Source: a virus. From it: a DNA stretch of 40,643 bases. The notes under the pieces are model-generated. The model had not been told where the DNA came from. It did no database searches and saw only the letters and a program-made list of their open reading frames with translations. Position 1 is the stretch's first letter; every line of letters starts with the position of its first letter. A program made the translations under genes and the position numbers. Shown one piece after another: positions 1-40,643 of the stretch. The stretch covers positions 1 to 40,643 of IMG/VR virus record IMGVR_UViG_3300047552_000530; one strand, given 5' to 3'.

Positions 1-1
1 G

Positions 2-1000
2 TTTAAAATAGCTGCAAAGAGTCCAAGATTCATAGGATTGTCAGCTACCTTATATAGAGAGAATCCTCTTAGTTTATATGGCGTGCAGACTTTTGTGGAT
101 TTTGGAGAGGCTTTAGGCAGATACTTCTCAGACTTCGGCAATAAATACTTTACAGCCTATCAAAGAGAGAATTTTACGTTATACAAAGAAAAACCTGACA
201 CACTGTCTCGAATAGCTGCTGACATGTCTAAAGACGTTATCACCGTTCAGTACTCAGAAATTTTCGGAGACTTGCCGGAATATGACCTTAAGTATTTGAA
301 AGTCCCTTTAGACGCAGAAATTATGCAAGCGTTAAGATCCTTAGAAAATGAGAGCTGTCTAGGCACCAGAACAGTTAGCGCAGGCATCACTCGTATATCT
401 TTAATGTTGCAAGTGGCTTCAGGCTTCTATATGGAAGAAGATTTGTCAGAAAAACGTGTACAAACTTCGGACAGAGATTGTGTAACGCTAAGTGATAATA
501 GGTTTGAAGCATGTTGGGCTAAGATACACGAGTTAGTTAAACAAGGCAAGAAAGTTGTAGTATTCGCTAATTTTTTATATGAGCAAAACAGGTTGTATGA
601 GGGGTTACGTGGAATAAAGGCTTCCATTTTTGGAAAAACAGTTAAAAAAGAGCAGGGTTTGAAGGATTTTATTACTGGAGACACTCAAGTGCTTATCAGC
701 CACGCTGAAACTTTAGGCGTAGGTGTGGACGGACTTCAGAAAGTATGCAGCGATATGATATTCTTCAACGTAGGCATCTCGCTTAGACAGTTTTACCAGG
801 CTACTGCTAGAATCTCTACACCTCGACAGCTTCTAGGAGGCGGCAAACTTACGTTAGAAGATTACGCTAAAGGAACCGTACCTACTGTATGGGTACTTAC
901 CTCAGATGCCTTGATCGAGAAGGAAGTAGCAAAAGCGTTAGATAAAAAATCTTTAGAAGTAGAAAGTTTCAAAACTTTAACCGCAGGAGAAGAAGCATGA
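2..1000 (+). CDS. Superfamily 2 DNA helicase, C-terminal part (5' truncated by window edge)
   Basis: The frame is open from the first bases of the window, so this is the tail of a longer gene and any internal start is artificial. The first residues read RFIGLSAT, the SAT motif (motif III) that ends the first RecA lobe of DEAD/DEXH helicases. The rest looks like the second lobe: a VVVFANFLYEQNRLYEGL strand-helix (motif IV region), VLISHAETLGVGVDGLQ (motif V) and QFYQATARI (a relaxed motif VI, Q-x-x-A-R instead of Q-x-x-GR). The Walker A and B motifs must lie outside the window. It overlaps the GroEL gene by 4 bp (ATGA), so the two are translationally coupled. The role is probably DNA unwinding in replication or recombination. 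The SNF2-like or UvsW-like subfamily is not resolved. Confidence 0.8.
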   Translation, partial: FKIAAKSPRFIGLSATLYRENPLSLYGVQTFVDFGEALGRYFSDFGNKYFTAYQRENFTLYKEKPDTLSRIAADMSKDVITVQYSEIFGDLPEYDLKYLKVPLDAEIMQALRSLENESCLGTRTVSAGITRISLMLQVASGFYMEEDLSEKRVQTSDRDCVTLSDNRFEACWAKIHELVKQGKKVVVFANFLYEQNRLYEGLRGIKASIFGKTVKKEQGLKDFITGDTQVLISHAETLGVGVDGLQKVCSDMIFFNVGISLRQFYQATARISTPRQLLGGGKLTLEDYAKGTVPTVWVLTSDALIEKEVAKALDKKSLEVESFKTLTAGEEA

Positions 1001-2580
1001 AGAAAAAAGTAATCTATGGGGAAGCTGCACAAGACGCTATCGTAGAAGCAGCTCAATTTTTACGTACTACAGTAGGATCTACTTTAGGTGCTGGAGGCAA
1101 ATTTGTAGCGGCACAACGTATTCCTCACGACTACACGGTCACCAAGGATGGCGTAACTGTAGCTCGAGAGGTTGAACATGAGCGCCCAGAAGTTAATCTC
1201 GTTGTGAAAATGCTTAAGGAAGCGGCAGAAAAGACCGCTAGAAACGCTGGGGACGGTACTACAAGCACTACGGTACTTGCGTCTAACCTAATCGAGTACG
1301 GAATAGATCATGTGCGTAGTGGTGAAGGTCACACGTACGAATACTTACTAGGATGGCAGAAAGCCGCAGAGCTTTTACTTAAAGAAGTGTCTTCTAAAGT
1401 CAACATGATTGACGGAGATTTAGAGCGTCTCAAACAGATTGCAAACATCTCTGCTAATGGAGATTCTAACGTTGCCTCTTTAATTACCCAAGCGATCGAA
1501 GCAGTAGGTTCGGCAGGTACTGTTACAGTAGGCGAGTCCTTGTCAGGCTTAGACGAAGTCAACATCTCAGATGGTCTAACATTAGATTCAGGATACGCTA
1601 ACGATCATTTTATAAATGACCATTATAAACAATCTTGTATACTCGAAAAACCTTTTGTGATGGTGACCGATACGATCCTTAGATACGTAGATGAGGTCAG
1701 GCCTGCCATGGAAATTGCAGCTCAAAAGAAACAGCCTCTATTTATCTTATGTGAAGGCGTTACAGGTGAGGCTTTATCTATTTTGGCTATTAACGCGTTA
1801 AAACAAACCCTACCTTCTGTTGTGGTCGTGGCACCAGAGTTAGGACAGCGTAGAAAAGATTGGCTTAAAGACGTTGCTACTGTGGTAGGGGCTACTATAC
1901 TTGGTGATGACATAGGTATCAAACCCGAAGCAGTTCTTGAGAATATGCTGGGGCATGCAGATAAAGTTGAGGTTACCGCTACCAAAACTCGAATAATTAA
2001 CGGTCAAGGTTCCGAGGAACAAATAGAAGCACGTATCGCCTCTATTAAAACGCAACTTGAAACAGTCACAAATTCCTACGACCAAGAGAAGTTACAACAA
2101 AGATTGGCTAAAATGACCGGAGGGGTAGCTGTTATTGGCGTAGCTGCAACATCTGAGTTAGAACTTCGTGAAAAGCGTTATCGCATAGAGGATGCCATTT
2201 TTGCCGCTCAATCTGCTATCGAGTCAGGGTATGTTGCAGGTGCAGGAGTTGCTTTATATGATGCTGCTCAAAGTATTCTTGGAGAGGAGCATTCTACCGA
2301 ATACGAAAGCAGAGGTTACTTAGATTTTTTAAGTTCTGCTCAGCAACTAAAAAGATATATTATAGAAAATGCCGGATTGCGCTATAATGATAAAGACATG
2401 TCTGAAGGCGAGTGTCTTGACGTGACTACAGGCGAGCTTACTTCTGCTCTGGATAAAGGGATTATTGACCCTTATAAGGTAGTGGAAAACGTAGTTAAGA
2501 ACAGCCTTAGTGTCGCTAAAACCGCTGTCCAGATAAGCACGTTAGTTTATTATGATGAGGGCAATAATGAAAATAGATGA
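997..2580 (+). CDS. groEL: Phage-encoded GroEL-type (group I) chaperonin
   Basis: This is a full-length 60-kDa chaperonin of 527 residues (E. coli GroEL has 548). The ATP site is intact: TVTKDGVTVAREVE near residues 47-60 contains the nucleotide-contact Asp51, GDGTTS lies at 85-90, and RIEDAIFAAQSAIESGYVAG carries Asp399, equivalent to the hydrolytic Asp398 of GroEL. The C-terminal Gly-Gly-Met tail of bacterial GroEL is absent; the protein ends in acidic and Asn-rich residues. No GroES-like gene is visible in the window, so it may use host GroES or, like the chaperonin of Pseudomonas phage EL, work without one. It sits between the helicase and a small downstream gene with 4-bp and 14-bp overlaps. 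Its likely job is folding phage proteins such as capsid or replication enzymes. Confidence 0.95.
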   Translation: MKKKVIYGEAAQDAIVEAAQFLRTTVGSTLGAGGKFVAAQRIPHDYTVTKDGVTVAREVEHERPEVNLVVKMLKEAAEKTARNAGDGTTSTTVLASNLIEYGIDHVRSGEGHTYEYLLGWQKAAELLLKEVSSKVNMIDGDLERLKQIANISANGDSNVASLITQAIEAVGSAGTVTVGESLSGLDEVNISDGLTLDSGYANDHFINDHYKQSCILEKPFVMVTDTILRYVDEVRPAMEIAAQKKQPLFILCEGVTGEALSILAINALKQTLPSVVVVAPELGQRRKDWLKDVATVVGATILGDDIGIKPEAVLENMLGHADKVEVTATKTRIINGQGSEEQIEARIASIKTQLETVTNSYDQEKLQQRLAKMTGGVAVIGVAATSELELREKRYRIEDAIFAAQSAIESGYVAGAGVALYDAAQSILGEEHSTEYESRGYLDFLSSAQQLKRYIIENAGLRYNDKDMSEGECLDVTTGELTSALDKGIIDPYKVVENVVKNSLSVAKTAVQISTLVYYDEGNNENR

Positions 2581-2935
2581 TTTAAGAGCTAAATACGGTA
2601 AATTGAAGGACGTAGAAGTTAAAGATGCTGCTGTTGCTCCAAGTGGTGCTGAAACTAAAGCCGCCATAGAAAGAGAGACAAAGCGTATTTCTAAAGGCGT
2701 TAACACGGCTATAGAGCTTCAAGCGACATTCAGCGTTGCGTTAGAAAGACTAGGAGGCATTGACTATTTAATCTCGCTAGGCCGGGAGCATCCTCAGAAG
2801 TTCCTACAGTTGCTTATCGCTACGCTAGGTAAGAGTGCTGCAGCGGCTAAAGACGTAGATAAGTCCGAAGGCTCTGAGAACTTCTTATCAGGACTTATGA
2901 CCCAACTCGGCAAGTCGGAGGATCCTCATGTATAA
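2567..2935 (+). CDS. Small hypothetical protein with a small-terminase/DUF5681-like motif
   Basis: The start is placed at the ATG at 2567, five codons into the longest frame, because GAGGG sits 5 bases before it. The product is 122 residues and mostly helical. Its centre, LGGIDYLISLGREHPQKFLQL followed by L-I-A-T-L-G-K, resembles the GG-x-x-YL...NP-x-x-F...LLGKVLP segment common in phage proteins annotated as DUF5681 or terminase small-subunit-like. That resemblance is from memory and the match is short. No terminase small subunit was found beside the large subunit on the minus strand, so this gene is one candidate for that role despite its distance. It overlaps GroEL by 14 bp and the next gene by 8 bp. 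Confidence 0.6.
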   Translation: MKIDDLRAKYGKLKDVEVKDAAVAPSGAETKAAIERETKRISKGVNTAIELQATFSVALERLGGIDYLISLGREHPQKFLQLLIATLGKSAAAAKDVDKSEGSENFLSGLMTQLGKSEDPHV

Positions 2936-3488
2936 GTCTCAGTATGTGATAATGTCTTCTGAACCCGACGCAGTTCCCTTAGCTCAACTATATCATACGT
3001 CCGAACTTTCAGAAGCTCAGAAAGTTAAATACTTCAAGACTGTCTTAGGAAGAGAAGGAGCAATTTTAGAGCTGCATGACAATGAAGAAGATGCTCTTTT
3101 TATAGACATGTCGTATAAATGGCATGGAATTTTTTACATTCATTTCTTACCTGAGCGAATCAAAAGTGTAGGACCTCTTTTACAAAGTATGGCTGCTTTT
3201 TTAAAATCTCTTAGGTTTTCACCTTTTAAACTTAACGCTACCGTAATGCAGTGCACCAACGAAGAGGTGGATCGCTTTGTGACTAAACTTTTAACTAGTG
3301 AAGAGACGGGCAAACTAATGTCTCAAGTACAGAACATTAAAGTCCCTAACGGACAAGGAATTACACATTCGATATACGTCTGCGACTTAAGATTTAATTT
3401 TGCTGAGAACTCTTTAGCAAAACAATGGTGGGACGCTAGTGACGGTCTAGGTGTACGCTATTCCTATGAGGTAAAAGAAAAATGGTAA
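2928..3488 (+). CDS. Hypothetical protein, 186 aa
   Basis: This gene has a good ribosome site (GGAGG six bases before the ATG) and 8-bp and 7-bp overlaps with its neighbours, so it is almost certainly translated. I recognise no family. The sequence is mixed alpha/beta with hydrophobic strands (GIFYIHFLPERI, HSIYVCDLRFNFAEN) and no membrane segment, signal peptide or cysteine cluster. The location between the chaperonin group and an HTH protein in the replication block suggests an early function, but that is positional inference only. Confidence 0.75.
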   Translation: MYKSQYVIMSSEPDAVPLAQLYHTSELSEAQKVKYFKTVLGREGAILELHDNEEDALFIDMSYKWHGIFYIHFLPERIKSVGPLLQSMAAFLKSLRFSPFKLNATVMQCTNEEVDRFVTKLLTSEETGKLMSQVQNIKVPNGQGITHSIYVCDLRFNFAENSLAKQWWDASDGLGVRYSYEVKEKW

Positions 3489-3841
3489 AGTTTAGTGATC
3501 TTGACTATAATGTAGGTAGAGCAATTGATTATGTTAAGAAATCTTGTAACATTAAGTTCGATGAGACGTTGAGCAAAGCTATACATTGCGACCCTAAAAC
3601 CGTAGCCCGCTGCCGTAAGAAGAATATGATGTCTTTACTTATTCTAGTTAGATTAAGTGAACACAGTGGAATTCCCACAAGGGACCTTAGATATATTCTA
3701 GGAGACAGGCGCGTTTACCCGAGGAGAGATTTAGATGTCCAAAGAGGAAAATTTGAAGCCATTAGGAGTAGCCAACTTATTGAGGAACAGTCAGGCTATG
3801 TGTCTCTTGCACGAGATCCTTTCTCAAGGAACCCAGTATAA
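3482..3841 (+). CDS. Helix-turn-helix DNA-binding protein (short Cro/CI-like)
   Basis: Residues about 10-75 fit a compact helix-turn-helix fold. LSKAIHCDPKTVARCRKKN is the HTH unit and RLSEHSGIPTRDLRYILGDRR closes it. The closing segment closely resembles the SIRDLR-x-x-MGDRR ending of small proteobacterial and phage HTH proteins, so a DNA-binding regulator is likely. GAGG lies 10 bases before the ATG. The last 35 codons overlap the following gene by 107 bp in another frame, which is unusual here, where overlaps are mostly 4-20 bp. The HTH domain ends before the overlap, so the tail may be dispensable or may be a relic of a frame extension. No integrase or second repressor accompanies it, so lysogeny is not indicated. 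Confidence 0.7.
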   Translation: MVKFSDLDYNVGRAIDYVKKSCNIKFDETLSKAIHCDPKTVARCRKKNMMSLLILVRLSEHSGIPTRDLRYILGDRRVYPRRDLDVQRGKFEAIRSSQLIEEQSGYVSLARDPFSRNPV

Positions 3842-4649
3842 AGAAGGGTTTGTCATACCTAATAGACTTTATCTAAAAGCAAAGTCAGAATTAGAAAATC
3901 TAGAGCATAAATACGAACTCAACTTTTACGAAGAAATCTTATTGGACTTCTTAAGGTCTGTAGGCGTAGAGGACGACAGAGCAAGGTTTCTAACAGAAGT
4001 ACTTTACCGCTCATACAAAGAATTCACCCCTTTTGATGCTGATTCCGAGTCAAATAAGCACTTAGGAGCCCTCGCTAGCTTTGCAATATTTTGCGCTTTT
4101 GAGAGCGGTAATTTTGCGCAAACAACTGTAACTTATGATTTTAAGGATCTTAAGAGTTTGTTGCAAGATTGGCCTAAACTAACTATCATAGACGACAAAA
4201 ACCTTCGTCAATACATAGGGAACCCTCAATTATTAGCCTCTGTACTGCACGCAGGCCTTAACGGAAACGGAAACGGATTGTCGTTAGACGGATGGCGCTA
4301 CCGTCCTGTAGGTTGGATAAAAGTCGGAGGCAAGAAACCTATTGTTAAGGCCGTTAGTGAATTAATAAGCCCTAAAGCCTCAATGTCTTCTGACCATTTT
4401 ACAGGGGACGAGATGGCCTCCAGAGTATCTGCGTGGTACTTGTTCAAAGAATTTCCTTCAGATTACTTTCAAGAGCAGTCTAAAAAAGACTATTATAATA
4501 CACTTGCGTACACTGAATTGTCTACAATAGCCCGTAATCTGTACGCAGTAGACGCGCTAGACCCTACAAATAAAGACGAAATATCTTACATAGCAAACAT
4601 TATGGGCGACTCTGTAGTTAGGGTTAAAAACTCCAAAGGCATAGAATGA
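3735..4649 (+). CDS. Divergent GH19 (chitinase/lysozyme-fold) protein, probably catalytically altered
   Basis: The start is set by GAGGAGAG seven bases before ATG 3735. Residues about 110-300 align by eye with this phage's own GH19 endolysin at 35609-36214. FCAFESGNF (Glu123) matches LHAESGGF, LDGWRYRPVGWIKVGG (184-199) matches DDGWNFRGSGYIQLTG, and VSAWYLFKEF matches AAQWYYEKYL. The first catalytic Glu is kept, but the acid expected about nine residues later in phage GH19 enzymes is Thr/Val here. The R-G-x-G-YIQLTG loop is changed to R-P-V-G-WIKVGG. A unique helical region of about 110 residues precedes the domain. It sits between a regulator and DNA polymerase, not with lysis or tail genes. 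It may be a binding protein or inhibitor built on a lysozyme fold rather than a muralytic enzyme. Confidence 0.65.
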   Translation: MSKEENLKPLGVANLLRNSQAMCLLHEILSQGTQYKEGFVIPNRLYLKAKSELENLEHKYELNFYEEILLDFLRSVGVEDDRARFLTEVLYRSYKEFTPFDADSESNKHLGALASFAIFCAFESGNFAQTTVTYDFKDLKSLLQDWPKLTIIDDKNLRQYIGNPQLLASVLHAGLNGNGNGLSLDGWRYRPVGWIKVGGKKPIVKAVSELISPKASMSSDHFTGDEMASRVSAWYLFKEFPSDYFQEQSKKDYYNTLAYTELSTIARNLYAVDALDPTNKDEISYIANIMGDSVVRVKNSKGIE

Positions 4650-6712
4650 GAAGAATCTTTATAGATACCGAGACCCTCAACGACGATCCTAAAACCCAAG
4701 ACCTCCCTGTCGTTAGAGAGACGCGCTATGCTGAGAAAGCTAAGGTTATCTTACTTCAATACAGTGTAGACGATGCGGACACCGTTCTAGTTGAGAGAGA
4801 TGAAAAAGGTAATATCATATCGCCTCCCGAGTTACACACGTTAGAAGATGACATGGTTATCATACATAACGCTAACTTCGACGAGAAGATGCTAAAAGTA
4901 CCTAACGTACAACCTGCGATTAAACCTAAACAGATTTTCGATACTGCTCGTTGGTCAGCATTTCTTCTGCATAAAGCATCATTAGATATGGTCTGTAAGC
5001 ATTATGACGCACCTGAAGACATTGCAAAAAAGAAATCGGGTAAGGCGTTGATTAACATCTTCTGTTATGATGAAGAAGTGCATCAAAAACTGCATCAAGG
5101 AGATCCTAAGTTAAAAGAACAATGGGCAAGCTTTAGAGAATATGCTGATTATGACATCCGCGCGCTTAAGTTTGTGTACGAAAGACTCCGTAAGGAGATG
5201 GAAGTTTTAAGCCTAGAATGCAGAGACTTCGAAGATAAGGTAATGAAGATTACTTCTAAGATAAACGCTGCAGGTATAGGGATTGATAACGCTACCGCTT
5301 CAGAAATAGCTTCTGAAGTAGGGCGCCGTAAGAACGAGATTATTGCTAAATACTCTTACAACCTCAATTCTCACGTCCAATTTAAAGAGCAGTTCAAACA
5401 GAATCACGACATAGAACTCCCTGCATGCGATAAAGAAACCTTGTCGGAATATTGGCAATTTCCTGAAGTGTCAGACCGTCTTATTTTAGGAAGTAAAGCT
5501 ATCCCCTTGTACACCTCCTTGTCACGATTTAACGTAAGTTATGACACTTTAAGGTATGCGGAAGCTCTCACAGGCCGCTGGTCTTCAGCAGGGTTTCAAA
5601 ATATGCCTAGACCTAAAGCGGATTATAACGACGTACTTAAGTTCTTAAAAGATAAAGAATTTAGAGACAGTCTTAACGCTAGGCAGTTCTTTGACCTGGC
5701 CCAAAGTTCTGTACGTGCACTTATAGTACCTAAGAAAGCAACCCATAAGCTGCTCATCTCCGATTTTAACGCTATTGAGCGTAGGGTAATGGCGCATCTT
5801 GCAGGAGACACCAAACGATTAAAGGAATTTGAACTTTTCGATAAGGGACAAGGAGTCGACACCTATCGTGCTGCGGCTATGGCAATGCTAAACCTGCCGG
5901 CAAAGGACATCACTCCAGAGTTACGCGACATGTCTAAAGTGATGTGTCTTAGTCTTGCATATGGAGTAGGTATACCCAAGTTTGTATCTGAACGACGCAA
6001 GCACGATTCCGTAATGTCCCTAGAGGCTTTTATGGCTTTGTCTAAAAATATTCGCCCTAGCGCAGCGGTTGAAGGCAAGTTGGAGTTTTACAAAGATTTG
6101 CTTATCAAGAAAAAGCAATGGTCGAAGATGTTGACATTGCTTGGAGGAGAAGAAGTGTTTACAGAGGTAGGCAAAGCTATTTACACTTTTAGAGAAGAGC
6201 ATGAAGACATCTTTAATCTAGGTAAAATGCTGCTCAAAAAGTATGAAATAACGTACTTTTCTATGAAGCCCGTTAAAGTAAATGACATAACTTTGCATGC
6301 TCAACCTGACCCTGTTAAGCCTGGTTTTAAGATAATGAACATTATACTCCCTTCAAAACGGAGCCTAATACTTCGAGGAATTACTCATACTACCTATATT
6401 GAAGAAGGTAAAGTTAAGTTTTTCTTCTATCATGAAGATCAACCTTTTAAACCTCTTAACGGCGGTACCTTACTTAACTACGTAACCCAAGGATTTTCTC
6501 GCGACCTTATGGCGGCTGCTTTATTACAGTTAGACGCTTACGGATTTGAAATTGTAAACACTATTCATGATGAGTTCATCTTAGAAGTGCCTAAAGACTA
6601 TAACTCAAGCCTGATAAAAGAAATTGTTCTAGGAGAAACTCCCTACGAATGGTACAACGAGGTGCCTAAAAACATCTCTATTGCAGAATCTCAACGGTAT
6701 TATAAATTTTAA
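4646..6712 (+). CDS. polA: Family A DNA polymerase with 3'-5' exonuclease domain
   Basis: This is a complete replicative-type Pol I family enzyme of 688 residues without a 5'-nuclease domain. The proofreading domain shows Exo I FIDTET (residues 5-10), Exo II HNANFDEKML near 73-82 and Exo III EYADYDIRAL near 168-177. The polymerase domain shows motif A DFNAIERRV (Asp373), motif B KVMCLSLAYG starting near Lys431, and motif C TIHDEF with His641-Asp642-Glu643. GRWSSAGFQNMPRP precedes motif A, as in other phage Pol A proteins. It overlaps the upstream gene by 4 bp and is followed closely by a second DnaQ-like exonuclease. It would copy the phage genome together with the primase-helicase at 37966-40116. 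Confidence 0.95.
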   Translation: MRRIFIDTETLNDDPKTQDLPVVRETRYAEKAKVILLQYSVDDADTVLVERDEKGNIISPPELHTLEDDMVIIHNANFDEKMLKVPNVQPAIKPKQIFDTARWSAFLLHKASLDMVCKHYDAPEDIAKKKSGKALINIFCYDEEVHQKLHQGDPKLKEQWASFREYADYDIRALKFVYERLRKEMEVLSLECRDFEDKVMKITSKINAAGIGIDNATASEIASEVGRRKNEIIAKYSYNLNSHVQFKEQFKQNHDIELPACDKETLSEYWQFPEVSDRLILGSKAIPLYTSLSRFNVSYDTLRYAEALTGRWSSAGFQNMPRPKADYNDVLKFLKDKEFRDSLNARQFFDLAQSSVRALIVPKKATHKLLISDFNAIERRVMAHLAGDTKRLKEFELFDKGQGVDTYRAAAMAMLNLPAKDITPELRDMSKVMCLSLAYGVGIPKFVSERRKHDSVMSLEAFMALSKNIRPSAAVEGKLEFYKDLLIKKKQWSKMLTLLGGEEVFTEVGKAIYTFREEHEDIFNLGKMLLKKYEITYFSMKPVKVNDITLHAQPDPVKPGFKIMNIILPSKRSLILRGITHTTYIEEGKVKFFFYHEDQPFKPLNGGTLLNYVTQGFSRDLMAAALLQLDAYGFEIVNTIHDEFILEVPKDYNSSLIKEIVLGETPYEWYNEVPKNISIAESQRYYKF

Positions 6713-6723
6713 TAGGAGGTCCT

Positions 6724-7467
6724 TTGAAGTTACCTAAGATACTATATCTCGATATCGAGATGGCGCCTAACATAGGTTGCGTATGGCAGTTATACCGAAA
6801 CCATTACATCCCTCATGAGCACATCTTAGAGACAGGTTATACTCTATGTATTGCTTATTCTTGGTGGCGTTCAGATAAGGTTGAATGGCTGAGAACAGAA
6901 GGCCCTGACGCAGAGTCTAGAAAAGTCTTCATGGAGAAAATCCGAAATCTTTTAAACGAGGCAGAGGTTGTCGTGCATTACAACGGGACGCGTTACGACA
7001 TCCCCGCGCTCTTTAAAGAGATTTTGGAGTTAGGCCTTAAACCGCCTACTAACTTCAGGCAAATCGACCTATATAAAGAATCCAAGCAGTTCAAGTTCTT
7101 ATCTCATAAGCTGCGGTACATCCTTAAACGTCTAGGAGCAGACGAAAAAGGTGATCCTGGAGGTATAGACACTTGGCTAGGCTGTATGAATAATGACCCT
7201 AAAGCCTGGGAAAAGATGCGGCATTATAACGAGCAGGACGTTAAGACCTTGAAAGAGTTGCACGTAAAGATGATTCCTTGGGTACGTACAAAGACCTTCA
7301 ATTTTAATTGGTACCTGTCGTTAGCTGCTCCTACTTGTCCTCATTGTGGGACCTTGCATCATGCAAATAACTTTTTGCGTGAAGTGACTTTTAAGGCTAA
7401 AACCTTCAATGAGTATGAGTGTAAAGCTTGTGAAGGTAATTACGTAGATGCTGACTTGCGGAGGTAA
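6724..7467 (+). CDS. RNase H-fold 3'-5' exonuclease (DnaQ/YprB-like) with C-terminal zinc ribbon
   Basis: The start is a TTG at 6724, placed by a strong AGGAGGT just upstream. It is needed to include the first catalytic motif, LDIEMAP (Asp-x-Glu, near residues 9-14). VVVHYNGTRYDIPALF is the second motif and YNEQDVKTLKELH the third (Asp in an H/Y-N-x-x-D context), so all metal-binding acids are present. The last 50 residues hold a CPHCG...CKAC zinc ribbon. Proteins of this type are exonucleases acting on single-stranded DNA or RNA. The polymerase next door already has a proofreading domain, so this one probably has a separate repair, recombination or host-DNA degradation role. Confidence 0.8.
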   Translation: MKLPKILYLDIEMAPNIGCVWQLYRNHYIPHEHILETGYTLCIAYSWWRSDKVEWLRTEGPDAESRKVFMEKIRNLLNEAEVVVHYNGTRYDIPALFKEILELGLKPPTNFRQIDLYKESKQFKFLSHKLRYILKRLGADEKGDPGGIDTWLGCMNNDPKAWEKMRHYNEQDVKTLKELHVKMIPWVRTKTFNFNWYLSLAAPTCPHCGTLHHANNFLREVTFKAKTFNEYECKACEGNYVDADLRR

Positions 7468-7470
7468 CAT

Positions 7471-8064
7471 ATGAGCGTAGTATTGTGGGACGGGAAAGAT
7501 AAGCTCTGGGCCGATAATTTCATGGGATCTTCAGGCTCGGATGTAACACATATTCATAAGGTAGTTAAAGCGAACAACGGCAGCCTCCTAGGTCTGGTCG
7601 GAGAAAGCCGTGCAGTTTTGCTTACACTGAAGTATATGTCTAGCCTGACAGAGCTTCCAAAAGCAGATACTTTTTATAAGTGGCTACTTACAGACCGAGA
7701 ATTAAGGTTTTGTTTGGCAGGAATAGCTGCAGTACCATCTAAAGATGACTTACCTAAACACGTTGATAAGCTTAAAGATCGCGGTAAGCGTTTAAAAGAC
7801 GACTTTATAGGCACTATGCTAGTAGTACATCCCGAGAGAAAAGGCTATATCGTAACAGTGTACGAAGATGGAGAGTGTAGCGTTGTCGAGTTTATTATCG
7901 ACGAACCTGTCGCTGTAGGCTCGGGAAGAGACTTTACTTTAGGAGCTTTTCTAGGAGGTAACTCTAAGGGTAACTCTATAGAAGCCTCTGAAGCTATCTA
8001 TTTAACAAGCGTGTACCACAAATTTGTGTCTCCAACATGTGAGTATGTGCAACTAGGAGGTTAA
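7471..8064 (+). CDS. HslV/20S proteasome-like Ntn-hydrolase peptidase
   Basis: The protein is 197 residues, with GGAGG before the ATG. The fold signature is proteasome beta/HslV-like. It has a short N-terminal strand MSVVLWDGKDKLWADN, then HIHKVVKAN supplying a lysine (Lys30) at about the place of proteasome Lys33, with Asp15 near the place of Asp17. The C-terminal half has VAVGSGRDFTLGAFLGG followed by the SIEASEAIYLTSVY helix, matching the A-x-GSG...ALA...A segment of HslV. Met removal would expose Ser2, so the nucleophile would be Ser instead of the usual Thr. No HslU/ClpX-type ATPase is in the window, so it acts alone, with a host unfoldase, or as a non-peptidase Ntn hydrolase. Other phages carry similar genes of unknown role. 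Confidence 0.7.
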   Translation: MSVVLWDGKDKLWADNFMGSSGSDVTHIHKVVKANNGSLLGLVGESRAVLLTLKYMSSLTELPKADTFYKWLLTDRELRFCLAGIAAVPSKDDLPKHVDKLKDRGKRLKDDFIGTMLVVHPERKGYIVTVYEDGECSVVEFIIDEPVAVGSGRDFTLGAFLGGNSKGNSIEASEAIYLTSVYHKFVSPTCEYVQLGG

Positions 8065-8065
8065 T

Positions 8066-8878
8066 ATGTTTTACATCCTACTAGGCTTATTAATAGCCGA
8101 ATCTGTAGTAACTGCGTTACTCCCACAGGCTCGAGGCTTTCTTTTTGGGCAGTTAGAGGTTAAGGGATCTTTAATTTATATAGCTCTAGGGGTTTACTGG
8201 CTGAACTATTTCATCTTTGATCTGATCCAATCTTTTAAAGGGTACGCAATTACGCTCTATGCTACTACAAAAAGAGCGGAGTACTCCACTAAACTAATCA
8301 AACATCCCTACTTCAAGAAAATCTCTAACTATGCGCAAAGGGTTCAGGAGGATGTAAAACTGATGTACGTGTGCAGATACACTGTGTACGCCGAGTACTT
8401 CATCAGCGCTACTATTGTACTTCAGTTAATCTTCATCAATCTTCATCAACCTCTCTTAGTGATCTCAAGTTTAGTCTACGCAGTAGTATCAATTTTAATC
8501 GCTGTAAGATTCAATCCACGTCTTACTAGCGCAGAGAAAGTTGTCCAGCAAGAAGAAGCATCTTTTCGAGAAGCGGCGCACAGCCTATCAAGAGAAGCTT
8601 TACGAGGTCTGGAAAAAGCCAACCTTTCAGTCAAATATTCTGCTTGGATACGTACGCAATACTTGCTATTTACTAAATTGCAGTTAGGCTTTATTATTGT
8701 ACTGCCTTATTTAATTTTGCTACCTGCCTATTTATCTGCTAACCTTAGTTTAGGAGACATGATTAAGCATCAATCAACATTCTCCCTACTTGTTGTAAAT
8801 GCTGCTATATTGATTAACTACTACCCTACATGGATTATGTCCAGGGCTTCACATGAAAGAGTTAAGGAACTATTATGA
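8066..8878 (+). CDS. SbmA/BacA-like peptide-transporter membrane domain protein
   Basis: This is a polytopic inner-membrane protein of 270 residues with about five or six hydrophobic segments (around 1-20, 35-55, 105-150, 200-230, 235-255). The cytoplasmic loop HPYFKKISNYAQRVQEDVKL (80-99) carries N-x-A-QR-x-QED, the hallmark of the SbmA/BacA family and the related YddA-type ABC membrane domains. The C-terminus (SLGDMIKHQSTFSLLVVNAA, then a ...R-x-L ending) follows the order of SbmA's ITLGLMTQITNVFGQVRGAF region. It is shorter than SbmA (about 400 aa) at the N-terminus and has no ATPase domain. SbmA imports peptides using the proton gradient. Here it could change peptide uptake in the infected cell or block superinfection. 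The AGGAGG for its start lies in the last codons of the previous gene. Confidence 0.65.
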   Translation: MFYILLGLLIAESVVTALLPQARGFLFGQLEVKGSLIYIALGVYWLNYFIFDLIQSFKGYAITLYATTKRAEYSTKLIKHPYFKKISNYAQRVQEDVKLMYVCRYTVYAEYFISATIVLQLIFINLHQPLLVISSLVYAVVSILIAVRFNPRLTSAEKVVQQEEASFREAAHSLSREALRGLEKANLSVKYSAWIRTQYLLFTKLQLGFIIVLPYLILLPAYLSANLSLGDMIKHQSTFSLLVVNAAILINYYPTWIMSRASHERVKELL

Positions 8879-9147
8879 CTGAAAGATCTAAAATACCGAG
8901 GAGGCGTTCTGACAGATTTTGTATAGGTGCTTTTAATGCTTCTGGAAATGCTTATGAATCAGATATTTACAAGACTATTGAAATTATTGTACAGTGCAGT
9001 TCACACATGGAACAGTTTAGACGCTTTTACAAGAACGGTCGAGCTCGTCTCAGTCGCAGAGAGGGTGAACACGAAAGGTTGTTAAAACTCTGGAATGCCT
9101 TATTGCCTTATGGCCACATACACCAATGGATGAATAAACATGATTAA
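8875..9147 (+). CDS. RR-x-x-D family small basic protein (member 1)
   Basis: A 90-residue basic protein, coupled to the membrane gene by an ATGA overlap. Near its N-terminus it has PRRRSDRF and near its C-terminus RLSRREGEHERLLKLWNAL. These are the two boxes that recur in the following small genes: RR-x-x-D near the start and an RR-rich box leading into a hydrophobic helix near the end. This is the most divergent member and its central part is unlike the rest. There is no membrane segment. No known family is recognised; the charge suggests nucleic acid or acidic-protein binding, which is inference. Confidence 0.7.
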   Translation: MTERSKIPRRRSDRFCIGAFNASGNAYESDIYKTIEIIVQCSSHMEQFRRFYKNGRARLSRREGEHERLLKLWNALLPYGHIHQWMNKHD

Positions 9148-9343
9148 GCGCACATTACTTAGGCGTCGCGCTGACATCTTAATGGAAGATCTATATGATC
9201 TTTGGGAGCAGCGCGGTGTGGTTGTCGAAATTATCTATATACTGAAAGAGTTAGATAAAGAGCAAGGCCAAAAACGTAAAGCCGTTCCTTGGGATAGACG
9301 CACATACAAAGGTCGTAGATTATCAATAAGGGAGGTTTTATGA
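9140..9343 (+). CDS. RR-x-x-D family small basic protein (member 2)
   Basis: A 67-residue protein with both family boxes clear. RRRADILMEDLYDLWEQRG (residues 8-26) is box 1, with RR-x-x-D followed by an amphipathic helix. DRRTYKGRRLSIREVL (52-67) is box 2 at the extreme C-terminus. It overlaps the preceding gene by 8 bp and the next by 4 bp (ATGA). It is the shortest two-box member and so shows the minimal unit. Function unknown. Confidence 0.75.
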   Translation: MIKRTLLRRRADILMEDLYDLWEQRGVVVEIIYILKELDKEQGQKRKAVPWDRRTYKGRRLSIREVL

Positions 9344-9585
9344 AAACAAGAAATGAACCAGATCGCAGAGAAGGCTTCAGAATTGCTTTCTCTATTAAAA
9401 GTGCCTTTAGCTCTTCTGTAATAAAGAAAGCAGGTTATATTTGGTCTATAAGGTTTATAGAAGTTGCTTTACGATCTTTTAAAGAGTTAAAGCCTTACAA
9501 CGGGAAACTAGAACGAAGAGTACGTAGCCGTAGGAAACAAGACCTCGTGCTTCGTGAAATATTTGAATATGGAAAGGATGCTTAA
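9340..9585 (+). CDS. RR-x-x-D family small basic protein (member 3)
   Basis: An 81-residue protein with a good site (GGGAGG five bases before the ATG). Box 1 is altered (PDRREGFRIAFSIKSAF), but box 2 is typical: ERRVRSRRKQDLVLREIFEY, with two Arg pairs six residues apart and then the D-L-x-L-x-x-I helix. The middle contains a hydrophobic, aromatic stretch too short and broken for a membrane segment. It ends 2 bp before the spanin-like gene. Confidence 0.75.
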   Translation: MKTRNEPDRREGFRIAFSIKSAFSSSVIKKAGYIWSIRFIEVALRSFKELKPYNGKLERRVRSRRKQDLVLREIFEYGKDA

Positions 9586-9587
9586 AA

Positions 9588-9887
9588 ATGGTTAAGTACT
9601 TTATACTAGCAGCCGTAGCCGCTGGCATCTTTGCGTCAGGTTACATGTTACGCAGCGGGGAGGTTAAAGCTCTCAAGGCACAAGCCCAGCTGTACTCAGA
9701 TCAACTAGCCTCCCTGGCTAGCGCTGCGGATGCTGCACGTAAGTCAGCGGAAGAGGCTGCACGGAAACGTGAGGAGAGCCTGAAGAAGCTTAAGGATAGT
9801 GAGATCAACCGACTAACTACCGAGAATCTCTCGTGTAATCAAATGTTGCAAGTGGTACGTGAATGGGGTGCCAAGCATGTTGAGTAG
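9588..9887 (+). CDS. Rz-like inner-membrane spanin candidate
   Basis: A 99-residue protein with an N-terminal membrane anchor (YFILAAVAAGIFASGYML, residues 4-21) and then a long Ala/Lys/Glu coiled coil (about 28-80). It ends in a short segment with one cysteine, NLSCNQMLQVVREWGAKHVE. This is the usual architecture of i-spanins (Rz), which span the periplasm and pair with an outer-membrane lipoprotein to fuse the two membranes at lysis. The partner candidate is the lipobox protein at 10697-11104, three genes downstream rather than overlapping as in lambda. It interrupts the run of RR-x-x-D genes. Confidence 0.65.
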   Translation: MVKYFILAAVAAGIFASGYMLRSGEVKALKAQAQLYSDQLASLASAADAARKSAEEAARKREESLKKLKDSEINRLTTENLSCNQMLQVVREWGAKHVE

Positions 9888-10200
9888 ATTAGAAATTGTA
9901 AAAAGGAGGGAGGACGACCCTCTCTTATCTGTAATGGATAAGTATATTATGGATGACCGAAAGGGTGATAGAAGATACTGTGATAGATTAGCTCATCATA
10001 TATGGGAATGGCCAAAAGTAACAAATTACCGTGAGAGTCAACCTTGGTATAAGATAGGATCTGTCGACGAGGATATATTACACCGTAATAATAGACGGGG
10101 AGTAGACTACACTAGAAGGCATATAGACAAAGGAGAGCGAAATGTGCTCATAACGATTAAAAACTATATTTACCTAGAAAGGTTGAAACGGTATGGATAA
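9877..10200 (+). CDS. RR-x-x-D family small basic protein (member 4)
   Basis: The start is placed at ATG 9877, overlapping the end of the spanin-like gene by 11 bp; an upstream GTG at 9859 is possible. The 107-residue product has KRREDDPLLSVMDKYIMDD as box 1 and NRRGVDYTRRHID as box 2, with the Arg pairs eight residues apart, followed by an LITIKNYIYLERL helix. It is the longest of the canonical members. No known domain recognised. Confidence 0.7.
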   Translation: MLSRLEIVKRREDDPLLSVMDKYIMDDRKGDRRYCDRLAHHIWEWPKVTNYRESQPWYKIGSVDEDILHRNNRRGVDYTRRHIDKGERNVLITIKNYIYLERLKRYG

Positions 10201-10444
10201 ACGAAGTGAGGTATTAAGAAGAGAGCTAGATGAGCATCTAGCCTGTCTGCAAGACACTTTAAGGGATGCCGAATATGATTCATTGTTGCTACCTAATGAG
10301 ATAGCCTCTCGGACCTGGGATATAAAGAATCTATTACTGAAGGCTCCTAAAGAATGTCGTAGACGTGAAATAAGAAGGTTTGACGACGCTTATATTCAGC
10401 ATTTAATGATGATGATTTATACTATTTATAACGGTAGAACATAA
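10193..10444 (+). CDS. RR-x-x-D family small basic protein (member 5)
   Basis: An 83-residue protein that overlaps the previous gene by 8 bp. Box 1 is VLRRELDEHLACLQDTL (RRELD at 9-13). Box 2 is CRRREIRRFDDAYIQHLMMM, again two Arg pairs followed by D-x-x-I and a hydrophobic helix. The linker is mainly helical. The conserved spacing of the boxes from both ends supports common descent with members 2, 6 and 9. Confidence 0.75.
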   Translation: MDKRSEVLRRELDEHLACLQDTLRDAEYDSLLLPNEIASRTWDIKNLLLKAPKECRRREIRRFDDAYIQHLMMMIYTIYNGRT

Positions 10445-10446
10445 AG

Positions 10447-10716
10447 ATGAGAATAAACGTTAGACGAAAGTCCGATAAGTTAACTGAACTCATATTCGAA
10501 TACCGAACGTTTGGAGAGAGTAAACGTATACCTACAGCACTATATGTGTTAGCGCATCAGGTTAGTACGTATATCTACTTTGATGAAGATAGAAGAGGGT
10601 TAACTTATACCCGGCGTAAAGACTTAGGAAAACCTAAACTTAATATTTTATTCCGTATAAGATACGAAGCTAACGAGATTTTAGAGGAGGCGGAAAATGA
10701 AAGCACTCAGAAGTAA
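10447..10716 (+). CDS. RR-x-x-D family small basic protein (member 6)
   Basis: An 89-residue protein, the clearest example of the family. Box 1 is VRRKSDKLTELIFEY (RRKSD at 6-10). Box 2 is DRRGLTYTRRKDLGKPKLNI, with Asp48-Arg-Arg and Arg56-Arg-Lys-Asp eight residues apart. Box 2 is nearly the same as in member 4 (NRRGVDYTRRHID) and follows the same spacing as in member 9. It overlaps the lipobox gene by 20 bp. Function unknown. Confidence 0.75.
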   Translation: MRINVRRKSDKLTELIFEYRTFGESKRIPTALYVLAHQVSTYIYFDEDRRGLTYTRRKDLGKPKLNILFRIRYEANEILEEAENESTQK

Positions 10717-11104
10717 ACTCGCTAAAGAGATCGATAAGGATCCTGTAGCACGTAAGCAGCTGAACGATTGCCTTGCCGGAGAACGTGAGTCGTTCGAATT
10801 CCAAGGGAAAACTTACACACCTAGAAAAGTGAGAGCTCCTGAAGAGCCTGACTATCACAGGTCTGGATTAGGAGCATTCATAGTATTGCTATCCCTTTTA
10901 GCCGTCACGCTGTTCTTAACCGGCTGCGCTTCGACCAAGTCCTATATCATTAAACCATGCATCGAAAAAGTACCGGAAAAGACCGGATTAGCTCCACTGA
11001 AAGGCACGGACGGGGAGTTGCTGCGAAACTTGTTGCGCAATTACGACATCCTCACCATTGATCGAGATTTGTACTATACTATAGCTAAGGAGTGTGAGAA
11101 ATGA
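10697..11104 (+). CDS. Lipobox protein, candidate outer-membrane spanin (Rz1-like) with an N-terminal extension
   Basis: A 135-residue protein. A strong AGAGGAGG precedes ATG 10697, but the lipoprotein signal FIVLLSLLAVTLFLTGCAST sits at residues 61-80 with the lipid-receiving Cys77 (lipobox LTGC). A lipoprotein signal normally begins the protein, so 56 preceding hydrophilic residues are odd. Either a cytoplasmic domain is fused to the anchor, or an internal start is also used: TTG at 10886 has AGGAG about 11 bases upstream and would give a bare signal peptide. The 58 residues after Cys77 end in LLRNYDILTIDRDLYYTIAK, plausible for a periplasm-facing o-spanin. It is the likely partner of the Rz-like gene at 9588. 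Confidence 0.6.
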   Translation: MKALRSKLAKEIDKDPVARKQLNDCLAGERESFEFQGKTYTPRKVRAPEEPDYHRSGLGAFIVLLSLLAVTLFLTGCASTKSYIIKPCIEKVPEKTGLAPLKGTDGELLRNLLRNYDILTIDRDLYYTIAKECEK

Positions 11105-11235
11105 GTGCTTACTTAAATTTTATGGGCGGAATTATAGTTGCTATAGGTTTAACCTTACTCGCAGGGTTCTTTATAACTATACCTATTTTACTTGTAGTAT
11201 CCTGTATAGATAGTTTACGAAGGAGAAGAAGATGA
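11101..11235 (+). CDS. Small membrane protein, 44 aa
   Basis: The gene starts inside the stop of the lipobox gene (ATGA). It encodes two short hydrophobic stretches or one long one (GGIIVAIGLTLLAGFFITIP, then ILLVVSC) and ends in a run of five arginines. The positive tail would stay in the cytoplasm. It is too short to assign, and a role in lysis or membrane modification is only positional inference. Tight overlaps on both sides make it likely to be translated. Confidence 0.55.
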   Translation: MSAYLNFMGGIIVAIGLTLLAGFFITIPILLVVSCIDSLRRRRR

Positions 11236-11396
11236 GTTGGTACTTTTTTACAACAGTAGCTTTGAGCCTACTAGTAACCTTAGGGGTTCTCCTGATAAAG
11301 GATCATAAAGAAGGGTTAGAGCGGAACAATAAACGTTATCCTCTGCCATCTAAAGGTTGCTCTTGCTGCAAAGGTCGTGTCGATAAAGCGCTTTGA
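11232..11396 (+). CDS. Small membrane-anchored protein with Cys cluster, 54 aa
   Basis: The gene overlaps the previous one by 4 bp and has AGGAGAAGA in front of its ATG. The product has one N-terminal membrane segment (YFFTTVALSLLVTLGVLLI), a charged loop and a C-terminal GCSCCKGRVDKAL. The C-x-C-C cluster could bind metal or form disulfides. No family recognised. Confidence 0.55.
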   Translation: MSWYFFTTVALSLLVTLGVLLIKDHKEGLERNNKRYPLPSKGCSCCKGRVDKAL

Positions 11397-11433
11397 AATC
11401 GACATATAAAGAATACGTGTACGGAGTGTAAAC

Positions 11434-11523
11434 ATGAAAGAAAAACGCCAGAACTTAGAATATAGACGTATGGGGTTAAGGATAGCCTCCTATGCAGCAA
11501 GGAGGATTAAATATGAGCTATAA
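11434..11523 (+). CDS. RR-x-x-D family mini-protein (member 7), 29 aa
   Basis: A short open frame with GGAG eight bases before its ATG. It overlaps the next gene by 11 bp in the way typical of this run. The product, beginning MKEKRQNLEYRRMGLRIASY and ending AARRIKYEL, has two Arg pairs and an aliphatic C-terminal helix, resembling box 2 of the family alone. It may be a degraded or minimal copy. It supplies the ribosome site for the gene that follows. Confidence 0.45.
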   Translation: MKEKRQNLEYRRMGLRIASYAARRIKYEL

Positions 11524-11716
11524 TCCATTAGACCCTTCTTCTATGACTGTTGGAAAACTTTATGGATCCAGGCCCGGCTTAAACGCTTTAACTAACACCC
11601 TAGCTGACTTGGTAGGTCAGTACCGCATGTCTCCTATGGAAGCCTTCAGAATCTATAAATATTGTATGACAGGAATTGACGATGAGTCGCTCACGAAAGA
11701 AGACTCCAAGTTATAG
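11513..11716 (+). CDS. Hypothetical protein, 67 aa
   Basis: The start at ATG 11513 is chosen because AAGGAGG lies seven bases before it; a longer frame from 11492 would begin inside that ribosome site. The product is acidic, unlike its basic neighbours, with a SMTVGKLYGSRPGLNALTNT segment and a helical MSPMEAFRIYKYCM. No family recognised. Confidence 0.65.
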   Translation: MSYNPLDPSSMTVGKLYGSRPGLNALTNTLADLVGQYRMSPMEAFRIYKYCMTGIDDESLTKEDSKL

Positions 11717-11975
11717 GATCTGCGGATCTCAGCGGGCGCAAAAGAAATGGCGCAAGCAGGTTAACAAGTCTTATAGACAGGGTTGTCGCTTGGCGATGCT
11801 TAGAGATGATCCGATACTTCCGCATTGGCGCGAGTACTATAACTTATGGCAATCTCCTAATGACGGAGGTCCTACGTTATGCTTTGGCTACTGCTGGTGG
11901 ACAGCCTATTATGTCGAGAAGTACGGGGAGAGCTTAGCTCACAGAAGGGTTTATCAATTACTATATGGGAAATGA
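11682..11975 (+). CDS. Small basic phage protein of the MSRSRKKTP family
   Basis: The start at ATG 11682 gives the sequence MSRSRKKTPSYRICGSQRAQ. This opening (MSRS-x-KKTP followed by a basic stretch) is shared by a widespread group of small phage proteins of unknown function in many tailed phages. The 97-residue product has a very basic first half and an aromatic second half rich in Trp and Tyr (FGYCWWTAYYVEKYGESLAH). It overlaps the previous gene by 35 bp and ends in an ATGA junction with the next. A structural or nucleic acid-binding role has not been established for the family as far as I know. Confidence 0.6.
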   Translation: MSRSRKKTPSYRICGSQRAQKKWRKQVNKSYRQGCRLAMLRDDPILPHWREYYNLWQSPNDGGPTLCFGYCWWTAYYVEKYGESLAHRRVYQLLYGK

Positions 11976-12160
11976 CTATGACATTATGGATTGCATTACA
12001 TGCGCACTGGTTAGCATTAGGTTCGGTATTACTTATAGTATGTCTTTTAATCTTAGTTGCTATATTTGCTCCTGAAGGGTGTAAGGGTGGAGATAAGGGA
12101 GAAGCTTCAAACGCTGCGGTGGTGACGGCAGGTATCTCTATTGTAAATAGCGTGCGGTGA
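11972..12160 (+). CDS. Single-pass membrane protein, 62 aa
   Basis: It starts at the ATG overlapping the upstream stop, with a second Met two codons on. It has one strong membrane segment (ALGSVLLIVCLLILVAIFAP), then a Gly/Lys-rich turn and a small-residue C-terminus (ASNAAVVTAGISIVNSV). The size and layout would allow a holin or antiholin role, but nothing specific supports it. The stop codon lies in the left arm of a hairpin. Confidence 0.55.
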   Translation: MTMTLWIALHAHWLALGSVLLIVCLLILVAIFAPEGCKGGDKGEASNAAVVTAGISIVNSVR

Positions 12161-12205
12161 ATAACCCCGCTAATCACCGCAAAGTGGTATGTTCCAAAAT
12201 GGAAC
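12154..12205 (+). promoter_or_regulatory. Two tandem hairpins in an operon-internal gap
   Basis: GCGGTGA (12154-12160) pairs exactly with TCACCGC (12174-12180) across a 13-base loop, and GTTCCA (12191-12196) pairs with TGGAAC (12200-12205) across AAA. They fill the only sizeable gap in this tightly packed run, just before an AAGGAGG ribosome site. No U-tract follows either stem, so a simple terminator is not supported. RNA processing or protection of the downstream message is more likely. Confidence 0.4.
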
Positions 12206-12225
12206 TACCCCCTAAGGAGGACTAA

Positions 12226-12291
12226 ATGTTTAAAAGAAAGACCATTGTAGATCGTAGAGTGACTTATACCTTAATGAGAGGTTTTAAATGA
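12226..12291 (+). CDS. RR-x-x-D family mini-protein (member 8), 21 aa
   Basis: A 21-codon frame with an excellent ribosome site (AAGGAGG five bases before the ATG) and a 4-bp ATGA junction with the next family member. It encodes KRKTIVDRRVTYTLMRGFK after the initial Met, which resembles the DRR-x-x-YT segment of box 2. It could be a real micropeptide or a leader that couples translation into member 9. Confidence 0.4.
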   Translation: MFKRKTIVDRRVTYTLMRGFK

Positions 12292-12563
12292 AGAAGCGAG
12301 CATACATACAACGTCGTAAGGTAGATAACCTATTAACTGAGTTACACAACCTATTATCTCCTGCTATAGTGGCTGAGAGAGGACAAACCTTTACCTTCCA
12401 CTCTATACTAGAGTATATGCACAGTATAAAAGATCTAGTGTATAACTACGACGGGGTTGATCGCCGAAAAGTATTTTCTATGAGAAGGGTTGACATACCT
12501 TTAAGAGAGATGAGAGATGATATCCGAGATTTTAAAGTGACTCCTAGAGGGTGGAACCTATGA
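12288..12563 (+). CDS. RR-x-x-D family small basic protein (member 9)
   Basis: A 91-residue protein with both boxes well preserved. Box 1 is YIQRRKVDNLLTELHNLL (RRKVD at 9-13). Box 2 is DRRKVFSMRRVDIPLREM, with Asp58-Arg-Arg and Arg66-Arg-x-Asp eight residues apart as in member 6. It ends in an ATGA overlap with the DNA ligase. Function unknown. Confidence 0.75.
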   Translation: MKKRAYIQRRKVDNLLTELHNLLSPAIVAERGQTFTFHSILEYMHSIKDLVYNYDGVDRRKVFSMRRVDIPLREMRDDIRDFKVTPRGWNL

Positions 12564-13228
12564 TGCTAGCCACTAGAGCTTATAAGATACCTGAAGGTTG
12601 GATAGTACAGCCTAAGCTGGATGGTGTACGCGCTTATACTAAAGGAGGCGTATTGTACGCTCGATCAGGTAAGCCTATACGTAATAAAAGAGTCCAGAAG
12701 AGGTACGCTAAGTTGCCTGACGGCTTAGATGGAGAGCTAGTAGCGGTCACCTTCCCGCAGACGGTCAGTATAGTTAATAGTTACGATGCGTACGACACCT
12801 ACTTAGATTACGTACTGTTCGATTGGCATCTACCGGACATACCTTATAGCGAACGATTAAGGAGATTAGAAGCGCATGGATGGAACTGTTGGGTTATATC
12901 AGATATTGTTAGTACTGAAGGATATCCAATAGATGGGGTCATAGCACGTAATCCTGAGGGTTTATACGTACCAGGTCGTAGTAAAGACGTCTTGAAGATT
13001 AAGCAATGGGACAGTACCACTGGGGTATGTGACGAGATTGTACTAGATATACACGGTATGCCAACAGTGATACGCAGCGGCAATATTACAATATCACTTA
13101 ATACCTTAAGTCATGCCGATAGGGTGTTGATAACCGACGCTGATATTGGACGTAAGTTTGATTGGCGCTACTTATCAGGTGAGAAGAACCGTATGGCATC
13201 CTTCTTACACTGGAGAGATGACCTGTGA
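12560..13228 (+). CDS. ATP-dependent DNA ligase (small, adenylation-domain type)
   Basis: The start at ATG 12560 overlaps the upstream stop; a GTG three codons earlier would bury the ribosome site. The 222-residue protein has the ligase/capping-enzyme motifs in order: motif I QPKLDGVRAY with the AMP-accepting Lys19, motif III GLDGELVAV, motif IIIa YVLFDWHL, motif IV PIDGVIARNPEG and motif V DVLKIKQW. A short tail after motif V may be a reduced OB domain. It would seal nicks during replication. It is the last gene of the plus-strand block, and its stop lies 2 bp from the stop of the convergent holin gene. Confidence 0.85.
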   Translation: MMLATRAYKIPEGWIVQPKLDGVRAYTKGGVLYARSGKPIRNKRVQKRYAKLPDGLDGELVAVTFPQTVSIVNSYDAYDTYLDYVLFDWHLPDIPYSERLRRLEAHGWNCWVISDIVSTEGYPIDGVIARNPEGLYVPGRSKDVLKIKQWDSTTGVCDEIVLDIHGMPTVIRSGNITISLNTLSHADRVLITDADIGRKFDWRYLSGEKNRMASFLHWRDDL

Positions 13229-13230
13229 AT

Positions 13231-13425
13231 TTACTTTTTAGGCTTAAAGTCAATAATACGAACAATAAAGATTGCTATCGTCAGAACTGAGAGATAACCA
13301 GGAGGAATAGTTTCCTTTAGCTGTTCGTACATTGTACCATAAGCAAGAATAGCGCCACTTGCTAGCACTGATAGCTGAACGCTAGCGAGTTTCCAAGCCT
13401 TCTTCCAGTTCTTAATTAATTTCAT
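13231..13425 (-). CDS. Holin
   Basis: A 64-residue protein with a basic start (MKLIKNWKKAWKLASVQLS), a first membrane helix (LSVLASGAILAYG), an IPPGY loop and a second helix (LSVLTIAIFIVRIID) ending in Lys residues. The KxWKKAWKxxSVQ...IPP...RIID pattern matches a common class of phage holins with two membrane segments. GGAG lies about nine bases before its ATG, inside the preceding gene. It is the last gene of the late minus-strand operon, so it is made with the structural proteins. That suits lysis timing. Confidence 0.8.
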   Translation of the reverse strand: MKLIKNWKKAWKLASVQLSVLASGAILAYGTMYEQLKETIPPGYLSVLTIAIFIVRIIDFKPKK

Positions 13426-13576
13426 GGCGTCTCTCCATTAGATTATCCAAGCGCTCTACAATACGGGCAAGCTGTATTTTGACGTCGGTCAAATCGCCGT
13501 GAAGGCGTATTACTATACCTCCAAGACCCAAAGTTACCGCTGTAAAGACGGCAAAAACAAATGTATTGAAATCCAT
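13412..13576 (-). CDS. Small membrane protein with coiled coil next to the holin (holin accessory candidate)
   Basis: A 54-residue frame with AAGGG before its ATG, overlapping the holin by 14 bp. It has an N-terminal membrane helix (FVFAVFTAVTLGLGGIVI) and then a charged heptad-like helix (DVKIQLARIVERLDNLMERR). Tiny anchored coiled-coil proteins beside holins are common in phages and may act as antiholins or as XhlA-like accessory proteins. The identity here rests on layout and position. Confidence 0.6.
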   Translation of the reverse strand: MDFNTFVFAVFTAVTLGLGGIVIRLHGDLTDVKIQLARIVERLDNLMERRHEIN

Positions 13577-13578
13577 GA

Positions 13579-15120
13579 TTACCCTTGAGTTATAGTAGCA
13601 TCGTACCCGAATCCGCCATATATAGCAGTTGTTACGTAAGTAGCTGTTGAGGCTGAAGATACTGCACCCATTAATGTGAGGTAGTGATACCCTGTAGATA
13701 AGCCTTTGTAAGCTCCGCTAGCTGTAGAGCTAGCTCCGCCGGTCCCAAAACCTATACCTCGCGAAGATATTTCAGTGCTACCGTCCGCATAAACCGATGC
13801 TACGCTAAAAGCACTAGCACTGTTTTGACTTAACCCTCTGATAGTAGAGGTTATGAGGTCATCATCCCAGCATACGATATCTGCGCGGGTTTCTGTGTTG
13901 ACCTCAGTCATCGAGGTACTAGTAGTTGTACGATTAGTACTAAACGCGCCTGATACTCTAATAGGATCTCTATTGAACCAGCTACGAGTTGTGTTAGCGG
14001 TAAACTGGTTAGAAGCGTTAGTTCTAAAAATGCCTACAAGAGTTCTAGTAGTGTCTGCACTCTTATTTCTTATACCTGTTGTAGTGTCTACAGATGTCGG
14101 CGCAGTCGTAGAAGCTTCTAGTGTCATAGTAGAGCCGCTCATATACGCGTAAACATAATATAGAGTACTTAAAGCAGTACTGCCTGTAGTTACTGTAATA
14201 CCTGCAGCGGGTATTGTGTAGTTAACTCCGTTAATATATAACTGATTACCATTAAAAGGTACAAACGTCAGCGTTGTAGCATTAGTATACTGCAATCTTC
14301 CCGCAGTACTTACTTCTAGCGTACTTTGAGTAGGGTTAAGGACGATAAACTTAGTTCCATTGTATCTTAGAAGGTACGTGTAACCACTAACCAGATCATT
14401 AGCGGCAAGGGCAGTTCCTGATCCCTTTTCTACGGCCTGAGCGCCTAACGAGTTAAGGTTCAATGTAACTGCACCGGTGTTATTATTTGCAGGAATAAGG
14501 ACCACTAACGCGCCTGACACGTAAGCAGTAGGAGCAGGAGACGCTGTAGCTGTGATAGTGTTAGTGCCTGCAGTGCCTGAAGTAGCTAATAGGCGGGTTG
14601 CAGGAGCTTCTCCCATCAGCTCAAAGTAACCTCCAGAACGGTACATGACGTTATATGCGACGCCTGCAAGTAAGTCTCCAGCAGCTAAGGCAGTGTTACT
14701 GTTTTTCTGTAAGTTTACAGCACCTACAGAGTTAATATTTAGCGTCACCGCTCCTGTGTTCGTATTAGCAGGAATCAGGATGAACGAGAGTCCTGTAGCG
14801 TACGCAGTGATCGTAGGAGTAGCCGCAGCAGTAACGGTGTTAGTGCCTGATACAGAACCTAGCAGGGTAGCATAAGACTTTTGAAGTTGCTGTAGAGTAA
14901 CTAAGTCAGTTAAAGCACTTCCGTCTGCAGATCCTGTTACCTTAAACCCTCCCATAGGAAGGTTACCTGTCATAGTAGTATCCCCGTTCTTCTTAACGAC
15001 AGAAGAGAATCCTGTGGCAAAATCCGTCATGGTATTGTTAAAAAACGATACCGGTAAGGGATCAGCCGCAGCTCTAGGGTGTCCTGCGATCAGGTTAAAT
15101 GTTGAGCCAGTGAAAGGCAT
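13579..15120 (-). CDS. Tail fibre protein with an internal tandem domain repeat
   Basis: A 513-residue Thr/Ser/Ala/Gly-rich protein. The N-terminal part has KKNGDTTMTGNLPMGGFKVT (43-62) followed by DGSALTDLVTLQQLQ, a virion-attachment and trimer motif typical of podovirus tail fibres. Two copies of a beta-rich domain follow (about residues 92-169 and 185-262). The C-terminal 250 residues, rich in short strands and aromatic residues, are presumably the receptor-binding tip. It is translated last among the virion genes, just before the lysis pair, and starts at the stop of the internal protein gene. Confidence 0.8.
   Translation of the reverse strand: MPFTGSTFNLIAGHPRAAADPLPVSFFNNTMTDFATGFSSVVKKNGDTTMTGNLPMGGFKVTGSADGSALTDLVTLQQLQKSYATLLGSVSGTNTVTAAATPTITAYATGLSFILIPANTNTGAVTLNINSVGAVNLQKNSNTALAAGDLLAGVAYNVMYRSGGYFELMGEAPATRLLATSGTAGTNTITATASPAPTAYVSGALVVLIPANNNTGAVTLNLNSLGAQAVEKGSGTALAANDLVSGYTYLLRYNGTKFIVLNPTQSTLEVSTAGRLQYTNATTLTFVPFNGNQLYINGVNYTIPAAGITVTTGSTALSTLYYVYAYMSGSTMTLEASTTAPTSVDTTTGIRNKSADTTRTLVGIFRTNASNQFTANTTRSWFNRDPIRVSGAFSTNRTTTSTSMTEVNTETRADIVCWDDDLITSTIRGLSQNSASAFSVASVYADGSTEISSRGIGFGTGGASSTASGAYKGLSTGYHYLTLMGAVSSASTATYVTTAIYGGFGYDATITQG
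14335..14847 (-). repeat. Duplicated domain inside the tail fibre gene
   Basis: Copy 1 is at 14614-14847 and copy 2 at 14335-14568, offset by 93 codons. Both begin GTNT-[VI]-TA, share ILIPANTNTGAVTLNINSVG or LIPANNNTGAVTLNLNSLGA, then TALAA-x-DL-x-[AS]-G-x-x-Y and end with a Y-x-x-x-[FY]-x-L/V strand. The amino acid identity is high while the codons differ. This looks like an older internal duplication of a fibre shaft module. Confidence 0.8.
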
Positions 15121-17069
15121 TAGTTATTCTCCTTCTTTTTGTTTTTAGCTTTCCTATCGGGAGCCGATCCGGATGCGTTCAGATATCCTGCAGCGCCTCC
15201 TAATGCGGTTCCTTTTTTAATATTGAAAGGGTTGTTAGCAGCATCTAGCAATTCTTGCAGTCCTTTAGATCCTGATGCAGAGGCTTGAGCTGCTTTAAAA
15301 TCTCCTGCTTTTTTACGAGACAATACTGCGTACGCAGAGTCGAGTAAAGATCTTCGGCTATCAATAATATGTTGAGCTTCAGCAGAGATCTTAGCAGGTA
15401 GCTGAGCCCCAAGGAATTTTGTCGTGTCTGAGTTAATTAACTCAGCGAGAGGACTTCCTTTAGCGAACGTGCTAAGTATTTCAGCGGATCCTCTGTTACC
15501 TGCTACTTTGTTCATAAGTTTTGGCATGTTAACTTCACCGCTGTTGCTAATTGAAGCATCTATGGCGCGTTGTAAGTGAGCTCTAGCTATAGACTTTCTA
15601 GCGTCTTCAGGTAGTCCTGTGGCAAGCTCTACAGACTTCTCAATTTGAGTAGACGTAGGATTTGCCGGAAATATCTTGTTAAGGGCTTCTGCCTCTGACT
15701 TAGAATTAGACACTTTATTCAATAAAGACTTCTCATAAGGCTTCATCATGTCTTGTTCTAATTGATAACGTAAGGTATTAGCCTTTTTAAACTCTGCAGG
15801 CGCTTTACTCTCAATGTAGTTTGCTGCAGCAGAGTAACCTTGATTTAATGCACGGTTATCTTTAGCCGAGATACTAAGCTCTCGTAGTTTTTGGTATACT
15901 GCTTGGACATCAGGCATGCTCATATCTTTCTTTAGAGAAATACCTGTCTGCCCTAATTTGGCCCTATCTGCATTAACTTGCGCTACTGCAGTCTTGATAG
16001 GAGCGCTGAATTCTCCGGTAGACACGTCAGATACGAGCACCTTGGCTGTACTCTCGTCTACAGAAGACTTGTATAAGTTCTGAACTTGGTTCTTAATATC
16101 GTCTTTAAGAGATGCTAAAGTTCCTGTAGCAGTGTCTTTGACACCTTGTAGAGCATCATCAACAGGAGAACCTTTTAAGGCAGTATCTAAGAGTTTTTGG
16201 TTGTTAGGTACTCTGTCAGATAACAATTGAGCAAGCTTATTGTTCGACATGTTACCTGCGCCGGCTTGTATAGCCTGTGAAGATGTCAAAGAATTATTAG
16301 GGATGCCTGTTGTCGACTGAACGGCTTCTTGTACGGTTAAGGGCGTTCCTCTAGCAAAAGATTTATCTAGAAGCGCTGCTACTTGTTTTGTTTGTTGAGG
16401 GTTTATACTGTTAGCAACACTTTGCGCGTAGTTACGCTGAGGAGTTCTTACGGCGTTAGCTAGCTTACCGGATACTGTAGGAGCTAAACCCCCTGCTAAA
16501 CCTCCAGCGACTCCGAGTCCTAAGGCCAGTCCCTCACTGTTTGGATCGATTCTTTGAGCAAGATCAACGCCTGCTTGCGAACCTAGTCCGCCACCAACGC
16601 CTGAAGCTAGCGCAGGCACTAAGGACATTCCTCCCGTAGCGACGGCTAAGGGAGCGGTAACGGCACCTCCTACACCTGCTGCAAGGTACTTTTGCCCTGC
16701 TGTCTCAGGCATTGCATTATTCTTTACAGCTAACTGGTCTACTGATTGAGTACTCCGTTGAGCTCGCTGTAAGATTTTATCAACGTTAAAGGCTTCTTTA
16801 TCTCCTAACAAGTAAGATAGTCCTTTTTTAAGTAGTCCTGGAGGAGAGAATTCTTGCGCGAAGCTAACAGCATCATTTACACCTGCGATAGCTCTTCCTG
16901 CGCCATAGGCAGCAACCTTAGCGTTTTTACCTAAGCTTGTGTCAGGCTGATTAAGCTCATCAAGGCTTTTAAAGCCTGATTGTTGAACCATGAACTCGAT
17001 ATCTTCGATAGGCGCTCCTTGCGAGGCCATCTTTTGAGCCATTTCAATTGCTTGTTGTCTGTCCGCCAT
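15120..17069 (-). CDS. Internal virion / DNA ejection protein, 649 aa
   Basis: The N-terminus (QAIEMAQKMASQGAPIEDIE, then FMVQQSGF) is a short helical motif often found at the start of phage ejection proteins. Residues about 120-195 are Gly/Ala-rich and hydrophobic (GVGGAVTAPLAVATGGMSLV; LALGLGVAGGLAGGLAPTV), suggesting membrane insertion. The rest is long helices. The C-terminus is basic and Lys/Asn-rich. Together with the transglycosylase protein next to it, it probably leaves the capsid at infection to form the DNA conduit across the envelope. The two genes share one base between stop and start. Confidence 0.65.
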   Translation of the reverse strand: MADRQQAIEMAQKMASQGAPIEDIEFMVQQSGFKSLDELNQPDTSLGKNAKVAAYGAGRAIAGVNDAVSFAQEFSPPGLLKKGLSYLLGDKEAFNVDKILQRAQRSTQSVDQLAVKNNAMPETAGQKYLAAGVGGAVTAPLAVATGGMSLVPALASGVGGGLGSQAGVDLAQRIDPNSEGLALGLGVAGGLAGGLAPTVSGKLANAVRTPQRNYAQSVANSINPQQTKQVAALLDKSFARGTPLTVQEAVQSTTGIPNNSLTSSQAIQAGAGNMSNNKLAQLLSDRVPNNQKLLDTALKGSPVDDALQGVKDTATGTLASLKDDIKNQVQNLYKSSVDESTAKVLVSDVSTGEFSAPIKTAVAQVNADRAKLGQTGISLKKDMSMPDVQAVYQKLRELSISAKDNRALNQGYSAAANYIESKAPAEFKKANTLRYQLEQDMMKPYEKSLLNKVSNSKSEAEALNKIFPANPTSTQIEKSVELATGLPEDARKSIARAHLQRAIDASISNSGEVNMPKLMNKVAGNRGSAEILSTFAKGSPLAELINSDTTKFLGAQLPAKISAEAQHIIDSRRSLLDSAYAVLSRKKAGDFKAAQASASGSKGLQELLDAANNPFNIKKGTALGGAAGYLNASGSAPDRKAKNKKKENN

Positions 17070-18871
17070 TAGTTCCCCAAATTGTATTGTTTACGTAAAC
17101 GGGCTGCTTTTTGTTCAGGAGTTTCTCTAGGAGTTCCTGATACTCTCTTATCAAAGATGTTAGGATACTTGCTATAAGTACTGTTAGGGTCAGGTTTAGC
17201 TTCTCTCCGGTCTACTTCTCCGCTAGCTTGGATTTTAGGCAGGTTGACCATAAACGAAGTATTCTCTGGGAATCTTTTTGTGATTACACTGTTATGATCT
17301 TTTACCGCGTTCTCATAAGTCTCAATTTGTTTATTTACAAGTGCTCTTAAGGCTTCTGGGTTGCGCTCAATACTGCCATAACGGTTTTCTATAAATTGAC
17401 GATCAGTGTCTGTAACAGGAGCAATCTTTCTCATCTCGTTTAAAGAAAGATCTGTTAAAACATTGAGCAATTCAGAAGTATTCTTTACAGAGTCCGGAGC
17501 AATATTAGTTCCGAACACTTGGTTTGCGGTTTGAACGGCTCTAGTGATGCCTTCAGCTCCATAGAACCCCGCCATAACTTTGGGGTCTGCAAGAAGTTTC
17601 TTAGCTCTATAAAGACCTAATAAGTCACCTTTAGCTTTGTTCAATTCTGTAGTACGCTCACCAATAAGCTTAACCTCTTGTTCTCCAGCAGCTTTCTTAA
17701 CAGGGTCTGCCTTACCTGGATCGTATCCTACTATACCTGAAGATTCTTTAGAAGCTCCTAGTGCAGCCATAGTTTCTTTAGCGTATTTTTTAGCTGCTTC
17801 AGAAACCGTTCCTTTATCTACATTACCTGGACCACCGTTGTAAGCTTGCAGAGCTTTCTCTAAGTTACCTTCATAGCGAGTAAGCATCTGATTCAAGTAT
17901 TTAGCTGCGCCATTAGCGTTTTGTACAGGATCAGACCTGTCAGTAACTCCAAGCTGTTCAGCAGTTTTTGGCATAAGTTGCCCTAAGCCAATTTCTCCAG
18001 ACGTTCCTTTAGCGGTAGGATCCCAACCACTTTCACGCTGTATAACTGCGGCAAGAAGGTTAGAAGGTATGCCATTAGCTTGTGCGGCAGACTGTACCAG
18101 ATTTTGATACTGTTCAGGAATCTTCACAGAGGCAGGTGCTTGAGCAGCGCCTTGAGGGTTTGCTTGATCCACTAATTGCTTACGAGTAACTGCTCTCATA
18201 GTACCGTCAGGAGAAGCGATCCACTCGATATCGTTACCGGCTTTAACACCTTCTTGAGTCTGAATGAACTGTTTCATCGATTCTAAAGATCCTGGGGCGT
18301 TCATGTAACCACCTTTACCGTCAGGAGCTAATACAGCACCTGCAGGAGTAGTGATAGGTTTACGAGCTTCCATGATCAGTTTAACAGCATCTTCTGGCTT
18401 ATCTGCCATAGAAGCCATAGCTATTTCTTGTTGTGTAAGTCCTGGGAAGGCTTGCGCTAGCATTTGCATGTTCATGCTTGCTGCAGCTTGTTTCTCTTTT
18501 TTACTTGCCAGCTTAAGCAAGATGCCTTCAGCTAATTTCTTATTTTTAGTAGCCTTAGCGTAACCTAGAAGTGCTTCAGTACCTCCTCCAGATTGGATAG
18601 CTTCTTCTAACTTAGCCATCGCTTGAGCTTGTTCGGTGTTAGCTTTCATGTTTTGCATAGCTGCACCGATGTATTGCAAGACGTGAGGACCTACGTACAC
18701 CCCTCCAACCATCTGACCTTTCAGCTGAGCAATTGCTTGACTAGTATCGGAATCTCCCATATTAGCAAATACTCCTCCGAAGGAGTCGAAGCCTTGTTTA
18801 GGTTGTTGAGGTTGAGGTGAAGACTCCTCAGAGTCTTGAGAAGGGTCGTAACCTAAGTCATCAAAAGCCAT
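17069..18871 (-). CDS. Internal virion protein with soluble lytic transglycosylase (SLT) domain
   Basis: A 600-residue protein. The SLT domain lies at about 252-355: NGIPSNLLAAVIQRESGWDP carries the catalytic glutamate (Glu280), followed by GEIGLGQLMPKTAEQLGV and ALQAYNGGPGNVDKG, all classic SLT motifs. The first 200 residues are Gln/Ala/Met-rich helices and the C-terminal 230 residues are mainly helical. Podovirus ejection complexes commonly contain one such protein, which cuts peptidoglycan locally so DNA can cross. It is in the late operon between a smaller structural protein and the 649-residue ejection protein. Confidence 0.85.
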   Translation of the reverse strand: MAFDDLGYDPSQDSEESSPQPQQPKQGFDSFGGVFANMGDSDTSQAIAQLKGQMVGGVYVGPHVLQYIGAAMQNMKANTEQAQAMAKLEEAIQSGGGTEALLGYAKATKNKKLAEGILLKLASKKEKQAAASMNMQMLAQAFPGLTQQEIAMASMADKPEDAVKLIMEARKPITTPAGAVLAPDGKGGYMNAPGSLESMKQFIQTQEGVKAGNDIEWIASPDGTMRAVTRKQLVDQANPQGAAQAPASVKIPEQYQNLVQSAAQANGIPSNLLAAVIQRESGWDPTAKGTSGEIGLGQLMPKTAEQLGVTDRSDPVQNANGAAKYLNQMLTRYEGNLEKALQAYNGGPGNVDKGTVSEAAKKYAKETMAALGASKESSGIVGYDPGKADPVKKAAGEQEVKLIGERTTELNKAKGDLLGLYRAKKLLADPKVMAGFYGAEGITRAVQTANQVFGTNIAPDSVKNTSELLNVLTDLSLNEMRKIAPVTDTDRQFIENRYGSIERNPEALRALVNKQIETYENAVKDHNSVITKRFPENTSFMVNLPKIQASGEVDRREAKPDPNSTYSKYPNIFDKRVSGTPRETPEQKAARLRKQYNLGN

Positions 18872-19770
18872 TAAATAAATCCTCCAGACATTCCGCGCAA
18901 GTAGTTACCGGTACTCGTAGCGCCCATAAATCCGCCTCCCATAGGGGCAGCAGAGGCAAATAACGAGCCTCCCATAGTAGGTAGCGCGCCTGCAATAGAC
19001 ATAGCACCTCCTAACATATTGGACATATTAGCGTTGTTAACGTTAGCTTCTTGCAACCTTTGATTATAATCAGCAGCTGCAGCGCCAGTAAAATTAGGTC
19101 CTTGCGTCATAGGCTGTTGAGCGACAGTCGTGAACGAAGGCATTCCAAATTGGGATCCGTTCATAGCTGCTGTCAGCAAGTTAAGAGGTGCTGTCTTTTC
19201 AAACACGGCCTCTTGTAGTCCTTGAGCACGTAATTGTGAATCGAGTCCTATGCCTTGCGCCGCAGCTTGGAGGAACAAGTCGTTCATCTGCTGATCTTGC
19301 AAGTTCATAGAGTTGTTATAAGCTGAAGAGCCTTCTGAGAGTCCTCTATTAACTAGATCAGACTGCATTTGTTGCTTCTGACGTTCTAGCACAGGCTGAA
19401 GTCTCGACAACATGGCTTCTTGAGCTGTCATCCCTGCGTTAACAGGCATTGGCGTTACATTACTGAAGTCGATCCCTGTAGCTAAGCTATCCGCAGTCAA
19501 CTGAGACAGCGTATCTAACGCATCGGCAGAATTAAGCCGTGCATTAGCATTCTGTAAATACAGGAGCTGTTCGTAAGGATTCAACTCAACGGAGGCTTGC
19601 CATTGGTCAGGGTCTCCGTTTACGTTGTTTTCGTAAATTAGATTACCTAAAGGCGTGTATTGACTTACGCGATTAGCTTTTGCGTTTACGCGTGCAGCTT
19701 CTAAGTTACCTTGTGATTCAGCTATAGCTGCGCCTTTAGTATCTGCTGGTGCTGGTGCTGATGCTCCCAT
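18871..19770 (-). CDS. Probable internal virion or tail-associated protein, 299 aa
   Basis: An Ala/Asn/Gln-rich helical protein. RVSQYTPLGNLIYENN near residues 38-53 resembles a recurrent short motif (R-x-x-Q-x-x-P-x-GS-L-x-Y) in phage structural proteins located upstream of ejection proteins. The last 55 residues are Gly/Met-rich and low complexity (GGAMSIAGALPTMGGSLFAS). It directly precedes and touches the transglycosylase gene, so it likely joins the same ejection complex. No enzymatic motif. Confidence 0.6.
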   Translation of the reverse strand: MGASAPAPADTKGAAIAESQGNLEAARVNAKANRVSQYTPLGNLIYENNVNGDPDQWQASVELNPYEQLLYLQNANARLNSADALDTLSQLTADSLATGIDFSNVTPMPVNAGMTAQEAMLSRLQPVLERQKQQMQSDLVNRGLSEGSSAYNNSMNLQDQQMNDLFLQAAAQGIGLDSQLRAQGLQEAVFEKTAPLNLLTAAMNGSQFGMPSFTTVAQQPMTQGPNFTGAAAADYNQRLQEANVNNANMSNMLGGAMSIAGALPTMGGSLFASAAPMGGGFMGATSTGNYLRGMSGGFI

Positions 19771-19772
19771 AT

Positions 19773-20219
19773 TTAGATGTCCGTTTTTGGTGCGTTAAGC
19801 ATGTTCATATATTTTATTTCCATATGTGAAGGGGTGCCTGCAGGTAAATTGTAAGGTTTCCCAGTTGAAGTATCGTACCATTGATCGTTATACTTAAAAT
19901 AGGGCGTTTTTGTCTCTAGACGAGTCAGTCTAAATTGATCGTCCATAGAAAGAGGCTTTGGTGCAACCGTAACAGGAGCTACTGCAGATTGCCTTGCAGG
20001 ACTATAAAGCCCTTGATAAGCAAGAGGGTTCGAAACTGATCGACCTCTTAAAGCGTTAATTTGATCTTTAAGCATTTGACGCACGTCATAACCTTGAGTA
20101 GCGCGAGGCATTCCTGGGTTAGGATTTGCTGCTACAGGGGTAGGCTTGCCGTTAGGATAAAGCCAGTCTGTGCCGTCCGTTTTACCAAAGCTGACTGGCG
20201 CACTAGAAGAACCGCCCAT
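19773..20219 (-). CDS. Hypothetical virion-operon protein, 148 aa
   Basis: A Pro/Asn-rich protein with little predicted secondary structure at the N-terminus and a compact end (TPYFKYNDQWYDTSTGKPYN, then LPAGTPSHMEIKYM). It shares its start region with the stop of the nozzle-like gene and is 2 bp from the next. It is presumably structural by position, but I recognise no family. Confidence 0.6.
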   Translation of the reverse strand: MGGSSSAPVSFGKTDGTDWLYPNGKPTPVAANPNPGMPRATQGYDVRQMLKDQINALRGRSVSNPLAYQGLYSPARQSAVAPVTVAPKPLSMDDQFRLTRLETKTPYFKYNDQWYDTSTGKPYNLPAGTPSHMEIKYMNMLNAPKTDI

Positions 20220-21769
20220 TATCTAACTCCTTTTAATATATCGTAAATAATCTCATACCCAAACAGCCTAGTGTCTACTGAATCGGACACTACAACCATA
20301 TAAGGTGCGATAGCTAGGCCTACTTGGTCAGCTACCATAAAATAAGTATTAACAGAACCTAAGTTGTCTGCAAAGAAATATGTTTCCGTACCTGCTGCCT
20401 CAAAAAGAAATGATGAGAAGTAGATACCTGAACCTCCTCCTGAGCCTAAAGCAGTCGTTGCAACGGATCTGTCAACGTCTGTAGACCAGTTAGTGTTACA
20501 TTCCAGACCTACAGAAGTGTTAGAACTTGGAGAGGCTAGTAAAGGACATATTAGCATACTTCGCTTCAAATTGGAAGTCCTATATGTATCAAATGCAAAA
20601 AGAACCTTTGCAGTTATTGCAGTTCCGTTATCTGTCCCTAAAGTTTTTGAGCACTTGTAAGTGTTCGTAGAATTAGCAAAATATACGTAATCCTTATCTT
20701 CTACAAACGTGTTTGTAATAAATCCTGTCCATTTCATCCAACTACTGTACCCTGATTTAAGGCACATTATGTATTGCTCAGTAGCTCCTACAGAGCCCAT
20801 ATTTATGAGCACAATACCTAGTTTCTTGATGTAGTATATGCCTAAAGCTTGAGAAGTAGAGTCGGCGTATAAGAACTTGTCAATGATTAAGTTGTTTATC
20901 CAAGCGTACGCCTGACGAGCTGTAATAACTCCTCGAGTAATATCAGCGACAGAGAAGATGCCTGCGATAGTTAGTAGTAGTACATCTCCTGACACTTTAA
21001 CTGTTGAAGCTCCATAACCTACAGGCTTCGCGCAATCAAAAGTGCCTAAAAGTGCCCACGTATTAGCTGAAGAAGGGTCAGTTCCTGTGAAGATAAGCAC
21101 TTCACCTTCTGAAGTAACTACCACTAGTCGGTCATCTATACCAGAACCCGAATCTAAGGTCATTGAGTTCATGGAGTATAGGCTTCCGCCCTTACGCATG
21201 TACGTACCTAAGTCGATCACTGATGCTGCGCCTCCTACACTGTTTAGAGGTAGGTAGATTAAACGGGTAGTGTTCTTTTCAAGCCAGAAAAGACGGTTTT
21301 TGAACACTATAGGACTCATCAACAAAGATGTCGTAACGCCTGTTATAGCAGGTACGCTCGCGTTATTGACAGTCGTCCAAGTGCTACCGTTGTATAATAG
21401 AGGGTCTGCAATACCTGTTGCGAAGTACATATATTGCGTTCCAGAAATACCTATCTGAGCCGCGTAAGTGTAATTTGAGTTACAAGACGTCATTGAAGAC
21501 ATTGCGCCCGAAGCCGTAGTGTCGTACAAAGTACCTACCGCCTTAGCGATTATCTTAACCGTGCCAGAACCTGAGATGTATGTGAATAGCTGATCTATAG
21601 AGTCCGCTGCGCCGGTTCCGTGCGACGTGTAGCCAGGTCTGACAAGTAAAGAGTTACCGTCTACCCACCAGTTTTCAAGGTACGAAGCTTCTACGGGGCT
21701 TAACGATGTTAAGTCCTTATCGGGACGAATTCCACCTATAGGGGCTTGTTTTACACTGCGATAGGACAT
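20219..21769 (-). CDS. Tail nozzle/stabilisation protein (P22 gp10-like type)
   Basis: A 516-residue beta-rich protein. The opening GGIRPDKDLTSLSPVEASYL with LENWWVDGNSLLVRPGYTSH is characteristic of podovirus tail proteins, in which the N-terminal arm lists the residues that remove gauge freedom from the data (LENW..D.G.L..RPG). Repeated strands with W, Y and G (DPLLYNGSTWTTVNN; PIVFKNRLFWLEKNTTRLIY; DDRLVVVTSEGEVLIFTGTD) suggest a propeller-like fold. It follows the head-tail adaptor, as expected for a nozzle or stabilisation protein closing the short tail. Confidence 0.7.
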   Translation of the reverse strand: MSYRSVKQAPIGGIRPDKDLTSLSPVEASYLENWWVDGNSLLVRPGYTSHGTGAADSIDQLFTYISGSGTVKIIAKAVGTLYDTTASGAMSSMTSCNSNYTYAAQIGISGTQYMYFATGIADPLLYNGSTWTTVNNASVPAITGVTTSLLMSPIVFKNRLFWLEKNTTRLIYLPLNSVGGAASVIDLGTYMRKGGSLYSMNSMTLDSGSGIDDRLVVVTSEGEVLIFTGTDPSSANTWALLGTFDCAKPVGYGASTVKVSGDVLLLTIAGIFSVADITRGVITARQAYAWINNLIIDKFLYADSTSQALGIYYIKKLGIVLINMGSVGATEQYIMCLKSGYSSWMKWTGFITNTFVEDKDYVYFANSTNTYKCSKTLGTDNGTAITAKVLFAFDTYRTSNLKRSMLICPLLASPSSNTSVGLECNTNWSTDVDRSVATTALGSGGGSGIYFSSFLFEAAGTETYFFADNLGSVNTYFMVADQVGLAIAPYMVVVSDSVDTRLFGYEIIYDILKGVR

Positions 21770-22680
21770 TACGGGGTGAATCTTCCAGGTAAGTTAGAGG
21801 CCCAATAAATAGGGTTGCGTTTAACGTTAGGACGTATCTCCGAAACGTGTGCTCTGTCTGCTTGAGCTGCTTGTTCAAGAAGCCTAGCGATAGTTCTACT
21901 CATAGCATCTGCGGTAGAAGCACCTATCTCCATAAGCCAGAGGTATTCTATAGCAGCCAACACTAGCGAGTCGCTAAATTGGATAATAGTGTCTGTATCG
22001 GCTGTAGGAAGGGCTAGGCGCGTTCCTGCCGAGTTCTTGTAGTAGTAATTGCTGCGATAACTGAGTAGAACGCTCTCAGAAGTGCTTAAGGCAGGGTAAA
22101 TCTGTATTCTGCCGTCATTTAAAGCAAATACCTTAAAATTAGTCTGCACAAAGTTGTCATGTGCGTACCTATACAAATCTGACATCTCCATTTGCGAGAA
22201 GGACCAGCTTCGGTGCTCTAAAGAGCAGGGAGGTTGCATAAGTGTTTTAAAATCTGCTGGAAGTGTCCATACGAGCTGTCTCCAAGTATGGTCAACTGCG
22301 GTGCCTGTTGTAGTAGCAGGACGAGATACAGTAACCGTAGTGCTATCGACTATGGTTTCTATAAAAGTAGGATTAGCGACGTTCTCGCCGCTTAATTCGT
22401 CTCCTACAGCCATAGCGGCCGTGGAGGTTGTGGTAATAGTTGAACTGTTAGCTGTAGTCGTAAGAGGTACTGTAGCTTGCGAGCCTAGTAAACTCTGAGT
22501 TCTTATAAGGCTAGACCATCCCGCATTGCGTGCAATGAGATTATCTACAGCCTTATAAATGAAGTGCTTTAGCTTTATTACAGTTTTGTCACTATTTCCT
22601 ATCAGTGACGTCGGCGTTCTTATTCCGAGAACTCCTCGTTCCGCTGCGTACTGTGCTATTTGTAGAATTGTCGAACCCAT
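21769..22680 (-). CDS. Head-tail adaptor (P22 gp4 / T7 gp11-like)
   Basis: A 303-residue protein. The N-terminal motif TILQIAQYAAERGVLGIRTP, then SLIGNSDKTVIKLKHFIYKA and W-x-x-LIRT, is the usual opening of podovirus portal-ring adaptors (L-x-I-x-x-A-x-x-x-LG...P-x-S-x-x-G-x-x-D...). An immunoglobulin-like strand region is inserted at about 70-125. The end (RPNVKRNPIYWASNLPGRFT) is basic. It should form the ring between portal and nozzle. Its first 89 bases overlap the tail of the upstream gene in another frame; the motif at the very N-terminus confirms the ATG at 22680. Confidence 0.7.
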   Translation of the reverse strand: MGSTILQIAQYAAERGVLGIRTPTSLIGNSDKTVIKLKHFIYKAVDNLIARNAGWSSLIRTQSLLGSQATVPLTTTANSSTITTTSTAAMAVGDELSGENVANPTFIETIVDSTTVTVSRPATTTGTAVDHTWRQLVWTLPADFKTLMQPPCSLEHRSWSFSQMEMSDLYRYAHDNFVQTNFKVFALNDGRIQIYPALSTSESVLLSYRSNYYYKNSAGTRLALPTADTDTIIQFSDSLVLAAIEYLWLMEIGASTADAMSRTIARLLEQAAQADRAHVSEIRPNVKRNPIYWASNLPGRFTP

Positions 22681-23119
22681 GTTCTTTAAGTCTCTCTTGA
22701 ATGTCTCCCAATGTGTTTAAGCCTATAGGAGTTTTAGGGTCGCCTGCCATCACCTGTTCGATACTAGTAATGCCAGCTTCTTTAAGCATAATTTGTTCCG
22801 CTTTAGTCACAGGGTTTCTTTCTTCTGCCTGCTTCTTGCGCTCTTGGTAGCCTGCCCATGCTTGAGGGTAGTATTGAGGAAAGAAACTGTCTTCCACTTC
22901 ATATGCAGCTACGATGCGTTTATCTTTATTCGTTGCGATCTCCACTACGGTAAGATCTCGCCAAATTTCACGTCTTTTATCTTTAGTAATTCCGCCGTAT
23001 TGATTGGCGACATCTCTGAAAACTACGAAAACACCTGGGTCGGTTTCCTTAGGAAGCGTCCGAGTTTCTCGTCCTTCATGTAACACTGTTGAATATTCTA
23101 AACTATCCCAATTTTCCAT
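22592..23119 (-). CDS. Hypothetical late-operon protein, 175 aa
   Basis: The gene has GGAGG upstream of its ATG, behind an internal promoter and hairpin. It is charged and mainly helical, with a YYPQAWAGYQERKKQAEER segment and a low-complexity Ser/Asn/Arg tail. The tail is encoded in the 89-bp overlap with the adaptor gene. It lies between the decoration and adaptor genes, so it is probably a structural or assembly factor. No family recognised. Confidence 0.6.
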   Translation of the reverse strand: MENWDSLEYSTVLHEGRETRTLPKETDPGVFVVFRDVANQYGGITKDKRREIWRDLTVVEIATNKDKRIVAAYEVEDSFFPQYYPQAWAGYQERKKQAEERNPVTKAEQIMLKEAGITSIEQVMAGDPKTPIGLNTLGDIQERLKEHGFDNSTNSTVRSGTRSSRNKNADVTDRK

Positions 23120-23130
23120 CTGTTAACCTC

Positions 23131-23163
23131 CGTACAAAGAAATAAGGCAAGTTTTCACTTGCC
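23131..23163 (-). terminator. Rho-independent-like hairpin downstream of the capsid genes
   Basis: Read on the minus strand, GGCAAGT-GAAA-ACTTGCC forms a 7-bp stem closed by a GNRA tetraloop (23146-23163) and is followed by TTATTTCTTT. This follows the capsid and decoration genes and should stop or attenuate transcription from the capsid promoter. A promoter lies immediately upstream of it. Confidence 0.65.
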
Positions 23164-23168
23164 CTATT

Positions 23169-23197
23169 ATGATATCATGTATCAACATTGCTGTCAA
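23169..23197 (-). promoter_or_regulatory. Sigma70-type promoter inside the late operon
   Basis: On the minus strand, TTGACA (23192-23197) and TATCAT (23169-23174) are separated by 17 bp. The start point would fall at about 23161-23163, so its RNA would begin at the base of the hairpin listed as a terminator. It would drive the 175-aa gene, adaptor and tail genes independently of the capsid transcript. Confidence 0.6.
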
Positions 23198-23216
23198 GAC
23201 ATGACGGAGGTCATCT

Positions 23217-23693
23217 TTAGAAGATGTAAGGGTCTTGTAAGTGTACGACGCAAGTGCCTGCTCCAGTTACGGCAGTAGCAAAGAATGCACCAAACAGCTC
23301 ATCGCCTGCATTCACAGCATCGTCAACAGAACCTGCAGTTGCTGTAGCGTAAACGCGAGCGCCTGCTGCAACAGTACCTGCGGTGTTACATAATAACTTA
23401 CCTCTGATAGCAAACCATGAAGCGGCTGAAGTAGAAGTATTGGCCGCTAGAGAAATAGCTACAGGGCCAGTGCCTCCGGCTACTAACCTTGTGGTAGCAC
23501 CTGTTGAAGCGTTATAAGTAACAGCATCGTTTGCTGCTAGAGAAGCTACACCGTAAAGGTATACTACATCGATGATTCCGTATGTAGGGTGATTGACTCT
23601 GACTACGTCGCCGATCTTGGCGTTTAAGGTAGTTGAAGTTTCCTCTAAGCCTTGATTAACAAAACGTGAATCGTTTAAAAAATAATTGCTCAT
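23217..23693 (-). CDS. Capsid decoration/head protein
   Basis: A 158-residue beta-rich protein dominated by Ala, Thr, Gly and Val, directly after the major capsid gene (12-bp gap). It has a short N-terminal arm, then GDVVRVNHPTYGIIDVVYLY and a repeated pattern of strands separated by Ala/Gly turns (GARVYATATAGSVDDAVNAG). It resembles DUF2190-type or other small decoration proteins that cement HK97-fold capsids. Position and composition support the role; the exact family is uncertain. Confidence 0.6.
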   Translation of the reverse strand: MSNYFLNDSRFVNQGLEETSTTLNAKIGDVVRVNHPTYGIIDVVYLYGVASLAANDAVTYNASTGATTRLVAGGTGPVAISLAANTSTSAASWFAIRGKLLCNTAGTVAAGARVYATATAGSVDDAVNAGDELFGAFFATAVTGAGTCVVHLQDPYIF

Positions 23694-23705
23694 TAGTAGG
23701 GCTCC

Positions 23706-24686
23706 TTAGTCTGTACGTAATACGGCTTGATCTTTAAGCGTCATGCCTATTGAACCGGACCAAGTAATGCGGCTTGTTTGACCTAGTTGGTCAATGTAGC
23801 TCACTTCTGGTTGTAATGTAAAGTTGCTTTCTGGATGATAGCGGAAATCTACGTTCTCAGGGTTCACAATATACAAGCGATCCGAAGAAACGACCGAGCC
23901 TACACCACCGATCAAAGCTAATTTGCCTGAAGCAGATCCGAAAGCATAATCGAAACCTGCAAAGCCTAAGAAGCCTTTGTCTGAGCTGACCATCTGGGCA
24001 CGCGGCTCGATAGCGGCGTGGATGTAGCTGTAAGCATTACCGTCTGCAGCCATCAAGAAACGGTTTTTACGATTAAGGATCGTAGCTACGGTTTTGTTGA
24101 TCTGGTAGAGGGCGTTCGATGAAGACATTGCAGCAGAGTAATCTACGCTAGAACGTCTATATAAGTTTTGATTAACTGCAACAGTCCGTACAACGCCGCC
24201 ATTAGTACCTGAAGTAGGTGCGGTATTGATAAATGTGGCTAAACCAATGATATTTGTACCTGAAGCGCCACCGGTGATAGCATCTTGAGAAAGTTTATTC
24301 TCTAGACGATCTTCTGCATCGGCCATACGTTCAGCTTTAACATCAATAATCATGTCAGCTGATTTATGGTAAGCTAGCTTATCTACAAGAGATACGCTAA
24401 AGCTAGACACATAGTGCTTTAGTCCAAATTGTAATGCATCAGGATCGGGTTGTGGAGTACTGTCGATACTGTCCCAGCCGCTGAAGGTCATTACGTTGTT
24501 AAGTGTTGAATCGCCGTAACGGAACGGAATTTGAAACTCTGTACCAGACCTCCAAGCGGTCATACGACCCATCTCTTGGAGAATCTTAAAGTAAGCATTT
24601 CGTTCAATTACGCCATTAAATACGCCAGGTGCGCGTGCCTTATTTACGGCAACGTCAATGGCATTAAACTGTAGTGTTGATGGCAT
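23706..24686 (-). CDS. Major capsid protein
   Basis: A 326-residue protein following the scaffold gene. Features fit an HK97-fold capsid protein: a short helical N-arm, a strand-rich E-loop region (GTEFQIPFRYGDSTLNNVMT), a long helix (SADMIIDVKAERMADAEDRL), then a P-domain and A-domain with conserved Gly turns and a strand-rich end (TSRITWSGSIGMTLKDQAV). It has its own strong promoter 43 bp upstream and AGGAAG before its ATG, consistent with very high expression. Confidence 0.85.
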   Translation of the reverse strand: MPSTLQFNAIDVAVNKARAPGVFNGVIERNAYFKILQEMGRMTAWRSGTEFQIPFRYGDSTLNNVMTFSGWDSIDSTPQPDPDALQFGLKHYVSSFSVSLVDKLAYHKSADMIIDVKAERMADAEDRLENKLSQDAITGGASGTNIIGLATFINTAPTSGTNGGVVRTVAVNQNLYRRSSVDYSAAMSSSNALYQINKTVATILNRKNRFLMAADGNAYSYIHAAIEPRAQMVSSDKGFLGFAGFDYAFGSASGKLALIGGVGSVVSSDRLYIVNPENVDFRYHPESNFTLQPEVSYIDQLGQTSRITWSGSIGMTLKDQAVLRTD

Positions 24687-24694
24687 GTAAACTT

Positions 24695-24746
24695 CCTAAG
24701 TTGTTGAATATGATAACCTCACAATATTACTATAACACAACTTAGG
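24695..24746. repeat. 10-bp inverted repeat around the capsid promoter
   Basis: CCTAAGTTGT (24695-24704) and ACAACTTAGG (24737-24746) are exact reverse complements, 32 bp apart. One arm sits between the -35 and -10 boxes, the other next to the ribosome site of the capsid gene. The arrangement looks like a two-site operator; a stem in longer transcripts coming from upstream is the alternative. Confidence 0.6.
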
Positions 24747-24757
24747 AGATTTGTCAA
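24729..24757 (-). promoter_or_regulatory. Strong sigma70-type promoter of the capsid gene
   Basis: Minus strand TTGACA (24752-24757) is followed after 17 bp by TATAGT (24729-24734). The -35 box overlaps the end of the scaffold gene. The start would be near 24722, giving a leader of about 35 bases before the capsid ATG. One arm of a 10-bp inverted repeat lies in the spacer. Confidence 0.75.
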
Positions 24758-25797
24758 ACGTTTTTTAACTCCGCACGCATCATAGCAGCGATTTGCTCTC
24801 TACGCGATAAACTGGAAGGATCTACAGTATTCTTAGTGCCTTGAACAGGTGCAGGAGAAGATACTTTTGAAGCCTCTTCAACCTTCTTAGCTCTTAAACT
24901 CTGTTCAAGCTCTTCTTTTTGCTTATTCACGAGAACTGCGCGGGTAGCGGGGTCCGCCCAGATAGCTTGCTCGTATGCATCTTCTAAACTCTTAGCCGTT
25001 TTGGAATTTAACATCGACACCATAGCCCTTTGAATAGCTGGATGCTTAGCGTACTCGTGATTTTGTGAGAAAGCGTTAAATCTTTCTTGCAACAGTTGAT
25101 TTTGAGCTTGCTGAAGTTGACGATTTAGGTTGGTAATAGTCTGTGTTGCTCGAACGGCATCCTCGTCGGTAAATTGTACCGCGCCGCCTTCAATAGCCAA
25201 TCCTTCTAAACCGTACTCTGTCAACAAATCTTTGAGAACTGCGGCCTTCTCTGCGATATCTACATGAGGGCTTCGCATATACCCGTCAACCTTAGCCAAG
25301 CGTCCTACAAAGTCTTCTGGAGCGATATTGTTAGCTGTCAACCATTCTTTATGCCCTTCTAAAGATTTGTCTACAGCCGTGAGCATCGGCATCTTAGTCG
25401 TGACAAAAGTGTCGACATCTCGAAGTACCATCTGGACCGAAGGAGGTAAGTTTTTGACTTCCTCATCAGTAAGCTTGTACGCTTCACGGATACTTGAACT
25501 CGCTGCGTCCCATAGAGTTTTATCTGCAGCTCCTTCAGTCGTAGCAGCTTCAGTGTTATCTTCTGCAGGTGCAGCTTCTTTAGCTTCTATAGGCGCATCT
25601 GCGGGAGCTTCTTTATTAGCCTCTACCGGAGCGGCAGGCGCTTCTTTAGCTTCTACGGTCTCAGCTTCCTGAATAGCCTTAACATAAGCCTCTCGTATAG
25701 ATGTTGCGGCGTTAGTATCCGTACTATGTGCATAAGGGTCTGACGTGACTTGCGAAGTAGGTGCTTCTGTACTCGAGGGTACTGTATTTTCTTCCAT
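24754..25797 (-). CDS. Scaffolding protein
   Basis: A 347-residue acidic helical protein directly upstream of the capsid gene. The N-terminal 100 residues are low complexity with Glu/Ala/Pro repeats (EAKEAPAAPVEANKEAPADA). The middle is coiled coil (TNLNRQLQQAQNQLLQERF). The C-terminus (LSRREQIAAMMRAELKNV) is a short basic helix, like the capsid-binding ends of P22-type scaffolds. There are no enzyme motifs and no sign of a built-in protease. It directs shell assembly and then leaves the prohead. Confidence 0.75.
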   Translation of the reverse strand: MEENTVPSSTEAPTSQVTSDPYAHSTDTNAATSIREAYVKAIQEAETVEAKEAPAAPVEANKEAPADAPIEAKEAAPAEDNTEAATTEGAADKTLWDAASSSIREAYKLTDEEVKNLPPSVQMVLRDVDTFVTTKMPMLTAVDKSLEGHKEWLTANNIAPEDFVGRLAKVDGYMRSPHVDIAEKAAVLKDLLTEYGLEGLAIEGGAVQFTDEDAVRATQTITNLNRQLQQAQNQLLQERFNAFSQNHEYAKHPAIQRAMVSMLNSKTAKSLEDAYEQAIWADPATRAVLVNKQKEELEQSLRAKKVEEASKVSSPAPVQGTKNTVDPSSLSRREQIAAMMRAELKNV

Positions 25798-25810
25798 TTA
25801 AAACCTCCTG

Positions 25811-26167
25811 TTAAATGTTTTTAAGAATGTGTTGTTTATATTGATGAATCAATTCCCGTTTCCGATCTCTCTTACTTATTAAAACTTTTCCTCCTGTATT
25901 TTTAGCTAAGTAGGTGTTATGATCTGCAATTTCTACCATACCTGTCTTAGCCAGATGTGCCTTATGAGCAGAAAGCGAGTCTATATATTCACCCGTAACA
26001 GTGCTAGTATAACCTTTAAAGTCATATGCTGTAAAGGCTTGAGTTACGAAAGTACGTGCTAAAGTTGCTCCGCAGCCACACTGCTGAGGAAGATTCCTAT
26101 CGTCTATCGCCAAACTTAAAGTTGAATACTCTTTACAGCTAGGACATTTAAAAGTGTACTCAGGCAT
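25811..26167 (-). CDS. FmdB-type zinc-ribbon protein
   Basis: The start is placed at the Met of MPEYTFKCPSC because GAGGTG lies just before it; five further upstream codons would overlap the portal more. The 118-residue product has CPSC and CGCG as a four-cysteine zinc ribbon of the FmdB regulatory type, ending in TLARTFV, then a basic C-terminus (KRDRKRELIHQYKQHILKN). Zinc ribbons of this type often lie beside phage portal or scaffold genes. The role could be DNA or protein binding in assembly. Confidence 0.7.
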   Translation of the reverse strand: MPEYTFKCPSCKEYSTLSLAIDDRNLPQQCGCGATLARTFVTQAFTAYDFKGYTSTVTGEYIDSLSAHKAHLAKTGMVEIADHNTYLAKNTGGKVLISKRDRKRELIHQYKQHILKNI

Positions 26168-28013
26168 CGTCACCTCTCTCATGCTTCATTTGATCAACCA
26201 TGAGCTTACCTGCTTCTTTCATAGCGTTCAGTTGCATCTCTTGCTGCTTAAGCATCAACTCCTTAGTCTTAATCTCACGTTCTAACGCCTGTTTTTGCTG
26301 CTCTAACTGAGCGTCAATCATTTTAGATTGCTGCTGAGCTTGAGTCTGCATCTGCACCATCTGCACATCAGAAGAAGGCTGTGGTGGAGGCGCTTGTAAC
26401 GCTCCTTGGAGAAGTTGCTCTACGGAATGTTCTACTTGATCCGTGTTATTAAACTGACGTATTACGTATAGTGATAACTCTACAAGGCTTGGTACTACTT
26501 GAGGATTTGTAGCAGCCACTTCTTTACCCATTCTAACCACTTGCCCTAACACGTTCAACATCTCCATGGAGTCTTTACGTTTTGCTGCGTCATCCTCTTG
26601 AGCCATCGACTCAGGGTATATCGTTAAACGAAATGAGCGTGTTTTCTCCTTGCGTAATAGTTTAAGAGCAGGTTCTATAATTCCGTAATCGTCTTGTGAC
26701 AATCCAAACAATGCTGTAGACCGCTCTAGTAAGTCTTTATCCGAATACGTCTCTGCGAGCAAGTCTGCGCCGACGTTTAGAACGTCCTTAACGTACATAA
26801 TGAAGTCCGTTTTAAACTGCACTTGCTGTGCAGTGACTGTAGCCTCTTTGGATTTAATAGAAGCCGCAGATTCATATTGACCTTGCCCTAAACCCCCTAC
26901 GATACCTCCTGTGACGGTACGTAAACGTTGTAGCAAGTCTGCACGGATGCTTTGGAGTCCTTGAATTGAGGACACAATCTTTTCAAGCGGAGTGAAAACA
27001 ATCCCTTTTGTAATGTCTGTGGGTTCCGCCAGCCCTTGCCAATCTTGTACCGAGTACCCTACTCCGCAATCTCCATCAAATAACTTCTCTAACATATCCC
27101 CAAACCTAGCGTCGTACAGATAGTTAAGTTTAGCAATACTAATCAGATCGTTAATAGCTCTGTCAGTGTCAGAGAGCTTCTGTAGTAAGTCTTGGAAATA
27201 ATAGTATTCGGGCACAGGATAAGAACTTTCGCTGTCCAAATCGGCCATAAACGGCTTAGGTATAGGATAAAAGTCTCCTATCTCCAAAGTGTAATCAGAT
27301 TCATCAAGAATTTCTTCCGAATCTAAGCACACCCAAATAACTTTTGTGTTTAGCTTGTCGAACACCTGATATATCTTAGGGTAATTGCCTAAAGACTCCT
27401 TCTCGCGTATGGACATTTCTATGCGGCTGTCTGAGCCTGTATACTGGCTTGAGTCACCTGATTTAAGCGCCTTAGCCTTACCCCACCGTTTAACACGCTC
27501 ATCAAACGGCACGTCATGACGTACTGCGATCCAAGGGGTTTCATTCCAGCAAGGTGAAATAGGGAACACTACACGGTCGTACTTAAGATGTACGGGGACT
27601 ACTCTATCTTCATCTTTAACATACTTCCACATCATAAAGCCTGCGCCTGCAACCACGCGATCTCTGATAACTAGCTTCAAAGTGTCATGGAAATCTCTAC
27701 TCGACTCGAGTACTTCCTTCATATTACGTTGTAACAGAAAAGAGGCGACGCGGCCGACAGGGTCGTTATCTTTAAACGTTCTGAACACTTTAATCTTAGG
27801 TGGCTTAGTGTAAATACTAGCCGTCAAATCTTTAGAATACTTCCAGAAATTGTTTTCAGAGATGATCTCTTTAACATCACCTTCTACATTCCCGTGAGAA
27901 GTAAAATAAGATTTATACGCGCCGTCCGCACGATTAAGATATCGTTTGTATTTGTCGCCGTTAAGGACTGTGTTTATTCTGCGAGTCCAGCTGCGCGAAG
28001 TTTCATTACTCAT
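26160..28013 (-). CDS. Portal protein (P22-like)
   Basis: The start is placed at ATG 28013 with GAGGA eight bases upstream; a TTG five codons earlier is less likely. The 617-residue protein follows the terminase and has the portal layout: a wing/stem region (LTASIYTKPPKIKVF; HDTLKLVIRDRVVAGAGFMM), a long crown helix with DTDRAINDLISIAKLNYLYD, TGGIVGGLGQGQYESAASIK, then a Gln/Lys-rich C-terminal coiled coil (QQKQALEREIKTKELMLKQQ) such as forms the barrel in P22-type portals. Twelve copies would form the DNA gate at one capsid vertex. Confidence 0.85.
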   Translation of the reverse strand: MSNETSRSWTRRINTVLNGDKYKRYLNRADGAYKSYFTSHGNVEGDVKEIISENNFWKYSKDLTASIYTKPPKIKVFRTFKDNDPVGRVASFLLQRNMKEVLESSRDFHDTLKLVIRDRVVAGAGFMMWKYVKDEDRVVPVHLKYDRVVFPISPCWNETPWIAVRHDVPFDERVKRWGKAKALKSGDSSQYTGSDSRIEMSIREKESLGNYPKIYQVFDKLNTKVIWVCLDSEEILDESDYTLEIGDFYPIPKPFMADLDSESSYPVPEYYYFQDLLQKLSDTDRAINDLISIAKLNYLYDARFGDMLEKLFDGDCGVGYSVQDWQGLAEPTDITKGIVFTPLEKIVSSIQGLQSIRADLLQRLRTVTGGIVGGLGQGQYESAASIKSKEATVTAQQVQFKTDFIMYVKDVLNVGADLLAETYSDKDLLERSTALFGLSQDDYGIIEPALKLLRKEKTRSFRLTIYPESMAQEDDAAKRKDSMEMLNVLGQVVRMGKEVAATNPQVVPSLVELSLYVIRQFNNTDQVEHSVEQLLQGALQAPPPQPSSDVQMVQMQTQAQQQSKMIDAQLEQQKQALEREIKTKELMLKQQEMQLNAMKEAGKLMVDQMKHERGDDA

Positions 28014-28179
28014 TCGTTGTATCCTCAAATAGTCGAGTGTTTATAGCCTGAAGCATAGAAGTGACCATGTTTAATCGCCAACGCAAATCTTTAGAGGAAG
28101 ACCCTTTAACGATATCGTCTAGGATTTTAGTGTGTAACTTTAACGTAATGCTCAAGTCTTCAATAATGTCAGGGTTCAT
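28006..28179 (-). CDS. Small protein between terminase and portal, 57 aa
   Basis: A helical frame that starts in the terminase stop (ATGA) and ends 8 bp inside the portal start. It begins MNPDIIEDLSITLKLHTKIL, includes SSKDLRWRLNMVTSMLQAIN and has no membrane segment. The two tight overlaps support translation. It may be an assembly or terminase-associated peptide. A role as the missing small terminase is possible but nothing specific supports it. Confidence 0.6.
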   Translation of the reverse strand: MNPDIIEDLSITLKLHTKILDDIVKGSSSKDLRWRLNMVTSMLQAINTRLFEDTTNE

Positions 28180-29693
28180 AAAATTTTTCCTGTGTTCTTA
28201 GTTTTCTTTGGTTTGTAATCTGCTAAAGACGAGAAGAAGTCTTTAAGGTCGCCAGGCTTCTTAGTTGTCTTAACGCGATCTAAGGTACCTTTCTGAGCTA
28301 TCATATAAGACGTCTGTTCGACGGACATGCAGGCGTACCTGACTTCATCCGCAACGTGGTCTTCTTGACCTGATGCAAGCTCATCAGTTCCTTCTTTATA
28401 AATTAAGCCAGGAAAAGTTCTTATCATTTCCGAGCATGTAGAAAAACAGTAAATTGTGGGCCTCTCGGCGCCACGCAGTCTATTTCGTAAGATATCCCAA
28501 CCGCCCATTATCCCATCTTTTGAATTTCGACGATTTACTGCTTTTCTAAATGCTACCTTCCCTCCGCTACCTCTACGAATTCTCTCTGCTACGCTAATTG
28601 TACCGGCTTCGTTAAAGGCGCTAGGATCTAATACACATAAGTTACTGTCTATATTAGCATCGGCCGCTTCCATAAGTGCAATACTAGCACCAATCTCTTC
28701 AGAAGTCAATTTTAATCCAACGTTAGGCCTTATTCTGCCCTCGGCATCTTTGTCTGCTCCGTACCACTCTCTATAGCGAATGATCGTGCCTGCGTCAAAG
28801 TTAAGTTGTCCTATCTGAGTGTTGTCAGGCACTATCGCCCACCAGCCTACTGAAAACGGCTCTCTAAATCCTGAGTCCATAGACCGGAACTTCTTCCAGT
28901 GCATAGGAATAATGAACGGTTCAATGACATGCTTACCTAAGTCAAAGTCCTCAAAGAAGCCTCCTGTGGCCACGCTCCACTCTCCGTCAAGCATAGCTCT
29001 AACCTCTTCGGGCTTACCCATACCGTGCAGCACGCCTGCGTAATCATCATAATCTATCGAGGGATTGTCTTTAAGCCTGGAGGGAATGAATTGTCGCGTC
29101 ATCCCACCTTCCTCTAAAGGTGCTTTCCAAATCTCCATTGGCTCATGCCCCCACACGAAGGAATTGCCTACCCAATTATACCCGATTCCTAGCGGATTCG
29201 AGACTGCGATGACGTGGGCTTTCTTCTTGTAGAAGTTTTTGAACAGCTCTTTAGGTGCGCGCACGCGGCTACGCATTCTTTGATAGAACTCGTAAGGGAA
29301 TTGTGTAAGCTCTTCTACCAGCAGGATGTTAAACTCTTTACCTTGGAAGTTCTCAAAGTCTGACATCTTCTTCATGTAGGCAAACGTGATGTTGCTACCA
29401 TTCGCGAACTTTATGCCACTCTCTGGGTCAATGCTGACTTGCTTTGACTTGATCAAAGGCGCAAGCATCGCACGGTAACCTGTCATACCTTCTAACTGCT
29501 GCTCTGCTAAGTCGGCCTTCTGCTTACGGAAGAAGAATATCTGTACGCCAGGCACGGCCAAGGCTGCTAGGATGCTGTACACCCTAAGTAAGTGAGACTT
29601 ACCGCCACCTGCGGCGCCTCCGTACAGTATCTCCGTTGCCTCCGACTCCAGGGCTAAGCGCTGCTTCGGATGGAGATTGAACATCTCTGACAC
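28176..29693 (-). CDS. terL: Terminase large subunit
   Basis: A 505-residue packaging motor. The ATPase has Walker A GGAAGGGKS (25-33) and Walker B ILLVEELTQF with the catalytic Glu. The nuclease has RSMDSGFREPFSVGWW (first Asp), LCVLDPSAFNE (second Asp) and DHVADEVRYA (third Asp), all three metal ligands of the RNase H-like nuclease. It cuts and pumps genome concatemers through the portal. It is coupled to its neighbours by 4-bp and 1-bp overlaps. Confidence 0.95.
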   Translation of the reverse strand: MSEMFNLHPKQRLALESEATEILYGGAAGGGKSHLLRVYSILAALAVPGVQIFFFRKQKADLAEQQLEGMTGYRAMLAPLIKSKQVSIDPESGIKFANGSNITFAYMKKMSDFENFQGKEFNILLVEELTQFPYEFYQRMRSRVRAPKELFKNFYKKKAHVIAVSNPLGIGYNWVGNSFVWGHEPMEIWKAPLEEGGMTRQFIPSRLKDNPSIDYDDYAGVLHGMGKPEEVRAMLDGEWSVATGGFFEDFDLGKHVIEPFIIPMHWKKFRSMDSGFREPFSVGWWAIVPDNTQIGQLNFDAGTIIRYREWYGADKDAEGRIRPNVGLKLTSEEIGASIALMEAADANIDSNLCVLDPSAFNEAGTISVAERIRRGSGGKVAFRKAVNRRNSKDGIMGGWDILRNRLRGAERPTIYCFSTCSEMIRTFPGLIYKEGTDELASGQEDHVADEVRYACMSVEQTSYMIAQKGTLDRVKTTKKPGDLKDFFSSLADYKPKKTKNTGKIL

Positions 29694-30067
29694 TAGTTAT
29701 GTTCCTTACCGTCGCATGACCTACAGTGAGGCCCTTTCGGGTCAAACCCGTCTAACCACTGGGTGCAGATCCATTTTGCAACTTTGCCCCTCCAGCCTTT
29801 ATCGTATATTAAACACGATAAGCGTGAGGTAACTAAGACTTGACGAGGGAGTTGCAAAAACATGACCGTCATTACGACGATATTCAAAGCGAAGTCGAGT
29901 AAGAAGCCTACGAAGTACAGGGAGTAGCCCCAAATAACTTGCACCTTTGTGAGAGTATCGCGGAACCGCGCAAAGTGCATAATCGCAACATAGTGTACAT
30001 ACGTTAAGTACACTAAGCCAATAAAAAGAGCCAGCGTGTAGCCGGCATAAGTTAAAATCTCAGACAT
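29693..30067 (-). CDS. Two-pass membrane protein next to terminase, 124 aa
   Basis: AGGAG precedes the ATG. Two hydrophobic helices (YTLALFIGLVYLTYVHYVAI and YFVGFLLDFALNIVVMTVMF) are followed by a basic region and a C-terminal WICTQWLDGFDPKGPHCRSC motif. Proteins with this W-R-x-x-(V/L)AxWIC...L-DPFDP...HC ending are common beside phage terminases; their function is not known to me. The Cys/His tail may bind metal. Confidence 0.65.
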   Translation of the reverse strand: MSEILTYAGYTLALFIGLVYLTYVHYVAIMHFARFRDTLTKVQVIWGYSLYFVGFLLDFALNIVVMTVMFLQLPRQVLVTSRLSCLIYDKGWRGKVAKWICTQWLDGFDPKGPHCRSCDGKEHN

Positions 30068-30068
30068 T

Positions 30069-30236
30069 TCAGTCTCCTTTCTTATTGACGTCTTTCAGCT
30101 GTGCCGCCATGACGTCTAACAGTGCTTTGGTCACATGGACCTTATGTAGCCGCGTCAATCTGACTCCTAGCGTCAGTTGATGCAGAATAGTGAACACGAC
30201 GCCTAGGGCGATCGCTACGAGTAACAGTGTATCCAT
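30069..30236 (-). CDS. First gene of the late operon: small membrane protein, 55 aa
   Basis: GGAGGT lies about eight bases before the ATG and a consensus -10 box lies about 90 bp upstream. The product is one membrane helix (TLLLVAIALGVVFTILHQL) and a basic helical tail (HKVHVTKALLDVMAAQLKDV). It ends 1 bp before the next gene. Function unknown. Confidence 0.6.
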   Translation of the reverse strand: MDTLLLVAIALGVVFTILHQLTLGVRLTRLHKVHVTKALLDVMAAQLKDVNKKGD

Positions 30237-30328
30237 GTCAGTTGACCTCCAAGTATCTTTTAGCAGCGTTTCTTACCGCCACCCTTTTTCTTTTTCTTCA
30301 TATCTCGCTCTTTTCAATAATATGTGCT

Positions 30329-30357
30329 ATTATACCGCACCTTTTAACACAGAGCAA
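30329..30357 (-). promoter_or_regulatory. Promoter of the late structural operon
   Basis: On the minus strand, TTGCTC (30352-30357) and a perfect TATAAT (30329-30334) are 17 bp apart. The start would be near 30322, about 85 bases before the first late gene. A second TATAAT-like box (TACTATAAT on the minus strand near 30374-30382) lies upstream. The region is the minus-strand side of the divergent control region. Confidence 0.7.
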
Positions 30358-30834
30358 GTTTGTCGTATTACCTTAATTATAGTACATGAACTCACACTCC
30401 GCGAGATATTTTCAATTTATGCTAAAAATTTCGTCCCGCATGCACGCTCACAGCTGCTCACAGGGAAGCTTGAAGGAAGGATGAGAGGGAGCTCCTGAAA
30501 AATGGCTGAAAGTAGGACTTGAAGAAGCCTTTTAGCGTACGCTAGCAATTAGCTCGCGCACAGGCGCCTACAGGGCGCTTCAAAACCACTCAAAGAGTAC
30601 TCATATCCCCACCCCTAAGATTATCTGTGAGAAATCTTGGCGTGTATTAACAGAGAGCTCTACGAATTGCCTGTGAGCAAGCTGTGAGTGGGTGAGGTGT
30701 GTGCATCTTTGAGAGTTCTGAGAGCTAGCATATAGCATGCAATTACAAGGACGGAAAAAGAATATATGCTGCGTGAAGAAGCGCTTGAAACATAGCTGTA
30801 AGCCAATTCTGTGTGCACTGCACAACAAAAAGAT
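30358..30834. promoter_or_regulatory. Gene-free divergent control region
   Basis: About 480 bp between the late (minus) and early (plus) promoters hold no frame with a ribosome site. It is rich in the heptamer CTGTGAG / CTCACAG: two copies reading CTCACAG at 30447-30464 and three reading CTGTGAG at 30625-30631 and 30670-30688. Short GC-rich palindromes (GCGCACAGGCGCCTACAGGGCGC region near 30554-30577) lie between. This looks like an operator or switch region, possibly also involved in replication. Confidence 0.55.
30447..30688. repeat. Inverted composite repeat of CTCACAG units
   Basis: The left arm CTCACAGCTGCTCACAGG (30447-30464) is the reverse complement of the right arm CCTGTGAGCAAGCTGTGAG (30670-30688) except for one inserted base. 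Each arm is itself two direct copies of CTCACAG. The arms are 205 bp apart, flanked by the divergent promoters, with another CTGTGAG copy at 30625. Confidence 0.65.
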
Positions 30835-30862
30835 TTGACAAGCTGAACTTATCAACTATAAT
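30835..30862 (+). promoter_or_regulatory. Strong sigma70 promoter of the right early operon
   Basis: Perfect TTGACA (30835-30840) and perfect TATAAT (30857-30862) are separated by 16 bp. Transcription should start near 30869, giving a leader of about 35 bases before the small ORF at 30904. Perfect boxes suggest recognition by the host polymerase right after DNA entry, fitting an early promoter. Confidence 0.85.
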
Positions 30863-30903
30863 CCAAGCGTAAATAACAGCAACGGCAACACAAGGAGAAT
30901 ATC

Positions 30904-31011
30904 ATGAACAAGTATCTAATACTAGCAGTAATCATCTCAGCACCTTTAGCAGTAATGCTAATAACGCTGGGATACGTGGCAGAAGTAGTGTACGAACTAA
31001 TCATTAACTAA
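30904..31011 (+). CDS. Single-helix membrane micropeptide, 35 aa
   Basis: AAGGAGA lies six bases before the ATG and it is the first frame after the strong early promoter. Almost the entire peptide is one membrane helix (YLILAVIISAPLAVMLITLG) with a short VAEVVYELIIN end. First-made phage membrane peptides often alter the host envelope or block superinfection; that is inference. It may also serve as a leader for the next gene 10 bp on. Confidence 0.6.
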   Translation: MNKYLILAVIISAPLAVMLITLGYVAEVVYELIIN

Positions 31012-31021
31012 GGAGATTATC

Positions 31022-31330
31022 ATGGAAAAGATCACATTATACAAAATCACAGAGCAAGGCAAGAAAGAGATCGCCGAGTGGTATCAAGCAGTAACAGGTA
31101 AAGAGGCTAAGCCTGCTAATATAGCACAACTAGCCACAATGGGAGCATATGAGCTGAGTTTTGGCCATCCTCCTACCGTAGTTGTAGACTTAGGTCTTAC
31201 ATTATCAGGTAAAACCGAGGAGTACGTGTTGTCGCCTGAAGCGTATGAAGAGGCTGAAATGATTGAGTGGCCTGCTGGAAACGTATTAGAAGGCTTATTG
31301 AAAATCCCAATGAACCCACAAACATACTAA
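31022..31330 (+). CDS. Hypothetical early protein, 102 aa
   Basis: AAGGAG precedes the ATG by seven bases. The product starts MEKITLYKITEQGKKEIAEW, a mixed alpha/beta fold, with TVVVDLGLTLSGKTEEYVLS in the middle. It is slightly acidic with no membrane segment. It ends 1 bp before the next gene. No family recognised. Confidence 0.7.
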   Translation: MEKITLYKITEQGKKEIAEWYQAVTGKEAKPANIAQLATMGAYELSFGHPPTVVVDLGLTLSGKTEEYVLSPEAYEEAEMIEWPAGNVLEGLLKIPMNPQTY

Positions 31331-31331
31331 C

Positions 31332-31673
31332 ATGAACACTAAAATTTTAATATCAGGCGAGAAAGCGGTAAGTTACTATCAAGGTGAGTTACAACTAGAA
31401 ATGTCTCCAAGCATCAGAAATGCAATACTTGCAAGTGTCAATGTGCAATACCCTGGAGCTATCGACAAGGACTTGGACAACATAATTGAGGGATTTTCTC
31501 GCCGTAAAGTCGTCATTGTAGTACCTGAAGAAGCTATTGTACTGGGAGCCGACCTAATAGAAGGCAAGAAGAACAAAGGTACAGTGATGGGAACTCTTAA
31601 AATGGAGTATAACAAGGCTAAGGGCAGCTGTGAGCTCAAGGCTGTAGATATTTACATCAGATCAAAAGATTAA
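31332..31673 (+). CDS. Hypothetical early protein, 113 aa (paralogue of the next gene)
   Basis: This protein aligns along most of its length with the 114-aa product that follows. MSPSIRNAILASVNVQYPGA matches ISPREELKALIYRELSKDYPG, a V-V-I-V-V strand matches A-V-I-L-V, LIEGKKNKGTVMGTLKMEY matches LEGALHRGKLLGKIEIDF, and both end in a K-A-V/A-I-H-[IL]-[YF] strand. The pair looks like a tandem duplication that has diverged strongly. The fold is alpha/beta without membrane or metal motifs. Function unknown. Confidence 0.7.
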   Translation: MNTKILISGEKAVSYYQGELQLEMSPSIRNAILASVNVQYPGAIDKDLDNIIEGFSRRKVVIVVPEEAIVLGADLIEGKKNKGTVMGTLKMEYNKAKGSCELKAVDIYIRSKD

Positions 31674-31685
31674 TAGGAGGTTATC

Positions 31686-32030
31686 GTGTATATGACACTA
31701 AATAACGAGCAGATCATCGCCCTTAAAGAAGGGCAAGTAAGAATCTCACCGCGCGAAGAGTTAAAGGCGCTGATCTATAGGGAATTGTCGAAAGATTATC
31801 CTGGCATCTCTGAGATGGACTTAGCACAACTTATCGTAGGGTGGACAGGAGAGCAAGCAGTTATCCTTGTGACCGATAGTACCAAAAGGGTGGGGCTCGA
31901 GAAGTTAGAAGGAGCATTGCACAGAGGCAAGTTATTAGGGAAAATAGAAATAGACTTTGACTACAACGTCAGGAAATATTTCTTCAGAGCAATACATTTG
32001 TTCGCAAAAGACGAAGAAACCGTGAACTAG
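31686..32030 (+). CDS. Hypothetical early protein, 114 aa (paralogue of the previous gene)
   Basis: The start is the GTG at 31686 because AGGAGG sits at the right distance from it; the ATG two codons later is too far. It shares the order of helix, YPGI, hydrophobic strand, LEGALHRGKLLGKIEIDF and final strand with its upstream neighbour. It is followed by a long AT-rich non-coding element. No known family recognised. Confidence 0.7.
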   Translation: MYMTLNNEQIIALKEGQVRISPREELKALIYRELSKDYPGISEMDLAQLIVGWTGEQAVILVTDSTKRVGLEKLEGALHRGKLLGKIEIDFDYNVRKYFFRAIHLFAKDEETVN

Positions 32031-32047
32031 TTCACACTTTTAAGGAG

Positions 32048-32229
32048 CGTTGCTGTACGGACTTAGTCTACATGTTAGCTTATATAATATATAGGTACTA
32101 TATTATGCGTTGCATATCTTATAGTAATACTATAGTAATTAATAATTAAAATTAAAATATAATATATACTATAAGTAACTAATAGAGGCCTATAGTAGAT
32201 AACATATAAACTATATCCGTACAGCAACG
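32048..32229. other. AT-rich element bounded by a perfect 14-bp inverted repeat (candidate origin)
   Basis: CGTTGCTGTACGGA (32048-32061) and its exact complement TCCGTACAGCAACG (32216-32229) enclose 154 bp that is only about 20% G+C by my count, much lower than the flanking genes. The interior is full of TATAGTA, ATAGTAAT and ATAATATA-like runs, and of short palindromes such as ATAGAGGCCTAT. No protein frame is present. Easy melting plus flanking symmetrical sites fit a replication origin, a protein-bound regulatory site, or a long base-paired RNA end. The next gene starts 22 bp after the right arm. Confidence 0.6.
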
Positions 32230-32251
32230 ATCAGGAAATAAGGAGAAATTT

Positions 32252-32782
32252 ATGAAAGCATACAACCTTCCTCGCATCTCTAAAAGGTACTATGAGGCCA
32301 GATTAAAGCAGTTAGAAGCCTCGTATCCTCCTCCCAGCTGCTACGAGTGGGCGTATGCCTCTCTTAGAGATCTAGGGTCTGTTATGAGATGTTACGTGTC
32401 AGCTGCTAAGATGGATCAGCTGTTATGGATGCAATCTGTAGGTATGGTGCAGCAAGGCACACAGCGGCACGCTAAGTGGTACCAAGAATATAACAGATAT
32501 TATCCACGACAAGGCTACCGTGAGAGAGGTTGCAGGCGCTTAAAGGAAGCTCCTCCACGTAAAGCGACCTACGAGTTGGAGCAAGATGTGCAAATAAGAG
32601 ACATGAAGCATAGTTACAGGGTAGACGTGGCAGGATACTTAGCGTATCATCTGCAAACTCCTGAGTATGCGGCTTGGAAGGCAGAAAAAGAGCGTGTCGA
32701 AGGTAGAGCATTAACCTCGACAGAGAGATCGAGGAAGCGAAGAAATTTGCTTAAACTCAAAAAGTTGTCTATAGTAAGTTAA
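32252..32782 (+). CDS. Hypothetical basic protein, 176 aa
   Basis: AAGGAGA precedes the ATG. The protein is basic and rich in Tyr, Arg and Lys (KWYQEYNRYYPRQGYRERGC; STERSRKRRNLLKLKKLS), mostly helical, without recognisable motifs. Its gene directly follows the AT-rich inverted-repeat element, so a DNA-binding role at that element is an attractive but untested idea. Confidence 0.65.
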   Translation: MKAYNLPRISKRYYEARLKQLEASYPPPSCYEWAYASLRDLGSVMRCYVSAAKMDQLLWMQSVGMVQQGTQRHAKWYQEYNRYYPRQGYRERGCRRLKEAPPRKATYELEQDVQIRDMKHSYRVDVAGYLAYHLQTPEYAAWKAEKERVEGRALTSTERSRKRRNLLKLKKLSIVS

Positions 32783-32800
32783 TCAAACTAGGAGGTTGTC

Positions 32801-32956
32801 ATGAAACGGTTTTGGAAACGAGCATTGAATGAGTTGAAAGATGTACTTATGGGCGTGGTGCTTATAGGGATCTTGGTGTTGTTTGCAAGTCCCTTGGCAG
32901 GGATCATCACGGTACTTATTGCAGTGGCACTGTTAGCGGCCTTGGGGCTGTTTTAG
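32801..32956 (+). CDS. Small two-helix membrane protein, 51 aa
   Basis: A basic N-terminus (MKRFWKRALNELKDVL) leads into two adjacent hydrophobic helices (MGVVLIGILVLFASPLAG and ITVLIAVALLAALGLF) with almost no C-terminal tail. CTAGGAGGTTGTC before the ATG is an unusually strong ribosome site, near-identical to those of other genes in this block. No family recognised. Confidence 0.6.
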   Translation: MKRFWKRALNELKDVLMGVVLIGILVLFASPLAGIITVLIAVALLAALGLF

Positions 32957-32964
32957 GAGGCGTT

Positions 32965-33192
32965 ATGAGAGCGGAAGACATGGGATATTTGTGCGGAGTG
33001 TATTACACGCTTGCACATTGGCAGCATGCAGGACTGATCGCAGGTTACTTGAAGATGTGGAAGACTTGGGTGACGGCTTGCATGCTGTGGAGAGGTAGCC
33101 TGAACATGGACGCCGCTCAGTTTGTCCTGGGCGCGCAACAAGGCGCCTGTGACACGATGTTAAAAATACTAGGAGGTCATCATGTGGTATAA
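32965..33192 (+). CDS. Hypothetical protein, 75 aa
   Basis: TTAGGAGG precedes the ATG. The product is mainly helical, rich in Trp, Met, Cys and Ala (YYTLAHWQHAGLIAGYLKMW; DAAQFVLGAQQGACDTMLKI), moderately hydrophobic but without a clear membrane segment. It overlaps the following gene by 11 bp. Unknown function. Confidence 0.65.
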   Translation: MRAEDMGYLCGVYYTLAHWQHAGLIAGYLKMWKTWVTACMLWRGSLNMDAAQFVLGAQQGACDTMLKILGGHHVV

Positions 33193-33475
33193 ATGTAAGG
33201 GGTGCATTAACCGTAGAGATAATTATGAACGGCGTCGCGAGGATAGGTGGGCCTCGCAGATGTACTTAAGGTTGGTAAGAGGAGGGCATGTAGATACGTA
33301 CGATGAGGGCATGAAATCTTTTCAGGAGTACCTTCAAATGTTAAAGAATTATATCTCCCTACGAGAGTATAAAAATTGTAGAAGAGTTATAGCGAGAAGG
33401 AGTTATTGCGATAAGCTAGGCCTGCAAAGGATAAAATTTATGCTTGACAGCGCACTAGGAGGTCGTCATGACTGA
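33182..33475 (+). CDS. RR-x-x-D family small protein (distant member, right arm)
   Basis: A 97-residue basic protein with CKGC near the N-terminus, then INRRDNYERRREDRWASQMY (box 1-like) and CRRVIARRSYCDKLGLQRIK (box 2-like, Arg pairs six residues apart, then D-x-L-x-L-x-x-I). The final hydrophobic helix also matches the left-arm members. Unlike the others it lies about 20 kb away in the early block and may bind zinc through its cysteines. CTAGGAGGTCATC precedes the start. Confidence 0.6.
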   Translation: MWYKCKGCINRRDNYERRREDRWASQMYLRLVRGGHVDTYDEGMKSFQEYLQMLKNYISLREYKNCRRVIARRSYCDKLGLQRIKFMLDSALGGRHD

Positions 33476-33692
33476 GAAAGAATATTGGATGCTACATATT
33501 GTGAAGGATCCAGAGATGCTTACAGCGTTAGACACAGCATCTCGGATAGCTTACTACTCGGTAAGCGCTGCGACGGTACTGTTTAGCGCGTTAACGCCAC
33601 AAACAGTGATGCCTTACAACATCAAACGAGAGATCGTACGCGAGGCTGTTGAGGCCGAACAGTATATAAGATCTGGGAAGGCGGTACTATGA
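33468..33692 (+). CDS. Hypothetical protein, 74 aa
   Basis: CTAGGAGGTCGTC gives a strong start and the gene overlaps both neighbours. It is helical with an Ala/Ser/Thr-rich centre (ASRIAYYSVSAATVLFSALT) that is only weakly hydrophobic. No motif recognised. Confidence 0.65.
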   Translation: MTEKEYWMLHIVKDPEMLTALDTASRIAYYSVSAATVLFSALTPQTVMPYNIKREIVREAVEAEQYIRSGKAVL

Positions 33693-34363
33693 GCCTGACA
33701 TTTGACAAAGAATCGCATACTTACAGAGTGTGCGGGTACAAAGTGCCTTCCGTATCCCAGCTCCTAAGTCTCGTTGCCCCTGATTACTCAAAAGTAATGA
33801 AGAGCGTTTCCGAAGAAGCGAAGAAAAAAGGCACTAAGCTGCATGACGACCTTTATAACTACGTCACGACGCGGGACAAATCTTTACTTAAGGAACTTCA
33901 CGTAAGAAACTTTAGCGAGTGGTTAATATATCGAGAGAAAGAGGGTTGGCAGGTGTATAGTGCAGAAGAACCTTACTGCTCTTGGTACGATCCAAAAGAT
34001 CCTGAGTTGAAAGAACAGTTCTTGTTCGCAGGGACTCCTGACTTAGTACTTGTAAGCAATCCTTACGGTACTCCGAAGAAAATTATGGTGGTAGACTATA
34101 AAACGGGAGTGTGGCAAAAGTACTACGAGTTGCAATTAGCGCTATATGGAGAGCTGGTAATGTATGGGCAAGAGGGTTTAAACAATAACTTAGAAATAGA
34201 TTATCAAATAGACTACGTAGGAATTAATTTTAACGCGGAAGGAGCTATTAAGATATATCACGAATTTGATAAGTCCAGAATGACTCGTGCGGCATATGGG
34301 CTAATCAAATTGTATGAGTGGATGCCGGAAGAAATGCGTGCAAAAATTTGGCTAAATAAATAA
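33689..34363 (+). CDS. PD-(D/E)XK nuclease (RecB/Cas4-like)
   Basis: A 224-residue protein with the RecB-family nuclease layout. KKKGTKLHDDLYNYV gives the G-x-x-x-H motif, QFLFAGTPDLVLVSN gives motif II (G-x-x-D), KKIMVVDYKTG gives motif III (D-x-K) and YYELQLALYGELVMYG gives the Q-x-x-x-Y motif IV. All metal and catalytic residues are present; no Cas4-type iron-sulfur cysteines are seen. It probably acts as an exonuclease in recombination or genome processing. It overlaps the previous gene by 4 bp. Confidence 0.85.
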   Translation: MSLTFDKESHTYRVCGYKVPSVSQLLSLVAPDYSKVMKSVSEEAKKKGTKLHDDLYNYVTTRDKSLLKELHVRNFSEWLIYREKEGWQVYSAEEPYCSWYDPKDPELKEQFLFAGTPDLVLVSNPYGTPKKIMVVDYKTGVWQKYYELQLALYGELVMYGQEGLNNNLEIDYQIDYVGINFNAEGAIKIYHEFDKSRMTRAAYGLIKLYEWMPEEMRAKIWLNK

Positions 34364-34377
34364 TTACTTGCTATAAT
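34348..34377 (+). promoter_or_regulatory. Possible internal early promoter
   Basis: A perfect TATAAT (34372-34377) has TTGGCT (34348-34353, 4 of 6 consensus positions) 18 bp upstream. It overlaps the end of the nuclease gene and precedes the gene at 34394. The RNA start would be only about 10 bases before that ATG, which is short, so this is a modest call. Confidence 0.4.
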
Positions 34378-34393
34378 ATATTAAGGAGATATC

Positions 34394-34765
34394 ATGAGCT
34401 TATTAATTGGTAACAGCAGAAAACGTAAACTCTATGGAGTGCCTACAAAAGAAGGTAAAGTGTACATCACAAACCTTGAAACACTGTACGAAATGGCTGA
34501 GTTTTCAAAAATGATTTCTCCTGTGTATATGAGGAGCGAAGCCCAATCGATGAAGGTATCGAGTAAAGCAATCCTCGACCGTCGGATACTTGATCAGTTG
34601 AAGAAACATAACATAAAAGTAGAAGAGCGGGAGTATATCACAGACGGAGGCTACCCTAACGAAGATTCATATGATGCAGGATCTTTAGGGTTAGAGATGG
34701 CGTCTTTAGTTTATTGGAGTAATGGAACTGCTAAGACTGCCGTAACCCCTTTTAGGGATGCTTAA
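34394..34765 (+). CDS. Hypothetical protein, 123 aa
   Basis: AAGGAGATATC precedes the ATG. The N-terminus is basic (SLLIGNSRKRKLYGVPTKEG), the centre helical (ILDRRILDQLKKHNIKVEER) and the C-terminus acidic, then polar. There is no membrane segment and no known motif. It is 12 bp from the ClpP-like gene, in the same operon. Confidence 0.65.
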   Translation: MSLLIGNSRKRKLYGVPTKEGKVYITNLETLYEMAEFSKMISPVYMRSEAQSMKVSSKAILDRRILDQLKKHNIKVEEREYITDGGYPNEDSYDAGSLGLEMASLVYWSNGTAKTAVTPFRDA

Positions 34766-34777
34766 TGAGAGGTTAAT

Positions 34778-35404
34778 ATGAGAACGAAGATAGCAACGTT
34801 AATATTGCTTTTATTTTTTAGTGTAACTCCTTACCTACCGACAGCCGTAACTCCGGTAGTTGCTCAAGCAAAAGAGGATGCAGGGCTTGATTACTACATG
34901 GACGGCTACTTGATCCACGGAGAGATAGGAGACTTAAGCGAGTACCATGAGTTATTGACAGCCCTATTAATAGCCAAAAAAGGCGACGAGATCGCTCTTT
35001 ATATAGACTCACCAGGTGGACAGATGTATACAGGATACGCCATTAATATGGCGATGCACAAATCTAAAGCGCGCATATGGGTGTACTGCCTTAATTGTAT
35101 ATCAGCAGCAGGGTATATTGCAGCAGGCGGTACAGATATGATACTTACCCCTGAAAGTATCGTGCTTGTACACCTTGCAAGTAGAGGGGATCTTGTTAAA
35201 ATCACTACAGGAGATATCTTTAAATTGTCTAGCGGATTTGCACGAGGAGTGCTCGAATCTATACATTTACCTGAATCAGAGATAGCTCCACTTATGATAG
35301 ACGTTGATAACGCTATGGACGTGTGGCTAAGCGGTTCGCATATTTGCCTAACCAGTACTCGCGCAATACAGCATCCAATTGGTTGTTATATTTCTATGAG
35401 GTAA
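34778..35404 (+). CDS. Exported ClpP/S49-like serine protease
   Basis: A 208-residue protein that begins with a signal peptide (MRTKIATLILLLFFSVTPYL, likely cleaved after VVAQA near residue 31). The mature part has a ClpP/crotonase-type fold: YLIHGEIGDLSEYHELLTAL, then ALYIDSPGGQMYTGYAINMA (SPGG oxyanion loop), YCLNCISAAGYIAAGG with candidate nucleophile Ser109, and IVLVHLAS with His132. The Ser position fits NfeD/S49-type S-A-G-x-Y better than the ClpP AASMG register. The export signal puts it outside the cytoplasm, so it does not replace host ClpP. It precedes a small membrane protein and the endolysin, which suggests an envelope task. Confidence 0.75.
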   Translation: MRTKIATLILLLFFSVTPYLPTAVTPVVAQAKEDAGLDYYMDGYLIHGEIGDLSEYHELLTALLIAKKGDEIALYIDSPGGQMYTGYAINMAMHKSKARIWVYCLNCISAAGYIAAGGTDMILTPESIVLVHLASRGDLVKITTGDIFKLSSGFARGVLESIHLPESEIAPLMIDVDNAMDVWLSGSHICLTSTRAIQHPIGCYISMR

Positions 35405-35409
35405 TCAAT

Positions 35410-35607
35410 ATGTACAAAACTATTCAAAAATTCTCTGCAGGATTAGGATTTACAGGATTTCTTACAGCCGTAAGTCTTTTCTTCCTAGGTTACATATGGT
35501 ATGCGATAGGCGCTCTATTAATTACAGGAGTCATTTTTAACATCCATAATTGGGCGCTGCAATCTAGCGTAGCTGACGAAGCTTCTAAGTATCTTAATAG
35601 GAGCTAA
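35410..35607 (+). CDS. Small two-helix membrane protein beside the endolysin (holin candidate)
   Basis: The start at ATG 35410 uses GAGG nine bases upstream; a longer frame from 35323 lies inside the protease gene and is not credible. The 65-residue product has two hydrophobic helices (GFTGFLTAVSLFFLGYIWYA and IGALLITGVIFNIHNWAL) and a short polar tail. It ends 1 bp before the endolysin gene, a classic holin place, but a better holin match exists at 13231. It could be an antiholin, a second holin or unrelated. Confidence 0.6.
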   Translation: MYKTIQKFSAGLGFTGFLTAVSLFFLGYIWYAIGALLITGVIFNIHNWALQSSVADEASKYLNRS

Positions 35608-35608
35608 T

Positions 35609-36214
35609 ATGAAAATTTTAAAAAACAATCTGGCAGCGTTTCTTGCAAATCTTCATGCAGAATCTGGAGGCTTCAAATATACCGAAGAAAGCTTTCGTTA
35701 TAAATCACCTGCACGCGTGCGTCAAATGTTTAGTAAATGCCGCGAGATGTCTGACGCTGAACTTACAGCGCTCATGAAAGATCAAAGAGCGTTAGCCAAT
35801 TTTGTGTATAACGGTCGTATGGGAAACAGAGAGGGCTCTGACGACGGTTGGAACTTCCGGGGTTCTGGGTACATCCAACTAACAGGTCGTGATAACTTCA
35901 AAGCGTTTGCGGAAGAAGTTCCAGCATTGAATTTAAAAGGGTATCCCGAAATGTTGGCCAATAAAGTGCGCACAGATCCTTACTTCTCAGCTAAAGCTGC
36001 TCAATGGTATTATGAAAAATATCTTGCGAAATCGTCGAGTATTAAAGATATGATATTTAGAATAAACCCTGGACTTAAAAATAATGGACAAGAGATCCTT
36101 AAACGCCTTAACCTAGCAGAGCGTTACCATGCAGCCATAACTCGTAAACCTAGTTACGATGACAGCTATTATTTAGATAACTTACTAAATTACATAGGAG
36201 ATTACAAACTATGA
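35609..36214 (+). CDS. Endolysin, GH19 chitinase/lysozyme fold
   Basis: TAGGAG precedes the ATG. The 201-residue single-domain enzyme shows FLANLHAESGGF with catalytic Glu18, then TEESFRY with Glu27 as the likely second acid nine residues later, FVYNGRMGNREGSDDGWNFR, and GSGYIQLTGRDNF, the signature of GH19 lysozymes. SAKAAQWYYEKYL and LKNNGQEILKRL complete the fold. It has no signal peptide or SAR helix, so it needs a holin. It cuts peptidoglycan glycan chains at lysis. A degenerate relative is at 3735-4649. Confidence 0.9.
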   Translation: MKILKNNLAAFLANLHAESGGFKYTEESFRYKSPARVRQMFSKCREMSDAELTALMKDQRALANFVYNGRMGNREGSDDGWNFRGSGYIQLTGRDNFKAFAEEVPALNLKGYPEMLANKVRTDPYFSAKAAQWYYEKYLAKSSSIKDMIFRINPGLKNNGQEILKRLNLAERYHAAITRKPSYDDSYYLDNLLNYIGDYKL

Positions 36215-36816
36215 TTATCGGGCTTATGGGATATGCAGGAGCAGGTAAGGACTACGTCGGCAACATTCTTGTCGAAGATTTCGGATTTAAAAGAGCCTCC
36301 TTTGCAGACACGCTTAAAGAATTCGTCTTAGAACATTACAAACATCTTAAGCCTTACGACGTGTATGATCCTCAAGGTAAGGAATCTCCGGTATCTACTA
36401 CGCTGTATATAGACGATCTAGCTCAATTTCTTTACGCTAAATTTGGGAAACCTCCACAACTTCCAGAAGGCTTACCCGAATTCGTGCGATGCTATACTCC
36501 ACGGGAGCTTTTGCAACACGTAGGACTTTACGCTCGAGAATGGTTAGGCGAAGATATCTGGGTGGATAATATAAAGTATGATGACACTCAAGACACTGTA
36601 ATCACTGACGTTAGATTTAATAATGAGTGTAACTGGGTTAAAGGCAACTTAGGTTACTTAGTATTAGTTGACAATAAGTATGTAGATAGGCGTTCTATGC
36701 ACGTATCAGAAAACGTTCCTCACGACTATGCAGATTTCATTGTTCCTAACACCTTAGCTTCTAAAGAATTTTTGGAAAAGGAATTATCTAAAATAATTTA
36801 CATCATAAATAACTAG
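36211..36816 (+). CDS. Deoxynucleoside monophosphate kinase
   Basis: The P-loop GLMGYAGAGKD lies at residues 4-14 (Lys13). TPRELLQHVGLYAREWLGED and DTVITDVRFNNE match the phage dNMP kinase family (T4 gp1-like), in which this region contacts the nucleotide and closes the lid. It makes dNDPs for phage DNA synthesis, in line with the nearby replication genes. It overlaps the endolysin by 4 bp. Confidence 0.85.
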   Translation: MIIGLMGYAGAGKDYVGNILVEDFGFKRASFADTLKEFVLEHYKHLKPYDVYDPQGKESPVSTTLYIDDLAQFLYAKFGKPPQLPEGLPEFVRCYTPRELLQHVGLYAREWLGEDIWVDNIKYDDTQDTVITDVRFNNECNWVKGNLGYLVLVDNKYVDRRSMHVSENVPHDYADFIVPNTLASKEFLEKELSKIIYIINN

Positions 36817-36817
36817 C

Positions 36818-37204
36818 ATGAGACTTGAAAACCTCTATATGATATGTATGGGAACTGAGACAGTTGTAGGTCCTATACCTATTGAAGACTATGCGGACAG
36901 CAGCCTTAAACGTTTGATATGGGTTCCTGAGACTACAGCGGATGTAATCTATTTAGAGTCCTACGGTATGTATAACACTTGGCAACCTAAGCCCTATGAT
37001 GGCTATAGCTTAATCTTCTTTAAGGCCAAACGAGAATACCTAGATTATCATCAAGGTGCGTGGTATCGCCCTTGTATTAAGGAGTTTAGAGAGCATCCAA
37101 AAAGGAACGGTGATCGTCGGCACCAGCACAGCAATGACATGTACAAGTGGTTGTGGAAGTATGAGGATCGTCGCCGAGAGGTAGCCACCGATTATTTCGA
37201 ATAA
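36818..37204 (+). CDS. Hypothetical protein with Arg-rich tail, 128 aa
   Basis: The frame follows the kinase by 1 bp but has no obvious ribosome site, so translation likely depends on coupling. The first half is a mixed fold (MICMGTETVVGPIPIEDYAD). The C-terminal 35 residues carry two DRR motifs (KRNGDRRHQHSNDMYKWLWK and YEDRRREVATDYFE) that loosely recall the RR-x-x-D family but do not keep its spacing. Function unknown. Confidence 0.6.
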   Translation: MRLENLYMICMGTETVVGPIPIEDYADSSLKRLIWVPETTADVIYLESYGMYNTWQPKPYDGYSLIFFKAKREYLDYHQGAWYRPCIKEFREHPKRNGDRRHQHSNDMYKWLWKYEDRRREVATDYFE

Positions 37205-37245
37205 AACTGAAATCTCTGCTATACTTGTTCTAGGAGGACTAATAA

Positions 37246-37785
37246 ATGAGCTCAGATCTAACGCCTAAAACATCTCAATACCTTACCGCAGTAGCCGTTA
37301 ATTTACCTGCAAAGATAACTTCCACAGAAGAAGCCGACCGATGGGGAGAAGATCTTGACATGTGGGCTAAGGCTAAGGCCAAGCTTGAGAACGATAAGAA
37401 AGAAATGCTTAAGGGTGCTCGAGATACTATTTCAAAAGTTACAAAAGCCTTTCAACCATCCCTTGATGCTTGTGATTCGGCTATAAGAGCTCGTAAAGCG
37501 TTAATTCTAGAGTACCGACAATCTCTTAGTAAGCTAGAAGATTTAGAAATCAGTACTACCTCCGTAGTAAAGCGCCGCAGCTTAGAAATAGAAGACTTCC
37601 AACTTTTGGCAGGTTACCTTCTGTCTGTTGGTGTAGGTATAGAAATTGACGACAAAGCAGTGCTGGCTTATATGAAAGACAAAGGGTTTGACAGCATACC
37701 TGGCGCAAAAGTTAAGATAGAAGAGACACTGTCTCGTAAAGCTAAGCGTCCTGAAGAATCTGACAGTAACATTTTCAAATTATGA
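37246..37785 (+). CDS. Coiled-coil protein of a common phage replication-region type, 179 aa
   Basis: CTAGGAGG precedes the ATG. A long helix pair (WAKAKAKLENDKKEMLKGAR and QPSLDACDSAIRARKALILE) followed by Y-R-x-x and a small C-terminal domain (AGYLLSVGVGIEIDDKAVLA, then YMKDKGFDSIPGAKVKIEET) matches a widespread phage protein type found near recombination or replication genes. Such proteins have no agreed function that I can cite. It overlaps the next gene by 4 bp. Confidence 0.7.
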   Translation: MSSDLTPKTSQYLTAVAVNLPAKITSTEEADRWGEDLDMWAKAKAKLENDKKEMLKGARDTISKVTKAFQPSLDACDSAIRARKALILEYRQSLSKLEDLEISTTSVVKRRSLEIEDFQLLAGYLLSVGVGIEIDDKAVLAYMKDKGFDSIPGAKVKIEETLSRKAKRPEESDSNIFKL

Positions 37786-37973
37786 AATCAAAAGACTGGG
37801 CGAGATTAGAGCAAGTAATATCTTTCTTATCGGAAGGTAAAAGTCTACGCCTAGAGGTTCTTATGGAGTATCTAAAAAACGACGCGGAGCTTAAGAAGGC
37901 GTGGCATAGAGCCAAAGCTAAAGGCTTCGTGAAAATAAACGGTAAGTTCTTAACGTTATTATCACATGGATAA
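37782..37973 (+). CDS. Hypothetical small protein, 63 aa (possible winged-helix)
   Basis: Overlaps both neighbours (4 and 8 bp). The pattern of helices and a final hairpin (LMEYLKNDAELKKAWHRAKA, then KGFVKINGKFLTLLS) could form a minimal winged-helix domain. It might be an accessory to the primase-helicase directly downstream. Based on length and pattern only. Confidence 0.6.
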   Translation: MKSKDWARLEQVISFLSEGKSLRLEVLMEYLKNDAELKKAWHRAKAKGFVKINGKFLTLLSHG

Positions 37974-40116
37974 ATTTTCTACCTGGGTTCGTCAAGGCTA
38001 CAAAGACTTTGTCCTTCCTAAAAGAGAAGGGTGCAAGTTTGCATACAAGCCAGAGCAATCAGAACCCTTTTTCAACGATGAATACCCTCACGGCTGGGTG
38101 TTTCACGCCAATGACAAGCCTACGGACGTGTATGTAATAGACTATGACGTGACCGAGCCTGGATGGGAAGCCCGAACGTCAACATTATTTGGATCGTCAC
38201 GACAAGGGATAAGATTTAAGACCTTAGCCCGTATAACGGATACTAACGTGCGCCCTGGGTGGGGAGTTAAAGTGCTCTCAAACGGCTTAGAAGTGGGCAA
38301 AATTGAGTTTTTAAAGCATGGGTGCTTTAGCGGGTCTGCTCCAAGTGGTAAAGACGGACCCTTAAGCCCCTACCAACCTTTCGGAGAACTTCCAAAGATA
38401 CAGGATTTGCCTGTAATAGGAGATGTTAAGAAGTTCTTAACAGCTGCGATTAAATCTGAAAAGCGTTACACTTTTGTGTTTCCCGCGGCAAAGAAAGAAG
38501 TTGATAAGAAAACGACTAAGGTAAAACAAGAAGTATCTTTGCAACAGTTAGAAGCAGATTTAAAAGCGTTAGAATACAAAGCGTTAGAAGATAGGGCAGA
38601 ATGGTTGAGAGTAATGATGGCCGTACATCACCAATTTGCAGGGTCTCAAGAAGCTAAAGAACTTTGCAAAGCCTGGTCAGCAGTTTCTCCGAAACATACA
38701 GACGCAGAGTTTGATCAACAGTGGAACTCCTTACAGTCTGATAAAGCTGGAGCTGTCACGTATTCCTACATTAGGCATCTTAACCCTATACAAGATGTTA
38801 GACTGCGGCCAGAAGGACTCTTGTGTAAGATTGTAACACGCTCAGGAGACTCGCAGTGGTATGTTAAAGATAAGCACGGAGACTGGCACGCTTTAGCCCC
38901 TACCAAAGGTGCTAATATCTACGTATACGCGGCAATTAAAATTAACCACGAGCATTTTGATGCTAAGTTGTCTGAGTTTGATTTAGAAAAATTGGTACAG
39001 AGGATTCGTGAAGATGAGCCTGCGTACGAACGGTATAGCTGGGAGTTAGAAGATCAGTACCCTTATCTGCACGTTAATGGCAAAAAGCTTAATGCTGCAG
39101 CAGGTATTTATGCGGAAGATAAAGAACTTACACTAAAGAACATACCTTTTGAAAAGTCTGAAAAATCAAACTGCCCTTACTGGGATAAGCACATTTCAGA
39201 TTTTTGCTGCGGAGATGCTGAACTGGTAGAATGGTTAAGAATGTTTTTTGGGTGTGCTTTAGTAGGAGATACTAGAGAGCAGATCGCTTTAGTTATTTAT
39301 GGACCTTCAGGAAGTAACGGTAAGTCTACGACCATTAAGGCACTAAGAAAAGTGTTTGGAGATTACGCTAAACAGTTTCCTGCAAAGCAGTTATTCAGCA
39401 AACATGTTGTGGCAGAGGATACATCAACAGAAATTAACGATGTGCTGATGTCTACCGAAGGTTATCGGTTACTGACCATTGAAGAAATACCTTCAGGGAT
39501 GTATTTACGAGAATCTGAATGGAAAACTCTTGTAGGCGGCGCAGACATAGCAGGTCGTGGCGTGTACAAGGCTACACGTGAGTTTACGTCGCAAGCTACC
39601 GTAGTTGCGGCCACTAACCACATGTTTTATTTTAATGGCCTTGACGGCGGTACGTTACGACGGTTAGTTGTATGTCCTGCAACTGCGCAGTTTAAAGGGC
39701 ATCTGCACAGCCACGAAGATTTTTTACTTCAAGAGCGTTCTGAAATCCTCACATGGTTGCTTGAAGGGTACTCAACATATTACGCTAAAAGAAAACAAGG
39801 ATGGATGCTGAAAGAAAACTTACCAAAAATTATAGAGGAGGAAACAAACCGATGGATTAATGAGAACATTATATTAAAGTCTTTCATATCTCAAGAAGTT
39901 ATTTTCGAGAAAGGAGCAAAAACCTCTATTCGAGAGATAGCAGCGCGTGCTATGGAGTACGTTCCTAAACGCGTTAAGAGTGTGAAATACACTACAGATT
40001 ATGAGATAGCTAAGGACTTAATCCTAACGCTTAAAAATATTTGGCAGGAAACCGAAATGCCGTATATAATTGAGAGTGAAGGAGTTGTTGTCAACATTAA
40101 CTTAAAGGATTGTTAA
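37966..40116 (+). CDS. Replicative primase-helicase (PriCT-2 plus D5-type SF3 helicase)
   Basis: A 716-residue protein. The N-terminal 170 residues include VYVIDYDVTEPGWEARTSTL and GIRFKTLAR, plausibly a primase-polymerase-like domain, though its catalytic acids are not certain. Residues about 195-265 (EWLRVMMAVHHQFAGSQEAK ... FDQQWNSL) match the PriCT-2 linker. The helicase has Walker A GPSGSNGKST (446-455), Walker B LLTIEEIP, and VVAATNHMFYFNGLDGGTLR with sensor Asn and Arg finger, as in poxvirus D5 and phage P4-type SF3 enzymes. It would open and prime the origin and pair with the family A polymerase. Confidence 0.85.
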   Translation: MDKFSTWVRQGYKDFVLPKREGCKFAYKPEQSEPFFNDEYPHGWVFHANDKPTDVYVIDYDVTEPGWEARTSTLFGSSRQGIRFKTLARITDTNVRPGWGVKVLSNGLEVGKIEFLKHGCFSGSAPSGKDGPLSPYQPFGELPKIQDLPVIGDVKKFLTAAIKSEKRYTFVFPAAKKEVDKKTTKVKQEVSLQQLEADLKALEYKALEDRAEWLRVMMAVHHQFAGSQEAKELCKAWSAVSPKHTDAEFDQQWNSLQSDKAGAVTYSYIRHLNPIQDVRLRPEGLLCKIVTRSGDSQWYVKDKHGDWHALAPTKGANIYVYAAIKINHEHFDAKLSEFDLEKLVQRIREDEPAYERYSWELEDQYPYLHVNGKKLNAAAGIYAEDKELTLKNIPFEKSEKSNCPYWDKHISDFCCGDAELVEWLRMFFGCALVGDTREQIALVIYGPSGSNGKSTTIKALRKVFGDYAKQFPAKQLFSKHVVAEDTSTEINDVLMSTEGYRLLTIEEIPSGMYLRESEWKTLVGGADIAGRGVYKATREFTSQATVVAATNHMFYFNGLDGGTLRRLVVCPATAQFKGHLHSHEDFLLQERSEILTWLLEGYSTYYAKRKQGWMLKENLPKIIEEETNRWINENIILKSFISQEVIFEKGAKTSIREIAARAMEYVPKRVKSVKYTTDYEIAKDLILTLKNIWQETEMPYIIESEGVVVNINLKDC

Positions 40117-40117
40117 A

Positions 40118-40643
40118 ATGATTACAGTAATTAGAAACAGTATTGCAGTCACAGGTAAGAAATTTAAACTTAATTTCCCTACCTTGTTTGTAGCAGAAGG
40201 ACGTCCAGACTATCCTACCGCTCCACCTAAATTTTCTTATCAGGCCGTAGTGCGTGACCCTGAGGTTATTGAAGCGCTTAAAGAAGCGGCTAAAGCTACT
40301 TTAGAGTTCAAACAAGTTTCTGCTAAAGAAACAAAACGAATCCTTGAATCCTTCTTCAATGACGGTAACGAAGTACTCGTGTCTGAATACGTGGATAAAG
40401 TGGCCACAGGTAATAAAATAGTTCCTCCAGAGATGGAAGACGCAGTGTATTTCAGAGTCATTAGCTCAACCCCAATGGATATTTCGGGAGTTCATCCTGA
40501 AACAAAAGAAAAAGTAACTCTGATGACTGCAGCCGATGGGTATGTAGGGGAAGGTGAAGCTACTAACCGCCACCCGTACGCTCCTAAATGGGTTGAGGCG
40601 GATGTAGGTATTAACTTTTGCTATGTAGCTAAAGCAGGTAAGC
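40118..40643 (+). CDS. T7 gp2.5-like / DUF2815-like ssDNA-binding protein (3' truncated by window edge)
   Basis: The frame runs from ATG 40118 off the end of the window (175 codons seen). The visible part starts VTGKKFKLNFPTLFVAEGRP with P-P-K-FSYQAVVRDPEVIEALKE, an OB-fold style opening like DUF2815 and T7 gp2.5 proteins, where a K-x-RL/KL-x-F/Y-P-x-LF strand is followed by -FSV-x-L-I- and a helix (IEALKEAAKATLEFKQ). The usual acidic C-terminal tail would be outside the window. The place next to the primase-helicase fits. Moderate confidence. Confidence 0.5.
   Translation, partial: MITVIRNSIAVTGKKFKLNFPTLFVAEGRPDYPTAPPKFSYQAVVRDPEVIEALKEAAKATLEFKQVSAKETKRILESFFNDGNEVLVSEYVDKVATGNKIVPPEMEDAVYFRVISSTPMDISGVHPETKEKVTLMTAADGYVGEGEATNRHPYAPKWVEADVGINFCYVAKAGK

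Follow-up and report, generated by a model that had tools for sequence, protein, structure and literature searches.

Locus and genomic setting of the element

The window, that is the whole stretch of DNA that was analysed, corresponds to positions 1-40,643 of the IMG/VR virus record IMGVR_UViG_3300047552_000530, with a mean G+C content of 42.6%. The element described here occupies most of a 221-bp gap between genes at 32031-32251, which was confirmed as one of two long gene-free regions, as the sequence-only reading had stated; the other is located at 30068-30904, and the gaps at 11.1-11.5 and 13.2-13.6 kb contain small ORFs. The features of the locus and of the promoter upstream of it are listed below by their positions in the window.

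30835-30862 (+): perfect sigma-70 promoter, TTGACA-16-TATAAT, with which the rightward operon begins; the best-scoring one in the window
30845-30909 (+): promoter-leader stretch that can be aligned with the right arm through the ATG (32200-32256)
30876-30884 (+): third copy of ACAGCAACG, within the early leader and 13 nt downstream of the -10 box
31686-32030 (+): gene before the element, 114 aa, an ancient paralogue of 31332-31673
32042-32047 (+): AAGGAG directly 5' of the left arm
32045-32086: 42-nt extended left arm, pairing with 32191-32232 at 81%
32048-32061 (+): left 14-bp arm, CGTTGCTGTACGGA, member of the unique exact pair
32087-32190: core between the long arms, 104 bp, 19% G+C, the least stable duplex in the window, with no significant secondary structure of its own
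32191-32232: extended right arm, 42 nt, partner of 32045-32086
32216-32229 (-): right 14-bp arm, the same 14-mer, which reads TCCGTACAGCAACG on the plus strand; the other member of the unique exact pair
32240-32245 (+): AAGGAG, ribosome-binding site of the next gene
32252-32782 (+): gene for a 176-aa basic protein of pI 9.9

The rightward genes run from about 30.9 kb across the join of the map to 13.2 kb, and the structural genes run leftward from 30.07 kb down to 13.6 kb. A replication set consisting of polymerase A, an exonuclease, a helicase, a D5-like primase-helicase and a ligase is encoded by the phage, as are a divergent GroEL chaperonin (997-2580), whose closest match within the phage collection has about 36% identity, an HslV-like peptidase (7471-8064) and, at 34778-35404, a ClpP-like protease. 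The gene following the element encodes the strongly basic protein that had been predicted there. No family match was obtained for this protein or for the 114-aa protein on the other side, and AlphaFold models of the two, made from single-sequence input, reached pLDDT values of 42 and 45. The products of 31332-31673 and 31686-32030 are paralogues of ancient tandem origin, with 18% identity along 107 residues (E 2e-11), likewise without a family match. The AAGGAG at 32042-32047 is the sole intergenic copy of a ribosome-binding-like word that is not followed by an ATG.

A second contig of 24,361 bases is identical to the window over the compared stretch except for one base, at 36842. This near-identical contig (L170) extends 679 bases beyond the window end (L170:9699-10377) and then meets the window start; because it bridges both ends (1 and 40643), the genome has a circular map of about 41.3 kb, of which about 679 bp are absent from the window. 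The same element is present in this contig, which argues against an assembly artefact and, at 99.99% identity, does not bear on conservation. It was the only true relative recovered by scans of IMG/VR with TerL, the primase, a tail protein and the 176-aa protein. The other 46 TerL matches in IMG/VR were rejected as kin, being mostly at about 35% identity or below and having no other gene in common with the window. MW202738, in which the upstream gene was matched at E = 0.2, was rejected as well on account of its different gene content. No DNA-level match to phages or plasmids and no relative of intermediate divergence were found in the collections searched.

Arms and AT-rich interior of the inverted repeat

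The perfect 14-bp inverted repeat that had been reported at 32048-32229 is present, with its arms matching at 14 of 14 positions, and it is the sole perfect inverted repeat of at least 14 bp with a spacer of at most 400 bp in the window. Other viral loci, 1.58 Mb in total, contain 11 comparable perfect repeats, a rate of about 0.28 per 40 kb, and the arms by themselves are only mildly unusual. In none of these 11 does the G+C of the interior fall more than 10 points below that of the locus. Pairing continues past the perfect 14 bp, with 18 of the next 25 positions matching, and shuffling the interior 20,000 times gave as many in 3 cases. The repeat is thus longer than first reported, at about 42 nt per arm and 81% complementarity, with perfect 14-bp ends and imperfect inner arms. 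The TATAGTA-type words of the interior were considered as an iteron family and rejected, since they follow from the AT-rich palindromic arms.

The interior had been described as about 20% G+C, and 20.1% was measured over its 154 bp, the lowest 154-bp stretch elsewhere in the window being 29.9%. By nearest-neighbour energies, no other 100-bp segment of the window is as unstable: this one lies 5.5 sd from the mean and the runner-up 3.0 sd. Folding of the 104-nt core, compared with shuffles on both strands, gave z values from +0.2 to -1.0, which are not significant. Compared with 38% G+C at the third positions of the long genes, the 19% of the core is lower than the neutral drift of this genome would suggest. 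The feature is real and non-random.

The early promoter and the shared nine-base site

The outer 9 bases of the arms, ACAGCAACG, occur three times in the window, in both arms and in the leader of the early promoter, with an expectation of 0.31; three copies were reached in 0 of 100 shuffles, two of the three being the arms themselves. When the right arm together with the Shine-Dalgarno sequence and ATG was compared with the whole window, the promoter-leader stretch was the best match (score 41, the next place 28), which was reached by 0 of 2000 shuffles. After removal of the Shine-Dalgarno and ATG part, the score was 28, tied for best in the window and reached by 10 of 2000 shuffles. The similarity of the left arm to the promoter is weak (79 of 2000 shuffles). 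The match was noticed after the fact, and the evidence that it provides for a shared site is judged to be moderate.

No terminator-like site was found on the plus strand between the early promoter and the element, and the perfect sigma-70 promoter is predicted to drive the operon that includes the element. Within the element itself no sigma-70 promoter was found at 9 of 12, and the best candidate there ranks 85th in the window. Further strong sigma-70-like promoters are located at 24734 (-), 23174 (-), 34372 (+) and 40065 (+). Those at 24734 and 23174 lie just upstream of structural genes, and therefore the phage probably uses the host RNA polymerase throughout.

Taken together, the element is most likely a cis-acting DNA control element of the early region. 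More specifically, it may regulate early transcription, as an operator or leader arranged around unstable DNA, a reading to which we give a probability of about one in three; both the protein binding and the effect on transcription are inferred. According to this proposal, ACAGCAACG would be the putative recognition site of a DNA-binding regulator from the phage or the host. Two inverted copies, whose arms start at a distance of 168 bp (16.0 turns of a 10.5-bp helix), would flank the easily melted 104-bp segment, and the third copy would lie just within the early transcript, at the promoter. Binding of the regulator would then modulate the transcription that passes through or enters the genes starting at 32252 and beyond, possibly by looping, by blocking, or by assisting the opening of the AT-rich DNA.

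The recurrence of the arm core in the leader of the perfect sigma-70 promoter, 13 nt after its -10 box, means that the site also occurs at a promoter elsewhere in the genome and favours regulation of transcription or of the leader over an origin of replication. The unstable and unstructured core is as expected for a role at the level of DNA rather than of RNA, and the position of the element inside the operon of the early promoter also speaks for control, as does the contrast between the perfect 14-bp ends and the imperfect inner arms. Against it stand the imperfect pairing past 14 bp, which exceeds the need of simple binding sites, and the lack of a good sigma-70 promoter within the element, whose best candidate ranks low. 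If a phage regulator does bind the shared site, the early promoter of an uncharacterised phage lineage would be linked to an internal point of early control. The shared site supplies exact sequences for testing; the feature is unusual and is known from a single phage.

Other readings and comparison with known systems

An origin of replication is a possible but doubtful alternative. It would have the arms as initiator sites and the interior of 104-154 bp as a DNA-unwinding element, with transcription from the early promoter aiding its opening. At lambda ori, the inverted-repeat iterons to which the O protein binds adjoin an A+T-rich segment of 40 bp, and the origin is activated by transcription (PMC5043065); this analogy, the early-region position and the presence of a replication set encoded by the phage itself all argue for such a function. 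A segment of the A+T-rich kind that serves as unwinding element in theta-type origins is also present here (20% G+C, 5.5 sd), as the most unstable DNA in the window lying between paired sites. In the best-studied theta origins, however, the initiator binds multiple sites adjoining the A+T-rich part (PMC5043065), whereas no iteron array was found at the element, where there are only the two arms and, 1.2 kb away, one 9-bp match. The anatomy proposed from the sequence alone, with sites flanking a melting region, was borne out as paired sites around an unusually meltable segment, but no finding points specifically to replication.

Cumulative GC skew, which the sequence-only reading had named as a check, was detrended; its minimum, at 30,626, falls within the region of divergent promoters instead of at 32.1 kb, and its maximum is at 13,310. 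These are the two sites where gene orientation switches, and the third-position skew of individual genes gave no consistent replication signal; because the skew follows gene orientation, it neither supports nor excludes the element as an origin. A different repeat cluster is located at the skew minimum, where five of the eight copies of CTGTGAG/CTCACAG in the window fall at 30447-30688, within the gene-free 837 bp that precede the early promoter. Five copies of any 7-mer were reached in 4 of 1000 shuffles of that region. The cluster is iteron- or operator-like, and it makes the larger gene-free region an equal candidate for the origin.

If the element were the origin, it would show the replication start of a phage with a D5-type primase-helicase. 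A version in which inverted early-promoter leader sites around a 104-bp melting segment form a little-described origin design, with one regulator coupling early transcription to origin opening for the D5-type primase-helicase, is improbable.

A hairpin in the early polycistronic mRNA, with a plus-strand stem that either determines mRNA stability or is cut by RNase III in the interval from gene 31686 to gene 32252, is unlikely. The element does lie 3' of the perfect promoter with no terminator-like site between, and a folding energy of -57.3 kcal/mol (z -5.2) was obtained for the plus-strand RNA of the region, whose closing stem of 14 bp is rich in G+C. The 188-nt folds reach -55.4 and -65.7 kcal/mol on the two strands, stronger on the minus strand, and after G+C correction the two are the most structured places in the window, each being the complement of the other. 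With the 14-bp arms fixed, however, the interior gave z -1.4 on the plus strand versus -4.1 on the minus strand (0 of 300 shuffles). The excess on the minus strand is due to G-U pairs in the arms, five versus one on the plus strand, and the minus strand is the wrong one for the expected transcript; on so few pairs this bias is suggestive. The plus-strand stem pairs over 14 bp and is then interrupted, its promoter upstream is a predicted one, and a core of 19% G+C is not required by a stem. The earlier suggestion of a long stem-loop RNA stands for the arms alone: the core lacks structure, and the promoter search gave no good candidate for a dedicated RNA.

The orphan ribosome-binding word adjoining the left arm, which recurs as TAAGGAG after the right arm, makes an insertion history possible, namely that the element is the relic of a small inverted-repeat (MITE-like) insertion between the ribosome-binding site and its gene. 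Such a relic would account for a length of 182 bp with perfect outer ends decaying inward, for the terminal inverted repeats around an AT-rich non-coding interior, and for a core well under the third-position G+C of the genome; with the element removed, the junction would resemble the ordinary gene junctions of this phage. However, TAAGGAG is itself an expected ribosome-binding word and on the right is separated from the element by 9 nt; no target duplication borders the element directly on both sides. A search for the outer 10 bases of both arms at similar spacing was carried out in viral contigs and 84,980 species genomes, and no second copy with the same ends, of the kind a MITE-like family would have, was found in the window, IMG/VR or the GTDB genomes. 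Nine other matches to both arms were rejected as chance, having ordinary G+C and no extended pairing, as was contig L038, which has two structural genes in common with the window and carries CGTTGCTGTACGGA inside a coding region without a partner. On this balance the relic is quite unlikely.

A structured non-coding RNA transcribed leftward from the minus strand, opposite the early operon, is very improbable: given its G+C, it has the strongest fold of the window (-7.1 sd), with a 33-bp stem of three mismatches in which G-U pairs help and an interior z of -4.1, but the best nearby minus-strand promoter ranks only 85th in the window, the core is unstructured with the long arms fixed (z -1.0), and no Rfam covariance model scored above its gathering threshold, weak generic hairpin matches (plant miRNA precursor) being the only ones.

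Among known systems, the bacterial MITE-like hairpin elements Correia/NEMIS resemble the element in size, terminal inverted repeats, AT-rich interior and intergenic position, and differ from it in that the element is a single copy without an abutting target duplication. The early mRNA of T7 is processed by RNase III at hairpins whose stem lies between early genes of a polycistronic transcript, as that of the element would; here, in contrast, the loop would exceed 100 nt at 19% G+C and the plus-strand interior is not selected for pairing. With lambda ori the element shares dyad sites by easily melted DNA in an early transcribed phage region. It differs from lambda ori in having no site array and only a putative initiator, in that the skew, which follows gene orientation, does not turn there, and in that its sites flank the AT-rich part whereas those of lambda adjoin it. 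In the gal and lac control regions, loops are formed between paired operators. The sites here would be read by a putative regulator and are inverted around 104 bp of AT-rich DNA, unlike those operators, but they resemble them in that the sites are identical, lie in helical phase and have a further copy at a promoter.
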